Part shown: positions 1-54,083 of the stretch, piece after piece
How the letters are laid out: every line of letters begins with the position of its first letter
Numbering within the stretch: the stretch's first letter is position 1
The notes under the pieces: generated by a model
What the model saw: only the letters and a program-made list of their open reading frames with translations
Databases searched by the model: none
Told to the model about the DNA's origin: nothing
Source: Alphaproteobacteria bacterium
GTDB taxonomy: Bacteria > Pseudomonadota > Alphaproteobacteria > JAJFIK01
Length of the DNA stretch: 54,083 nt
Assembly: GCA_021774965.1 (NCBI GenBank)
Contig: JAJFIL010000259.1
Span: 1-54,083, forward strand
Direction of reading: 5' to 3'
Made by a program: the position numbers and the translations under genes

Positions 1-62
1 CCCGCCTCTTGTTCCCGCAATATCCCGATAATCTGCTCTTCGTTAAACCGTGAACGCTTCAT
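1..62 (-). CDS. IS3-family transposase OrfA, N-terminal fragment (runs off the window)
   Basis: The minus strand from 62 reads MKRSRFNEEQIIGILREQEA, the classic beginning of an IS3-family OrfA, a small helix-turn-helix protein that helps the OrfB transposase recognise the element ends. An AGGAG Shine-Dalgarno motif lies about 9 bases upstream of the ATG. Only 20 codons are inside the window, so it is impossible to say whether the transposase is intact. Confidence 0.85.
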   Translation of the reverse strand, partial: MKRSRFNEEQIIGILREQEA

Positions 63-141
63 TCGTCCGTCTCCTGTCGTGAGGGGCCGGACTCTACTAC
101 AAAATGGAGGAGAATTAGGGTCTCAGGTCAGTCTCAGGTCA
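1..141 (-). mobile_element. Right end of an IS3-family insertion sequence (partial)
   Basis: The window opens inside an insertion sequence read on the minus strand. The first 62 bases encode the start of an IS3-type OrfA, followed upstream by non-coding DNA that ends in TCAGGTCA. Read inward this is TGACCTGA, matching the TGACCTG-type terminal repeats known for IS3-family (IS407-like) elements. The terminal 11-mer GTCTCAGGTCA occurs twice in tandem (120-130 and 131-141), so the true tip is either 130 or 141. The rest of the element, including OrfB with the DDE domain, lies left of the window. The family is fairly secure; the exact end and subgroup are not. Confidence 0.75.
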
Positions 142-412
142 AATAGAATGCTAACTCTTCTCGGGCGCGTGACCAATATTCAAGACGACAACACGCCTCC
201 TTACGTGCACTTCTTTTGTGTCGCAACACACTTGCAGTCTATTGTTGTTGTGAGTCTGTAAAATCAACTGAATGCAAGAACCTGTTTCACGTTTCGCAAA
301 ACCTGTCTGATTGCAGCATCGACCTGTTCACACCTCTGCCACGCCAGTTAGAGAGAGGCGTGCGCCACCTACAGAAGCAAATGGCGCACTTCCGTGTTTC
401 TGCTTTGCAGAA

Positions 413-619
413 TTAGCGTAGGTTTGCCGTTTCAGCTTGTAGGTATCCAGCAAGCTGTGGAATTGTAGCTGTTGTATAAACGGACGGACCAGAAGCAAGA
501 TATACGATTGCTCCATCTCCTCCATTGGCACGGCCACCAGATATCTGACTGCGACGCACTAATGCTCCGCCGCCGCTCTTTGCAGGAATGAGTATGAAGT
601 TGTCATTTTGATTTTCCAT
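413..619 (-). CDS. Small hypothetical protein (68 aa)
   Basis: I do not recognise a family. The 68-residue product begins MENQNDNFILIPAKSGGG, has a glycine/serine-rich middle and no membrane segment or signal peptide. Support for a real gene is a well-placed AAGGA motif before the ATG and a good sigma-70-like promoter upstream (TTGACA, 18-base spacer, TGTTAT) at 678-707. It sits between an IS end and an integrase, so it is probably island cargo. It could still be a chance reading frame. Confidence 0.4.
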   Translation of the reverse strand: MENQNDNFILIPAKSGGGALVRRSQISGGRANGGDGAIVYLASGPSVYTTATIPQLAGYLQAETANLR

Positions 620-937
620 GACGAAAGTCCTTATAGTTTGTTTGTGTCATGGTGAGACCACTCGGCCCTCACCTATAATAACAAACCAGACCCTCAGCGG
701 GTGTCAACTTTTGAGTTTTTCATTTTCTTCAAACCAATACTCTAATATTTTGATCAGTATGACGACTTCCGGGGATTTCGTGGGGATGCACCCCTGAACT
801 AGTACCCTTCGTATTCTTCAAGAGTAAGATTCCCCACTATATGGCGTTTTAAATAATCGGCTGACTTTAGTCAGTAGGCTAATCATTGGCATATTCTTTG
901 ATTCAATCGCTGATGATCTCTCAACAGGTTCAATGCA
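620..937. other. Gene-free stretch between the 68-aa gene and the integrase
   Basis: Apart from the promoter and small inverted repeat described at 652-707, I see no coding frame, RNA gene or clear terminator here. The DNA is A+T-rich compared with the chromosomal genes further right, as is common in island DNA. Confidence 0.5.
678..707 (-). promoter_or_regulatory. Predicted sigma-70 promoter for the 68-aa gene
   Basis: On the minus strand a perfect TTGACA (-35, bases 702-707) is followed after 18 bases by TGTTAT (-10, bases 678-683). The expected transcript start is near 671. An inverted repeat GTGAG/CTCAC (652-672) falls in the predicted 5' untranslated region and could be an operator or a small hairpin. 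Prediction only. Confidence 0.45.
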
Positions 938-2224
938 CTAGAGGACAACAGCATCATCCTTTGGTGGAATGATCTCTGGATACTTCTGCAATATCTCCTG
1001 GATGTGTTGATCCCAAAGCATTAGGGCTTCGCGCTTTTCATCTTCATAGGTATGTCGATTGTAAATTGCTGCCAGACCGCTCACGGCACCCGTCCGATGC
1101 CCAATGACAGCTTCAATGACATGTGGTTGCACACCCAATCTCGCCATGCCACTGGCCAGGCTGCGCCTCAAGTCATGCAAAACCCAGTGCTCAATTCCTT
1201 GTGCATCTCGCAACTTACGTACTGGTTTGGAGAAACCTCCTATGGGGCGGCCCTCTACGGTTGGGCTAGCAAATACATAATCCTGCTGCTTGGGTAGACT
1301 ATCCAAGACACTTATCATGGTTGGCGTAAGAGGGACTTCCTGCGCATATCCATTCTTGGTCCGCCCTTTTGGCAATCGCCACAGGCTCTCCTCAAAATTG
1401 ATCTCAGCCCACTTCATTTCGGATACTTCTGATCTTCTCTGACCCGTCAGGATCAACATTTGGACAAACTCTGGGAAGGGAGTTCGCAGAACACTTGTGG
1501 CATGCCAGATAGATGCAATCTCCTTGTCGCTCAGAACTCGATCCCGAGATTTCAGGCGATGTCCAAGTTGCATTTGCTTTATAGGATTGCGCTCTATGTA
1601 ACCCATGTCCACGCACCAACTCAGAACAGACGAGATGGCCCGGTGCGCTTGGCTCTTCATATTGGACGTAGGTGCATGCTCTAGGCACCGCATCAAATCT
1701 ACCCGCCTCAATATACCAATTGGTGTTTCTGCGAGTTCCTCTTCAAAGAAACGCTCATAGAGGCGTTCAACCTGCCGTCGCCATTTTGGCGCAAAGCCTT
1801 TTGCATGGGAGAGGTAGTATTCCTTGAATACCACCCCAAAAGTTAGGTTCTTTCCATCCTTTGCCAACTCTCGGGGGTCTTCACCTTCGCTGACCAAGTT
1901 CCAAAGTTCTTGGGCCGCCGACTTTGCATTCTCAAGGGTCATTGCATTAGCGCTTCCAATCTTCTTTTTTACCCTCTTCCCTCTGGTCGTTGAGTAATAG
2001 AAGTAGAATGTCTTTTCACCCGTATGTCGGACTCGCAGGCCAAGGCCTCTTCCGTCCTTGTGATAAAGAGTATATTCCTTGGCCTCGGGCCTCGCTGCTT
2101 CCATTGTTTTCACAGTAAGAGATGGTCGGTTTCTTTTCGCGGCCTCTCTTTCTGAAGCACGCCAAGATTTCCTTGCTCGACCATGTTCATCCCGATCACC
2201 TTCACGTTCATAATCGTTACTCAT
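938..2224 (-). CDS. P4-type site-specific tyrosine recombinase (integrase)
   Basis: This 428-residue protein is a phage/island integrase that cuts and rejoins DNA between attachment sites. Residues about 34-125 form the DUF4102-like arm-binding domain, about 126-215 the core-binding domain, and the rest is catalytic. The active-site set is visible: Arg263 in TGQRRSE, His350 and Arg353 in HDLRR, His376 in IGHR, and the nucleophile Tyr388 in IYNRH. The length is normal for P4-type integrases, and a charged N-terminal extension of about 30 residues precedes the usual start. It lies about 380 bases left of a tRNA-Arg 3' fragment, the kind of site such enzymes use, and is transcribed away from it. 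It appears intact. Confidence 0.95.
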   Translation of the reverse strand: MSNDYEREGDRDEHGRARKSWRASEREAAKRNRPSLTVKTMEAARPEAKEYTLYHKDGRGLGLRVRHTGEKTFYFYYSTTRGKRVKKKIGSANAMTLENAKSAAQELWNLVSEGEDPRELAKDGKNLTFGVVFKEYYLSHAKGFAPKWRRQVERLYERFFEEELAETPIGILRRVDLMRCLEHAPTSNMKSQAHRAISSVLSWCVDMGYIERNPIKQMQLGHRLKSRDRVLSDKEIASIWHATSVLRTPFPEFVQMLILTGQRRSEVSEMKWAEINFEESLWRLPKGRTKNGYAQEVPLTPTMISVLDSLPKQQDYVFASPTVEGRPIGGFSKPVRKLRDAQGIEHWVLHDLRRSLASGMARLGVQPHVIEAVIGHRTGAVSGLAAIYNRHTYEDEKREALMLWDQHIQEILQKYPEIIPPKDDAVVL

Positions 2225-2598
2225 ATCGATACCTTTCCTTTAATCAGCACACCCCATAAAGGGGCCTCCCAATATAGAAATAGTAAGGGGAAAGTCGTGT
2301 CAAGTTACTGAAATTGCAGGTAAATTCGATATGAGTTTAAATCCTCACCCTGTGGACATAGAAATCATTTCAACTTTTTTGAAAAATATTTTGCAGTTGG
2401 GGATAGAAAATTTAGCGCTTGGAATACGAAGAATATGAGACTTGTTCCGGGACGCGCCGGGGAACTATTTGGCGAAATGCATCTATTCCCACCATGTGGT
2501 GTCTAATTCAATCCAGTCACACCTAAGCCGTTGAACGGACTCGCTGAAACCGGATTTCATTGCCGCCATATGGGAAACTGAAGAATGCAGGCGGCGTG
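2225..2598. other. Non-coding spacer upstream of the integrase
   Basis: About 370 bases with no convincing gene. A 35-codon frame at 2331-2438 (+) has only a weak, distant AGG ahead of it and is not called. The DNA is A+T-rich around 2360-2400. The integrase promoter and its arm-type binding sites would be expected here, but I could not pick them out reliably. Confidence 0.45.
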
Positions 2599-2644
2599 AT
2601 TCCTAATCTGGAGGCCAGTGGTTCAAATCCACTCGGGGTCACCA
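2599..2644 (+). mobile_element. Attachment-site remnant: 3' end of tRNA-Arg(CCU), copy 1
   Basis: Reading right, this segment has an anticodon-loop sequence TTCCTAA (2600-2606, anticodon CCU), the 3' anticodon strand TCTGG, variable loop AGGCC, T-arm AGTGG-TTCAAAT-CCACT, 3' acceptor strand CGGGGTC and discriminator A followed by CCA. The 5' half of the tRNA is absent: the DNA before 2599 does not pair with it. A truncated tRNA 3' end beside a tyrosine integrase is the standard footprint of island integration. The 38 bp at 2607-2644 recur at 3891-3928 with one mismatch. Confidence 0.85.
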
Positions 2645-2674
2645 TCTATCTTGAGTTACCGTCGATATCGCAAT

Positions 2675-2699
2675 GTGAACTGCAAGTATTGCAGTGCAC
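2675..2699. promoter_or_regulatory. 25-bp dyad upstream of the hydrolase gene
   Basis: The two arms are GTGAACTGCAA (2675-2685) and TTGCAGTGCAC (2689-2699) around a 3-base centre GTA. Nine of the eleven arm positions are complementary, including a perfect CTGCAA/TTGCAG core. It lies about 65 bases before the hydrolase start, a likely place for a repressor or activator site. No regulator gene is adjacent to suggest what binds. Confidence 0.45.
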
Positions 2700-2763
2700 A
2701 CTTGAATACAAAACCTGATTTCCCATATGACAATGATGGTTCTGCACAGAAGGGAGGCTGGGT

Positions 2764-3810
2764 ATGGTCCGTCGTATAGCCCTATCCATGGTGGTTCTTG
2801 CTGGCTTGGTTGCCGTTCTTGCAGGCTATGCTTGGATACGCCATTTGAAACCCGTGACAGCCCCCGTTGTTGTTACTTTTGAAGCCAGAGATGGCACCAG
2901 CCTTGTGGGCGATCTATATCTGCCAGATGGTGAAGGCCCCTTTCCCGCCATGACTCTAATTCCCGGGTCAGGCCGCTCACCCGGTCGCGACGTGACCTAT
3001 GTTCTGCACGCGAACGCCTTCGCGCGCGAGGGGTTTGCCGTTTTTCTCTATGACAAGCGCGGCATTGATCGCAGCGAGGGCGATTTCGAAAGCGCCACCT
3101 TCCCTGAGTTTATTAGCGACGCGTTGAGCGCCGTTGAGATGCTCCGCAACCGGATCGAAATTGATGGCACTCGAATGGGCCTAGTTGGCATCAGCGAGGG
3201 CGCGTGGTTTACCCCCGAGGTAGCGGTGCGCGCGGGCGACATGGACTTTGTGATCAATTTGGTCATGCCTGCTCTTCTTTGGTCTGACACGGTCCTTTAC
3301 GAATGGCAGAATGACCTCGCACGCGAGGGGTTGAATCAGTCAGCCATCGATCAGGTGCTCGCCCTGCGTCTCGCCATATGGGATTACTACACTGCCGCAG
3401 CCGTATCACGCGATCCACTTCTGGACCGGCGTACCCCTTTGGAAGAAGAACTCGCACGCGTTAGAAGCGAGGGCTGGCTCGATAACTTCCGCATGGGCGT
3501 GGGAGATTATGACCCTGACATCTATGCGGCATGGATCGCCGATATCTACTATGACCCGGCTCCGTGGATTGTGCAGTTGGACGCGCCGCTGTTCGCGGTC
3601 TTTGCCGAGGACGACGAAAACACACCGACCGATCGATCGCTAGCGCGACTGGTCGAGCTTCGAACAGAGCATGAACTGGATATCGAGACACGAGTCTATC
3701 CGGGCCGGACTCATTCCATGTTCAAGCCGCAAGATCTGGTATCCGGTTTCGGGTATCCGCCCGACTACCTGCCCAGCACCGCGACTTGGGCTGCGGGACA
3801 GATCGAATGA
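2764..3810 (+). CDS. Exported or membrane-anchored alpha/beta hydrolase
   Basis: A 348-residue serine hydrolase, probably an esterase or peptidase-like enzyme facing the periplasm. Residues 5-25 form a hydrophobic signal or anchor segment. The fold follows: oxyanion region near PGSGRSPGR (67-75), nucleophile elbow GISEG with Ser144, acid Asp283/284 in FAEDDENTP, and His317 in GRTHSMF, giving a complete triad. A GGGAGG ribosome site precedes the ATG. It is the only gene between the two tRNA-Arg 3' fragments, so it seems to be cargo of a mini-insertion. The substrate cannot be inferred. Confidence 0.85.
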   Translation: MVRRIALSMVVLAGLVAVLAGYAWIRHLKPVTAPVVVTFEARDGTSLVGDLYLPDGEGPFPAMTLIPGSGRSPGRDVTYVLHANAFAREGFAVFLYDKRGIDRSEGDFESATFPEFISDALSAVEMLRNRIEIDGTRMGLVGISEGAWFTPEVAVRAGDMDFVINLVMPALLWSDTVLYEWQNDLAREGLNQSAIDQVLALRLAIWDYYTAAAVSRDPLLDRRTPLEEELARVRSEGWLDNFRMGVGDYDPDIYAAWIADIYYDPAPWIVQLDAPLFAVFAEDDENTPTDRSLARLVELRTEHELDIETRVYPGRTHSMFKPQDLVSGFGYPPDYLPSTATWAAGQIE

Positions 3811-3890
3811 CCTAGCGCCGTGGCTCTGCAATCTGAGGCCACTTGGATTTCAATCTGCGCTTTTAGTGCTCACCGTGAGGGCTTGGTAAC

Positions 3891-3928
3891 TCTGGAGGCC
3901 AGTGGTTCGAATCCACTCGGGGTCACCA
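3891..3928 (+). mobile_element. Attachment-site remnant: 3' end of tRNA-Arg(CCU), copy 2
   Basis: This is a second 38-bp copy of the tRNA 3' end, identical to 2607-2644 except for A to G in the T-loop (here the canonical TTCGAAT). The preceding bases TTGGTAAC resemble a damaged anticodon loop rather than the TTCCTAA of copy 1. No 5' tRNA half is found upstream, so it is not a working tRNA. It probably marks the original chromosomal boundary; core-like genes begin immediately to the right with acr3. Confidence 0.82.
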
Positions 3929-3941
3929 TTTCGATCATACC

Positions 3942-4997
3942 TTAGCTTGAAGCCTTGCCGGTACGCTGCACTGCCTTCCCGCGCTCGTACCAGGGCTTGC
4001 TCGCATTGACGATCTTCACCACGGACAACATGACCGGCACTTCGATCAGAACACCAACGACTGTCGCGAGGGCTGCGCCGGAAGAAAATCCGAACAGGCC
4101 GATCGCCGCTGCCACTGCAAGTTCGAAAAAGTTGCTGGCCCCAATAAGCGCCGAGGGGGCCGCCACACAATGGGCTTCCCCGACCGTTCGGTTGAGCACA
4201 TAGGCGAGGCCTGAGTTAAAATAGACCTGGATCAGAATTGGTACGGCAATCATCGCAATGATTACTGGATGGGCTATGATCTGTTCGCCCTGAAACCCAA
4301 ACAACATAACGAGCGTTGTTAACAGCGCGATGAGCGAAACCGGCTGCATTCGCGCAAGAATGTTTGACAGGGCCTCCAGCCCGCCGGCGGCAAGAATTTG
4401 GTGCCGGATGATCTGAGCCAAAACTACCGGCACGACAATGTAGAGGCCCACAGAAATGAGAAGCGTTTCCCAAGGGACTATAATAGCGGAAATACCCAGC
4501 AACAGCCCCACAATGGGGGCAAATGCGAAGATCATGATTGTGTCGTTCAGGGCAACTTGCGTTAGCGTGAAGTCCGGCTCCCCATCCGAGAGATTGCTCC
4601 ACACAAAAACCATGGCGGTACAGGGCGCAGCAGCCAACAGGATCAAGCCAGCGATATAGCTGTCGATCTGATCGGCCGGCAAATAGGGAGCAAAGATATG
4701 CCCAATAAAGATCCAGCCCAGCGCTGCCATCGAAAAAGGCTTTACCGCCCAGTTGATGAACAACGTCACGCCGATGCCGCGCCAATGTTCGCGAACCTTA
4801 CCCAGCGCGCCAAAGTCCACCTTGATCAGCATGGGAATGATCATCAACCAGATCAGAACCGCAACCGGCAGATTGACATGGGCAATCTCAGCTGACCCGA
4901 TTGCCTGAAAGACGCCAGGCAGAAAGTGCCCCAGCCCAATTCCGACGACAACGCAAAGGCCAACCCAGAGAGTGAGGTAGCGTTCAAAAAGCGACAT
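3942..4997 (-). CDS. acr3: ACR3-family arsenite efflux transporter
   Basis: A 351-residue inner-membrane carrier with about ten hydrophobic helices that exports arsenite, As(III), using the membrane potential. The ACR3 signature is clear: the metal-path cysteine Cys126 in AAPCTAMVFVWS, and the later FFELAVAAAI segment with the conserved glutamate. This is the ACR3 family rather than the unrelated E. coli-type ArsB. Its ATG overlaps the arsR stop (TGATG), so the two genes are translationally coupled. No arsenate reductase (arsC) lies beside it, so the operon alone would handle As(III), or needs an ArsC encoded elsewhere. Confidence 0.94.
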   Translation of the reverse strand: MSLFERYLTLWVGLCVVVGIGLGHFLPGVFQAIGSAEIAHVNLPVAVLIWLMIIPMLIKVDFGALGKVREHWRGIGVTLFINWAVKPFSMAALGWIFIGHIFAPYLPADQIDSYIAGLILLAAAPCTAMVFVWSNLSDGEPDFTLTQVALNDTIMIFAFAPIVGLLLGISAIIVPWETLLISVGLYIVVPVVLAQIIRHQILAAGGLEALSNILARMQPVSLIALLTTLVMLFGFQGEQIIAHPVIIAMIAVPILIQVYFNSGLAYVLNRTVGEAHCVAAPSALIGASNFFELAVAAAIGLFGFSSGAALATVVGVLIEVPVMLSVVKIVNASKPWYERGKAVQRTGKASS

Positions 4998-5338
4998 CAG
5001 GTTTTTTCCTTCTCAAACACTGCATTCAACAGAGCGAACAGGGGAGCCAAGCCATCGGGATTGAGAGAATAGCAAACCCGCGGGCGTTCAATCTCGCCAG
5101 TGATAACACCGGCGGCCTTGAGGATCCGCAGATGTTCAGAAACGGTGGATTGAGCCAAGCCGACCTCATCCACAATATCGCACCCAATACAGGACTGTTT
5201 TTCGAGCAGCATTTGCACAATGTGGATGCGCGCAGGATGCCCCAGCGCCTTGGCAACCAGCGCCATATCCTCGATGGGAGCGGCTTCTGAGATTGGCTTT
5301 CGCTTTGATCTGGCGTCTGTCTTCCGCGGCGTTGGCAT
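4997..5338 (-). CDS. arsR: ArsR-type metalloregulator of the arsenite operon
   Basis: A 113-residue winged-helix repressor that should leave DNA when it binds As(III) or Sb(III). Helices 3 and 4 hold the recognition sequence VGLAQSTVSEHLRILKAAGVI. Cysteines Cys50 and Cys53 (CIGCD), with Cys89 in RVCYSL, are candidate metalloid ligands. This arrangement differs from the classical ELCVCDL motif but is common in environmental ArsR proteins. The first gene of a two-gene operon, it is followed by acr3 with a one-base overlap. A near-perfect palindrome just upstream (5350-5380) is the expected operator and implies autoregulation. Confidence 0.93.
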   Translation of the reverse strand: MPTPRKTDARSKRKPISEAAPIEDMALVAKALGHPARIHIVQMLLEKQSCIGCDIVDEVGLAQSTVSEHLRILKAAGVITGEIERPRVCYSLNPDGLAPLFALLNAVFEKEKT

Positions 5339-5349
5339 AGCTGTCGCCC

Positions 5350-5380
5350 ATATATCGCAAATCGTCGATTGACGATATAT
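5350..5380. promoter_or_regulatory. Palindromic ArsR operator in the arsR-acr3 promoter
   Basis: A 31-bp imperfect palindrome with outer arms ATATATCG/CGATATAT and inner arms AATCG/CGATT about a central T; only two positions per arm fail to pair. It ends 12 bases before the arsR start codon, where a bound dimer would block transcription or early elongation. Binding by ArsR is inferred from position and symmetry. Confidence 0.75.
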
Positions 5381-5519
5381 AATCTAAACCCAAGGAAGGC
5401 AATGAAATATTTGGCTCAGATGGTTTGACCCAAGGGCAACTCTCATGCGGAACTGCTGTGCCTGCAGTATTACAAAGGCAGGCAACAAATTTCACAAATG
5501 CTGAACTGGAGCCGTTCCC

Positions 5520-6041
5520 ATGTCCCTTGGTGTTGAACGCAAGAAAGTCCGGCTTTGCCCTCACTCGCCGGAGTGGGCTCGAGATTTCGCCGAGGAAGCA
5601 GCGCGCATCCGCACCACCTGTGGCGATCTCATCTTGGCCATGGAACACGTTGGCAGCACGTCGATCCCCGGCATCTATGCCAAGCCGGTCATCGATATCT
5701 GCATTGCGGTGAGGGGGTTGGAAGTCGCCAATGAGATGATCGAGCCCATGGCCTCCATCGGTTACGACTTTCCCGGCGATATCGGAATTCTAGGTGAAGT
5801 AATTTTTGGTCGCGACCCGGAGAAGCGCAAATTCCTTGTCCACGCGGTTGTCGCGGAAAGTATCGAGTGGTTTCAGTATTTGAAGTTCCGCGATGCCATG
5901 AGATCAGACGATGCAATCGCCGCCCAATACAGCGAACTCAAACAAGAACTGGCGGCAAAATACGCCGATGATCACGCGAGTTATAATCGCATGAAAAGCG
6001 GATTTATCGATCGTGTAAAAGCGGGACTGCCTAAGGCCTGA
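5520..6041 (+). CDS. GrpB / UPF0157 family protein (nucleotidyltransferase-like fold)
   Basis: A 173-residue cytosolic protein of the GrpB (UPF0157) family, whose fold resembles nucleotidyltransferases. Family marks are HVGSTSIPG (about residues 42-50) and KPVIDICIAV shortly after, holding the acidic residues typical of that fold. The C-terminal helix-rich part (KFRDAMRSDD onward) is also typical. The cellular substrate is unknown for the family; some members are fused to CoaE. The length is normal and the gene stands alone. Confidence 0.88.
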   Translation: MSLGVERKKVRLCPHSPEWARDFAEEAARIRTTCGDLILAMEHVGSTSIPGIYAKPVIDICIAVRGLEVANEMIEPMASIGYDFPGDIGILGEVIFGRDPEKRKFLVHAVVAESIEWFQYLKFRDAMRSDDAIAAQYSELKQELAAKYADDHASYNRMKSGFIDRVKAGLPKA

Positions 6042-6049
6042 TGTGAGCC

Positions 6050-6319
6050 CTAGTCTTCGTTCACGTTTTCCAAATGAAACTGGAAGCCAGTGGAAGTTGC
6101 GCCAGGGCCACCGCCGCTCATGACGATGTCCGTAGCAGGCTCTTCTGGGTTTTCATTTTCTTGAGGAGGAACCCAGCCATCGGGGGTCGCCAATTGCGCC
6201 GGCGCGGTGATTTCCCGCATCGGTGGCTCAGCTTCATTCGCCGCAACAGGTTGGATGAACATGGTTGCCATCAGCAACAACGTGGCCAGCATGGCGGTGG
6301 CTATGGTGGTTGTGTCCAT
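6050..6319 (-). CDS. Small secreted hypothetical protein (89 aa)
   Basis: Residues 1-27 form a signal peptide (hydrophobic run LATLLLMATMF, cleavage probably after VAA). The mature part of about 60 residues is acidic and proline-rich and ends in a glycine patch (SGGGPG) followed by FQFHLENVNED. A strong GAGAGGGG site lies before the ATG, supporting expression. I recognise no domain. It is likely a periplasmic or lipid-exposed small protein. Confidence 0.6.
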   Translation of the reverse strand: MDTTTIATAMLATLLLMATMFIQPVAANEAEPPMREITAPAQLATPDGWVPPQENENPEEPATDIVMSGGGPGATSTGFQFHLENVNED

Positions 6320-6436
6320 GAAAATCCCCTCTCGAATTTGGCTCTAGCGCTTTGCTCAACAGCGTGAACAGAGAAGATACAATTTTCTCCTTTCAGATAA
6401 GTTTAGCTTTCAGCAACGAGGGTTAAGCGGCATTCA

Positions 6437-7015
6437 CTACGTTGTTGCTTGTTTTGCCTGCTGCGCTTTCCATTCGCTCTCCAACATGGCGCAGGTAAGA
6501 AGATCGCACCATTCATCGTTGTCAAAACTAGCTGATCTGGCAATGCCTTCCTGACGCATACCCAGCTTGAGCATCACGTGAAGGGACGCTTTGTTCTCAG
6601 CATTGCATTTGGCCACGATGCGGTGGAGGTTTGCATCATCAAAACCAAGGCGCAACATTTCGCGCGCGGCTTCTGCGGCATATCCCTTTCCTTGATAGTC
6701 CGGGTGCAGAATATATCCTATCTCGCCGGTTTCCTGAACCTGCTTATCGCTGAACAGGCACACTTCGCCCACCCTAGCACCAGAATAAATTTCTTCGGCG
6801 ATAAGCATCACCGAGCCACCTTCCTCGGTCCAATGGGTCATCTTTACGCGCTTTTCCATTACTTCGACCAGGTCATCCCGGCTTTCACCACCGAAGGGAA
6901 GATACCGGAAGACTTCAGGTAAATGACGCAGATCATACTGCCACTCAAGGTCCTCCATCGTTTGAGGGCGCAGGCGCAGACGCGCGGTCTTAAGCGGAAA
7001 TTCAGGGTGTAACAT
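6437..7015 (-). CDS. GNAT-family N-acetyltransferase (RimJ/RimL-like)
   Basis: A 192-residue acetyl-CoA-dependent acetyltransferase. It starts with the typical PLKTARLRLRP lead of the RimJ/RimL branch. The acetyl-CoA-binding motif A is GYILHPDYQGKGYAAEAAREML (the QGKGYA loop holds the pyrophosphate), followed by KCNAENKASLHVMLKLGM, the usual motif B. The acceptor may be a protein N-terminus, an amino acid or an amine; sequence does not decide. Its start lies 3 bases after the stop of the secreted Cys-rich protein gene, so they probably share a transcript. Confidence 0.9.
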   Translation of the reverse strand: MLHPEFPLKTARLRLRPQTMEDLEWQYDLRHLPEVFRYLPFGGESRDDLVEVMEKRVKMTHWTEEGGSVMLIAEEIYSGARVGEVCLFSDKQVQETGEIGYILHPDYQGKGYAAEAAREMLRLGFDDANLHRIVAKCNAENKASLHVMLKLGMRQEGIARSASFDNDEWCDLLTCAMLESEWKAQQAKQATT

Positions 7016-7018
7016 GGG

Positions 7019-8065
7019 CTATGGCGTCGTTTCTGTGCAGAATACTTCGGAATAGTCTGAGACTTCTGCCCGGTCAAACCCGCTATAAGCGCGCATGCGA
7101 TAGCAATAGTTCGTCCCCGGGGTAAGATCGAAGTCCTCATCGCTGCGTTGGCCAATGCCGGTCACTCTGGATTGTTGGCGCTCTTCAAACAAACCAATGA
7201 AAGCCCAGTTGTGATTGTCCGGATCCCGGCGCGCCGCGATAGGATCCACGCGCCAAACCTCCACGCCAAATTCCCGGGTGGAATTATCCTGCCAGCGCAG
7301 CTCAAGTGTCGTGGTCGCAATATCCCATGCCCGCAAATGAGATGGCGCCTCAAGACCAGGATGCTCCGGTGCATTTTCTGAGGGATCTGTTGCCGTTTCG
7401 GGGCGATGGTCACGGCGAGGGGTTCCGCGACGGGCCGATACGACCTCATTGGGGCGCTCTTCCGCCTCGCTTTCCGAGTTCATCATCACCATTTCGGTCA
7501 TGACAAGAGTGTTGCTGGTACCGTCCGGCACTTCTTCCAAACCTGATCGACGGCGCGATTCGGTGTCTGCTCCGTGCAATCCACTATCAAGCAATTGTTC
7601 GTCCTCAAGGGGCGTGACCGGGCGCTCGAACACTTCCAGAAATACAGTCGCTTCGGTCTCTGTTTCAGTAGCCACTGCCGTTTGCCGTCCGAATGTTGCA
7701 TCCGCCTCATCAAAATTGCTGGTGCCGCCTGGCGTCGTGCGAACAGAAACCATACTGCATGTACACTGCCCTGTTGTCTGATTGCAGGTGAGATAGTCAA
7801 ACCAGGCAAAACCGCCACCGCGCGCATCACTCTCGCCCGTCCAAGGGGTGCCCACTCTATCATTTGCCTGACACTGGTCGCCATTTAGCATGTCGCGACA
7901 GTCGCTACCGCCAAGTGATGCTCCATCGCAATGACAAGTGCCTGAGTCCGAATCGCAAGAATAGTTGGAAGCCCCTGAAGGTGAAGTAGATGTGTTTTGA
8001 GCGGCAAATCCTGGGGCCGCACCCGCGAATAGGCAAATCATTATCGTTGCTACAAATTTGAACAT
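7019..8065 (-). CDS. Secreted cysteine-rich protein with a C-terminal fibronectin-III-like domain
   Basis: I choose the ATG at 8065 because GGGAGAGGA precedes it and the next residues (MFKFVATIMICLFAGAAPGFA) form a signal peptide; an upstream ATG would add 11 charged residues. The mature N-terminal region has paired cysteines (CDSDSGTCHCDG, CRDMLNGDQC, CNQTTGQCTC), which suggests disulfide-bonded loops. A low-complexity acidic linker follows. The last ~110 residues (LRAWDIATTTLELRW to YCYRMRAYSG) resemble a fibronectin type III sandwich. The function is unknown; an extracellular binding role is plausible. It is probably cotranscribed with the GNAT gene. Confidence 0.7.
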   Translation of the reverse strand: MFKFVATIMICLFAGAAPGFAAQNTSTSPSGASNYSCDSDSGTCHCDGASLGGSDCRDMLNGDQCQANDRVGTPWTGESDARGGGFAWFDYLTCNQTTGQCTCSMVSVRTTPGGTSNFDEADATFGRQTAVATETETEATVFLEVFERPVTPLEDEQLLDSGLHGADTESRRRSGLEEVPDGTSNTLVMTEMVMMNSESEAEERPNEVVSARRGTPRRDHRPETATDPSENAPEHPGLEAPSHLRAWDIATTTLELRWQDNSTREFGVEVWRVDPIAARRDPDNHNWAFIGLFEERQQSRVTGIGQRSDEDFDLTPGTNYCYRMRAYSGFDRAEVSDYSEVFCTETTP

Positions 8066-8211
8066 CTTCCTCTCCCTCGCGCTCAGCATCGTCGGCATTC
8101 TTAGGCCGATCGACTGGTTTTCGACAGCCTACCACAATCGGACATGAACGAAACCTGACAGATTTGGGCGCGCTAAGGTACAGGGACCCCTGCACAGCTT
8201 TGATTTGACGG

Positions 8212-8838
8212 CTAGATTCCCTTCCTAGCGGTGACCCACAGAAACTGCGCATCCTCGCCTTGTTCATCCTGGGCAACAATTTTCTGTTGCTCAATTTGGA
8301 AGCCAGCATCGCGCAGGAGGTTTAGGTTGGTTGGCGCATCGAACTGACTGAAAAAGTTGGGGGCGCCAAGCCAGTCGTCCTCGTGCCATCCCTCCAAATC
8401 AGTAACGCCAAAGCTCGCCAGCAGCAGGCCACCCGGGGTCAACCAAGTTTCTATTCTGGAAAGAAGAACGAGATGTTCGTCCCTCGGGACATGAGTAATT
8501 GAATAGAAAGCGATGACGGCATCAAAGGAGCAAGGCTCAAATGCCAGCTCTGTCATGTCCTCATGCAGGAATCGTCCACCCGGAACATTTGTTTTTGCCA
8601 TCCTGATTTGCTCTGGAGAGATATCTACGCCAATCAGATTATGACCATTTTCGACGAGGGACTTTGCGACCGGGATACCGGCACCGCACCCAAGATCAAG
8701 AATACGGGAGCTAGCGGTTAGCTCCGTTAAGAGTTGCTGTAAAAATCGCAAACGAATTTTGCTGTCTTGAGACCAAGTCAGATACGCCGTTGCAACTTTG
8801 TCGTACCCCTTGGCAACAGTCTTCTTGGAATCGTCCAT
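8212..8838 (-). CDS. Class I SAM-dependent methyltransferase
   Basis: A 208-residue Rossmann-fold methyltransferase. Motif I is ILDLGCGAGIPVAKSL (SAM-binding glycine loop), followed by LIGVDISPEQI (acidic residue for the ribose) and FDAVIAFYSITHVPRDEH, the usual post-motif II/III region. The substrate is not apparent. It is 27 bases downstream of the tetR gene on the same strand and may be cotranscribed with it, placing it in or next to the PspA/desaturase regulon. Confidence 0.9.
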   Translation of the reverse strand: MDDSKKTVAKGYDKVATAYLTWSQDSKIRLRFLQQLLTELTASSRILDLGCGAGIPVAKSLVENGHNLIGVDISPEQIRMAKTNVPGGRFLHEDMTELAFEPCSFDAVIAFYSITHVPRDEHLVLLSRIETWLTPGGLLLASFGVTDLEGWHEDDWLGAPNFFSQFDAPTNLNLLRDAGFQIEQQKIVAQDEQGEDAQFLWVTARKGI

Positions 8839-8865
8839 AATCTTGCGGAGGTCGCAATCGCGCGC

Positions 8866-9558
8866 CTACCCCTCCAATTTCCGCACCACGGGTTCCACGA
8901 TGATTGCAATTTGCTCCATGGCTTCTTGGGACCCGTTGGCGGCAAAACCACCACTAATAGTGATAGTAATAATGCCGTGTACGGAGGACCAGAGCGCCAT
9001 AGCGATCTGAAGCCGGGCCATTTGGTCCCCCAGGTCAGGAATACCCCGCATTACTCCCTCGACGACGCCCAGAAGGGCACCTTCCTTGGCTCGATACCAA
9101 TCGGGCGGCGTTTCCTGTTTGGAATTGAAAGTAAGGTTAGCGGCCCATCTATTTTGGTTGGCCTGGACAAAATCCAGATAACCCTCAGCGAGGGCCATTA
9201 ATTGCTCATAAACCCCGCCGCCTTTGGCCGCTGCCTCTTGCACCACTTTTGTCTGAAAGGCGAAGAGATCATCATAGGTCTTGCCATTGGCGTAGCGCAC
9301 CAGCTCGTCCAGATCTTCGAAATACTTATAGATCGTGCCCACCGCCACGCCGGACCGGGCCGCGATGGCGCGGGCGTTGAGCTTTTCCAGTCCATCGGTG
9401 GCCAAAAGCGCGCCCGTCACATCAATAAGGGATTGCCGGGCCTCTTCACCCAAACGAGGGCGACCCCTTGGTTTGCCAGTGGGTTTACCAGAGGGTTTGG
9501 CCGATTTGGTTGGCGTTTTCTTCGCAGTTTTAGCGGTTTTCTTGGCGGTTTTGATCAT
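8866..9558 (-). CDS. TetR-family regulator with a lysine-rich, AT-hook-like N-terminal tail
   Basis: The protein has 230 residues from the ATG at 9558, which has TAGGAT 7 bases upstream; an ATG at 9567 lacks such a site. Residues 1-35 are a histone-H1-like tail of Lys-Thr-Ala-Pro repeats ending in KPRGRPRLG, which resembles an AT-hook core. The TetR helix-turn-helix follows (LNARAIAARSGVAVGTIYKYFEDLDEL). The C-terminal part contains ALWSSVHGIITITI, typical of the WHG ligand domain. It is divergent from the pspA-like operon, and triple TGAAC-N3-GTTCA sites lie in both that intergenic region and the desaturase promoter, so it is the obvious repressor of both. Confidence 0.9.
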   Translation of the reverse strand: MIKTAKKTAKTAKKTPTKSAKPSGKPTGKPRGRPRLGEEARQSLIDVTGALLATDGLEKLNARAIAARSGVAVGTIYKYFEDLDELVRYANGKTYDDLFAFQTKVVQEAAAKGGGVYEQLMALAEGYLDFVQANQNRWAANLTFNSKQETPPDWYRAKEGALLGVVEGVMRGIPDLGDQMARLQIAMALWSSVHGIITITISGGFAANGSQEAMEQIAIIVEPVVRKLEG

Positions 9559-9584
9559 GAGTCGCATCCTAGCACTGATTTTTT

Positions 9585-9654
9585 CGAACTCAGTTCATTT
9601 TTTACTTGAACAAGGTTCATTAATGCATAAATCTCTCGTTGTGAACGGTGTTCA
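9585..9654. promoter_or_regulatory. Three-operator region between tetR and the pspA-like operon
   Basis: Three copies of the dyad TGAAC-N3-GTTCA occur at 9585-9597 (first base C), 9607-9619 and 9642-9654, with start-to-start spacings of 22 and 35 bp. The middle copy contains a TTGAAC -35-like hexamer (9606-9611) for rightward transcription, and the last lies just before the ribosome site of the pspA-like gene. The first sits close to the tetR start and could serve autoregulation. The arrangement repeats at 10802-10870. Binding by the adjacent TetR protein is inferred. Confidence 0.8.
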
Positions 9655-9669
9655 TAAAAGGAGAGGAAA

Positions 9670-10392
9670 ATGATTTCAACTGTTATCTCACTTCTGAAAG
9701 GCCAATTGGCTCAAACAGAGGCTGGTTTGATTGACCAGAACGCCTGCCTGCTTTTGGAGCAGAAGGTGCGCGAGGCCGAGGCCGGCCACGACATGGCCAA
9801 GCGCGCGCTCGCCTCAATCCTTGTTACCAAACAGGTGGAAGCGCGCACGCTGGAGGCCTTGAGCCGGCGGATTGCGGACCTGGAAGAGCGAACCCGCGAG
9901 GCCCTTGGCGCAGGCAATGACAAGCTTGCGCGGGAAGCGGCGATGGTGTTGGCCGAGTTTGAGAACGAATGGACCTTGCGCGGCGCCAATATTGCCCGCG
10001 CGGACCATGCCGCCGCTCGTCTGCGCCTGGCCGTAGAGAAAGCCGCGCGAAAAATTACCGGGCTTCAACAGGGTCTTCTGACCGCTCGCGCCGTGGAAGC
10101 AGAGCGTGAGGCCACCAAAGGCCTGCGCGGTGACCTGAACGGCAGCGCCGCCATTGCCGAGGGAGAGAAACTACTCGCCCGTATTTTGGAACGCTCGGAT
10201 CCCATTGAGGAGATCGAGATCTTTGAACGTATGGATGCAGAGCTTTCAGGGGCAGAGATCGTCAATCGCCTCGCCGATGCTGGCTTTGGTGAGCCCACGC
10301 GTATTCAGGCGGATGATATTCTCATTCGCCTCACCGAGGGCGGTGCGCTTGCAGGCGGCCATCCCGATCCGGATCAAACCACAAGCAACTAA
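9670..10392 (+). CDS. PspA/IM30-like coiled-coil envelope-stress protein
   Basis: A 240-residue, mostly helical, charged protein resembling the PspA/IM30 family, peripheral inner-membrane proteins that stabilise damaged or leaky membranes. Residues ~20-170 are long coiled-coil heptads (KVREAEAGHDMAKRALASIL, RRIADLEERTREALGAG). A C-terminal segment from about 185 to 220 (ERSDPIEEIEIFERMDAEL, then EIVNRLADAGFG) matches the end of PspA-like proteins. An AAGGAGAGG ribosome site precedes the ATG. It is 26 bases upstream of the YiaA/YiaB-like gene in one operon. The family call is by character and context; divergence from E. coli PspA is large. Confidence 0.78.
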   Translation: MISTVISLLKGQLAQTEAGLIDQNACLLLEQKVREAEAGHDMAKRALASILVTKQVEARTLEALSRRIADLEERTREALGAGNDKLAREAAMVLAEFENEWTLRGANIARADHAAARLRLAVEKAARKITGLQQGLLTARAVEAEREATKGLRGDLNGSAAIAEGEKLLARILERSDPIEEIEIFERMDAELSGAEIVNRLADAGFGEPTRIQADDILIRLTEGGALAGGHPDPDQTTSN

Positions 10393-10418
10393 CCGCTAAA
10401 GCAAAAGGAGAAAGACCA

Positions 10419-10679
10419 ATGCTTGAACATTCAAAGACATGGATCAACTTCAACTACACTTGCGTGGCCACGGCCTACACCATGTTGGCCTTTGCGCTCG
10501 CATACATGCCGGTGGAAATGGCCACCAAGGGTTACATCGCCATGGCTGTCCTCTTCCTCAGCGGCTCGCTGGTGACACTGGTGAAAACCCTGCACGACGT
10601 CCGCGTGGGCACTGAGTTCACCACCAAACTGGAGAAAGCCCGTCAGGAGAAGATCTTGAACGAATACGTCAGCCAGTAA
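10419..10679 (+). CDS. YiaA/YiaB-family two-helix inner-membrane protein
   Basis: An 86-residue membrane protein with two hydrophobic helices (about residues 14-32 and 38-55) and a charged C-terminal tail (TTKLEKARQEKILNEYVSQ), characteristic of the YiaA/YiaB domain. The family has no assigned biochemical role. AAGGAG lies just before the ATG. It forms an operon with the PspA-like gene, so it may be its membrane partner or anchor. Transcription probably ends at the hairpin 10716-10746. Confidence 0.85.
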   Translation: MLEHSKTWINFNYTCVATAYTMLAFALAYMPVEMATKGYIAMAVLFLSGSLVTLVKTLHDVRVGTEFTTKLEKARQEKILNEYVSQ

Positions 10680-10715
10680 CCGCTCTTCCCCTCAACGGAC
10701 AAAAGAAAGGGTATC

Positions 10716-10746
10716 TCGCCCTCGAGCCATACTGGCTTGAGGGCGA
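10716..10746 (+). terminator. Hairpin terminator after the pspA-like operon
   Basis: Stem TCGCCCTCGAGCC (10716-10728) pairs with GGCTTGAGGGCGA (10734-10746) through 13 base pairs including one G-U, with a 5-base loop. There is no uridine run immediately after it, so termination may be imperfect or the hairpin may protect the mRNA 3' end. Confidence 0.6.
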
Positions 10747-10801
10747 ATGCGTTCAATAATCAGCAGTTTTCTGCCACTTCCCCCAAAATCATTATTTTTT
10801 C

Positions 10802-10870
10802 CGAACAATGTTCATTTTTTACTTGAACCTCGTTCAAAAATAGCTATGTTGCTCTTGTGAACAGCGTTCA
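10802..10870. promoter_or_regulatory. Three-operator promoter of the membrane hydroxylase gene
   Basis: Dyads TGAAC-N3-GTTCA lie at 10802-10814 (first base C), 10824-10836 and 10858-10870, spaced 22 and 34 bp, matching the tetR/pspA-like region almost exactly. The middle copy overlaps a -35 TTGAAC (10823-10828); after 16 bases comes a -10 TATGTT (10845-10850), so the third dyad covers the expected transcript start. Even the linker GTTCATTTTTTACTTGAAC is shared by both regions. A repressor occupying the three sites would shut the promoter off. Confidence 0.82.
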
Positions 10871-10965
10871 CAAACTAAACCTTCCGGAGCCACAAGGGAA
10901 TTGAAGGGCCCTTTTCGGAGAAGAGAAACAATTTGAGGAGGCCGACCATCGCGTCGGAAAATAGA

Positions 10966-12168
10966 ATGCGCACCAATAATTTTGACGTTTCCCACTCAAG
11001 AGTTTTGCCAGCTGGTTTTCTCAAGAAAACTGCTGCGGAAATTCGTTTGAGAATCCCCGAACCGCCCCAAGGCCCTCTTGATGCCGGCCAAGGTAAGCGC
11101 ACCGCCTATCTTGCCGTCGTCCTCAGCACCTTGAGCCTTTTATCGGTTCTTGCCATTCAGTTCCCCAGCTACTTGACCATTGCCGAATTGCGGGAGGCTT
11201 ATGGTCCATGGATCGCCGTAGTGCGCCTTGGTCTGCACGCGGGGATGATCGGCGGGGCAACCCTTGCCCTGATCGCCATTGCCCGGGATAAGAAACTACT
11301 GCCTGCCTCTGTTGCCCTGGCAATGATCGCCATCGCCCAATTGATGGGCGGCGCGGATGCCAAGGTTGGCGAGCTGGTGGCTGCGCCCCTTTCGGTTGGT
11401 GTTGACTGGTTGATCATCAGCGCGCTTGCGATTGGCGGCAGTTTCATTGCCATCGAGAAAGTAGCTCCCTTGCGTGGCGATCAGCCGATCTTGCGAGACA
11501 AGTGGGTGCTCGACATGAAGTATTTCGTGATCAATCACTTGTTGCTGGGCTTTTTCGTGATTTTCACCAACACCATGCTCAACGCCAGCTTTTCCTGGGC
11601 GCAAGTTGATGGTGTCGCCGCGGCCATTGGCCAGATCCACCCGGTGATCCAGTTCTTTATGATCATGGTGCTGATCGATCTGGCCCAATACTGGACCCAC
11701 CGCATGATGCATGAGGTGCCTTTCCTGTGGAAGTTCCACGCCGTGCACCACAGCGCCGAAAAGATGGACTGGCTTGCCTCCTCCCGCATGCATGTGCTTG
11801 AGCCCCTGGCCATGCGCGTTGCCATGCTGGCGCCAATCTTTGTGCTGGGCTTTGGCGAGGGCGTTGTAAACGCCTATGCTGGTTTTGTCGCGGTTCAAGC
11901 CATCTTGCTTCATGCCAATGTTAAGGCCGAGTTTGGTTGGTTCGAGAAGTTCTTTGTGGTCGCTCGTCACCACCATTGGCACCATGCCAATGAAGAGCGC
12001 GCCATCAACACCAACTACGCGGTTCACTTCCCCGTCCTCGATCACCTGTTCGGCACGTTCTGCACCGCCGATGGATGGCCAAGCGCGTACGGCATCGAGG
12101 AAGAAATCCCGGACACGGTTCTGGGTCAGGCAGCCTTTCCCTTCAAACTCTCCTCAACGGCTGCCTAA
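10966..12168 (+). CDS. Sterol desaturase / fatty acid hydroxylase family membrane enzyme
   Basis: A di-iron membrane oxygenase of about 400 residues. An N-terminal half of several hydrophobic helices precedes the catalytic domain, whose histidine boxes are HRMMH (codons from 11698), HAVHH (from 11737) and HHHWHH (near 11968-11985). Family members hydroxylate or desaturate sterols, carotenoids, fatty acids or alkylglycerols; the substrate here is unknown. The start is uncertain: the first ATG is 10966 but has no ribosome site, whereas a strong GGAGG (10937-10941) stands 6 bases before an in-frame ATC at 10948. The promoter carries three TetR-type operators. The gene ends at a clear terminator. 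Confidence 0.88.
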   Translation: MRTNNFDVSHSRVLPAGFLKKTAAEIRLRIPEPPQGPLDAGQGKRTAYLAVVLSTLSLLSVLAIQFPSYLTIAELREAYGPWIAVVRLGLHAGMIGGATLALIAIARDKKLLPASVALAMIAIAQLMGGADAKVGELVAAPLSVGVDWLIISALAIGGSFIAIEKVAPLRGDQPILRDKWVLDMKYFVINHLLLGFFVIFTNTMLNASFSWAQVDGVAAAIGQIHPVIQFFMIMVLIDLAQYWTHRMMHEVPFLWKFHAVHHSAEKMDWLASSRMHVLEPLAMRVAMLAPIFVLGFGEGVVNAYAGFVAVQAILLHANVKAEFGWFEKFFVVARHHHWHHANEERAINTNYAVHFPVLDHLFGTFCTADGWPSAYGIEEEIPDTVLGQAAFPFKLSSTAA

Positions 12169-12216
12169 GCTGCGCGTGATTGCAGCACAAGTCCGCTAAC
12201 AGCGGCAACAAAGGGG

Positions 12217-12253
12217 CGGCGTCGCGGTATCCCCCCGCGGCGCCGTTTTGTTT
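12217..12253 (+). terminator. Rho-independent terminator of the hydroxylase gene
   Basis: CGGCGTCGCGG (12217-12227) pairs with CCGCGGCGCCG (12235-12245) through 11 base pairs (one G-U) with a 7-base loop, followed directly by TTTTGTTT. This is a textbook intrinsic terminator about 50 bases after the stop codon. Confidence 0.85.
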
Positions 12254-12286
12254 GACGGCGGCTTCCCCCGCCCCCATAACCATCCC

Positions 12287-13066
12287 ATGACCGATGTCGT
12301 TGAATACAATCGCCGCGCCTGGAATGCGCAAAGCCTTTCGGGCACCAATGAATGGTGCATGCCGGTGGATGCCGCCGCCATCAAAGCAGCACGAACAGGC
12401 AAATGGTCCGTGGTGCTGACCCCATCCCTGCCGGTCCCCCAAGATTGGTTTGGAGATATCAAGGGCAAGCGCGTGTTGGGTCTTGCCTCCGGGGGCGGCC
12501 AGCAAGTGCCATTGTTTGCCGCCGCCGGAGCGATTGTCACTTGCATTGATGCTTCAGACGAACAACTGGCCAAGGATGGCGAGGTGGCAACCCGCGAAGG
12601 GCTCGACATCACGCTGGAACGCGGGGACATGGCGGATCTTTCCCGCTTTGAGGATGCCAGCTTTGATCTCATCTTCCATCCGGTCTCCAACAGTTTTGCC
12701 AAGGATATCGCCCCCGTCTGGGCCGAATGCCACCGGGTGCTCAAGCCCGGCGGGCGGCTGCTGGCAGGGTTCATGAACCCCATCGTCTATGCCATCGATT
12801 GGGAGCAGATGGAGGCGGGCGGGCCCATCGAAATCCGCCATCCCCTGCCCTGGTCAGATGTGGATCATCTGCCCGAAGATCAATTGGACAAGCTCCTGGC
12901 GAGTGGAGCACCCCTGGAGTTCGGCCACTCGTTAGAGGCCCAGATCGGCGGGCAGATCGCAGCAGGCTTTTCGATCCAGGGTTTTTATGAAGACCGCTGG
13001 TCCGATGATCGCTACGCCATCAACAGGTTCATGCCCACGGCGATTGCGACATTGGCGGTGAAGTGA
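12287..13066 (+). CDS. Class I SAM-dependent methyltransferase
   Basis: A 259-residue methyltransferase. The glycine-rich SAM loop is VLGLASGGGQQVPLFAAAGA, followed by CIDASDEQLAKD (ribose-binding acid) and SFDLIFHPVSNSF. It then has HRVLKPGGRLLAGFMNP, the usual motif III region. I start at the ATG in TDVVEYNRRAWN because that sequence opens many members of this group; an upstream in-frame ATG at 12248 lies in the terminator hairpin's tail. The substrate is unknown and it is transcribed alone. Confidence 0.87.
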   Translation: MTDVVEYNRRAWNAQSLSGTNEWCMPVDAAAIKAARTGKWSVVLTPSLPVPQDWFGDIKGKRVLGLASGGGQQVPLFAAAGAIVTCIDASDEQLAKDGEVATREGLDITLERGDMADLSRFEDASFDLIFHPVSNSFAKDIAPVWAECHRVLKPGGRLLAGFMNPIVYAIDWEQMEAGGPIEIRHPLPWSDVDHLPEDQLDKLLASGAPLEFGHSLEAQIGGQIAAGFSIQGFYEDRWSDDRYAINRFMPTAIATLAVK

Positions 13067-13071
13067 GGGGG

Positions 13072-13611
13072 TTAGCTCGCGGCCCCAATTTTGCTCTCGA
13101 TGAAGTTGGTGATTTCACTTCGCTGCTCTTCGGATTCGAAAGCGTCATTGGGTATGATAACTCCTTCCAAGCGACCTAGAATTAGTATCATGCAGTTCTC
13201 ACAAATTTGAAGTCTCTTTACGAGCACCCAATTGTACCAGCTCTGTCCGTTGAGAATACTTTCGGAAAAAGTACGATTCGACAGCAAAAGTTTTGTCGGA
13301 GCCAATGTGACACCATCTTCATCCAGTAACGCAGGCTGGAACTTTTCCTGGGACAGGGCGGATGCATAATGAAAACCAACACCGCCAAAAAACCCAGCCA
13401 AGGAAAAGATTCCGAGATCCGGCAAATTTCCTCCGTCGAGCATGAATGCCAAAATCCCGCCTGTAACAGCGCCAACTAGGGGAAGTATGCTCAACACCAT
13501 AAGTCGAGGAGTCCCATACACCCCCTTCTGGGTGGCCGCTACATACTCCAGAAACTGGCCTTCCGTTCGTGTAAACTCCAGCTTATACAGAACATCTTCG
13601 TCTTCAGACAT
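13072..13611 (-). CDS. YcxB-like membrane protein
   Basis: A 179-residue protein from the ATG at 13611. After ~45 polar residues (KLEFTRTEGQFLEYVAAT, then GTPRL) two hydrophobic helices follow (MVLSILPLVGAVTGGILAFML, LGIFSLAGFFGGVGF). A soluble domain comes next, with SQEKFQPALLDEDGVTL and LEGVIIPNDAFESEEQRSEI, a pattern seen in YcxB-like proteins. The role is unknown. A longer frame upstream of 13611 is rejected because its residues are arginine/proline-rich and unlike a protein. It converges on the methyltransferase, 5 bases apart. Confidence 0.72.
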   Translation of the reverse strand: MSEDEDVLYKLEFTRTEGQFLEYVAATQKGVYGTPRLMVLSILPLVGAVTGGILAFMLDGGNLPDLGIFSLAGFFGGVGFHYASALSQEKFQPALLDEDGVTLAPTKLLLSNRTFSESILNGQSWYNWVLVKRLQICENCMILILGRLEGVIIPNDAFESEEQRSEITNFIESKIGAAS

Positions 13612-13954
13612 GCGCACCACCCTTTGATGAAACCTGCTCCAACGCCACCCATAGGGGTAGCGAGGTTGGGGTGGATGTTCAAGTACCCGACGCCTTCCGC
13701 CTAGGCGGCAATGTGGAGCAAGCCTTCGAGGGTGCGGTTGGCGCAATGCAGCAGGGGCTGGGGGATCTAGATAAAACCCCAACAAACCCACCCCCTCCGT
13801 TTTGCTGTGACAGCGGTCACGTTTCCCCGTCGCATCGCCCCTCCCTCGGCCCGAACCCAATTGAATCCACCACTTTTACGGCCCACCTGTGCGAGGCTTG
13901 AGAAGGGCGCTATAGTCGCCCCTGAACCTCGGGCCATTTCATTTGAGGATCATC
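13612..13954. other. Intergenic region between two divergent genes
   Basis: About 340 bases with no intact gene. The part around 13640-13790 is G+C-rich and open in several frames without a start or ribosome site, and may be a decayed gene, though no family is recognisable. Promoters for the YcxB-like gene (left) and the homocysteine methyltransferase gene (right) must lie here; I cannot place them confidently. Confidence 0.4.
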
Positions 13955-14899
13955 ATGACCAGATATCGCGAAGCCCTGCCGCAATTGGCAGGCGACAAGC
14001 TGTTTCTTACAGACGGCGGTCTGGAGACAGATCTTATTTTCCATCACGGGGTTGATCTGCCGCTGTTTGCCGCGATCAAGTTTTTTCGCGAAGGGGCGAA
14101 CACTGATTTGGTGCGGCGTTATTATGCCCCCTATATCCAGACGGCGCAGGATCATGGTGCCGGGTTTATTCTGGAAGGTGGCACCTGGCGGGCAAGCCCC
14201 GACTGGCTGGAAAAACTGGGCTATGAAGCCGATGAGTTCGAGGTGGTCAACAATCGCGCCGTCGCCTTTCTAAAAAGCCTGCGGGATGAGTATGAGACGC
14301 CGGCGTGCCCCATGGTGATCTCCGCCACCATCGGGCCCCGCGGGGATGGGTATGCCATCGACGCAAAAATGACTGCCGAGGAGGCGCAAGTCTATCATTC
14401 CTGGCAAGCCAATCTGTTTGCCAAAAATGAGGCCGACATGATGACCGCCATGACCATGAATTATGTGGAAGAGGCCATCGGCGTGGCCCGGGCAGCAAAG
14501 GCGGCGAACATGCCCGTCGTGATCTCTTTTACAGTAGAGCTCGACGGGCGGCTTCCATCAGGTCAGGCACTGGGGGAAGCCATCGAGCAAGTAGGTGCCG
14601 CAACGGGTGATTACCCCAGTTACTTCATGATCAATTGTGCGCACCCGGATCATTTCACCACCACGCTGGAAGCAGGCGGCAGTTGGGTTAAGCGTATCAA
14701 GAGCTTGCGGGCCAACGCCTCGCGTTGTTCTCATGCGGAATTGGACGAAGCAACAGAGCTGGACGATGGGAACCCTGTAGAGTTTGGCGCGCTGCATGCT
14801 GCGCTGCGAAAAGCCTTTCCAAATCTGACCGTTCTTGGGGGATGTTGCGGCACGGATCACCGTCATGTAGAAGAGATCGCAAAAGCGTGCGCCTGTTAG
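13955..14899 (+). CDS. Homocysteine S-methyltransferase family protein
   Basis: A 314-residue zinc-dependent TIM-barrel methyltransferase that moves a methyl group from a donor such as S-methylmethionine, betaine or SAM to a thiol such as homocysteine, giving methionine. The zinc ligands are Cys228 in INCAHPDHF and Cys297/Cys298 in GGCCGTD; the N-terminal LTDGGLETDLIFH is also typical. GAGGAT before the ATG at 13955 sets the start; the upstream TTG would remove it. The next gene, 36 bases on, is cysK, so the pair links methionine and cysteine metabolism. Confidence 0.92.
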   Translation: MTRYREALPQLAGDKLFLTDGGLETDLIFHHGVDLPLFAAIKFFREGANTDLVRRYYAPYIQTAQDHGAGFILEGGTWRASPDWLEKLGYEADEFEVVNNRAVAFLKSLRDEYETPACPMVISATIGPRGDGYAIDAKMTAEEAQVYHSWQANLFAKNEADMMTAMTMNYVEEAIGVARAAKAANMPVVISFTVELDGRLPSGQALGEAIEQVGAATGDYPSYFMINCAHPDHFTTTLEAGGSWVKRIKSLRANASRCSHAELDEATELDDGNPVEFGALHAALRKAFPNLTVLGGCCGTDHRHVEEIAKACAC

Positions 14900-14935
14900 G
14901 CACCTATAATATTACGTCCGAGGAAGGGGCAAATC

Positions 14936-15982
14936 ATGGGTAAAAAATACAATAGTATTCTGGAGACCGTTGGCCATACGCCAGTGATCAAGCTCAACAG
15001 GCTCGCGCCGGACGGCGTGAACGTTTACGTGAAAATGGAAGCGTTCAACCCCATGGGCTCGGTCAAGGATCGATTGGCGCTGGGCGTTATCGAGGCGGCG
15101 GAAAAATCCGGCGCGCTGAAGCCGGGTCAGACGGTGATCGAGGCGACGTCTGGAAACACTGGCATCGGCCTTGCCATGGTGTGTGCGGCCAAAGGCTATC
15201 CGCTTATTATCGTCATGGCGGAAAGTTTCTCTGTGGAACGGCGCAAGCTGATGCGGTTCTTGGGCGCGAAGGTAGTGCTGACCCCTGCCCCGCTGAAAGG
15301 CACCGGCATGGTGCGCAAGGTTGAAGAACTGGCCAAGGAACATAATGCTTTCTATACGCATCAGTTCGAGAACGAGGCCAACGCTGACACCCACGCCGCC
15401 ACCACGGCACCGGAAATTCTGGAAGCCTTCGCTGGCGAGAAACTGGATTACTGGGTTACGGGCACCGGCACCGGCGGCACGCTAAAGGGTGTTGCCCGCG
15501 TTCTTCGCGAGCAAAGCCCTGAGACAAAAATCATTGTGTGCGAGCCAGAGAACGCACAAATCATGGGCGGTGGGCACGTTCAAAAGCGCAACGAGGATGG
15601 CTCCGCCGCTGAAAGCCACCCGGACTTTAACCCCCACATGGTGCAAGGCTGGACGCCTGATTTCGTGCCCAAACTGGCAGGGGATGTGTTGGACGCAGGC
15701 TGGATGGACGAGCTATTGCCCATAACCGGCACGGACGGAATCGCCATGTCTCAGGAGCTGGCCCGACAAGAAGGCATGTTCGTGGGCATCTCTGCCGGGG
15801 CCACGGTGGCGGGAGCATTACGCATTGCAGAAAAGGCAGCGCCGGGCAGCAACATCCTGGCCATGCTGCCGGATACCGGCGAGCGTTATCTCTCAACGCC
15901 GCTGTTTGGCGAGATCGAAGCGGAGATGGACGCAGAAGAATTAGAGCTTTCCCGCTCCACCCCTTTTGCACAATTTGAATAG
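14936..15982 (+). CDS. cysK: Cysteine synthase A (O-acetylserine sulfhydrylase)
   Basis: A 348-residue PLP-dependent cytosolic enzyme making cysteine from O-acetylserine and sulfide. Lys44 in NPMGSVKDRLA binds PLP; TSGNTGIGLA (71-80) grips the substrate carboxylate; GTGTGGTLKGVAR binds the PLP phosphate. The protein is slightly longer than E. coli CysK, with an extra acidic C-terminal tail (EIEAEMDAEELELSR). GGAAGGGG lies before the ATG. It follows the homocysteine methyltransferase and converges on the RND transporter with only 12 bases between stops. A cystathionine-synthase-like activity is possible but less likely. Confidence 0.93.
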   Translation: MGKKYNSILETVGHTPVIKLNRLAPDGVNVYVKMEAFNPMGSVKDRLALGVIEAAEKSGALKPGQTVIEATSGNTGIGLAMVCAAKGYPLIIVMAESFSVERRKLMRFLGAKVVLTPAPLKGTGMVRKVEELAKEHNAFYTHQFENEANADTHAATTAPEILEAFAGEKLDYWVTGTGTGGTLKGVARVLREQSPETKIIVCEPENAQIMGGGHVQKRNEDGSAAESHPDFNPHMVQGWTPDFVPKLAGDVLDAGWMDELLPITGTDGIAMSQELARQEGMFVGISAGATVAGALRIAEKAAPGSNILAMLPDTGERYLSTPLFGEIEAEMDAEELELSRSTPFAQFE

Positions 15983-15994
15983 CGCGCAGATCGA

Positions 15995-18343
15995 CTAGAG
16001 ACTTTCTCCACCTGCCGCGTTTGCTCCTTTGCGGAGACAAGTGCGGCAGGTGCAGATCTTCTCCCGGTCCAGGACCATCAACAGAGCGGGCAGTAAAAAA
16101 AAGTCCAACGCAAGGGCGATACTCACCGTCATCACTGTGAGCATGCCGGTTTGCCAGTTGAGCAGAAAATCTGAAAACATCAGCACAGAGAACCCCGCGA
16201 CCAACACAACGGTGGTCGTGATCAACGCATGGCCCACATGGGCAAAGGCAAAGCGAATACCGTCATGTACACTCAGGCGATGTTCCCGGCGCGCGCGATT
16301 ATACTTGGACAAAAAGTGCACCGTGTCATCCACCACCAGGCCAAGCGTCATGGCGGAGATGGCAGAAGCCACCACCCCGATCTGCCCTACAAACACCGCC
16401 CAGATGCCAAAGGTAATGACCACCGGCAGCACATTGGGCAACAGGCTGAGAAGCCCAAGACTGATGCTGCGCAAGGCAATCATCAACGTCAGCGAGATCA
16501 GAAGGAACGCCACCGCAGTGCCCCACAGCATGGAATTGATGGTGCGCTTGGACGAAAAAGCAAACATCACCGCCGTGCCGCTGGCCTCCGAGGCTGTGGC
16601 AGTGGTGAGGTTCGCCGCTGCCCAGATTTCGCTGCGAGCCTTAAGCGCCCTCGTATCAGCGCTGGAAATATCGCCCAAGGTTACGGTGAGCCGGGTCGCG
16701 GATTTATCGAAGCTGACTTGGGAGTTAAGATCAAGGCCGTAGGGCAGCGAGAGCTCATAGAGCAAAAGGTATTGTGCCGCCAGATCGCTTGCCTCGGGCA
16801 GCCGGTAGTAGGCTTCATCGTCCTCATGCATGGATCGGTTGAGTCGCCGCATCACATCGGCAAAGTGATCCACGTGAGTTATCTCGGGCTGAGCTTCCAG
16901 CCAATCTGCAAACAGATCTACATCTGCCAGATAGGCAGGGTCTGTCACCTGCCCCGGGCCCGCTGCGGCAAGGGAGAAATCCATCCGATAGGGGCCTGCA
17001 AGGTGCTCTGTTATAAAATCCGTATCCTGACGGATTTCCGTACGCTCCCCAAACCACTCGATGACTTGATCGTCAAGGCGATTTGTTGGCACTAGAGATG
17101 TGAACACAATGGCAATGACAGCAGTTGTGCCCAAAATGGGCCAGCGATGGGTTATGACAAAATCGCTGAAACGCGCGAGCGCGCCCTGCTCTCCCTTCAG
17201 GGGCGTGCCTTTGCCCCAAGGCAAGTAGCTCAATACCGCAGGCAGAAACGTCATGGACGCCGCCCACGCAAACACCACGCCGATGGCAGTGATATTGCCC
17301 AGATCATGAAACGGCGGAGAGGCGGAAAAATTCAGGCTCACAAAGCCGATCAAGGTGGTAAGACTGGTCAGGAATATCGGCTCCAGGTTCACATGCATGG
17401 CCTGGGTGAGGGCTTCGCCCTTGGTCGCCCCATCTCGGCGCACTTCCTGGGCCGTGGAAATGAAATGCACTGAATCCGCCACCGCCAGGGTCAGCACCAC
17501 AATGGGGGAGATTACCGAAGCGGTGGTGAGCGTGATGCCAATCCCTGCAGCTATTCCCATGGCCCCCACCGCAGCGACGGTGATGACCAGGCTGGCCGCA
17601 AACATGGCGGGTACGGATCGTAACAATACGGCCAGAATGCTCAGCAAGATGAGATAGATCAGCGGTGACAACATGCCAAGATCCCGAAGCGTCATTTCAT
17701 CCAACGAACGACTGATCGCAGCGGTGCCGGTCAACGCCACTTGAAGGCCAGGATTTGCCTCTTCCAACTCGGCCATTAAGACACGCGCGGCGTCCACGGA
17801 CTGAGGTACGTGCTCGCGATGGTCCGCACCCGGAAAATTGAGGGTGATCAAGATACCCGCAGCGCGACCGTTGTCGGAGATAAGCCGATTGACCAATGCG
17901 GGCTCGCCAAGGGCGATGTTACGAATGCGGGCGATCTCTGCGGGGGCAAGCCCGGCGGCATTTTCCACGAGATTACCTATGTTGAGATCATCGCCCAAGG
18001 CTTCTATGTGTTGGAAATTGATGAGGGAATCTACGCGGGCTGCATGGGGAATTTGCCAGGTAGCTTCGGTCACCTCCTCCAGCAGCAACAGCACCTCTGG
18101 CTCAAAGATGGACCCTGCGCCAGGCTGTAGCGCAATGAAGAGCGTGTCATCGCCCGTATAGGTGCGCTCAATTTCCTGGTAGGCCAACAGCTCGGGATTG
18201 TCCGCGGCAAAGTAAACCCGATAGTCGCTGGAAAATTCCGTCTCCCGCCATGCGACCCAACCCAGCGCCACGGTTACCGCCAGCCACGCCAGAACAATGG
18301 CAAGGCGGAACTTCAGGACAAACTGGATTAATCCCTCAGCCAT
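15995..18343 (-). CDS. RND-superfamily (MMPL/SSD-type) membrane transporter
   Basis: A 782-residue inner-membrane exporter with the duplicated RND layout: helix 1 at about residues 10-30, a large periplasmic loop, helices 2-6 with a sterol-sensing-domain-like core (VLTLAVADSVHFIST), a second periplasmic loop, and helices 8-12 with LGLVVDDTVHFLSKYNR. The acidic residues in these helix-4/helix-10-like segments fit proton coupling. The C-terminus carries a CRTCL pair. No membrane-fusion protein or outer-membrane channel is adjacent. This, and the size, points to the lipid/hopanoid-exporter branch rather than tripartite drug pumps. The substrate is unknown. Confidence 0.88.
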   Translation of the reverse strand: MAEGLIQFVLKFRLAIVLAWLAVTVALGWVAWRETEFSSDYRVYFAADNPELLAYQEIERTYTGDDTLFIALQPGAGSIFEPEVLLLLEEVTEATWQIPHAARVDSLINFQHIEALGDDLNIGNLVENAAGLAPAEIARIRNIALGEPALVNRLISDNGRAAGILITLNFPGADHREHVPQSVDAARVLMAELEEANPGLQVALTGTAAISRSLDEMTLRDLGMLSPLIYLILLSILAVLLRSVPAMFAASLVITVAAVGAMGIAAGIGITLTTASVISPIVVLTLAVADSVHFISTAQEVRRDGATKGEALTQAMHVNLEPIFLTSLTTLIGFVSLNFSASPPFHDLGNITAIGVVFAWAASMTFLPAVLSYLPWGKGTPLKGEQGALARFSDFVITHRWPILGTTAVIAIVFTSLVPTNRLDDQVIEWFGERTEIRQDTDFITEHLAGPYRMDFSLAAAGPGQVTDPAYLADVDLFADWLEAQPEITHVDHFADVMRRLNRSMHEDDEAYYRLPEASDLAAQYLLLYELSLPYGLDLNSQVSFDKSATRLTVTLGDISSADTRALKARSEIWAAANLTTATASEASGTAVMFAFSSKRTINSMLWGTAVAFLLISLTLMIALRSISLGLLSLLPNVLPVVITFGIWAVFVGQIGVVASAISAMTLGLVVDDTVHFLSKYNRARREHRLSVHDGIRFAFAHVGHALITTTVVLVAGFSVLMFSDFLLNWQTGMLTVMTVSIALALDFFLLPALLMVLDREKICTCRTCLRKGANAAGGESL

Positions 18344-18447
18344 GGAGCTTTCCCTTAGCCGCGCTTCACGATGTGCTCAAGATAGACATTCCAGTGGCAG
18401 GAAGGTCAAGGACTCAGCCCCGCCCTCTATCTCTCACCCTCAATCCC

Positions 18448-19416
18448 TCAGCCAAACGCATCAACGCCGGTAAGTTCTGCTGATAAGGCCCAGAGCTTAT
18501 CGGCGTCGCCTTTGTCGGTGGCATGGGCATCCACACCACCATAGCGGTTGGGCGTATCTGTGATGGCAGCGGCGATATTGCAGTCTTCGCAATAGACCCC
18601 GCCCATACCGTCAAGCATCGGTGAGGTGGCGGCCCAGCACGTGGTGGACGCCCCTTCTTCGGGGGATTTGAACAGCTCGTTCACCTTGCCGTCTTCATCC
18701 ATCCAGCCTGCTGCGATCATCTCTTCTTTTGGCAAATGACGTTGCAGCGGTGTCATGATACCGCCGGGATGCACGGCAAAGGCCCGCACGCCGTCCTTTT
18801 GCCCGCGCGCATCAAGCCCCACGGCGAACAGACTGTTCGCGGTTTTGGCCTGGCCATAGGCCACCCATTTCTCATAGAGCGAGGTCTCAAACTGTGGATC
18901 GTCAAAACGTATTGGGGACAATTTGTGCCCCGTGGAGCTGAGCGACACCACGCGGGCCCCGCCGCCACCGGCTTTCAGCGCAGGCCAGAGCCTATTCACA
19001 AGGGCGTAATGCCCCAGATGATTGATGCCAAACTGTGATTCCCACCCCGGGCCAACGCGGGCTTCAGGGCAGGCCATGACGGCGGCATTGTTGATCAAGA
19101 TATCAATGGAACGACCGCTCTCCAAAAACCGCGTGGCGAAAGCTTCAACGCTTGCCTGATCTCCGAGATCCAACTCGTCCACCTCGACATTGCCTTTGAT
19201 GCCTGCGAGTTCAGCCTTGGCATGATCCGGGCGGCGCGCCGGCACGATAACGTTCGCACCTGCTCCGGCAAAGGCGCGGGTGGTTTCCAGGCCCAAGCCT
19301 GAGTAGCCGCCTGTGATCACGACTAATTTGCCTCTAAGGTCTGCGCCCGCAACCACTTCTTTTGCGGTGCTGCGATAACCAAATTCAGATTCAATAGGGA
19401 TTTGTTCCGTAGGCAA
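18448..19416 (-). CDS. Short-chain dehydrogenase/reductase (SDR)
   Basis: A 322-residue NAD(P)-dependent oxidoreductase. The cofactor loop is TGGYSGLG (35-42), followed by NNAAV (109-113), a serine near 160 and the catalytic pair Tyr187/Lys191 in YGQAK. It resembles retinol-dehydrogenase/protochlorophyllide-reductase-like SDRs in length and order; the substrate is unknown. I choose a TTG start at 19416 because GAGGAGAG lies immediately upstream. The longer in-frame ATG start at 19464 would put that site inside the gene and add 16 residues of non-SDR sequence. Confidence 0.9.
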   Translation of the reverse strand: MPTEQIPIESEFGYRSTAKEVVAGADLRGKLVVITGGYSGLGLETTRAFAGAGANVIVPARRPDHAKAELAGIKGNVEVDELDLGDQASVEAFATRFLESGRSIDILINNAAVMACPEARVGPGWESQFGINHLGHYALVNRLWPALKAGGGGARVVSLSSTGHKLSPIRFDDPQFETSLYEKWVAYGQAKTANSLFAVGLDARGQKDGVRAFAVHPGGIMTPLQRHLPKEEMIAAGWMDEDGKVNELFKSPEEGASTTCWAATSPMLDGMGGVYCEDCNIAAAITDTPNRYGGVDAHATDKGDADKLWALSAELTGVDAFG

Positions 19417-19544
19417 ATTATCTCTCCTCGACTGATCAGGGTTGGGTCCCCGACATGCGACCATCCTGTCGCGCTTTTACTGCTTTCGCAAGCCTGCTGT
19501 GACGCAAGAGGGCTGAGCCAGACGGGAGAGAGAATTATGCTGCG

Positions 19545-20711
19545 CTAAATGCCCGCTGCTGCAAACATCAGTACATCCGGCAGCTCAAGCCGCAAATCGG
19601 CCGTGAAGGTGGAGCCTTTGCCTAACTCACTTGAGACTGATATCTCCCCGTTCATAGCCCCGGCAAGGCTACGGCAAATGGTCAGGCCCAATCCAGTCCC
19701 CCCATGAGTGCGCGATACGGTTTGGTCTGCTTGAGTAAACGGATCAAAGATCTTCGCCTGATGTTCCTCTGATAGACCAGGCCCTGTGTCGGCAACAGAG
19801 ATATTCAGATTATAAAACCCTCCGCCCCATTCGCCAGAGACTTTCACGCTTACCTGGCCATTTTCTGTGAACTTGTTTGCATTGCCGATCAAGTTATCGA
19901 GGATTTGCCTGACGCGTAGCGGATCCCCAATCAGCGAGGGTTCCAGATTTGGGTCTAGTTCCACACTAAACTCAACTTGATCATCAAACTGGTACTCCCA
20001 GAAATTTTCCATCTCAGAGAAAACTTGCACAACATCAAATTCCTGAATTTCCAAATCAAGCTTGCCCGCTTCAATCTTGGAGATGTCCAATATTTCGTTC
20101 AGCAGGTGAAGTAGTTTGTCCCCACTTTCGCGGACGTACCCAAGCATTCTGTGAGTTTCGGTGCTTTGTTCCCCATGCTGCATCAGGTCCGTAAACCCGA
20201 TTATGCCGTTGAGAGGCGTTCGAACTTCATGGCTTATAGTGGCGAGAAACTCTGACTTGGCAGTATTGGCGGCCTCTGCCTTTCGCAGGGCTACTGTAAG
20301 GTCCCGCTCCAGCTTGTGTCGATGAACCAGCTCGTCCTTGTATTTGTCCCTGGCTTCGGTGGTTTGGCGCACCAGCTGAACCAGCCATTCAGTGGCATAC
20401 GCAAACCCAGCCAGAACCGGCAACGCGATGAGAACGGTAACCGGCCCTGCAATCTTCTGGTTAATAATTCCCATGGTTTCGTGGGCGGCCTCCATCCCTA
20501 CGAAGATAGGCAGGACATCGCATACAAAGACTCGCACGCCGAGATAGACCAGCCCTAACGAAAATCCGACGCCCGAAAGGATCAGACCTATTGGCCTGCC
20601 GAACGAGGCAAGGTCCTTGTACCGCGTTATGCAAAACCACAATCCGACTCCCAATGCAGCCGCAGCAGTCGACTGCAAGAGTATTGCTATCCAATGATCC
20701 AAACCTGACAT
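19545..20711 (-). CDS. Membrane sensor histidine kinase, paralogue A
   Basis: A 388-residue histidine kinase. Residues ~5-110 form a membrane domain of three or four helices without a recognisable periplasmic sensor. A short coiled coil leads to HisKA with phospho-acceptor His161 ([10 protein letters not shown]), then HATPase_c with the N box around Asn273-Asn279, the Asp308 loop DTGPGL and GGTGLGL (337-343). There is no receiver domain. AAGGAG just before the ATG at 20711 fixes the start. It is a clear paralogue of the next gene upstream on the same strand, and no response regulator is adjacent, so the partner is encoded elsewhere. Confidence 0.93.
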
Positions 20712-20785
20712 TCTCACTCCTTGGGAGACACTCTCGCCACGTCATTCTGGCGGGGCGTGCATCCAATCTCACGCAATATGCAAGC

Positions 20786-21952
20786 TCAGCTCGCTAGTAA
20801 TCGTCCCACTTCGTCCGGGCGGGCCAACATCAAGAAAACACTGAACACCGAGCCTTTGCCGCGTTCGCTCGTCACTTCAATCTCTCCACCCATTTGCTCC
20901 GCAAGGCTGTGGCAGATGGTAAGTCCCAGTCCGGTGCCGCCATAGGCCCGCGTAACTGACTGATCGGCCTGGGTGAAGGGCTCAAATATCTTGGATTGTT
21001 GCGAAGGGGAAAGGCCGATACCAGTGTCGGCAACTGATAGGCGAAGCGCATAGTCTTCCCCAAACTCCTCTCCCTCAATGCTGAGGGTGACCGACCCCTG
21101 GCTGGTAAACTTCTGGGCATTGCCAACCAGGTTGTCGATAATCTGCCGAAGGCGAAGCTCATCGCCAACCAAGGAGCTCTGTAAATTTGGGCCGACCTTC
21201 ACACAAAACTCGACTTGATCGTCAAACTGATCTCGCCAAAAATCTTCTACATCTGTGATCGTCTTGGAAAGATCAAACTCCTGGCAATCCAATTCCATTT
21301 TGCCCGCTTCGATTTTCGAGACATCCAGAATTTCGTTCAGCAGGTTGAGCAAAATGTCACCACCTTCCCGAATCAGCTCATGCATCCGCTGGGTTTCCTC
21401 ATCATGCTCACCCATCAGTAAGACATCGGAAAACCCGATGACGCTGTTGAGCGGTGTGCGCACTTCGTGACTGATGGTGGCAAGGAACTCTGACTTGACT
21501 TCATTGGCGGCCTCAGCATTTTGGAGCGCTTGGGAAAGCTCCACTTCCAGTTTCTGTCGACGTTTGAGCTCGGCCTCAAGCTGGCGGGTCGTTTCATCCT
21601 GCCCTTCCACCAATCGGACCAACCACTCCATCGCCAGGAAATACCCTATGAGAAAGGGCAAGGACGTGATCAGGACGACGGGAACAGTGAGATGCAAATT
21701 GATGAAGGTGAATACCGCAAGCGCCTGCTCAGGGCTTGCGAACGTTGCCAAACCATAGACCACAAAGATTCGGGTAATAACGAATGCAAACCCTAGAGAG
21801 ACGGCGGCACCTGAGAGCAGCAACCCCACGGGGTTCCCATAGGGCTTGAGCTTTCTATAGCGCGTGAAGCAGAACCAAATAGCAGTGCCGCATAGCGCAA
21901 CACCGCACACCTGCATCAAAAGTATTTCCCAGAAAGCGAACCCTTGCATCAT
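20786..21952 (-). CDS. Membrane sensor histidine kinase, paralogue B
   Basis: A 388-residue kinase with the same architecture as its neighbour: N-terminal hydrophobic domain (about residues 8-112), coiled coil, HisKA with His162 in [13 protein letters not shown], then HATPase_c with DNLVGNAQKF, DTGIGL and GGTGLGL. Shared stretches such as [24 protein letters not shown] and PFTQADQ show that the two genes arose by tandem duplication. It is the upstream member of the pair (74 bases to the next start) and probably cotranscribed. The membrane domains have diverged more than the kinase cores, suggesting different signals feeding a common output. Confidence 0.93.
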   Translation of the reverse strand: MMQGFAFWEILLMQVCGVALCGTAIWFCFTRYRKLKPYGNPVGLLLSGAAVSLGFAFVITRIFVVYGLATFASPEQALAVFTFINLHLTVPVVLITSLPFLIGYFLAMEWLVRLVEGQDETTRQLEAELKRRQKLEVELSQALQNAEAANEVKSEFLATISHEVRTPLNSVIGFSDVLLMGEHDEETQRMHELIREGGDILLNLLNEILDVSKIEAGKMELDCQEFDLSKTITDVEDFWRDQFDDQVEFCVKVGPNLQSSLVGDELRLRQIIDNLVGNAQKFTSQGSVTLSIEGEEFGEDYALRLSVADTGIGLSPSQQSKIFEPFTQADQSVTRAYGGTGLGLTICHSLAEQMGGEIEVTSERGKGSVFSVFLMLARPDEVGRLLAS

Positions 21953-22322
21953 TACCCCTTGGACTCGTGCCCCTTCAGCACGCAGTCCTAGGCTAGAAAG
22001 GCGAGGTTAAGCGCTCCTTGCAAACCGCACGTATTCCGTGTGCGCGCAGATCATTTAGATCAAATACTTCGCATTAGAGTTAACTCGCAGAGGCGTTCTA
22101 TTAAGGCTATACCTGGAAATTCCCGATACGGAACCTTCATCTGTTTCCAGAGACCTCTGGGAGAGTTCAGCCCGAACAGATGGGGCAAAAGGGAGTTCAA
22201 GCCAAACTACGTCATTGCCAGTATGGTCGTGAACCTTTTAGCCCAAATAATGGGCATGGCAGTTTGAGCCACCGACTTCCCTTGATGGGGCGGTCAGCAA
22301 TTCTTCTTGATCCACTTAAGGT
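21953..22322. other. Intergenic region upstream of the kinase pair
   Basis: About 370 bases with no convincing gene on either strand; a 75-codon frame at 22040-22267 has no ribosome site and no family likeness. The promoter of the kinase pair should lie near 21960-22080, and the end of the DUF5916-gene transcript near 22270-22320. No clear terminator hairpin is seen. Confidence 0.45.
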
Positions 22323-24512
22323 TTACCAAAGCATCGTATGACCGATGCGCACCACGGCGGTTGAGACGTTGGAGGTAAAGTCGGAAGGGAAATCGCGGGC
22401 GGGCACATCCGCATTGTGACCAACGGCTATGAAAATCTCCGAACCCGGACGAATTTCCCAGCGAAAGCGAGACAACAGATTCAGATTACCTGATATGTTA
22501 TCGTACTGAACTTCCGTGATCAGCTCCATGTCGGGCTTGGGAGTGATGCTGAAGCTTACGCTGCCCACGTAAATCTCGGTGCGGCCCGTGTCGAACTTGA
22601 TGTTGGTATAGTTGTTTCTGGCCTGTACCGAAAAAACCGGCGACGGACGCCACGAGAATCCAACGCTGGCCTGCCGAAGGCCTCCGCCAAAGAAATCGCC
22701 AACACCGGCATTGAGGAAGGGCGTAACCTTCCAGCCGTTGGAGCCATTCCACCACATATTGAGGCTTTCCATATTGTATTCTCCGGGCGGTATCCAAACG
22801 CCGCCGGGCAGTGAAAAGCCGCTTTCGAGATTCTCAAAACTGCTGTCAATGCCTGCCCCCAAAAAGGTATTGTTGGCAAAATCAAGTTCCGTATTAAGGC
22901 CGACAACTCGGCTTTGAACATGATTATCGAGATCGGTGACCCAGTCCGTCCAGACGACAAACTGATAGAAGTCGAGAAGATCGCCATCCGGACGCCAGCG
23001 ACGCCTCACCCCGGCGTCATGGCTGCGACTTTCCGGACGATTGGCAAATCCCAAGGCGGGGTTGTAGTTCTCTTCGAGGCTTTTGGTGCGTATGCGCCAG
23101 CCAAAGAGATCCGTCGTGTAATCCAGAACACCGCCCCAGGCTTGGCCATGACCGACACCGTCGGAGGTGTAACTGTCGATGAAGAAGGCATCCGCCTCCA
23201 GTATTCCGCCGCCCTCGAAGTTCACCACATGCTGATAGTCAATACCCGCAACAGCATTTTCGGATTGGCCGGATGGGTCGCCATAGGTGAAGATCACGCC
23301 CACGCGGGAGACGTCAAACACCTCATGAGAAGCACGCATGACCGCCAGCACCTGAGGGTCAAGATCATCGCCTTCCCCCATGTAAGTGACCAGTGCGCCG
23401 ACATCCGCCCCGCCCACACGACCGCTGAGTTTGCCGCCGCCCACAAGATCAATGAGCTGACCGTTGGCCCGGCCGATATTGCGAGAAAAGTAGGGCAGAC
23501 CGTTTGAGGGTCCAAAATTGCCGCCGCCGAATTCAAAGATCGCAGCATCCTGCAAAAAGAAATCACGCGTCTCATTTCGGAAAATGCCAAAGCGCGACAA
23601 GCTGACGATACGCTCATCCAGAGGCGTGTCGGAAAAATCTGTATTGACCGTCAAGGTCCCCGTCAGGGACGGCGTGATTTTGTAGAACGCATTACCGCTC
23701 ATATCAAAAATAAGATCGGTCTCACGGCCCTGCTCTGGCCAGATGTGCGTGGCGCGCGCCGTGGCAAAGGCCTGGACTTCTAACCCCAGGCCATTGTCCA
23801 CGCCCGAAATTCCGGTCAGAGTGCCGACTTTCGAGACGTCGAATGTGCCAAGGGTCCGATCAATCTGAGCCCAGCGCATAACCTCGCCATTGCGCGCCAC
23901 ATAGCGCATGGCATCAAAGCCCCAGTCAGAGCCGCCATTGGAATAGGAAAGCTCGCGGAAAGGAATGGCCATCTCGGCGGTCCAACCATTGGCGGTGCGC
24001 GTGGTTCGTGCCTCCCAAATGGCATCCCACTCCCTGATGGTGTTGGAATTGTTCTCCAGTAAGGCATCCCAGCGGGCACCCAAGGGGTGGACCACAAACA
24101 TATAAGCGTCGCGACCGCTTTGGTGGGGGTCCAGAAAGATGCGCACAAAATCATCGACGCCTGTATCGCCATCCCGCTGACGCACATTGGCGGTATAAAA
24201 CTCTGGCCGGGTCTCAATGACCTCAAACGCCACATACAACGTCGTGGCATCAAAGGCGATGCGCACACGGGTGGGCTGACTGGGATCTACATTTTCATCA
24301 GGGGCCACCTGGCGAAAGCCATCGGCGATCTCAGCGCGGGCCCAGACAGGATCATCCAGCACACCATCCATAGTGATGGTCTCACCCGCAGCCAGACGCT
24401 GCGCAGCTAGGGATCGGTCAGAGCCATCCACCGCGTTTTGGGCATATGCCGCTGTGACCGCACCGCTGCCCACAAGCAGGACCGCCGCCAGTATTGATTT
24501 CCACATACACAT
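22323..24512 (-). CDS. Exported CBM9-like / DUF5916 outer-membrane protein
   Basis: A 729-residue protein with a signal peptide (residues 1-25, ending in TAAYAQ). Residues ~40-230 are a carbohydrate-binding-module-9-like sandwich (TMDGVLDDPVWARA, then WTAEMAIPFREL), which often binds sugars or haem-like ligands. The C-terminal ~480 residues have alternating aromatic beta strands typical of the DUF5916 region, probably an outer-membrane barrel, ending in a strand-like HTMLW. The function is unknown; uptake or processing of a polymer at the cell surface is a guess. It is transcribed alone. Confidence 0.85.
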   Translation of the reverse strand: MCMWKSILAAVLLVGSGAVTAAYAQNAVDGSDRSLAAQRLAAGETITMDGVLDDPVWARAEIADGFRQVAPDENVDPSQPTRVRIAFDATTLYVAFEVIETRPEFYTANVRQRDGDTGVDDFVRIFLDPHQSGRDAYMFVVHPLGARWDALLENNSNTIREWDAIWEARTTRTANGWTAEMAIPFRELSYSNGGSDWGFDAMRYVARNGEVMRWAQIDRTLGTFDVSKVGTLTGISGVDNGLGLEVQAFATARATHIWPEQGRETDLIFDMSGNAFYKITPSLTGTLTVNTDFSDTPLDERIVSLSRFGIFRNETRDFFLQDAAIFEFGGGNFGPSNGLPYFSRNIGRANGQLIDLVGGGKLSGRVGGADVGALVTYMGEGDDLDPQVLAVMRASHEVFDVSRVGVIFTYGDPSGQSENAVAGIDYQHVVNFEGGGILEADAFFIDSYTSDGVGHGQAWGGVLDYTTDLFGWRIRTKSLEENYNPALGFANRPESRSHDAGVRRRWRPDGDLLDFYQFVVWTDWVTDLDNHVQSRVVGLNTELDFANNTFLGAGIDSSFENLESGFSLPGGVWIPPGEYNMESLNMWWNGSNGWKVTPFLNAGVGDFFGGGLRQASVGFSWRPSPVFSVQARNNYTNIKFDTGRTEIYVGSVSFSITPKPDMELITEVQYDNISGNLNLLSRFRWEIRPGSEIFIAVGHNADVPARDFPSDFTSNVSTAVVRIGHTMLW

Positions 24513-24762
24513 CAGCCCCTTCGCCTTACAAGCTGACGGTTCCCGGATCGCACAACCCGGGAATAATCCGTTATCGGAGTATCTGGCCGTTCAGCCTGCG
24601 CAGAATACGCAAAGCGATGCCCGTGTCCATAAGGCCTGATATTACATTTTCGTTAGATTTGACCACCATCTGACGACCGCGGTAGCAATCCCGCAGAAAC
24701 ATCCTGCTTTGTCACAATTGACCCCAGCCAACCTGTCCGAAGTTTAATGTGGTAGAAACCAC

Positions 24763-24782
24763 GCGGGGCATGGGAACCCCGC
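24763..24782 (-). terminator. Hairpin terminator downstream of the DUF3467 gene
   Basis: On the minus strand GCGGGG (24777-24782 complement) pairs with CCCCGC (24763-24768 complement) around an 8-base loop, 15 bases past the stop codon, followed by GTGGTTTCT. It is a short G+C stem with a modest T-rich tail, so a plausible intrinsic terminator. Confidence 0.6.
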
Positions 24783-24797
24783 ATTCAAAGGTGTCTC

Positions 24798-25109
24798 TTA
24801 GCTCGCCTTTGGCGGATCAACGTCGATGACACCATAGCGGGCTTCATAATCTTCCAGGGTCTTCCCCAGCACCTGCGCCAGGCGCTTGGCTGCAAAAGGC
24901 GAAAGTATGATGCGATCCGACAGCCCTACGTGAAGTTCCTTTGAAGGAGTGCCGTGCCAATTTTTATGGGTACCAAACAGAAGAGATACCTCTTCCCGTG
25001 TTGCTGTAGTGGTCACCACATTGGCGTAGGAGACGGTGAGATTCGAATCGTCCCACTTGATGGCTGAACCCTGGTTCTTGTCAGTTGGGGTGACGGCGTC
25101 GTCGCTCAT
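24798..25109 (-). CDS. DUF3467 family protein
   Basis: A 103-residue cytosolic protein. The central block SNLTVSYANVVTTTATREEVSLLFGT followed by LSDRIILSPFAAKRLAQVL is characteristic of DUF3467, a small domain widespread in proteobacteria and other bacteria. Its biochemical role is not known. AGGAGAG precedes the ATG. It has its own terminator and is divergent from msrA. Confidence 0.85.
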   Translation of the reverse strand: MSDDAVTPTDKNQGSAIKWDDSNLTVSYANVVTTTATREEVSLLFGTHKNWHGTPSKELHVGLSDRIILSPFAAKRLAQVLGKTLEDYEARYGVIDVDPPKAS

Positions 25110-25298
25110 GAAAATCTCTCCTGAAATCTCGGATAACGTGAAATCGGCGGGCAGTGAACCCTATTGGCTCACGGGATGCAACAGGCAAAAGGAGACTGTT
25201 CTGGGGCCCATTTCATCAACTACGTTACCAGCTATTGCGACAGGACATCGAAAGACCTACCTATCGTGACAAGCACCCAGTTGGAAAGGACAACAGCC

Positions 25299-25760
25299 AT
25301 GGCAAATTATCAAAAAGCACAATTCGCAGCAGGCTGTTTCTGGCACGTTGAACACGCCTTTCGAAAGATGCCTGGTGTTCTTGACGCAATTGCGGGCTAC
25401 ACGGGCGGACAGGTGGATAACCCCACCTATGAGCAGGTTTGCCGAACGGATACTGGCCATGCCGAGGCTGTGGAAGTTACCTTTGACCCTACTGAAATCA
25501 CCTATGAAGCGCTTGTGGATAAGTTCTGGGACCTTCATGACCCAACGCAGGTTGATCGCCAGGGGCCTGACGTGGGCCGCCAGTATCGCACCGCAATTTT
25601 TACGACATCCCCTGAGCAGATGAATATCGCTGAGGCCAGCAAAGCCAAAGCTCAGCCAAGGTTTAAAGCGCCCATTGCCACCTCAATCGAATCGGCCAGT
25701 ACATTCTGGAAAGCGGAAGAATACCATCAGCGCTATTTTGAAAAACAGGGCCGCCACTAA
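25299..25760 (+). CDS. msrA: Peptide methionine sulfoxide reductase MsrA
   Basis: A 153-residue enzyme reducing methionine-S-sulfoxide in proteins after oxidative damage. The catalytic cysteine is Cys13 in [12 protein letters not shown] (His replaces the more usual Gly after GCFW). [14 protein letters not shown] and the [11 protein letters not shown] block complete the signature. It is a short MsrA; a second cysteine ([11 protein letters not shown]) lies mid-protein, so recycling may follow a non-classical route. The ATG at 25299 has GGAAAGGA upstream; longer in-frame starts lack a site. The following lipoprotein gene begins 27 bases later and may be cotranscribed. Confidence 0.93.
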
Positions 25761-25787
25761 TTGGCAGCTACCAAAGAAGGCTAAAAA

Positions 25788-26648
25788 ATGCGTGCGGCGT
25801 CCCCCAAAGCCCTGATCAGCATGGCAGTCGTTTGCCTGACGGCTTTGGCTGTGGCCGCATGTTCCCAAGAAGATAATCAGGATAGCCCCTCATCTGAAGT
25901 CGAAACCACCGAGGTCTTGAACCTTCACAGCTCCATGTCTGAAAACGGCTGGCTGACCCACTGCCGTGATGCGACGAGCCCGCAAGATGACGCCTGCCGC
26001 AATCAGCCTGTGGTCTGGGTCGTCACTCTTGTGGAAGCCACAGAGCCTGGGCACCTCATCGCTCAATTAGGCCCGCGCAATAGTGGCCTGCGCATCGAGG
26101 CAGACTTGCGCCAAATACTTGCGCCTTCTGACAGCGGTCTTCTGACCCGCACTTTCTTTCTGCGTGGGCGAGCCGATGCTGAGCTTACCGTCGGCCATAT
26201 TCCTATGGTGCGCATCAGCGATGCAGAGGTATTGGGGTTTCAAACCTTGGTAGAAGGGCCCAAACAGGGTGATCTTGCCCCGGACATGACCTTGGCCGAA
26301 TTTGGCCGTTTCTGCCTGTTGGCCCCTCAAGAGACGTATACGGAGCAATGTGCGGGCAAACGTGTCGTCTGGTATGGTCTTTTGCGGGGAGCTGCCCCTG
26401 ACGGAGTAATCCTGGGGCTACCTTTTGAGGATGCCTCAATCGCGCGCATCAAAACCGCCAGTGAACTTGCCTGGCCCATCGGCAATACAGCGGAATTACG
26501 CAACACACCACTGGTCATTGAAGGCATCTTGGGGGAAGCCATGGCCCGCCGTGACAATGGAGACCCGGTGCCCATCGTAACCCAGGCTCACATTATCAAT
26601 TTTTCCCGCCGGACCGAGACGGTGGCCGAAATAACTGGCGTGGAATAG
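25788..26648 (+). CDS. Hypothetical lipoprotein (286 aa)
   Basis: Residues 1-25 form a lipoprotein signal with lipobox AVAAC (lipidated Cys25), followed by an acidic, serine-rich linker. The mature protein appears to contain two similar halves, each with a cysteine pair and a W-V/Y strand (THCRDATSPQDDACRNQPVVWVVTL, about residues 62-85; FCLLAPQETYTEQCAGKRVVWYGLL, about 178-202). This suggests an internal duplication of a disulfide-bearing beta domain. I recognise no family. It lies just downstream of msrA and converges on the next gene 8 bases away. Confidence 0.7.
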   Translation: MRAASPKALISMAVVCLTALAVAACSQEDNQDSPSSEVETTEVLNLHSSMSENGWLTHCRDATSPQDDACRNQPVVWVVTLVEATEPGHLIAQLGPRNSGLRIEADLRQILAPSDSGLLTRTFFLRGRADAELTVGHIPMVRISDAEVLGFQTLVEGPKQGDLAPDMTLAEFGRFCLLAPQETYTEQCAGKRVVWYGLLRGAAPDGVILGLPFEDASIARIKTASELAWPIGNTAELRNTPLVIEGILGEAMARRDNGDPVPIVTQAHIINFSRRTETVAEITGVE

Positions 26649-26656
26649 ACCTGAAC

Positions 26657-27148
26657 TCAGGTGTCTTCACCGCCCCCAGCATCCGCAGCAACGGGTTGAC
26701 GGTATTCGCCCCAAAAGGCCTCGCATTCTGGGTTGGTTCCCAAAACGAGCGACGGCTCTTCAATCTCAGCGGAAATCTGCAGGAATGAAATGGTGTAACG
26801 GCAGGGCGCGGAAATGTTTTCCCGCTCGCCCCCTGTGAAGACGCCTCTGTCAAAACTGATCTGCAGGCGGCCGTTCTGTTCGTCGTTTCTTTCACTTCGC
26901 GTTGTCCAGGCAAATGTGACATCCACCGGATTTGAGTGCTGGTCAGTCGGGTGGATCAGAAAACTGCCGCTATGATCGCCTCGGAACTCAACTGTTCTGG
27001 CCGGCCCCTCGGAGGCCACTTGCCAGCTGCCAACTATTGGATGCGCCGGCGGAAATATGCGCGGCAGTCCATACTCATCTGCGCCCCAGGTCTCATAACC
27101 CACGACGAACAAGACCATTGCGATCATCCAACCGAAAAAACGTCCCAT
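26657..27148 (-). CDS. Hypothetical membrane-anchored or secreted protein (163 aa)
   Basis: An N-terminal hydrophobic segment (FFGWMIAMVLFVVGYETW, about residues 4-21) acts as a signal or anchor. The rest looks like a small beta-barrel: GSWQVASEGPARTVEFRGDHSG near the start and ISFDRGVFTGG, YTISFLQ later, with two cysteines that may pair. This resembles lipocalin-like folds in outline, but no family is certain. GGGGGGA precedes the ATG. Its promoter region is shared with the divergent glyoxalase-fold gene. Confidence 0.6.
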   Translation of the reverse strand: MGRFFGWMIAMVLFVVGYETWGADEYGLPRIFPPAHPIVGSWQVASEGPARTVEFRGDHSGSFLIHPTDQHSNPVDVTFAWTTRSERNDEQNGRLQISFDRGVFTGGERENISAPCRYTISFLQISAEIEEPSLVLGTNPECEAFWGEYRQPVAADAGGGEDT

Positions 27149-27241
27149 TTATCCCCCCAGAGTTTCCTCCAGACCCCTTCCGCCAACTTGCAACTGACGT
27201 GGGTTAACCTTACCCGATTTCCAGCCCTGGGGCGCTGAACA

Positions 27242-27255
27242 GTGATTGACATCAC
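27242..27255 (+). promoter_or_regulatory. Promoter-overlapping dyad upstream of the VOC gene
   Basis: A perfect palindrome GTGAT-TGAC-ATCAC overlaps a -35-like TTGACA (27246-27251) about 50 bases before the VOC gene start. The matching -10 is weak. The arrangement suits a repressor site, though a 14-bp dyad can occur by chance. Confidence 0.4.
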
Positions 27256-27302
27256 GGAAATTGCAGAACAAACTAGGAACACATTGAATTAAGGATAATA
27301 CT

Positions 27303-27653
27303 ATGGCCATCAGCCCACACAATAACGGCGTGGATTATGTGGAGTTCTGCGCACCCGACTTCGTTCCCATCAAAGCTTTCTACGAAAGTGCCTTTGGCTG
27401 GGCCTTCACCGACTACGGCCCGGACTATGTGGCCTTTGAGGATGGACGCCTGGCAGGCGGGTTTCGCAAAGGCGATCCTGCGCCGGGCACAACGTTGGTG
27501 GTGCTCTATTCCTCGGCGTTGGAGGCTTGCGAGGAGGCTGTGCGGAAAGCCGGAGGGACGATCACTGAACCCATCTTTTCCTTCCCCGGCGGAAGGCGTT
27601 TTCACTTCAACGATCCTGCCGGAAATGACCTGGCCGTCTGGTCTGACTCATAA
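27303..27653 (+). CDS. VOC-family (glyoxalase/bleomycin-resistance fold) protein
   Basis: A 116-residue protein of two beta-alpha-beta-beta-beta modules. The first module contains VDYVEFCAPDFVPIKAFYESAFGWAF, the usual opening of YycE/glyoxalase-like VOC proteins; the second ends GGRRFHFNDPAGNDLAVWSD, the usual metal-side closing strand. Candidate metal ligands include Glu near residue 14 and His/Glu in the second half. The reaction is unknown; the family includes lyases, dioxygenases and binding proteins. GGATA lies 5 bases before the ATG. Confidence 0.88.
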   Translation: MAISPHNNGVDYVEFCAPDFVPIKAFYESAFGWAFTDYGPDYVAFEDGRLAGGFRKGDPAPGTTLVVLYSSALEACEEAVRKAGGTITEPIFSFPGGRRFHFNDPAGNDLAVWSDS

Positions 27654-27758
27654 GGCGTAGGCGCATAAGGCATGGGAAAGCCTTGCCGCATTGACTCTTA
27701 GCCTCCTGCGGCTTAACCGAAAGGGGAGATTTTTCTATCCTTTTGAAGGTTTTGACCC

Positions 27759-29612
27759 ATGCCCACGTATAAGGCTCCTGTTGATGATTTCCGCTTCCTT
27801 TTATGGGAGCTTCATAAGATTGATCAGTACAATGACTGGCCAGGATTTGACCAGTTGGACCCAGAACTGACCGACGCCATTTTGGGTGAAGGCGCAAAGT
27901 TCTGCGAAGAGGTACTCCAACCTCTGAACCAAGTGGGCGACGAGCACGGCTGCACCTATGAAAACGGTGTGGTGCGCACGCCTCCGGGCTTTAAAGAAGC
28001 CTATGACCAATATTGCGCCAACGGCTGGAACCGCCTGGGCGCTTCTGAAAAAATGGGCGGCGCGGGCCTTCCGGCGATCATCACCTTTGCATTTGCCGAG
28101 ATGGGCTCTTCTGCCAATCAGGCTTTTACCATGTATCCCGGCCTGACCAATGCCGCCTATGGCGCATTGGCCGCCACCGGCGCACCGTGGATGAAAGAAA
28201 ACATCGTTCCCAAGATGGTCTCCGGCGAATGGTGCGGCACCATGTGCTTGACCGAACCTCATTGCGGCACAGACTTGCGCTTGATGAAGACCAATGCTGT
28301 GGAGCAGGAAGACGGTACCTATCGCCTGAACGGCACCAAGATCTTCATCTCCGGTGGTGACCACGACATGGTGGACAACATCATCCACATGGTGATTGCC
28401 AAGATCCCTGATGAAAACGGCAAACTGGCCAATGATCTTTCCACCGTGAACTTCTTCATGGTGCCAAAAGTGAACGTGTTGGAAGACGGCACCATGACAG
28501 ACCGCAATGGCGTGACCTGCGGATCGATCGAGAAGAAAATGGGCATCAAGGGCTCATCAACTTGTGTGATGAACTTCGATAATGCCGTGGCCTATCGCCT
28601 TGGTCCCAAACCTCAAGACGCAAGCGCACAGAAAAGCGCCGACGGCAAGAAGAAGTCTTCTTCTGCGGGCATGAAAGGCATGTTCGGCATGATGAATGCC
28701 GCGCGCATGGGCGTGGGCATTCAGGGGATCGCTGCCAGCGAAGTGTCCTATCAAAACGGTGTTGAATACTCCAATGAGCGTACCGCAGGCCGCGCCCTGA
28801 CAGGAGCGAAATTCCCTGATCAAAGCGCTGACCCCATCATGGTGCATCCGGACATCCGCCGCATGTTGCTGTTGGGGCGGTCCTTCTCCGAAGGCTCACG
28901 CGCTTTGGCCACATGGGTCTCGCTCATGTTCTCGCAAGCCACCCACGGCAAGACCGAAGAGGAAAGACAGTTCGCAGCAGATACGTCTGATCTTCTGACA
29001 CCAGTGATCAAAGGGTACTTCACCGACATGGGCTTTGAGGTTGCCAACGCCTCCATGCAATGTTTCGGCGGACACGGTTATGTGCGCGACCACGGCATGG
29101 AACAGTTCGTGCGCGATGCCCGTATCAATCAGGTCTATGAGGGCGCCAACGGCGTGCAAGCGCTGGACCTTGTTGGCCGCAAGCTGGCCCGCAATGGTGG
29201 CCGCGGCGTGATGAACTATTTCGCTCACATCGAAGAAACCTTGAAGAGCGCTGAGGGCAATGATGATCTTGCTCCGCTGGCCGCATCCCTGGCACGCGGC
29301 TATGCCGATCTTGGGGACGCAACCAACTGGCTCATGGAAAATGCGCTGAAGAACCCCGACCACGCAGGGGCTGCATCGGTGGATTACATGCGCATCTTTG
29401 GCATCGTCTCGCTTGGCATGATGTGGCTCAAGATGGCCAAGATCTCAACCGAAGCTCTGGCCGCTGGCACAGACAATCCGGAGTTCTACAAGCGTAAGCT
29501 CACCTGCGCCAAGTTCTGGATGGAACGGGTCATGCCGGACACCGCTTCTGCCGCCATGCGCGCCAAAGCTGGCGCCGAAACCTTGATGGAACTGGACGCA
29601 GCGGCGTTCTAG
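27759..29612 (+). CDS. Acyl-CoA dehydrogenase (large, DmdC-like type)
   Basis: A 617-residue flavoenzyme that oxidises an acyl-CoA to the enoyl-CoA. The order is: short N-terminal domain (MPTYKAPVDDFRFLLWEL), helical domain, beta domain with CLTEPHCGTDL (FAD/substrate loop), and a C-terminal helical domain with the catalytic base Glu461 in VYEGANGVQALD and CFGGHGYVRD. The extra ~120 residues at the end are typical of the branch that includes 3-methylmercaptopropionyl-CoA dehydrogenase (DmdC); substrate assignment within this branch is unsafe. A lysine/serine-rich insert (KKKSSSAGMKG) sits near residue 300. The gene stands alone and ends at a hairpin. Confidence 0.92.
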   Translation: MPTYKAPVDDFRFLLWELHKIDQYNDWPGFDQLDPELTDAILGEGAKFCEEVLQPLNQVGDEHGCTYENGVVRTPPGFKEAYDQYCANGWNRLGASEKMGGAGLPAIITFAFAEMGSSANQAFTMYPGLTNAAYGALAATGAPWMKENIVPKMVSGEWCGTMCLTEPHCGTDLRLMKTNAVEQEDGTYRLNGTKIFISGGDHDMVDNIIHMVIAKIPDENGKLANDLSTVNFFMVPKVNVLEDGTMTDRNGVTCGSIEKKMGIKGSSTCVMNFDNAVAYRLGPKPQDASAQKSADGKKKSSSAGMKGMFGMMNAARMGVGIQGIAASEVSYQNGVEYSNERTAGRALTGAKFPDQSADPIMVHPDIRRMLLLGRSFSEGSRALATWVSLMFSQATHGKTEEERQFAADTSDLLTPVIKGYFTDMGFEVANASMQCFGGHGYVRDHGMEQFVRDARINQVYEGANGVQALDLVGRKLARNGGRGVMNYFAHIEETLKSAEGNDDLAPLAASLARGYADLGDATNWLMENALKNPDHAGAASVDYMRIFGIVSLGMMWLKMAKISTEALAAGTDNPEFYKRKLTCAKFWMERVMPDTASAAMRAKAGAETLMELDAAAF

Positions 29613-29618
29613 TTTTTA

Positions 29619-29645
29619 CGGCGGGGGCGGCAAACGTGCCCGCCG
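29619..29645 (+). terminator. Possible terminator after the acyl-CoA dehydrogenase gene
   Basis: CGGCGGG (29619-29625) pairs with CCCGCCG (29639-29645), 7 perfect G+C pairs around a 13-base loop, starting 7 bases past the stop. The tail GAATTT has only a short T run, so the call is tentative. Confidence 0.5.
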
Positions 29646-29739
29646 GAATTTCCCCTGTGACCTTCCTTTGTCACCTTCCTTAGTCCTGCGGCATCAAGTG
29701 ATGTAGTATCACTTGGGCGCAAGATTATTGGAGGGCACC

Positions 29740-31233
29740 ATGGACGCAATGTATGTCGCACAAGGGCTGGAGGTCATCTCCGCCATCTTTGTGTTTTTGG
29801 TCGCGATAGCGGTTTTAGCCGTCGTCATCATGTATGTGCTGGACCGCACCCAGAGCAAGGACGCGGTTCGCCATAACTTCCCCGTCGTCGGCAGGCTGCG
29901 CTATACGTTCACACGCCTGGGCGAGTTTTTCCGCCAATACTTCTTCGCCCTGGATCGCGAAGAGATGCCGTTCAACCGGGCCCAACGGGAGTGGATTCAT
30001 AAATCTGCGCGGGGGCGAGATAATACAGCGCCCTTCGGCTCGACCCTCAGCCTGTCCTCGGTCGGCACGCCCATATTCATCAACTGCCCCTTCCCCACAT
30101 TGGATGAACAGGCCAGCGAGGCCCCGGCCATTACCTTTGGCCCCGATTGCAAGTACCCTTACAAAAGCAAATCCATCATCAATATCTCGGCCATGAGTTA
30201 TGGCGCGCTTTCAAAGCCCGCGGTCAAGGCATTGGCGCGCGGGGCCGCCAAAGCAGGCTGTTACATCAATACAGGTGAAGGGGGACTTTCGCCCTACCAT
30301 CTGGAAGGCGATCCGGACATTGTCTTTCAAATCGGCACCGCCAAATACGGTGTGCGCGATGCGTCGGGGAAGCTTTCCATTCCCAAGTTGATAGAACTTG
30401 CCGATCGCCCTCAGATAAAAATGTTTGAGATCAAGCTCAGCCAGGGCGCAAAACCCGGCAAGGGGGGCATGCTGCCTGCCCTGAAGGTGTCGACGGAAGT
30501 GGCAAAGATTCGCGGCATCCCCAAGGGCGTTGCCTCCATCTCCCCCAATCGCCATCCGGAGGTGGACAATGTTTCTGAGCTGCTGGATTTCATCAAAATC
30601 ATTCGGGACGCCACCAACAAGCCTGTGGGCATCAAGATGGCGATCGGGGCCTATGGATGGATTGATGGCTTCTGCGAGGAAATCCTGAAGCGGGGGGCCA
30701 AACACGCGCCCGATTTCATCACCATCGATGGCGGCGAAGGCGGAACCGGTGCGGCCCCCATGCCCCTGATGGATAATGTGGGGCTTTCCATTCGCGAGGC
30801 CCTGCCCGTGGTCATCGATATGTTGAGGTCTTGTGGCTTGCGCGACCGGATCAAAATCATCGCCTCGGCCAAGCTGGTAACCCCTGCTGATGTGGCGTGG
30901 GCCTATTGCACCGGTGCCGATTCTGTTAACAGCGCACGGGGGTTCATGTTCGCCATTGGCTGTATTCAGGCCATGCGCTGTAACACCAACACCTGCCCCA
31001 CTGGCATCACCACCCACAAACGCAGCCTGCAAAGCGGTCTTAATCCCGCAGAGAAATCAGTCCGGGTGCAGAACTTTGTTGAGAAAATTCATTTCGGCGT
31101 GGGCATCATCGCCCATTCCTGCGGCGTGGCTCATCCACGCGCCCTGCGCCGCCATCACGTACGAATCATGCAGCCCAACGGCCATTCTGTTCCGCTCAGT
31201 GAGTTATTCCCGGAAGACGGTCGCAACGACTAA
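29740..31233 (+). CDS. FMN-binding glutamate-synthase-like membrane-anchored protein
   Basis: A 497-residue protein. Residues 8-33 form a transmembrane anchor; the rest is the GltB central FMN barrel (Glu_synthase domain) without the glutaminase domain. Conserved parts include ISAMSYGALS, NTGEGGLSPYH, DGGEGGTGAAP and the iron-sulfur region CIQAMRCNTNTCPTGITT, whose three cysteines match the 3Fe-4S ligands of GltB. This stand-alone family is widespread in bacteria and its reaction is unproven. A GGAGGG site sets the ATG at 29740, and the next gene converges on it with 1 base between stops. Confidence 0.88.
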   Translation: MDAMYVAQGLEVISAIFVFLVAIAVLAVVIMYVLDRTQSKDAVRHNFPVVGRLRYTFTRLGEFFRQYFFALDREEMPFNRAQREWIHKSARGRDNTAPFGSTLSLSSVGTPIFINCPFPTLDEQASEAPAITFGPDCKYPYKSKSIINISAMSYGALSKPAVKALARGAAKAGCYINTGEGGLSPYHLEGDPDIVFQIGTAKYGVRDASGKLSIPKLIELADRPQIKMFEIKLSQGAKPGKGGMLPALKVSTEVAKIRGIPKGVASISPNRHPEVDNVSELLDFIKIIRDATNKPVGIKMAIGAYGWIDGFCEEILKRGAKHAPDFITIDGGEGGTGAAPMPLMDNVGLSIREALPVVIDMLRSCGLRDRIKIIASAKLVTPADVAWAYCTGADSVNSARGFMFAIGCIQAMRCNTNTCPTGITTHKRSLQSGLNPAEKSVRVQNFVEKIHFGVGIIAHSCGVAHPRALRRHHVRIMQPNGHSVPLSELFPEDGRND

Positions 31234-31234
31234 A

Positions 31235-32122
31235 CTACGCTTCCCGGATAAAAGAGATCACATGATCAGCCAGGATGGGCTGGAGTCTCGTTGCCAGATC
31301 GTGGCCCATGCCATCGATCACCGTCAGCTTTGCCCCTGGGATATGTTCAGCCGTATCCATGCCGCCTTCCACGCGCACCAGCGGATCATCCTTGCCGTGG
31401 ATCACATGAGCCGGCCGATCGATGCCTTTTAGCTTCTCGACCCGGCTACCTGAAGCCAAGACTGCCGCAAGGTGCCGCGTAACTCCTGCTGGATAATTGG
31501 CGCGATCCACGCCAATAGCAGCGTTGGCCCGGATAACCCATTCGGGGTCCATGAACCCGGGACTACCAGTGATGACCCGTCCCTTCACCATATTGTCGAG
31601 AATGGAATCTCGGTTTGAAGGATCCTCCGGCGAGGACATGAGAACGCCGACTGCCTCTTCACTGCCGGGGGGAAGATCAGGATTGCCTGAGGTCGACATG
31701 ATGGAGGTAAGCGTCTTGACCCTGGCCGGATGAAGATGGGCAAATTCCTGAGTGATCATGCCGCCCATGGAAACGCCCACAATATGGGCGGCCTCAAGTT
31801 CAATGGCATCCATCAAACCTGCTACGTCATGGGCCATATCCTCTAGAAGATAAGGCACTGTCGGAGATTGGCCTGTAGCCACAGCACCCATGATTTCCAG
31901 AACGTTCTGAGGCCCTGCCTCATCAAAATATGTGGAAAGCCCGGTATCACGATTATCAAAGCGGATCACACGGTGGCCCGCATCGGCCAGCATCTGGCAA
32001 AAGGAGACAGGCCAGGAGGTAAGTTGCTGCCCCAACCCCATAATTAGAATGATGGGTGCACCCTCTTTTGGGCCCAGATCTTCATATTCGATTGAAATTC
32101 CATTTGCGGCAACACTTGGCAT
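31235..32122 (-). CDS. Alpha/beta hydrolase
   Basis: A 295-residue soluble serine hydrolase. Motifs: HG-like oxyanion region LIMGLGQQLTSW, RFDNRDTGLS, nucleophile elbow GVSMGG with Ser118, acid in HGKDDPLV and His in GMGHDLA. It is closest in character to the small-molecule esterase and dehalogenase-like hydrolases. AAGGGGG precedes the ATG. It is divergent from the HCCA-isomerase-like gene, so it could share a control region with the glpD/lipid run. The substrate is unknown. Confidence 0.9.
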   Translation of the reverse strand: MPSVAANGISIEYEDLGPKEGAPIILIMGLGQQLTSWPVSFCQMLADAGHRVIRFDNRDTGLSTYFDEAGPQNVLEIMGAVATGQSPTVPYLLEDMAHDVAGLMDAIELEAAHIVGVSMGGMITQEFAHLHPARVKTLTSIMSTSGNPDLPPGSEEAVGVLMSSPEDPSNRDSILDNMVKGRVITGSPGFMDPEWVIRANAAIGVDRANYPAGVTRHLAAVLASGSRVEKLKGIDRPAHVIHGKDDPLVRVEGGMDTAEHIPGAKLTVIDGMGHDLATRLQPILADHVISFIREA

Positions 32123-32243
32123 ACTAGCCCCCTTAAATCACATTCTCTGCTTATCGCGTTCTTTGGTTTACGCACCCAGCCTAAACTGGCAAATTGTCAG
32201 TTACAACTCACTTGGCCCCCTTCGCAGAAAGAGCTCCCACGCC

Positions 32244-32900
32244 ATGACGCTTTCTATTGATCTATACTGGTCCTTCCGCAGCCCCTATTCTTATCTGGCC
32301 ATGGGGCGATTGGCCGAGGTTCGTGCCGATTATGACGTGGAATTCAATGTGAAAATTGTGGGGCCCCTTGCCATTCGCCAGCCCGATTTCTTTGAGCGAA
32401 CAAACCCAAAGTTTCTCTCCTATCTATTCGGCGACATCATCCGGATTTGTCAGATGGAAGACATCCCTTTGTCCCCGCCCAATCCGGATCCGATTATCCA
32501 GGACATTGAAACGCGCAAGATCGCGGCTGATCAGCCCCACATCTTCCGCCTCTTGCGTCTTGGTGCATTGGCCACTGAGCGCGGCAAGGGTTTTGAGTTC
32601 ATCTATGAGATCAGCCGGATCATCTGGGCCGGTGTGGTGCCCTCGTGGGATGAAGGGGATGCCATGAAAGATGCCACCGCCCGCGCCGGGCTGGACCTGG
32701 AGGAGATGGAAGCCCTGATCAAGGCCGACCCTGCCAAGTATGACGCCATGATAAAGAAGAACGAGACCGACCAGGAAGAGACCGGCGGCCATTGGGGCGT
32801 GCCCTTGATGCAGCTGGGGGATGAGGCCTTCTTCGGGCAAGACCGCATCAAGGCACTGATCTGGCGGTTGGAGCAAGAAGGGCTTACTAAACGCTCATGA
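32244..32900 (+). CDS. DsbA-fold 2-hydroxychromene-2-carboxylate isomerase-like protein
   Basis: A 218-residue thioredoxin/GST-kappa-fold protein. The N-terminal LYWSFRSPYSYLAMGRL matches the glutathione-binding SFRSPYSY motif of HCCA isomerases, with Ser replacing a redox cysteine; GGHWGVPLMQLGDEAFFGQDRI carries the conserved cis-proline VP and the C-terminal FGQDR. It probably acts on a glutathione-activated small molecule; the naphthalene-pathway substrate itself is unlikely here. Its stop overlaps the glpD start by 4 bases (ATGA), so it is translated together with the glycerol-phosphate gene. Confidence 0.88.
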   Translation: MTLSIDLYWSFRSPYSYLAMGRLAEVRADYDVEFNVKIVGPLAIRQPDFFERTNPKFLSYLFGDIIRICQMEDIPLSPPNPDPIIQDIETRKIAADQPHIFRLLRLGALATERGKGFEFIYEISRIIWAGVVPSWDEGDAMKDATARAGLDLEEMEALIKADPAKYDAMIKKNETDQEETGGHWGVPLMQLGDEAFFGQDRIKALIWRLEQEGLTKRS

Positions 32901-34573
32901 AACGCGACCTCAACGCCTTAACACGTGAGCCCCTTGACCTTTTGATCATCGGCGGCGGCATCACCGGTGCCTGTATTGCACGGGATGCTGCATCACGCGG
33001 GCTCTCCGTCGGGTTGATTGAGAAGAATGATTTTATGTCTGCCACCAGCGCGGCACCGTCAAAGCTGATCCACGGCGGTTTGCGTTACTTGCGCAACTTC
33101 GAGCTGGGCCTTGTGCGGGAAAGTCTGGCCGAACGGCGCATCTGGCAGAAGATTGCTCCGCATCAGGTTCGCCCGTTGCCGTTCTTGTTGCCAGGTGACA
33201 AATCGGCAAAACGCGTTCTGGGCATCGGGCTGACGCTCTATGATCTTCTCTCCTTTGACCGAAATCGCCTGGATGATCCGGCCCAACATCTGGCGGGCCA
33301 CAAATGGCACAATGCGGATGCGGCCCGAAAAATGGAGCCAGTTCTGGAGCCCTCTCAGATGGCAGGGGCCTTTACCTATCTTGATTGTCAGGTGCGCAGC
33401 CCGGAACGCGTGGGCCTTGAGTGTTTGATCGATGCGGCATCTCATGGGGCGAGGCTCGCCAACTATGTGGAAGCGACTTCTTTCATTCGCGATGGGCGGG
33501 ATATCGTCGGGGCCAATGCTACGGACGCCATAACCGGTAAGGGCCTTAAAATCCGTGCAAAGATCACTTTGAATGCCGCTGGCCCCTGGGCAGACAACTT
33601 GCTGGGCATGGCTGAACAGGGCGAGCCTTCCCATCATTTGCTCCGCTCCAAAGGCATTCACCTCATCACTCGGGCCATTGCGGACGAACACGCCGTGACC
33701 ATCAGCGTGCCGGAAAATCTGGGTGGGGGGCACCTGTTCCTTCTGCCTTGGCGCGACCATACCATTATCGGCACCACCGATACTGCTTATGAAGGCAACC
33801 CGGACGCCCTTGTGGTCACAGAAGATGAGATCACGGATTACCTTGCCTTCATCAATGCAGCTGTGCCCGGCGCAAAACTGACCCGCGGTGATGTGGTCCA
33901 TGCCTATGCCGGTCTGCGGCCTCTGATCGCTGATGCCGCAGAGCCCGACAATCCTTACAATGCAAGCCGCAAGGCAGAAGTCGTGGACCACGAAGCCGAT
34001 GAAGGGCTTAAGGGTTTTTTCTCAGCCATTGGCGGGAAGTGGACCACGTCGCGGCATGTGGCGGAAGTAGCGGTCAACATGATCGGTAAACGATTGGGGC
34101 GCACCTTGCCCAAATCTGCAACAGCCAGCACACCATTGCCCGGCGGGCACATCGAGCGGCTGGAACTTTTCTTTGAAAGAACACGCGACCAGCACTTGGA
34201 ACTTCCCCAAGCCACTAAGAAAGAATTGGCGCTCACCTATGGCAGCGCAGCAGGCCCGCTTTTTGAGTTAATTGGCGCTGATCCCGCCCTTGGTGAGAGC
34301 ATTTGTGAAGGCCGCGATGAAGTGGCCGCCCAAATTATTCATGGCGTGCGGGAAGAGATGGCCTTGAGCCTGGAAGATATCGTCTTCCGGCGCACGGGAC
34401 TGGGCACCTTGGGCAATCCAGGATCTGCGGCCTTGAGCAAAGCGGCCAACCTCATGGGCGAGGAACTGGGCTGGGGCGAAGCAACGGTCCAGAGCGAGTT
34501 GAAAGCCGTGCATCGCCTGTTCTATGCAGACCCAAAACAGCCAAGTGACATTGAGCAAGGCATAGCCTCATGA
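32897..34573 (+). CDS. glpD: FAD-dependent glycerol-3-phosphate dehydrogenase
   Basis: A 558-residue membrane-associated flavoenzyme that oxidises sn-glycerol-3-phosphate to dihydroxyacetone phosphate and feeds electrons to quinone. The FAD-binding GGGITGACIARDAASRG begins at residue 19; SKLIHGGLRYL, LLPWRDHTIIGTTDT and AYAGLRPL are typical of GlpD, and the C-terminal ~120 residues are the usual helical domain. It overlaps both neighbours by 4 bases, so four proteins are made from one tightly packed transcript. DHAP made here is the natural precursor for the alkyl-DHAP-synthase-like enzyme two genes on. Confidence 0.95.
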   Translation: MKRDLNALTREPLDLLIIGGGITGACIARDAASRGLSVGLIEKNDFMSATSAAPSKLIHGGLRYLRNFELGLVRESLAERRIWQKIAPHQVRPLPFLLPGDKSAKRVLGIGLTLYDLLSFDRNRLDDPAQHLAGHKWHNADAARKMEPVLEPSQMAGAFTYLDCQVRSPERVGLECLIDAASHGARLANYVEATSFIRDGRDIVGANATDAITGKGLKIRAKITLNAAGPWADNLLGMAEQGEPSHHLLRSKGIHLITRAIADEHAVTISVPENLGGGHLFLLPWRDHTIIGTTDTAYEGNPDALVVTEDEITDYLAFINAAVPGAKLTRGDVVHAYAGLRPLIADAAEPDNPYNASRKAEVVDHEADEGLKGFFSAIGGKWTTSRHVAEVAVNMIGKRLGRTLPKSATASTPLPGGHIERLELFFERTRDQHLELPQATKKELALTYGSAAGPLFELIGADPALGESICEGRDEVAAQIIHGVREEMALSLEDIVFRRTGLGTLGNPGSAALSKAANLMGEELGWGEATVQSELKAVHRLFYADPKQPSDIEQGIAS

Positions 34574-35499
34574 CGACCACGTTGATCGTCAATCCCAAGT
34601 CTGGCGGCGGGCGCACCAAAAAACGCTTGCCCGCGATCCGCGCCAAACTAGAGGCGGCCCTTGGCCCGGTGGAGATCCGCCTTACCGACGGCATTGGGGC
34701 TGCCACTCATCTTACGGCAGCGGCTCTTAAAGGGGGCCGTGATCTTATTGTTGCCGTGGGCGGTGATGGCACAGTGAACGAGTGCATCAACGGCTTCTTT
34801 CAGGATGGTGCAGCCCTAAATCCAAACGCTGAGTTCGCGATGATCATGAGCGGGACCGGAGGCGATTTCCGCCGCACCTTCAAACTCGGACCCGATATCG
34901 AGGATTTCATCGAGACCATCGTCCACGGCCGCACCAGGTGCATTGATCTGGGCTCTATTTCCTACATCAACAATGAGGGTAAGCCAGAAACCCGTCTGTT
35001 CGACAACATCGCCAGCTTTGGCCTTTCCGGCCTGGTGGACCGGGCCGTCAATGGCGCGAAGTTCTCCAAGCTCTTCGGCGGCACCTTCAGTTTTTATTGG
35101 TGCACGCTTACCACTATGCTGGGATACAGCCCGCAGCAATGTCGCATTCAGGTAGATGACCACTTTGATGAAATCATTGCAGTCAACACGGCCTCGATCT
35201 GCAATGGGCAGTATTTTGGTGGCGGCATGTGGATTGCCCCCATGGCGGATCCCAGCGATGGGGTTTTTGAGGTCATCATCATCAAGGATGCGACATTCCG
35301 CGACATGCTAAAGGACACAGGGTCCATCTATGAGGGTGAACACCTTGATAACCCTCGCTTTTTGGCAACAAAAGGTACTCGCATTGTCGCCACACCCATC
35401 GACGATAATCCGGTGCTGATTGACGCAGATGGGGAAACGCCGGGAAGATTACCGGCAACTTTTGAAATCATTCCCAAAGCGCTAACCATCCGGTGTTAG
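34570..35499 (+). CDS. Diacylglycerol/sphingosine kinase-family lipid kinase
   Basis: A 309-residue ATP-dependent lipid kinase of the DAGK catalytic-domain family. It opens TTLIVNPKSGGGRTKKRLP, and the nucleotide signature VAVGGDGTVNECINGFF (about residues 60-76) is intact, followed by IMSGTGGDFRR and the C-terminal beta domain (DADGETPGRLPATFEIIP). Known relatives phosphorylate diacylglycerol, YegS-type lipids or ceramide; the substrate here is not known. The start overlaps the glpD stop (ATGA). Between a glycerol-phosphate oxidase and an ether-bond-forming enzyme, a role in glycerolipid or alkylglycerol phosphorylation is likely. Confidence 0.92.
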   Translation: MTTTLIVNPKSGGGRTKKRLPAIRAKLEAALGPVEIRLTDGIGAATHLTAAALKGGRDLIVAVGGDGTVNECINGFFQDGAALNPNAEFAMIMSGTGGDFRRTFKLGPDIEDFIETIVHGRTRCIDLGSISYINNEGKPETRLFDNIASFGLSGLVDRAVNGAKFSKLFGGTFSFYWCTLTTMLGYSPQQCRIQVDDHFDEIIAVNTASICNGQYFGGGMWIAPMADPSDGVFEVIIIKDATFRDMLKDTGSIYEGEHLDNPRFLATKGTRIVATPIDDNPVLIDADGETPGRLPATFEIIPKALTIRC

Positions 35500-35548
35500 A
35501 CTGGACGGCGCTAGGATGAGCGGCAGTAATTGTGGGGCGTAAGTTTTC

Positions 35549-37234
35549 ATGGGCGTAGATCGCACCGAGACACGATGGAACGGATGGGGCTGGACGGAGC
35601 ACTTTGACGAGCTCAGCCACAATAGTGCTGTGTGGGATTGGATGGCCTCCGAGCTGGGCATGAGCGCTCTGCTCACCACGCCCGCCGTACCGCTTAGCGA
35701 AATTGAGCTGCCGCCTTCCCGTCTTGCCACAGCCGCACTAAACGCGCTGGCCGAAGTTGTCGGCGAGGCCTGGGTTAAGGCCAGCAAGTTTGAGCGCGCC
35801 TCTCATGCACGCGGCAAAAGCTATCACGACCTGCTGCATCTGCGCGCGGGTCATCTGGATACATTGCCCGACGCTGTGGTCTATCCCGCAAACCCGCTTG
35901 AGACACTGGACGTTGTGCGCCGCTGCGCAGACCGAGGCCTTGCCGTTGTACCTTGCGGTGGCGGCTCCTCCGTCGTGGGCGGTGTGACGGCAGAATGCAC
36001 ACCCGACCAACGCGGCGTCGTGGTTCTGGATACCACCCGTATGATGCGTGTGCTGACCATCGATGAGGTTGCCATGACTGCGGTTGTGGAAGCAGGCATC
36101 TATGGCCCCGACCTGGAAGAACAATTGGGCGAGCGGGGCTACACCCTTGGCCACTATCCGCAAAGCTTTCAGTTCTCCACCCTTGGCGGATGGATTGCAG
36201 CTCGCGGGGCTGGTCAACAATCCAACAAATATGGCAAAGCCGAAAGCTGGCTTGTCTCCACCAAACTGGCCACACCGCGAGGGTTCTGGACCACCGAATG
36301 TTTCCCCGCCTCCGCTGCTGGCCCGAACCTGAACGATCTTGTTCTGGGCTCGGAAGGCACCATTGGCGTGATCACCGAAGCTACGGTGAAAATCCAACGC
36401 AAGCCTGAGGCAAAAGACTATCGCGGCTATATGTTCAACTCATTCACTGAGGGCCTTGAAGCGGTTCGCACCATCGTGCAGGCGCGCTTACCTGTCGCCA
36501 TGGTGCGGCTTTCCGATGAGAGCGAAACCCACTTCTTCCGTGCTTTTTCCGATGCACAAAAGCCTGCGAGTTTTTCACGCACCATCAAGAAGAACATCGA
36601 ATCCCTGGTTCTAAAATCCAAAGGTATTGGTGAAACCCCTTGCGTGATGATCATCGGTGTTGAGGGCTCAGCCCAGCAAATCAACACGACCCGGGCAGCA
36701 ACCGCAGCCCTTGTCAAAAAGCTTGGCGGCAAAGCCATCGGCAAGGGCGTTGGGGATAAATGGTATGAGGGCCGCTTCCACGGACCCTATGCCCGCGATC
36801 CCATGTTGGATCATGGCCTGGGGGTGGACACGCTAGAGACGTCTACCCGCTGGTCCAATGTCCCGCATCTGCACAAGGCAGTGACCGAAGCCATTGATCA
36901 AGCCATCCGCGATAATGTTCCAAATGCGAGAGCTCATGGCATCGTTATGGGTCACGTCAGTCATTCCTATACGGACGGTGCCAGCCTTTATTTCACCTTC
37001 GCCTTCCCGCGTGATTTGAACCATGAAGTTGAACAATGGTTGGCCATCAAGAAGGCTGCTACCGAAGCGATTGTGGAGCACGGCGGCACCATTTCTCACC
37101 ACCACGGCGTCGGCACAGACCACGCGCCCTGGCTGGTGGAGGAAAAAGGCCCTCTGGGACTGTCAGTCTTGCGCGCCGTTAAGAATGATCTGGACGAAGC
37201 GGGGATCATGAACCCGGGCAAGCTCATTTCGTAA
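35549..37234 (+). CDS. Alkyl-dihydroxyacetone-phosphate synthase-like FAD enzyme
   Basis: A 561-residue FAD (PCMH-type) enzyme with strong signatures of alkylglycerone-phosphate synthase, which swaps the acyl chain of acyl-DHAP for a fatty alcohol to make the ether bond. The N-terminus has RWNGWGW; the FAD loop is PCGGGSSVVGG; the C-terminal part has HVSHSYTDGASLYFT and the triple histidine His517-519 in ISHHHGVGTDHAPW, both matching residues catalytic in the mammalian enzyme. It is 49 bases after the lipid kinase gene. A fatty acyl-CoA reductase supplying alcohol and an acyl-DHAP synthase are not in the window. A D-lactate-dehydrogenase-like oxidase is the alternative. Confidence 0.88.
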   Translation: MGVDRTETRWNGWGWTEHFDELSHNSAVWDWMASELGMSALLTTPAVPLSEIELPPSRLATAALNALAEVVGEAWVKASKFERASHARGKSYHDLLHLRAGHLDTLPDAVVYPANPLETLDVVRRCADRGLAVVPCGGGSSVVGGVTAECTPDQRGVVVLDTTRMMRVLTIDEVAMTAVVEAGIYGPDLEEQLGERGYTLGHYPQSFQFSTLGGWIAARGAGQQSNKYGKAESWLVSTKLATPRGFWTTECFPASAAGPNLNDLVLGSEGTIGVITEATVKIQRKPEAKDYRGYMFNSFTEGLEAVRTIVQARLPVAMVRLSDESETHFFRAFSDAQKPASFSRTIKKNIESLVLKSKGIGETPCVMIIGVEGSAQQINTTRAATAALVKKLGGKAIGKGVGDKWYEGRFHGPYARDPMLDHGLGVDTLETSTRWSNVPHLHKAVTEAIDQAIRDNVPNARAHGIVMGHVSHSYTDGASLYFTFAFPRDLNHEVEQWLAIKKAATEAIVEHGGTISHHHGVGTDHAPWLVEEKGPLGLSVLRAVKNDLDEAGIMNPGKLIS

Positions 37235-37310
37235 GGCTTCCGGCAGACACATCTGATTGCTGCAATGAAGTGAAACTCGGGATAGACTTCCAACATCATA
37301 CCGACTCGAA

Positions 37311-37331
37311 AGAAGGGTCGCGTACCCTTCT
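37311..37331. terminator. Hairpin between the AGPS-like and DoxX genes
   Basis: AGAAGGGT (37311-37318) pairs perfectly with ACCCTTCT (37324-37331) around CGCGT. There is no T run, so it may be an attenuator-like or mRNA-processing hairpin rather than a strong terminator. It lies between the lipid genes and doxX. Confidence 0.4.
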
Positions 37332-37382
37332 GCCTAAAGAATTGGCGGCATACCGCCATCCACATGTGAGGGAGGAATTTTG

Positions 37383-37808
37383 ATGTTTGGAAAAATCAGT
37401 GGAATGTTTGGCGTACTAAAGTCCCTTGGAGGGATTTCAAGTTGGTTCCTGCGACTGCCCTTTGATGGGGTGTTTCTGTATCACGGCATCGCAAAGTTCC
37501 AGAACGGCATCGAGGGCGTTGCTGCAAATATGGATGCCATGGGGGCCATGGCCATGCCGGTTGCCATTATGGTGGCGGGCGCAGAGGTTCTTGCCGGGAT
37601 CGGTATCCTTGTGGGGATTGTCATGAGAAATGATATGGGCGATGCCGCAACGCGCCTTGCCGGTCTTGCCGCAGCCCCTGTGATGCTGGGTGCCATCTTC
37701 ATGGTGCACCTGCCCAATGGCTGGAACTTCATGAACAATGGCGCGGAATTCCAAACCGTGTTGTTAGGCCTGGCTGTCTACTTCATGATCAAAGGCAATG
37801 AGGCATAG
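37383..37808 (+). CDS. DoxX-family membrane protein
   Basis: A 141-residue protein with about four hydrophobic helices. The first carries LRLPFDGVFLYHGIAKFQNGIEG, the DoxX signature, and the second AMAMPVAIMVAGAEVLAGIGILVG. DoxX proteins are linked to quinone or thiol redox reactions, but most are uncharacterised. GGGAGGA lies before the ATG at 37383. It follows the AGPS-like gene across 148 bases containing a hairpin, so co-expression is uncertain. Confidence 0.85.
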   Translation: MFGKISGMFGVLKSLGGISSWFLRLPFDGVFLYHGIAKFQNGIEGVAANMDAMGAMAMPVAIMVAGAEVLAGIGILVGIVMRNDMGDAATRLAGLAAAPVMLGAIFMVHLPNGWNFMNNGAEFQTVLLGLAVYFMIKGNEA

Positions 37809-37918
37809 TTTGGCTCACGCCAGTGCGCAAAATGCGCACGGCTACGCGAGTGCGGCGCAGTAGCGCCGGACCGTCGTCACGGTCTGTTTGTAAACTAGGT
37901 TTGGCTCACGCCAGTGCG
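37808..37918. repeat. Intergenic repeat pair with small palindromes
   Basis: The 20-mer GTTTGGCTCACGCCAGTGCG occurs at 37808-37827 and again at 37899-37918, 91 bases apart in direct orientation. Between them are two perfect hairpins: GTGCGCA/TGCGCAC and GACCGT/ACGGTC. The block fills the space between convergent doxX and the esterase gene. It looks like a REP-like intergenic repeat; a bidirectional terminator role is possible. Confidence 0.65.
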
Positions 37919-37924
37919 TATGGC

Positions 37925-38863
37925 TTAGGCGAACGCGGCCTTTAGGGCCTTGGCGGCCTCCTTGACGGCGTCTCGACCGTCTTCAAGGAGGCCCGTCATA
38001 TTAAAAAAGCCGTGGATCATGTCGTCATAGTGCTTGTAGGTCACTTCAACACCAGAGCTACTCAGACGATCTGCATAGGCTTTGCCTTCATCCCGCAGCG
38101 GATCAAACCCTGCCGTGATCACATATGCAGGCGGCAGACCTGAGAGGTCTTCAGCTAAAAGCGGAGACAGACGCGGGTCTGTGGTGTCCACATCCTTAGG
38201 GATATAGCAATCCATGAACCAGTCCATGGTCGCCCGATCCAGGAAATACCCTTCAGCGTTTTCCGTCATGCTTTCTGTTTCAGCCCGGACCCGCGTGGTG
38301 GGATAAATCAGGATCTGAAAACAGACCTTTGGGCCTTTGACCTGCTGGGTCAATTGAGAGACCACGGCCGCAAGATTACCGCCAGCTGAATCTCCAGCTA
38401 CAGCAAGGCGATTGGCATCAATACCCAGATTGCCGGCCTGCGATTCCACCCAGTGGATAGCTGCAAGACTATCATCTACGGCTGCCGGGAATTGATCTTC
38501 CGGCGCGCGGCGATAGTGAACCGCCACCACCTTGCAGCATGCATGGTTGGCAAGTTGGCGACACAAGGCATCGTGGGTATCGAGATCACCGATAACAAAT
38601 CCACCGCCATGATAAAAAACAAGGCACGGCAAAGGCCCGCCCGGCGCTGCAACTGGCGTATAAACACGCACCGGCACTGTCGCAGCCGCCGTGGTGAAAC
38701 TCATGTCTTCGACTTTGCCAATGGGAACATCCGTTGGGTCCAGCATGGCCGCCATGCCCTGATAAAGTTCCCGCGCCTCGGACGTGCTCATTTCCCAAAT
38801 ACGAGGTCCCTCATCTTGGTTGAGCTGATCAAGCAAGGCTTTGATATCTGGATGAACAGTCAT
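37925..38863 (-). CDS. Hormone-sensitive-lipase-family esterase
   Basis: A 312-residue carboxylesterase of bacterial family IV (HSL). The oxyanion motif HGGGF is at residues 85-89 and the nucleophile Ser159 in GDSAGGN; the acid lies in the FDPLRDEG block and the histidine in MIHGFFNM. Such enzymes cut short- and medium-chain acyl esters. The ATG at 38863 is chosen over an upstream TTG because AGGGG lies before it. It converges on doxX and may process esters related to the neighbouring lipid genes, but this is inference. Confidence 0.92.
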   Translation of the reverse strand: MTVHPDIKALLDQLNQDEGPRIWEMSTSEARELYQGMAAMLDPTDVPIGKVEDMSFTTAAATVPVRVYTPVAAPGGPLPCLVFYHGGGFVIGDLDTHDALCRQLANHACCKVVAVHYRRAPEDQFPAAVDDSLAAIHWVESQAGNLGIDANRLAVAGDSAGGNLAAVVSQLTQQVKGPKVCFQILIYPTTRVRAETESMTENAEGYFLDRATMDWFMDCYIPKDVDTTDPRLSPLLAEDLSGLPPAYVITAGFDPLRDEGKAYADRLSSSGVEVTYKHYDDMIHGFFNMTGLLEDGRDAVKEAAKALKAAFA

Positions 38864-38998
38864 GGAGGGGGGCCCCTTCGCCAATGCGTCGCCAAATTAG
38901 CGGACGCTGTCATTACGGTCGGCCATAATGGCAGGCATGACGGAATGTGCAAGCATTTGGATCAATGCATACCGCAGTGCAGCGTAACTAAGGAAAGT

Positions 38999-39226
38999 CT
39001 AATTTAGCGCCAGTTGAACGTCGATTGGATCGCTAGCAACCAGGTTTCCAATCACATCACGTAAAGAACGCCAGTGATCCGCGCTGTCTTGCTCGCCTTT
39101 TGTATCGAGGTCATCAATTGCCAGATCGGCCCAGTGAAGCGCATTAGCCCCATGGCGGCGGATCAGGGTTTCTGCGATTTGCAAATAATCATCTTCTGTA
39201 ATCATGAAAGGAGATGAAGCAATCAT
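38999..39226 (-). CDS. Small hypothetical protein
   Basis: A 75-residue (or, from the ATG at 39205, 68-residue) cytosolic protein: ITEDDYLQIAETLIRRHGANALHWADLAIDDLDTKGEQDSADHWRSLRDVI. The helix-rich pattern with HGANALHWA resembles short alphaproteobacterial proteins of the DUF6961 kind. No ribosome site clearly selects a start, and the residues upstream of 39226 look non-protein. The function is unknown. Confidence 0.5.
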   Translation of the reverse strand: MIASSPFMITEDDYLQIAETLIRRHGANALHWADLAIDDLDTKGEQDSADHWRSLRDVIGNLVASDPIDVQLALN

Positions 39227-39331
39227 CGGGCCATAAACGAGAGCACCAGATATGGCTGTTTTCTGCAATACCTGAAAATGCCAAGCCTTTCGGTGGGCAA
39301 CCAGCCTTGCCATTGGGCAAAATGTGCCCGG

Positions 39332-39892
39332 CTAATCAGGCACATTCTCTTGTTCCAGGAAGGCTGTTTCCTCTTCGGTACTCTCCCGGGCCAGCGCTTT
39401 GTTGCGGAAGGGAAACCGCCCAAAACGGGCGATCACGTCCCGATGCCAGATGGCATGGGGCAAGTTTGTTGAGCCCTCCCCCAGGCGCTCTGTGATCAGC
39501 TCAACACAGCGGTCTTGCATGGCAATATCCTCGCTATGCATATGCGGCATGTAGAAAAATGCGCGAGCAGTGGCATCTGTCGCCATATCGTGCCCCGCAG
39601 AAATCGCAGCTTCTGCCAGCTCCAGCGCTTTGGCATCCTGAGCAAAGGCTTGTTCCGTCCCGCGATACATATTCCGTGACATCTGATCGAGCAGAATGAC
39701 CAAGGCCAGCGCGCTCGGTGCCTGCTCCACCCAACTGTCCAGTCCGCCCTTTGCCCCTAGAGCGTGGATTTTCTGAAACCGTTCGCGCAGAAGAGCATCA
39801 AACTCGGGATCGGAATTGAACCATCGCTTGGTTTCGATTTCAGTAAACCAGAACTGCAAGATATCCTGGGCGCGGGGGCCAAGCTCACTCAT
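39332..39892 (-). CDS. DUF924 family protein
   Basis: A 186-residue helical cytosolic protein. DILQFWFTEIETKRWFNSDPEFDALLRERF at the start, LALVILLDQMSRNMYRGTEQAFAQD in the middle and WHRDVIARFGRFPFRNKAL near the end are the DUF924 signature; the fold resembles TPR-like helical proteins. The function is unknown. AAGGA lies before the ATG at 39892; the longer frame upstream has no site and non-family residues. It is divergent from egtB with about 145 bases between them. Confidence 0.88.
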   Translation of the reverse strand: MSELGPRAQDILQFWFTEIETKRWFNSDPEFDALLRERFQKIHALGAKGGLDSWVEQAPSALALVILLDQMSRNMYRGTEQAFAQDAKALELAEAAISAGHDMATDATARAFFYMPHMHSEDIAMQDRCVELITERLGEGSTNLPHAIWHRDVIARFGRFPFRNKALARESTEEETAFLEQENVPD

Positions 39893-40037
39893 CGGATCTT
39901 CCTTATTTCGAGGAGAGTGACGGTAAACCAGCGCGATCAGGCTTAACAAGGCTGTGAATTGAGATTTCAAGAGTTGAATTTGCCAAAAGACCCTGCAAAA
40001 CTCCCGCCCCATAACGTCAAAGCTGCAAGAGGTCGTC

Positions 40038-41324
40038 ATGACTGATGCCATCACCGCCAGAAGCCCTCGTGAGGTTTTGGTCAAGATATTTGATCAAGTG
40101 CGGAGCGCAAGCGAAGCACTCGCCGCCCCTTTCTCGGCCGAAGACCAAACCATTCAGTCCATGACGGATGCAAGCCCGGTGAAATGGCATCTGGCACACA
40201 CAAGCTGGTTGTTTGAAACTTTTATCCTGAAGCCGTTTGCCGCCGGTTATGTGCCATTTGATGAGAGCTATGAGTACCTGTTTAATTCCTATTACAACAG
40301 TGTCGGGGCGCAATACCCCAGAGCTCAAAGGGGTATGATCACTCGCCCGGGCGCAGAAGAAGTTCGAGCCTATCGCGCCCACGTTGATAAGGCCATGGTC
40401 AAACTGATCCGTAATGTCAGCGACAACAGCTTTGCCAAAGTCCGCCAACTCGTCCGCCTGGGCCTTAATCATGAGCAGCAACATCAAGAACTTCTGTGTA
40501 CCGACATAAAGCACGGGCTCTCATTTAATCCAGCTGATCCTGCTGCCTTTACAGCGCCTGACCCTGTTAGCGATGATGGCGCCCCTTCGCTAGGTTGGGT
40601 AAGATTTGACGGCGGTATCGCTCAGACCGGTGTGAATTGGGAGCTGGAGGAATTTGCTTTCGACAACGAAGGCCCTCGTCACAAAAGTCACCTTGAGCCT
40701 TTCCGCCTGGCAAACCGCCTTGTTACAAATGCTGAATATCAAAATTTCATGGAAGATGGCGGCTATGAAACTGCCGCTCTTTGGCTCAGCGATGGCTGGG
40801 CGTTAGTGAACCAGGAAACCTGGACGGCACCTCTTTATTGGCGATCAACGGAAGATGGATGGTCCGAGTTCACGCTCCATGGCCGCGCGCCGATAACCCC
40901 TCATGCGCCGGTAACTCACATCAGCTTTTATGAAGCTGCTGCCTATGCCGCCTGGACGGGAAAACGGTTGCCCCGGGAAGGTGAATGGGAAGTTGCAGCA
41001 AGCCCGCAGTTAATTGAAGGCAATTTCCTTAGCCCCGGCACCTCACCCCACCCGACGACGGTCAATGGCAGCAAAGCGCCTTTGCGGCAGATGTTTGGCG
41101 ATTGCTGGGAATGGACCCAGAGCAGTTACTCCCCCTACCCCGGATACCGCATGCCTCCCGGTGCGGTGGGCGAATACAATGGCAAGTTCATGAGCAACCA
41201 TATGGTGCTGCGCGGGGTCTCTTGCGCTACACCAGAGGGGCATATGCGAGCAAGTTACCGCAACTTCTTCTACCCGCAACAGCGCTGGCAATTCTCCGGC
41301 ATCCGCCTGGCAGAAGACGGCTAA
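40038..41324 (+). CDS. egtB: Ergothioneine biosynthesis protein EgtB (iron-dependent sulfoxide synthase)
   Basis: A 428-residue non-haem iron enzyme joining a thiol donor to trimethylhistidine (hercynine) with oxygen, the key step towards ergothioneine, a redox-protective thiol. Residues 25-165 form the DinB-like domain with the iron ligands: His51 or His54 in KWHLAHTSW, and His145/His149 in NHEQQHQE. Residues ~185-428 are the formylglycine-enzyme-like domain (FGDCWEWTQSSYSPYPGYR, VLRGVSCATP). AAGAGG precedes the ATG. The hercynine-forming methyltransferase EgtD is not adjacent, unlike in many genomes. The thiol donor cannot be decided from sequence. Confidence 0.92.
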   Translation: MTDAITARSPREVLVKIFDQVRSASEALAAPFSAEDQTIQSMTDASPVKWHLAHTSWLFETFILKPFAAGYVPFDESYEYLFNSYYNSVGAQYPRAQRGMITRPGAEEVRAYRAHVDKAMVKLIRNVSDNSFAKVRQLVRLGLNHEQQHQELLCTDIKHGLSFNPADPAAFTAPDPVSDDGAPSLGWVRFDGGIAQTGVNWELEEFAFDNEGPRHKSHLEPFRLANRLVTNAEYQNFMEDGGYETAALWLSDGWALVNQETWTAPLYWRSTEDGWSEFTLHGRAPITPHAPVTHISFYEAAAYAAWTGKRLPREGEWEVAASPQLIEGNFLSPGTSPHPTTVNGSKAPLRQMFGDCWEWTQSSYSPYPGYRMPPGAVGEYNGKFMSNHMVLRGVSCATPEGHMRASYRNFFYPQQRWQFSGIRLAEDG

Positions 41325-41331
41325 GCCTGCC

Positions 41332-43167
41332 CTAGAGCCTTAGTCCGCCGCCTGCGATTTTTTCATAAAGATCATCTGTCAGCGGAACAAATATCCCGGC
41401 CACATCATCAAAGAAGAAAAGCGGATCGGCGCTTTTTGCTGCATCAAATCCATCTTTCACCAGCTCCACCTTGCGGTGTTTGAAAGTTCCGGTGATTTCC
41501 ATTTCAGGCAGCAATCTCAAGAACAGGGGCCTGGAATAGGCGGGCAGCTCTTGCTTAATATGCTGGCTAAAGGCTTCAAGATCTAGGTCTCCATCCGCAA
41601 CAACGGCAGCCATGCCAGCACGCCCGTCTGCGCCCGGCACTTTCACCCCATAGACATTTGCTTCCTTGATGCCTTCAAAAATGGAAAGCGCTTCACTCAC
41701 TTCGGAGGTCGCAACATTTTCGCCCTTCCAGCGGAACGTATCGCCAATGCGGTCCATGAAGAAAATATAGCCGCGCTTGTCGATCTTCAACAGATCCCCA
41801 GTACGGAACCATTTGTCGCCAGCGCCAAACGCGTTTTCCAATATTTTCTTTGAATTGGCAGACTTGTCGCCATAGCCATCAAAGCCTCGACCGGGCTCGT
41901 CCGTGATGCGCCCTATCATCTCGCCGGTCTCATCAATAGCGCATTCAATGCAATGACCATCGGGCCCACGCACGGGCTCTTCTGTGTCCACATCGAACTT
42001 CACAAACTTGACGTGATCATAAACCGCTTTGCGAGAGAGTTTGGTGATACGCCCAACGGCCCCGGGATAGCCGTCGAAGTTGAAGAGATTGATATTACCT
42101 TCGGTGGCCCCATAGAACTCCACGATACGCGGGATATTGAAACGCTTCTGGAAGGGCCGCCACACTTCGGGGCGCAAGCCATTGCCCACGCAGCCGCGCA
42201 CATTGTGAGCGCGCTCGTCCGGATGGGGTTCCGTATTCAAAAGATAGCGGCAGAGCTCGCCGATATATTGGAACAAGGTGACCTTGTGTTTGACGCAGTC
42301 TGACCAGAATTGAGTGGCTGAGAACTTGCGCGCCAAAACGATCGTCGCCCCTGGAAAAAGCGCAATCCCCACGGCTGCCACGCCGCCAGCAGAATGATAG
42401 AGGGGCAGCGGGATATAAATCCGGTCGCTGGCCTTGGTCTCGATGGAAAGAGAAAACAGCCCCCCGCCCGCGACCACGCGGATGTGCGAGAACCGCGCTG
42501 CCTTGGGCAGGCCCGTGGTGCCGCTGGTGTAAATAAAGAAGCATATGTCCTTGCCCAACAAATCAGGCCGCGCCTCACGGCCCAAAGGCGTGGAAGGCTG
42601 GCTGGCAAGGGAGCTGTCCAGGTCATTTGACCCTTCGACCACAACCTCAGAGGCGGCCGTTTGCTTTTCCGGCTCTTCAATAGGTCTTTGCAGCCAAACC
42701 GGCAGGCGAGGCTCGAACTGATCCTTGGCACTCAAATAGCTATCGGCCATCTCCGAGCCCAGGATCAGGTGCTTTGCGCCCGCAAGGTTCACGCTATGGG
42801 CAAGCGCGTGCCCTTTGAGGTTGGTGTTGATGAGCGCCGTGATAATCCCCACCTTGGCCATGCCCAGCCAGGTAAACAGATATTCCGGCCGGTTTTCCAT
42901 CAAAAGGGCAACTACATCGTCCTTGCCCAGCCCCTGCGCCAAGGCCCAATGGGCGTATTTGTCCCCTTCTGCATTGTATTCCGCGTAGGTGTAGCTTCGA
43001 TTGCCGAAGACCAGCGCTTCTTTGTCCGGGGTCTCCCGCGCCCATTTTTCCACCAAATCAGCAGCGGTCATGGTCGGGTCATTGGCGACCGGCATTAGTA
43101 TCCGACCAAGATTGATGAGCGTCCGCAGATAGGTGAGATCGCGGCCCAATTGTTTGAAAAAACTCAT
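41332..43167 (-). CDS. Long/very-long-chain acyl-CoA synthetase (FATP-like)
   Basis: A 611-residue AMP-forming ligase that activates fatty acids to CoA esters. The P-loop-like motif YTSGTTGLPKAA, the A5 motif EFYGATEGNI, the hinge TGDLLKIDKRGYIFFMDRIGD and the FRWKGENVATSEV block match the FadD6/FATP branch, which handles long or very long chains. GGGGGAGA before the ATG at 43167 sets the start; the frame extends further upstream without a site. It converges on egtB, 7 bases apart, and is divergent from proS. It may supply acyl-CoA to the acyl-CoA dehydrogenase and lipid genes, though it is not linked to them. Confidence 0.93.
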   Translation of the reverse strand: MSFFKQLGRDLTYLRTLINLGRILMPVANDPTMTAADLVEKWARETPDKEALVFGNRSYTYAEYNAEGDKYAHWALAQGLGKDDVVALLMENRPEYLFTWLGMAKVGIITALINTNLKGHALAHSVNLAGAKHLILGSEMADSYLSAKDQFEPRLPVWLQRPIEEPEKQTAASEVVVEGSNDLDSSLASQPSTPLGREARPDLLGKDICFFIYTSGTTGLPKAARFSHIRVVAGGGLFSLSIETKASDRIYIPLPLYHSAGGVAAVGIALFPGATIVLARKFSATQFWSDCVKHKVTLFQYIGELCRYLLNTEPHPDERAHNVRGCVGNGLRPEVWRPFQKRFNIPRIVEFYGATEGNINLFNFDGYPGAVGRITKLSRKAVYDHVKFVKFDVDTEEPVRGPDGHCIECAIDETGEMIGRITDEPGRGFDGYGDKSANSKKILENAFGAGDKWFRTGDLLKIDKRGYIFFMDRIGDTFRWKGENVATSEVSEALSIFEGIKEANVYGVKVPGADGRAGMAAVVADGDLDLEAFSQHIKQELPAYSRPLFLRLLPEMEITGTFKHRKVELVKDGFDAAKSADPLFFFDDVAGIFVPLTDDLYEKIAGGGLRL

Positions 43168-43407
43168 AGGTCTCCCCGGGGGTAAAAGATCGCGGACCAC
43201 GGCCATGGCTTCGCTGGGAGCCACATTAAGTGCGGGGCAGAAGGGGTCAAGCATTGCTGGCCGCTGGCGCGCTTTATCGCACCTCAATGTGATGCGCCTT
43301 GAGACCATTCTTCTGTCGAGACCCAGAATTTCGCAGGCAAAGCTTGAGGCCCAGCCCCCCCCGCGCTAAGCATCAATGAAATTCACAATATCAGCCGGAC
43401 AAATCCC

Positions 43408-44928
43408 ATGGCCAAGCAGAACAGAACCGCAATCACGCCCACCCGCGATACGGACTACAACGAGTGGTTCCAGCAAGTCATCAAAGGGGCAGATCTTGCG
43501 GAGAACGCGCCGGTACGCGGCTGCATGATAATCCGGCCTCACGGCTATGCCCTATGGGAAGCTGTGCAAAAGGCCATGGACCGGCGTTTCAAGGAAACGG
43601 GCCATGAGAATGCCTACTTCCCTCTGCTGATCCCCTTGCGTTTCCTGGAGAAAGAGGCCGATCACGTAGAGGGCTTTGCCAAGGAAATGGCCGTGGTCAC
43701 CCACCACCGCCTGGAAGGCAAAGACGGCAAGCTGGTGCCTGCCGGAGAATTGGAAGAACCCCTGGTGATCCGGCCAACGTCCGAGACCATCATCGGGGAG
43801 GCTTTCGCGCGCTGGATCCGCAGCTATCGCGACCTACCCCTCAAGATCAATCAATGGGCCAACGTGATGCGCTGGGAAATGCGCCCTCGCCTGTTTCTAC
43901 GCACTTCTGAATTCCTCTGGCAGGAAGGCCACACCGCCCACGCCACGGAAGAAGAAGCGCGGGAAGAGGTTATGACCATGCTTGAGGTCTATCGCGAGAT
44001 CGTGGAAGAGCACATGGCCATCCCCGTGATCTGCGGGGCCAAGTCCGCAGGCGAGCGTTTCCCCGGCGCGGTCGATACGTTCACCATTGAAGCCATGATG
44101 CAGGACGGCAAGGCGCTTCAGTCGGGCACGTCCCACTATCTGGGTCAAAACTTCGCCAAGGCCGCAGACATTCGCTATCAAGATGCCAAAGGCGATTGGG
44201 AACATTGCCACACCACAAGCTGGGGCACCTCCACGCGGCTTATTGGCGGCTTAATTATGACCCATTCCGATGATGACGGCTTGCGCGTGCCTCCACGCAT
44301 GGCGCCGGAACATGTAGTGATCGTGCCCATAATGCGAGATGACAGTCAGCGCGACATGGTGATGGAATATGCGGAAAAGGTTGCCGCGCAACTACGTGAT
44401 GTACGCTTTGACGATGAACGCACGCGCGTGCGTGTAGATAGCCGCTTGATCCAGTCTTCTGAAAAACGCTGGGATTGGGTTCGCAAGGGCGCACCAATTA
44501 TTCTGGAAGTGGGCCCTCGGGACATTGAGGAAGGCAAAGCCGCCTTTACCCGCCGCGATCAGGTGCGGGAGAAGAAGCAATTCCTCACAATAGATGAGAT
44601 TGCAGGAAACCTGGAAGATACCCTGTGGAACATCCAATCCACCTTGTTCGACCAAGCCAAGGAATATCGTGCAGCACGCAGTCGCGATGACATCACGACG
44701 CGCGAAGAGTTTGAAGCCTACTTCAATGAGCTCAAGGGCAATACGTTCAACGCAACCGGCGGCTTTGTGAAAGCCTGGTGGTGTGAGAGCGCAGAAAGCG
44801 AAGAAAGCTTAAAGGAACTTGCCGTTACCGTTCGCTGCATCCCATTGGATCAGCCCGGCGGCACGGGAACTTGCGTGCTTACAGGTGCTGCGGCAACGCG
44901 CATGGCGATTTTTGCCAAGAGTTACTAA
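43408..44928 (+). CDS. proS: Prolyl-tRNA synthetase, archaeal/eukaryotic-like (type 3)
   Basis: A 506-residue class II synthetase attaching proline to tRNA-Pro. Motif 2 lies in MRWEMRPRLFLRTSEFLWQEGHTAH and motif 3 in SWGTSTRLIGGLIMTH; an anticodon-binding domain (HVVIVPIMRD) follows. The extra C-terminal domain ends in ATRMAIFAKSY, the terminal tyrosine of type 3 (archaeal/eukaryotic-like) ProRS. There is no bacterial editing insertion between motifs 2 and 3. Most alphaproteobacteria carry the shorter type 2 enzyme, so this one may have been acquired by transfer. A small GDT1-like gene follows. Confidence 0.94.
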   Translation: MAKQNRTAITPTRDTDYNEWFQQVIKGADLAENAPVRGCMIIRPHGYALWEAVQKAMDRRFKETGHENAYFPLLIPLRFLEKEADHVEGFAKEMAVVTHHRLEGKDGKLVPAGELEEPLVIRPTSETIIGEAFARWIRSYRDLPLKINQWANVMRWEMRPRLFLRTSEFLWQEGHTAHATEEEAREEVMTMLEVYREIVEEHMAIPVICGAKSAGERFPGAVDTFTIEAMMQDGKALQSGTSHYLGQNFAKAADIRYQDAKGDWEHCHTTSWGTSTRLIGGLIMTHSDDDGLRVPPRMAPEHVVIVPIMRDDSQRDMVMEYAEKVAAQLRDVRFDDERTRVRVDSRLIQSSEKRWDWVRKGAPIILEVGPRDIEEGKAAFTRRDQVREKKQFLTIDEIAGNLEDTLWNIQSTLFDQAKEYRAARSRDDITTREEFEAYFNELKGNTFNATGGFVKAWWCESAESEESLKELAVTVRCIPLDQPGGTGTCVLTGAAATRMAIFAKSY

Positions 44929-44961
44929 GCCCAATAAACATCAATCCAAACGAGGTATCCC

Positions 44962-45240
44962 ATGAACCAGCTGCTTGTTGTGTTCACCGCTGTTTTTCTG
45001 GCTGAGTTGGGAGACAAGACACAAATCGCAACCCTTTTGTTTGCAGCCTCCGAAGAGCACACACCGTTTATGGTGTTCTTGGCAGCTTCCGCTGCCCTGG
45101 TTGCCTCTACCGGCATCGCTGTCGTTCTGGGCTCCACCGCCGAGCGATATCTTACCGCGGTTCCGCTCAACCTCATTGCTGGAGTAGGGTTTGTGGCGAT
45201 TGGCATCTGGACCATCTGGGGCCACTTCAACGGAGCTTAG
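44962..45240 (+). CDS. Half-size GDT1/TMEM165 (UPF0016) family membrane protein
   Basis: A 92-residue protein with three hydrophobic helices and one copy of the cation motif ELGDKTQ (residues 15-21). Full-size GDT1/UPF0016 proteins have two such motifs in six helices and move Mn2+/Ca2+ or related ions. This half-protein should work as a homodimer or with another half encoded elsewhere. GAGGT precedes the ATG. It is 33 bases after proS and overlaps the end of the convergent permease gene by 4 bases. Confidence 0.88.
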   Translation: MNQLLVVFTAVFLAELGDKTQIATLLFAASEEHTPFMVFLAASAALVASTGIAVVLGSTAERYLTAVPLNLIAGVGFVAIGIWTIWGHFNGA

Positions 45241-46466
45241 CTCCAGCCGCGCGCAACTTCCATTATTGCAAAAACTCCGAACGTCGCCGCACTCATTGCG
45301 CCCAAGATTGGCACGGCCATGGGTACTTCCCATGCCCCTTCAGGCGCTGGGCCCTGCCGTTTCACCAGAACAAGCGCAAGATTCACGACAGTGAATACCA
45401 CCAGAACAAGGGCAGATGTCACTTGCGCCAATGTTACAAGAGGCAGAAGCAGCGTAGCAATCAGAACCGCAACTCCCACGATGATCGTACCCTTGAGAGG
45501 CGTGCGTGTTACCGTATGAACCTCGCCAAAGAGTGCCGGAAGAGTCCCTTGGTGCGAGAGCCCATAGAGCACTCGGGCGGACATGATGATCTGAATGAGG
45601 GCGCCATTGACCACGGCCAGCATGGCAACAAGGCTCATGATCTGGGGTGGCAGGTTGGTGAGCCGCTCAAACAATAGCGCCATGGGAGCGGGACTGGTGG
45701 CAAGCTCAGCAGCCGGAACCGTCCGTACAGCAACAAAGGCAACACTGACATAAAGTACGGCTGTGACGATCACCACCAGGAAAATGGCTTTGCCTATCGT
45801 GTGCGGCGCATCGCGAACTTCTTCGGCCACATTGACCATGTCTTCAAAGCCGATGAAGGCATAAAACGCCAACACCGCGCCGGATAGAATGGCAATTCCG
45901 GTCACAGGACCATTTATTGGTGCAACAGGTGTTCCCAAGGACATCACGGCCTCAGGCGCGCCCAGAATGACGATCAGGATCAAGGCTCCAGCTTCGATGA
46001 CAGTCAGGACCGCAGCGGTAATAACAGACTCAGCAATGCCCCAAGCCGCCAACGCAGTAAGGAAGACCACCAGCACCAGAACCGCGATGCCGTCCGGCAC
46101 AGACACAAAGGTGGACAGGTATCCTGCAAAACCCTGGGCGATGGCCGCTGAGGAGATAATGCCCGCCAAGGCCACCATGAGACCGACAATCAAAGAGAGC
46201 TCTCGTCGACCGAAACCTTCCTGCACATAGACCGCCTCGCCCGCGCTTTTGGGAAAACGGCCTCCTAGTTCTGCAAAACTAAAGGCGGTCAGGGCTGAAA
46301 GGGCAGAGGCGATGAGAAAGGAAATCGGCGCAAATCCGCCCGTGCGTCCGGCCACTTCTCCGATGAGCACGTAGATGCCCGCCCCCAATACGGTACCGAG
46401 CCCGTAAAGGGTCAGAAGCGGCAGTCCCAAAGCGCGATTGAGTTTCGGTTCGCTTGAGCTCGTCAT
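45237..46466 (-). CDS. APC-family amino-acid permease
   Basis: A 409-residue inner-membrane transporter, slightly short for the family, with about 12 hydrophobic helices. It starts LNRALGLPLLTLYGLGTVLGAGIYVLIGE, the substrate-binding GxG(I/V)-type helix 1 of the APC superfamily, and contains AFYAFIGFEDMVNVAEE, the helix 6 unwound region. The substrate is probably an amino acid or related amine. The gene is monocistronic; its stop overlaps the convergent GDT1-like gene by 4 bases. Confidence 0.92.
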   Translation of the reverse strand: MTSSSEPKLNRALGLPLLTLYGLGTVLGAGIYVLIGEVAGRTGGFAPISFLIASALSALTAFSFAELGGRFPKSAGEAVYVQEGFGRRELSLIVGLMVALAGIISSAAIAQGFAGYLSTFVSVPDGIAVLVLVVFLTALAAWGIAESVITAAVLTVIEAGALILIVILGAPEAVMSLGTPVAPINGPVTGIAILSGAVLAFYAFIGFEDMVNVAEEVRDAPHTIGKAIFLVVIVTAVLYVSVAFVAVRTVPAAELATSPAPMALLFERLTNLPPQIMSLVAMLAVVNGALIQIIMSARVLYGLSHQGTLPALFGEVHTVTRTPLKGTIIVGVAVLIATLLLPLVTLAQVTSALVLVVFTVVNLALVLVKRQGPAPEGAWEVPMAVPILGAMSAATFGVFAIMEVARGWS

Positions 46467-46480
46467 GGCCTAGCCTGACA

Positions 46481-46511
46481 TGAAACGGGCGCCTCTGGAT
46501 AGAGACGCCCG
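46481..46511 (-). terminator. Terminator of the four-domain exported protein gene
   Basis: On the minus strand a 10-bp stem (CGGGCGTCTC with GAGGCGCCCG, one G-U pair, 6-base loop) lies about 30 bases after the stop at 46538 and is followed by TTTCATG. The stem is strong but the T tail short. Confidence 0.7.
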
Positions 46512-46537
46512 CATCAAAGCCCAAAAGGCAATGCAGA

Positions 46538-48349
46538 TTAGAAGTGCGCTTCAAGCTCTGAAATAAACAACGTGGCGGGCGGAAGATTGCTCGTGTCGGA
46601 ATAGGTTCCGACCCAGATGTTATAGAGCCCCGATTGCGCATTGTTGAACACAACAGCAGGATTCAGGCCGCTGTAATCATCCGAGCAATACCACTGACCA
46701 TCCGGTGCGTTGACCACAATAGTGGTATCTGCGCTGCTGGAAGCCGAGATATAAAGCGGCCAGGTGGTCGCATTATAGGTGAGGTTAAAATCAGGGGCAC
46801 TGGCCACCATGCCGCGGCAGCTAGACCCCAGCACGGATGCATCCTGACTGCCCCCTGCGCTGAGCGAGATCGTGTACGGATCCGGCGAGAAGCTGCCATT
46901 CAGTGTGTCTCTGCCATAGGAGGGCTCGAGCGTTAGGTCGATGTTCCCGGAGTTGGGAGCATTGCCACCGCTGCTGGCTCCGATTTCGGAAACATAGAGC
47001 GTTGAGGCGGGATAATCGCCACTATCCGAATAGGTGCCAACCCAGACGTCATAAAGACCTGAGACAGGATGATCGAACGTGATCTGAGGGTTCAGACCCT
47101 CGCCACCATCGTCATCACAAATCCATTGCCCATTGGGATCGCGGATCACCAATGTGGTGTCCCGAGGTGCATCCACCGTGAAGTAAAGCGGCAGGGAGCC
47201 AGCCGTGTAATAAACATCATAGTCCGGGGCCTGAGCGATATATCCGCGGCAGTGACTGCCCACTTCCGTATTGGCGCTATAGGTACCGCCAGCATCAAGC
47301 CCAACAGAATGCGGATCAGGCCAGAAGCCTGAATCCAGCTCAATGGAACCGTAAGTGGGGGCCATGGTCCAATCTACATTGCTGGACGGCCCTTTTGTTG
47401 GTGTCGTGTTGGTCAAGCCCAACTCGGAAACATAAAGTGTGGCTTGCGGATAACTGCCAGCACTGGAGAATGTGCCGATCCAGACATCATAGCGTCCAGA
47501 CTGGGGGCTATCAAAAACGATGCTGGGGTTCAGGCCATCGCCGCTATCATCATCGCAATACCATTGGCCGTTTGGACCATTGATCACCATGGTGGTGTCT
47601 GAATCGGAAACCGCATTGAAATGGAGCGGGAATGATCCGGACTGGTAGCTCACCGAATAATCAGGTGCCGCAGATGCAAAACCATTCGCATATCCGTTGC
47701 AGACGCTTCCAACCGCATCACTCACACTGACGGTGCCGCCTGCCGTTATGACCACAGTATGAGGATCAGAGGAGAAACCGGCTGGCAGGTCGGTTGAGCC
47801 AAAGTTCGGCGGCATGGAGAAATCCAGCCCGCCAGCTGAGCTGCCGCCGCCACCCAAATTGGCTTCGGTGACAACCTCAAGCTCTGAAATGTGAATCGTG
47901 GCCGCCTGAAGACCTGAACTGGAAGAATAAGTGCCGACCCAGATGTTATAGAGCCCAGAAGAGGGGTTGGCGAAAATCACAGCCGGGTCAAGGCCGGTGT
48001 AATCATCCTCACAATCCCAGCGCCCATCCGGTGAGTTGATCACCAATGTCGTGTCTGCATCCGAGGTGACGGAAAAATACAGAGGGAATGTTCCCGCCGT
48101 ATACTGAAGATCAACGTCGGGTGCATTCGCAACCATGCCGCGGCAATCCCCACCAATGGAGGTGTGGGCATCAATGCTGCCACCCGCCTGAAGGTCCCGG
48201 CTCCAGGGATCCGGCGAAAAACCTGCGCGCAATGTAATCTCACCATATGTCGGCGTCGCGGAAATATCCTGGGCCTGAGCTGGAACTATGGCGCTGGCCA
48301 TAGATACGGCAGCTGCACAAATGGCCAAATTGGATAATAAATTTCTCAT
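46538..48349 (-). CDS. Exported protein of four tandem PPC-like beta domains
   Basis: A 603-residue protein from the ATG at 48349, where GGAGGG gives a good ribosome site; a signal peptide ends near residue 26 (PAQAQ). The mature protein is four tandem domains at about 30-158, 178-310, 327-455 and 472-600, joined by Gly/Ser/Asn linkers. Each repeats the same blocks: a cysteine near its start (69, 217, 367, 511), Y/F-hydrophobic-DTT-V strand, GQWYC-like cysteine (113, 265, 411, 555) with an acidic DD-GLNP loop, and SGLYNIWVGTYS. The fold resembles pre-peptidase C-terminal domains, but no catalytic domain is attached. It is probably a disulfide- and Ca2+-stabilised surface or periplasmic protein of unknown function. 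Confidence 0.85.
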   Translation of the reverse strand: MRNLLSNLAICAAAVSMASAIVPAQAQDISATPTYGEITLRAGFSPDPWSRDLQAGGSIDAHTSIGGDCRGMVANAPDVDLQYTAGTFPLYFSVTSDADTTLVINSPDGRWDCEDDYTGLDPAVIFANPSSGLYNIWVGTYSSSSGLQAATIHISELEVVTEANLGGGGSSAGGLDFSMPPNFGSTDLPAGFSSDPHTVVITAGGTVSVSDAVGSVCNGYANGFASAAPDYSVSYQSGSFPLHFNAVSDSDTTMVINGPNGQWYCDDDSGDGLNPSIVFDSPQSGRYDVWIGTFSSAGSYPQATLYVSELGLTNTTPTKGPSSNVDWTMAPTYGSIELDSGFWPDPHSVGLDAGGTYSANTEVGSHCRGYIAQAPDYDVYYTAGSLPLYFTVDAPRDTTLVIRDPNGQWICDDDGGEGLNPQITFDHPVSGLYDVWVGTYSDSGDYPASTLYVSEIGASSGGNAPNSGNIDLTLEPSYGRDTLNGSFSPDPYTISLSAGGSQDASVLGSSCRGMVASAPDFNLTYNATTWPLYISASSSADTTIVVNAPDGQWYCSDDYSGLNPAVVFNNAQSGLYNIWVGTYSDTSNLPPATLFISELEAHF

Positions 48350-48766
48350 GATGTCCCTCCAAAGACTTTGCCCGCGGCGAAACCGCAAGGCGAGAAAGCA
48401 GCAAAAAGCAAATGCGCTGAACCTGACATGAACAAATCAGCAGGATCGATATCTTGGGTGCCGCACCTAATTTACATGTGAGAATACGTTCCGCGCTTTG
48501 CGGCAGGTTTCCGCCCTATTCAAGGTAAATAGAACACATCTGTAAAGTACATATATCCATTGTGTGATGAGTGACCGCTGACATGGATCAATCAAAATCC
48601 CCAAGCTTAGAGGGCATAAATTTCTGACAAACTTTGTAGGGGCGTTCTCCGGCAGCACCAAAATCTACCAACGATAGTAACTCTTTGATTTTCTTAAATT
48701 TTTAACAGAATTCCATCAAAACTCCTGTGTGGGAAAATCCTTCCACCTCAACACAGGAAGCTTGGC
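48350..48766. other. Divergent control region between the four-domain protein and hybrid kinase genes
   Basis: About 415 bases, A+T-rich in the middle, with no convincing gene; a 64-codon minus frame (48467-48661) has no ribosome site. It must hold both divergent promoters. The only clear structure is an inverted repeat CCTGTGT (48724-48730) / ACACAGG (48751-48757) just before the kinase start, which could hide the ribosome site. Confidence 0.5.
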
Positions 48767-51700
48767 ATGGGGTTCTTGCAGGGCGTACGACAAGATTCAG
48801 ATCAGACCGCAGACGCCAATCAGTTGCTCGGCAGTTTGCAAAGCAAACGTATCCTCACCTACCTGGTTTTGGCCATAGGCCTGACAGGCGCTTACGTGAT
48901 GTTGCGTGGCTCCACCTGGGTTGGCGATACGACAATCCACTCGATCATGGAAGCCGTTGCCACAATTCTGGCTTTGATTGTCGGCGTCATGGCGCTAGCG
49001 CGCTATTACACGAATAGAGAAATGATCTTTCTCTGGCTTGGTGTGGGGTTTTTGGGAACCTCTGCGCTGGATGCTTATCACGCGGTGGTAACGTCAGCCT
49101 ATTTCCAACCTTACATGCCCTCGGACATGCCGGCACTCGTCCCATGGAGCTGGCTGGCCTCGCGATTATTCTTGTCCGCCTTCATGTGTTTCAGCCTGTT
49201 GGCATGGAGCCAGAGAAGCGACTTGGGCGACTTGGGCGACTTGGAGAACAAAAAACGCAATGCTGAATGGTCAATCTATCTTCTAGCTATCACAGTAACA
49301 GTTGGTAGTTTTCTGTTCTTTACGCTGGTGCCCCTTCCACGCGCATATTATCCAGAGTTTATCTTCCACCGGCCTGAAGAATTCGCACCTGCTTTCCTTT
49401 TAGCGATTGCCTTGATTGGCTACCTGAAAAAAGGTGCTTGGAAGAGCAATCAATTCGAACACTGGGTTGTCGTCTCCTTGATCGTCGGCCTGATTGGACA
49501 AACCGTATTCATGTCATTCTCCGGCCAGGTGTTTGATATGCAGTTTGATGCAGCACACCTATTGAAGAAAGTATCCTATGCCTGTGTTCTGACCGGATTG
49601 ATCTTCAGCATGTCTGCCGTTTTTCAGCATGAGAAAGCCAGCGCCGATGGTGCCGAATCCAGTCGGCGTAAACTGGCTGCAACGCTTGCCGTCATCTCTG
49701 ATGGCATCCTGACCATCAACACCCGCGGCATGGTCGAGGCTGTTAATCCTGCTACGGAGCGTATGTTTGGATATGGCTCTGAGGAGCTGATCGGTAAAAA
49801 CGTTTCCATGCTCATGCCAAATTCCGTGGCAGACAACCATGATGCCTACCTGGCTCAAAGCGCCGGGCTAACCAGTTCCAAAGTAATTGGAAACAGGCGT
49901 GACCTTGAGGGAAGGCGCAAGGATGGAACGATCTTTCCAATAGAACTCTCTGTCGATGGATTCGAGGTTGGAGGCGAAAGGAAGGTCGTCGGGATCATCC
50001 GTGACGTTACCCTGGAACGCGCCCAAGAGGATTTCCTCGAAAAGGCACGGGAAAGAACAGAAGCAAGTGAAAGAAAGCAACGCTCGACCATGGCGGTAAT
50101 CGCAGACGGCCTTGTGACAATAAATGCTGATGGAGTTATTGAGGCTGTCAATCCATCCATTGAACGGATCTTTGGCCATGTGGCCGAAGACCTGTTGGGC
50201 CGCAATGTAACTGTATTGATGCCGCCCTCTGTGGCTGTTCATCATGCTGAATACATGACCAAGGGGCTCAGCTCCAGTTCGGCTGGCCCTTCCGACAAGG
50301 CGTCCAGGGTCATTGGCCAAAGGCGCAATCTTGAGGGCATGAGGAAAGACGGCTCAGTTTTCCCCATGGATCTTGTCATCAATGAGTTTGAACTTGATGG
50401 AGTAACCAAAGTCGTTGGTGTGATACGCGACATAACAAACGAAAGAGCCCAGGCCGATGAGCTCGAAAATGCTTTGCACGAGATTGAGACGAACAATCTT
50501 GATCTTCGCGATGCCAATGAGCGCATCCAGAGTGAGGCTCAACGTTACTTGGAGCTCAGCGTTGAGGCGGAACAAGCCAACAAGACAAAATCTGAATTTC
50601 TCGCCAGCATGAGTCACGAAATTCGCACGCCCATGAATGGGGTGTTGGGTATGGCAAACCACATGTTATCAACGGATCTGCCCAAAGAAATACGGAATGA
50701 CATTCGCACCATCAAGGACGCCGGACAAAACCTTCTGATCATATTGAATGACATTCTGGACCTGGCAAAAATTGAGGCCGGGAAAGTTGAACTCGAAGAA
50801 ACGACCGTCAATATTGCCGCTATATTATCCTCGTCCTCCTCCATATTGCGCCCACAGATAATCGATAAAGGCGTTCAATATGAAGCGGTGGTCATAGGAG
50901 ACCTAATTGCACCATTTGTGGTTATGGATTCCGTGCGCACGAGACAAATCATTCAGAACCTTCTTGGCAACGCAAACAAGTTCACAGAAACAGGCACCGT
51001 TCGTATCACCTTGCAACAAAATTTGAATGATGATGGATCTGTTGAAAACAGATTTGAGATCTCAGACACCGGCATCGGAATGACGGAAACGCAGGCAAAT
51101 ACGGTGTTCGATAGGTTCCGTCAGGCGGATCAATCAACTACCCGCATCTACGGCGGTACGGGCCTTGGTCTTTCCATCTGCAAAAGCCTGGTCACCTTGA
51201 TGGGTGGTGAAATCGGCGTCACCTCGGCACCGGGCGCCGGTTCGACTTTCTGGTTCACCTTGCGCGGTGAAATTGGAGAGGAAAGAAACGCCCCAATTCG
51301 CTCAGACACACCGTTCATGGTTACAGACCTGACAGATCAGGTGCCGCAATCCGTTCATATTCTAGTGGCCGAGGATAACTCCCTGAACCAATTGATCATC
51401 TCAAAAATGCTCACTGGTATGGGCTGGAAATTTGAGATTGTTGAAAACGGACAGGAAGCCGTTGATGCGGTGTCACAGAACACCTACGATCTGATCTTGA
51501 TGGATGTCAGCATGCCGGTCATGGATGGCAGTGAAGCAGCCCATTGCATCAGAAAGCTGCCGGGGCCAAAAAGCAAAATCCCGATCATTGCCCTTACGGC
51601 GAACGCCATGAAAGGGGACAGGGAGGTTTATCTGGCGAGCGGAATGAATGACTATGTCTCCAAACCCATTGACCCTGAGGCACTCTTTTCCGCGATAGCT

Positions 51701-51907
51701 CGACAGACCTTCGGATCCCCATCTGCCGTGGCTAGTGCCACCGACGCACGCAGCCGTTTACCGGCATCAGAAAAGAGCCAAACCGACGAAGTTGATTCAG
51801 CTTTCGATGATCTGTTTACACAGCTCGATGAGTTTGATGAGAAACGGCAATCGGACAGCGATCAGGATCGAAATCCCCCGAGCGACCAGACACGAAATGC
51901 CTCATGA
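48767..51907 (+). CDS. Hybrid histidine kinase with two PAS domains and a receiver
   Basis: A 1046-residue membrane sensor. Residues ~28-285 are a seven-helix domain like MASE-type membrane sensors. Two closely similar PAS domains follow (about 304-418 and 440-565), sharing AVI(S/A)DG, VEAVNP, ERMFG-like and FPIELS/FPMDLV blocks. Next are a coiled coil, HisKA with His617 (SHEIRTPMNG), HATPase_c (NLLGNANKF, GGTGLGLSICK) and a receiver domain with phospho-acceptor Asp913 (LILMDVSMPVMDG). An acidic polar tail ends the protein. No DNA-binding output is present; phosphate probably moves to the Hpt-like protein encoded 19 bases downstream. The ribosome site AGGAAG may be hidden by a hairpin. Confidence 0.93.
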   Translation: MGFLQGVRQDSDQTADANQLLGSLQSKRILTYLVLAIGLTGAYVMLRGSTWVGDTTIHSIMEAVATILALIVGVMALARYYTNREMIFLWLGVGFLGTSALDAYHAVVTSAYFQPYMPSDMPALVPWSWLASRLFLSAFMCFSLLAWSQRSDLGDLGDLENKKRNAEWSIYLLAITVTVGSFLFFTLVPLPRAYYPEFIFHRPEEFAPAFLLAIALIGYLKKGAWKSNQFEHWVVVSLIVGLIGQTVFMSFSGQVFDMQFDAAHLLKKVSYACVLTGLIFSMSAVFQHEKASADGAESSRRKLAATLAVISDGILTINTRGMVEAVNPATERMFGYGSEELIGKNVSMLMPNSVADNHDAYLAQSAGLTSSKVIGNRRDLEGRRKDGTIFPIELSVDGFEVGGERKVVGIIRDVTLERAQEDFLEKARERTEASERKQRSTMAVIADGLVTINADGVIEAVNPSIERIFGHVAEDLLGRNVTVLMPPSVAVHHAEYMTKGLSSSSAGPSDKASRVIGQRRNLEGMRKDGSVFPMDLVINEFELDGVTKVVGVIRDITNERAQADELENALHEIETNNLDLRDANERIQSEAQRYLELSVEAEQANKTKSEFLASMSHEIRTPMNGVLGMANHMLSTDLPKEIRNDIRTIKDAGQNLLIILNDILDLAKIEAGKVELEETTVNIAAILSSSSSILRPQIIDKGVQYEAVVIGDLIAPFVVMDSVRTRQIIQNLLGNANKFTETGTVRITLQQNLNDDGSVENRFEISDTGIGMTETQANTVFDRFRQADQSTTRIYGGTGLGLSICKSLVTLMGGEIGVTSAPGAGSTFWFTLRGEIGEERNAPIRSDTPFMVTDLTDQVPQSVHILVAEDNSLNQLIISKMLTGMGWKFEIVENGQEAVDAVSQNTYDLILMDVSMPVMDGSEAAHCIRKLPGPKSKIPIIALTANAMKGDREVYLASGMNDYVSKPIDPEALFSAIARQTFGSPSAVASATDARSRLPASEKSQTDEVDSAFDDLFTQLDEFDEKRQSDSDQDRNPPSDQTRNAS

Positions 51908-51926
51908 CCAGAAGGAGTAGGGCTAA

Positions 51927-52373
51927 ATGAACGACGACGGTAGTTCGATGAGTGAATCTCTCGCGCGCATTCGCAATTCCGTGGCGGATATTTCGGAACA
52001 ATTCAAGGCGGATACCATTGTTCGCCTCGATGAGATCGATGGAATGATCGAGATCGCCCGAAGCGAAGGCGCCCAAGCCTCGCATGCCGTAGCGCTTTTT
52101 CGTGAGCTCCACGTCATTCAGGGGCAAGGCAGCAGCTTTGACTATAACCTGATTACCAGTGTGGGCGGCATGGCGGCACACTATGTCCGCAATCGAGAAA
52201 TTTTGTCAGACGAAGACCTCAAGCTTGTGAGCAAGACCGTCCAGGCCCTCAGGCTAATCTTGCAGCAAGACCTAACCGGTGATGGTGGGGCCACAGGAGA
52301 AGCGTTGAGATTGCGCTTTCGAAAAATGTTCAGCAACGATGTGCAAATGCCGGCACCCGGAAAGCGGGTTTAA
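51927..52373 (+). CDS. Hpt-like phosphotransfer protein
   Basis: A 148-residue helical cytosolic protein. The segment ALFRELHVIQGQGSSFDYNLI (residues 56-76) resembles the Hpt motif in which a histidine on a helix accepts phosphate; here it is His62, and the usual Lys after it is replaced by Gln. AGGAG precedes the ATG, 19 bases after the hybrid kinase stop, so the pair forms a likely phosphorelay operon whose final regulator is elsewhere. If the Gln change disables transfer, it could be a regulatory binder instead. Confidence 0.75.
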   Translation: MNDDGSSMSESLARIRNSVADISEQFKADTIVRLDEIDGMIEIARSEGAQASHAVALFRELHVIQGQGSSFDYNLITSVGGMAAHYVRNREILSDEDLKLVSKTVQALRLILQQDLTGDGGATGEALRLRFRKMFSNDVQMPAPGKRV

Positions 52374-52490
52374 CAGACACAGCCTAGGCCTGTCGCAGAT
52401 TGCGTCTGAACAGCTGTCAGCAGAACAAGCAAATTTCGTAACCTTGGGAAAATCGGACCTGCCCTCCTTCGCCAAGGCTACGGAGGATTT

Positions 52491-52523
52491 ATCCTGCGAA
52501 GCGCGGCACGCGCGAAGCAGGAT
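52491..52523. repeat. Perfect hairpin abutting the tRNA-Leu 3' end
   Basis: ATCCTGC (52491-52497) pairs with GCAGGAT (52517-52523), and inside it GCGCG pairs with CGCGC, with a symmetrical GAA internal loop on each side. It starts at the last base of the tRNA CCA, so it may be the 3' trailer or termination hairpin of the tRNA. It could equally be a REP-like repeat: a second small stem-like CTCCTTCG / CGGAGGA block sits at about 52464-52487. Confidence 0.6.
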
Positions 52524-52609
52524 GGTGCCCCCGGTCGGAATCGAACCGACACTCCCGTAAAGGAACGGGATTTTGAATCCCGCGCGTCTACCAGTTCCGC
52601 CACAGGGGC
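52523..52609 (-). tRNA. tRNA-Leu (anticodon CAA), CCA encoded
   Basis: An 87-base class II tRNA read on the minus strand. Acceptor GCCCCTG pairs with CGGGGGC; the anticodon arm is CGGGA-TTCAAAA-TCCCG, giving anticodon CAA for the UUG codon; a long variable arm pairs (CGTTCC..GGGAGTG region) and the T-arm is GTCGG-TTCGATT-CCGAC. The 3' CCA is encoded. All cloverleaf parts are intact. Confidence 0.97.
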
Positions 52610-52705
52610 TGAGAGGGCACGTATGCTCTGCTCAAGGGCCGGGATCATACCCACCAAAGCTTCGCGGTCAAGCACTGCCTTTGCCGCGCCTCATTCTCCC
52701 GTCAT

Positions 52706-53386
52706 ATGGAGCCCCATGGACAGCTCCTCGAACCCCTGCTAATCGCCTTGACTATGAGCCCTTCACCTGACCAGCCCCGTGCCCAAACCCGCACATCGGA
52801 CCTCTTGATCCAACTGGCGAACGCCTCGGATAGCGAGGAGATCAGCGTGGGGGAATTGCTGGAGGCTCTCTCCGACCGGGCCTTTGGCATCGTGATGCTG
52901 GTGCTGGCCCTGCCCTGCAGCGTCCCTTTCATCTATGTCATTCCTCAGGTCGTATCGGTCCCCATGCTGCTAATTGCCCTGCAGATTAGCGCCGGGCGTC
53001 ATACGCTGTGGATGCCAGAGAAACTGAAAGCACGCACCTTTCCCCGCTCGGCCTTCAAGTCGCTCGCCGCACGAGCCCAGAAATACCTCGGCTGGGCAGA
53101 GGCCATCAGCGCCCCGCGATTGACCTTCCTCACCAAAGGAGGGGCAGAGCGAATATTCGGTCTGTTCATGATCGTGTTCGCCATCTCCATCGCGCTTCCT
53201 TTCCCCTTAACCAATACAACCCCAGGCATCGCAGTGGTCATTATGTCTGTTGGCTTCATCGAGCGGGATGGGTTGATGGTACTGGTGGGCACCGTATTGG
53301 GCACATTCTGGGTCTTGATGCTGATCTTTTTCGCGAGCGTGTTCTTTGCCTGGCTGGCCCAGCTGCAGGGCATGCTGTTTGGCTAG
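52706..53386 (+). CDS. exoD: ExoD-family exopolysaccharide synthesis membrane protein
   Basis: A 226-residue protein. The N-terminal ~45 residues are polar, then SDLLIQLANASDSEEISVGELLEALSDRAFGIVMLVLALPCSVPFIY and FPLTNTTPGIAVVIMSVGFIERDGL mark the ExoD family, with about four membrane helices. In Sinorhizobium ExoD affects exopolysaccharide production and alkali tolerance; its mechanism is unclear. The start is unsure: the ATG at 52706 and one at 52754 both lack a clear ribosome site. It stands alone just after the tRNA-Leu gene. Confidence 0.9.
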   Translation: MEPHGQLLEPLLIALTMSPSPDQPRAQTRTSDLLIQLANASDSEEISVGELLEALSDRAFGIVMLVLALPCSVPFIYVIPQVVSVPMLLIALQISAGRHTLWMPEKLKARTFPRSAFKSLAARAQKYLGWAEAISAPRLTFLTKGGAERIFGLFMIVFAISIALPFPLTNTTPGIAVVIMSVGFIERDGLMVLVGTVLGTFWVLMLIFFASVFFAWLAQLQGMLFG

Positions 53387-53472
53387 GCCGGTATGCATAG
53401 TCCAATGTGATCCGAGCGATGTGACAAAGAGTTGCTCTGTTCATCGCACAACAAAGCCGTTAGTTTTCTTCC

Positions 53473-54012
53473 ATGATTTCGAAACTCTGCGCACTTGCCC
53501 TTGATAAACCTGCGACCTGCGGGCAGATGCTGATCCTTGGGGCTGCCATCTTGTCCTTGGGTGGCGCCTGGTATTTACAGATGTTTGGCGGGCTCTTCCC
53601 CTGCCCACTATGCCTGGAGCAACGCATCCCCTGGTATATTGCCTCAGGCATTGCGGCAGCGACCCTGGCCATTCCTATTCTGGCGCCACATGCCGCAGGC
53701 TGGCGCATGTGGGCGCTGCTGCCCAATATGGGACTGATGCTGTGGAGTGCTTATCTGGGGGCCTATCACGTTGGCGTGGAACACCAGTGGTGGGGTTCAG
53801 CCTGCACTGGTCCTGACGGTGAAGGCGGAGGCACGGCCACAATTGAAGAGCTTATGGCGGGGATTGCGACAGACAATGCTGTGCCGTGCGACGCGATCCA
53901 ATGGGAGTTTTTCGGGATTACCCTTGCGGCCATGAACATGGTAATCTCGCTTGGTCTTGCGCTGATATTGGGCTCATTGTTCATGAAAGCCCTGCGCGCC
54001 AGCCAGGCTTAG
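53473..54012 (+). CDS. dsbB: Disulfide bond formation protein B
   Basis: A 179-residue inner-membrane protein with four helices that reoxidises periplasmic thiol oxidases (DsbA) and passes electrons to quinone. The first cysteine pair is Cys44 and Cys47 (PCPLCLEQRIPW), in a conserved CxxC followed by the quinone-side arginine; the second is Cys111 and Cys139 in the periplasmic loop (SACTGPD, VPCDA). The size is normal. It is followed 31 bases on by the start of another gene. Confidence 0.94.
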   Translation: MISKLCALALDKPATCGQMLILGAAILSLGGAWYLQMFGGLFPCPLCLEQRIPWYIASGIAAATLAIPILAPHAAGWRMWALLPNMGLMLWSAYLGAYHVGVEHQWWGSACTGPDGEGGGTATIEELMAGIATDNAVPCDAIQWEFFGITLAAMNMVISLGLALILGSLFMKALRASQA

Positions 54013-54043
54013 TACCTGAAGCCTGAATTTTGAGGCCTGAGAT

Positions 54044-54083
54044 ATGACACAGAACGACGACAAACCTCTGAAACGCCCGATGC
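54044..54083 (+). CDS. Start of the next gene (partial, possibly a COQ7-like hydroxylase)
   Basis: An ATG at 54044 with GAGG upstream opens a frame reading MTQNDDKPLKRPM before the window ends. In many alphaproteobacteria dsbB is followed by the demethoxyubiquinone hydroxylase gene coq7, whose N-terminus often has a similar polar, Lys/Pro-rich start. Only 13 codons are visible, so the identity is an inference from neighbourhood and the start is firmer than the name. Confidence 0.5.
   Translation, partial: MTQNDDKPLKRPM

Follow-up and report, generated by a model that had tools for sequence, protein, structure and literature searches.

Several envelope stress systems built on PspA are known, namely PspF-PspABC, LiaFSR-LiaH and ClgR-PspAMN. 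The TetR-family repressors FabR, DesT, PsrA, FadR and FasR control lipid genes via short palindromes, and the ynbABC-type operon of E. coli carries CDP-alcohol phosphatidyltransferase and CdsA-like genes. We analyzed a stretch of 54,083 nucleotides of an alphaproteobacterial genome (hereafter the window) in which, as in the Psp response, genes for a PspA/IM30 protein and a small membrane protein appear to be under their own transcriptional control. The locus differs from the Psp response in that the putative switch is a TetR with repeated dyads, and not PspF, LiaRS or ClgR, that YiaAB replaces PspB/PspC, and that lipid enzymes are predicted to be co-regulated. PspF and PspB/PspC partners were absent from the locus, where the neighbours are TetR, YiaAB and a hydroxylase. 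The text of a 2024 survey of Psp systems contains neither 'TetR', 'YiaA' nor 'acyltransferase' (PMC11237479), and a literature search for PspA with YiaAB, YiaA or TetR gave no match, subscription papers being mostly outside its reach. A TetR-PspA-lipid regulon is apparently undescribed so far.

Two intergenic regions share an arrangement of three dyads

The first-pass annotation had proposed that one TetR governs two operons, PspA-YiaAB and a membrane hydroxylase, through duplicated promoters. The features of the locus are as follows.

8866..9567, minus strand: TetR-family regulator, 233 aa, presumed repressor, divergent from PspA (Pfam TetR_N, TetR_C_33)
9585..9597: predicted operator dyad 1, PspA side, CGAACTCAGTTCA, one mismatch
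9607..9619: predicted operator dyad 2, PspA side, TGAACAAGGTTCA, overlapping TTGAAC at 9606
9642..9654: predicted operator dyad 3, PspA side, TGAACGGTGTTCA, ending 16 bases 5' of the PspA ATG, near the expected transcript start
9670..10392, plus strand: PspA/IM30-family protein, 240 aa, ribosome-binding site GGAGAGG (Pfam PF04012)
10419..10679, plus strand: YiaAB-domain small membrane protein, 86 aa (Pfam PF05360)
10716..10746, plus strand: 14-bp hairpin between YiaAB and the hydroxylase promoter (RNA fold -27 kcal/mol)
10802..10814: predicted operator dyad 1, hydroxylase side, CGAACAATGTTCA, one mismatch
10824..10836: predicted operator dyad 2, hydroxylase side, TGAACCTCGTTCA, overlapping TTGAAC at 10823
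10858..10870: predicted operator dyad 3, hydroxylase side, TGAACAGCGTTCA, near the expected transcript start
10933..12168, plus strand: membrane fatty-acid-hydroxylase-family enzyme with the full His motif set (Pfam PF04116)

The three TGAAC-N3-GTTCA dyads first reported for each intergenic region were recovered, with spacings of 22 and 35 bp on the PspA side and 22 and 34 bp on the hydroxylase side, and the middle dyad indeed overlaps TTGAAC in both regions. The mismatched member of each trio is the outermost dyad (CGAAC...GTTCA) and the remaining four are exact. At zero or one mismatch, the pattern is found in the window at these six dyads only; dinucleotide shuffles of the 54 kb gave 0.07 exact dyads and 1.4 dyads with at most one mismatch. 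When each intergenic region was shuffled 5,000 times, three dyads were never obtained and the maximum was one. Because a strict consensus scan of the region for sigma-70 promoters found none, promoters were deduced from spacing and conservation. The hydroxylase candidate reads TTGAAC-N16/17-TATGTT and the PspA candidate TTGAAC with a weaker TAAATC element; both promoters would be positioned by these TTGAAC elements and by the TTGAAC...TAT spacing conserved in Rhodobacteraceae. The hairpin at 10716..10746 is possibly a transcription end; it has no clear T-run and the terminator scan made no call on it.

The regulator carries both the N-terminal HTH and the C-terminal ligand domain of the TetR family by profile match (TetR_N, PF00440, 36.6 bits; TetR_C_33, PF13305, 50.2 bits; both above cut-off), and palindromic dyads lie 18-87 bases 5' of tetR in the window, at its own putative promoter. 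A search of the 3.87 Mb genome for further TetRs like it gave no match at E<=1e-3, hence no close paralogue. Its best solved relative, PDB 3CJD, is distant (69 bits, E 4e-18). PspA scores 54 bits against the PF04012 model (cut-off 33.9) and is the sole match to it in the genome. Its structural model (pLDDT 77) is consistent with the ESCRT-III-like helical hairpin, the best 13 Foldseek matches all being Vipp1/PspA chains (probability 0.99-1.00, best E 1.6e-3). YiaAB scores 31.9 bits against PF05360 (cut-off 26.6), the Rhodobacteraceae copy being slightly under at 25.3 bits.

A third promoter with paired dyads precedes a phospholipid operon

Seven exact dyads were counted in the 3.87 Mb genome, compared to four for the reversed-pattern control, so single dyads are uninformative. 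Paired dyads are informative, with exactly three places in the genome and none for the control. Two are the PspA-YiaAB and hydroxylase promoters and the third is on contig C3:

C3:4554-4597 (G000:C3:2223-4597, L008), outside the window: third paired-dyad promoter, just 5' of a CDP-alcohol phosphatidyltransferase operon

This operon encodes CDP-OH_P_transf, Acyltransferase (PlsC-like) and CTP_transf_1 (CdsA-like) proteins, and its promoter has the layout seen in the window: TTGAAC inside one dyad is followed by TATGTA at a distance of 17 bases and then by the second dyad. Because C3 is a different contig from the window, in a genome bin with 7% estimated contamination, the third target carries some risk. 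In gene types only, the ynbABC-type operon likewise combines a CDP-alcohol phosphatidyltransferase with a CdsA-like gene, to which the operon of G184 (below) adds a hydrolase-methyltransferase fusion; the operon described here differs in lying under TetR dyads and in including a PlsC-like acyltransferase. A single exact dyad on C73, inside a reading frame and without a partner, was set aside as chance, given about four occurrences of the reversed-pattern control per genome. A large membrane protein that by look resembles an MscS-type channel ends right 5' of the C3 dyads.

The hydroxylase is linked to the dyads within its genus

The hydroxylase may start at TTG 10933 (411 aa) or at ATG 10966 (400 aa). 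It scores 99.4 bits with FA_hydroxylase (PF04116, cut-off 31), and ten His are invariant in a 20-sequence alignment (245, 249, 258, 261, 262, 276, 316, 336, 339 and 340). No significant match came from a Foldseek comparison of its model with the PDB, and no relative with a solved structure from sequence searches. Assignment as the ornithine lipid hydroxylase OlsE was rejected (98 bits against a cut-off of 475, over the C-terminal part only). As the genome encodes an OlsB-like acyltransferase (304 bits, cut-off 320), ornithine lipids are, speculatively, a candidate substrate.

Order-level comparison covered two other genomes, G001 from the same genus and G002. In G001, a TetR (58% identity) faces a hydroxylase (60%) across three dyads spaced as in the window, and PspA was not found; in G002, the paired-dyad pattern, PspA and hydroxylase were all not found. 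The TetR-hydroxylase pair is thus common to two members of the genus, and the window genome has PspA-YiaAB in between. Seven hydroxylase homologues from outside the genus (34-40% identity) had no dyads upstream. The expectation that relatives keeping the genes also keep the dyads therefore held for PspA-YiaAB and, within the genus, for the hydroxylase, but failed for the seven hydroxylase homologues elsewhere. As dyads are missing from homologues of other genera, which share about 40% identity or less, the hydroxylase would be a lineage-specific member of the regulon. SAM-dependent methyltransferase genes are present on both flanks of the locus (window 8212-8838 and 12248-13066), with no dyads upstream.

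The arrangement is conserved in Rhodobacteraceae

A set of 80 Rhodobacteraceae loci (1.06 Mb, including Ruegeria, Sulfitobacter, Shimia, Litoreibacter and Octadecabacter) was compared with the window. Of the gene set that the first-pass annotation suggested looking for in other genomes, TetR-PspA-YiaAB with dyads is present there: TetR is found in 79 of the 80 loci, YiaAB in all 80, and two to three dyads lie 5' of PspA in 80/80. The geometry of the window, three dyads spaced 20-23 then 33-36 bp, recurs in 63 loci, and a dyad with at most one mismatch lies near tetR in 77 (counted by reading the table). Upstream of PspA are found 216 of the 296 exact dyads, and the motif is sharper in this family, TGAACRNYGTTCA. 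PlsC is next in the operon in 20 loci and CdsA is present in 19 (also counted by reading the table). Since identity between the window TetR and those of Rhodobacteraceae is no more than 25-30%, and the recognition helix is partly different, shared operator recognition is argued from motif and synteny. The solved protein 3CJD is a close homologue of the PspA-adjacent TetR of Rhodobacteraceae (237 bits, full length); a literature search found no paper naming 3CJD together with TetR.

Paired dyads adjoin PspA or lipid-repair genes across Pseudomonadota

A sample of 398 genomes from the phylum was scanned for strict paired dyads, with the reversed pattern as control. Strict paired dyads were found in 43 genomes and the control in none. 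They mostly adjoin TetR and PspA-YiaAB, or TetR and the phospholipid-repair acyltransferase Aas. Outside the window's own genome, 29 places were examined and 26 had at least one expected neighbour: PspA at 14, Aas at 11 (both at 2) and a ceramidase-like protein at 3. Among 385 genomes of the class, G154, G330 and G231, which belong to divergent families, have paired dyads directly 5' of PspA homologues. G251 has the order TetR-PspA-YiaAB-PlsC-CdsA in one operon, versus two separate operons in the window genome, and in G184 a TetR lies opposite an operon of CDP-alcohol transferase, hydrolase-methyltransferase fusion, PlsC and CdsA, with paired dyads between. Most CDP-alcohol transferase homologues have no dyads. 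Dyads are also found 5' of Aas in some genomes. The Aas-type fusion of G231 passes the curated acyl-ACP-phospholipid O-acyltransferase model (1641 bits, cut-off 1349), a likeness to LplT/Aas lysophospholipid repair; the difference is that Aas is here tied to TetR, dyads and PspA-YiaAB, and that the window's own genome showed no Aas among its paired-dyad targets.

The dyads do not mark every PspA gene, as none was found at four distant PspA loci without YiaAB/TetR, nor at L059, which has YiaAB. Paired CGGAAC...GTTCCG sites in G034, G162, G259 and G266 were treated as a different motif and left out. Paired GGAAC-N3-GTTCC dyads occur in L061:5045-5090, where they lie beside a TetR, and in G034, G162 and G259; they probably define a sister regulon with the outer base changed.

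Further places with paired dyads were recorded. In three genomes of one family (L050:4353-5261, L204, L206) they precede a ceramidase-like membrane protein, a weak assignment under the Pfam cut-off. At L048:5219-5877 (G251) they adjoin two proteins of 96 and 106 aa with no Pfam match, which may belong to the regulon, and at L053:3975-5792 (G384) they lie between TetR and a DarB-like ketosynthase (369.9 bits, cut-off 450). L219-L222, from families of the phylum that do not belong to the class, show TetR and Aas with paired dyads; across the dyads from these two genes, L220 and L222 have a stress-responsive Dabb-domain gene.

Proposed mechanism and alternative explanations

Control of both operons by one TetR through shared three-dyad promoters, as first proposed, is supported by the set of three places in the genome, the geometry in Rhodobacteraceae, the G001 locus and the presence of a sole TetR of this type. 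On this sequence evidence we consider it probable that the locus belongs to a membrane-repair regulon under TetR repression that joins PspA coating with phospholipid repair, and to which the hydroxylase would be a lineage-specific addition. By binding TGAACRNYGTTCA-type dyads that cover the -35 box or lie at the transcript start, a TetR dimer would block RNA polymerase at the promoters of tetR itself, PspA-YiaAB, the hydroxylase and the distant CDP-alcohol phosphatidyltransferase/PlsC/CdsA operon. Binding of a membrane-derived or membrane-active hydrophobic molecule to the C-terminal domain would then open these promoters together. PspA, partnered by YiaAB as a small integral-membrane protein, would coat and stabilise the damaged inner membrane, whilst the enzymes would resynthesise or remodel phospholipids and, in the lineage of the window, also hydroxylate a lipid. 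The position of the dyads over the -35 box and start site fits simple repression with ligand-driven derepression, and the recurrence of PspA, YiaAB, Aas, PlsC, CdsA and CDP-alcohol transferase among the targets suggests that the trigger is membrane damage or altered lipids.

That the dyads are bound by some other regulator, the neighbouring TetR being a passenger, is very improbable. Half-site recognition is not readable from sequence, and the dyads of other families adjoin TetRs of only 25-30% identity whose recognition helix differs in part. However, a TetR_C_33-type TetR adjoins the paired dyads in most families and in both gene orders, an extra dyad is present 5' of tetR where the genes are co-directional, and the dyads of G001 fall right between tetR and the hydroxylase. 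A regulator that answers an antibiotic or detergent-like toxin rather than a lipid, with PspA and lipid enzymes giving tolerance as in efflux-type TetR regulons, would accord with the frequent sensing of drugs by TetR regulators and with the induction of Psp responses by membrane-active drugs. We regard it as quite unlikely: lipid enzymes and PspA recur among the paired-dyad targets seen, which include neither an efflux pump nor a gene for drug modification.

The regulon could also serve lipid supply, in the manner of FabR, DesT or PsrA, with PspA-YiaAB acting in lipid delivery or membrane growth and not in stress protection. Across genomes, the genes it targets encode Aas, PlsC, CdsA, CDP-alcohol transferase, ceramidase-like proteins and the hydroxylase, Aas also turns up at places that lack PspA, and Vipp1/PspA relatives are described as membrane-remodelling proteins in PDB entry titles. 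This explanation seems somewhat doubtful to us, as PspA is usually a stress protein (PMC11237479) and the window TetR falls far below the cut-offs of the equivalog models of lipid regulators (FabR, 19.6 of 151 bits; FadR, 20.7 of 200; FasR, 17.4 of 330). The regulon differs further from those of the lipid TetR regulators in including PspA-YiaAB.

Returning to the membrane-repair regulon, it is more widely spread and better supported than the window alone could reveal. It could tentatively, with slightly less than even confidence on our part, represent a widespread branch of the PspA response in Pseudomonadota, in which a TetR directly senses a product of lipid breakdown or overload and couples an ESCRT-III-like PspA-YiaAB coat to Aas, PlsC-CdsA and lineage-specific lipid enzymes that repair phospholipids on site. 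The type of switch differs from PspF-, Lia- and ClgR-controlled Psp, and its operator code can be scanned for in any genome. The PspA coat and phospholipid repair are predicted to be linked within one regulon. Culturable Rhodobacteraceae, Ruegeria and Litoreibacter among them, carry the system, and the structure of a protein closely homologous to their regulator is solved (3CJD), so the lipid state that induces PspA and the role of YiaAB are directly testable.
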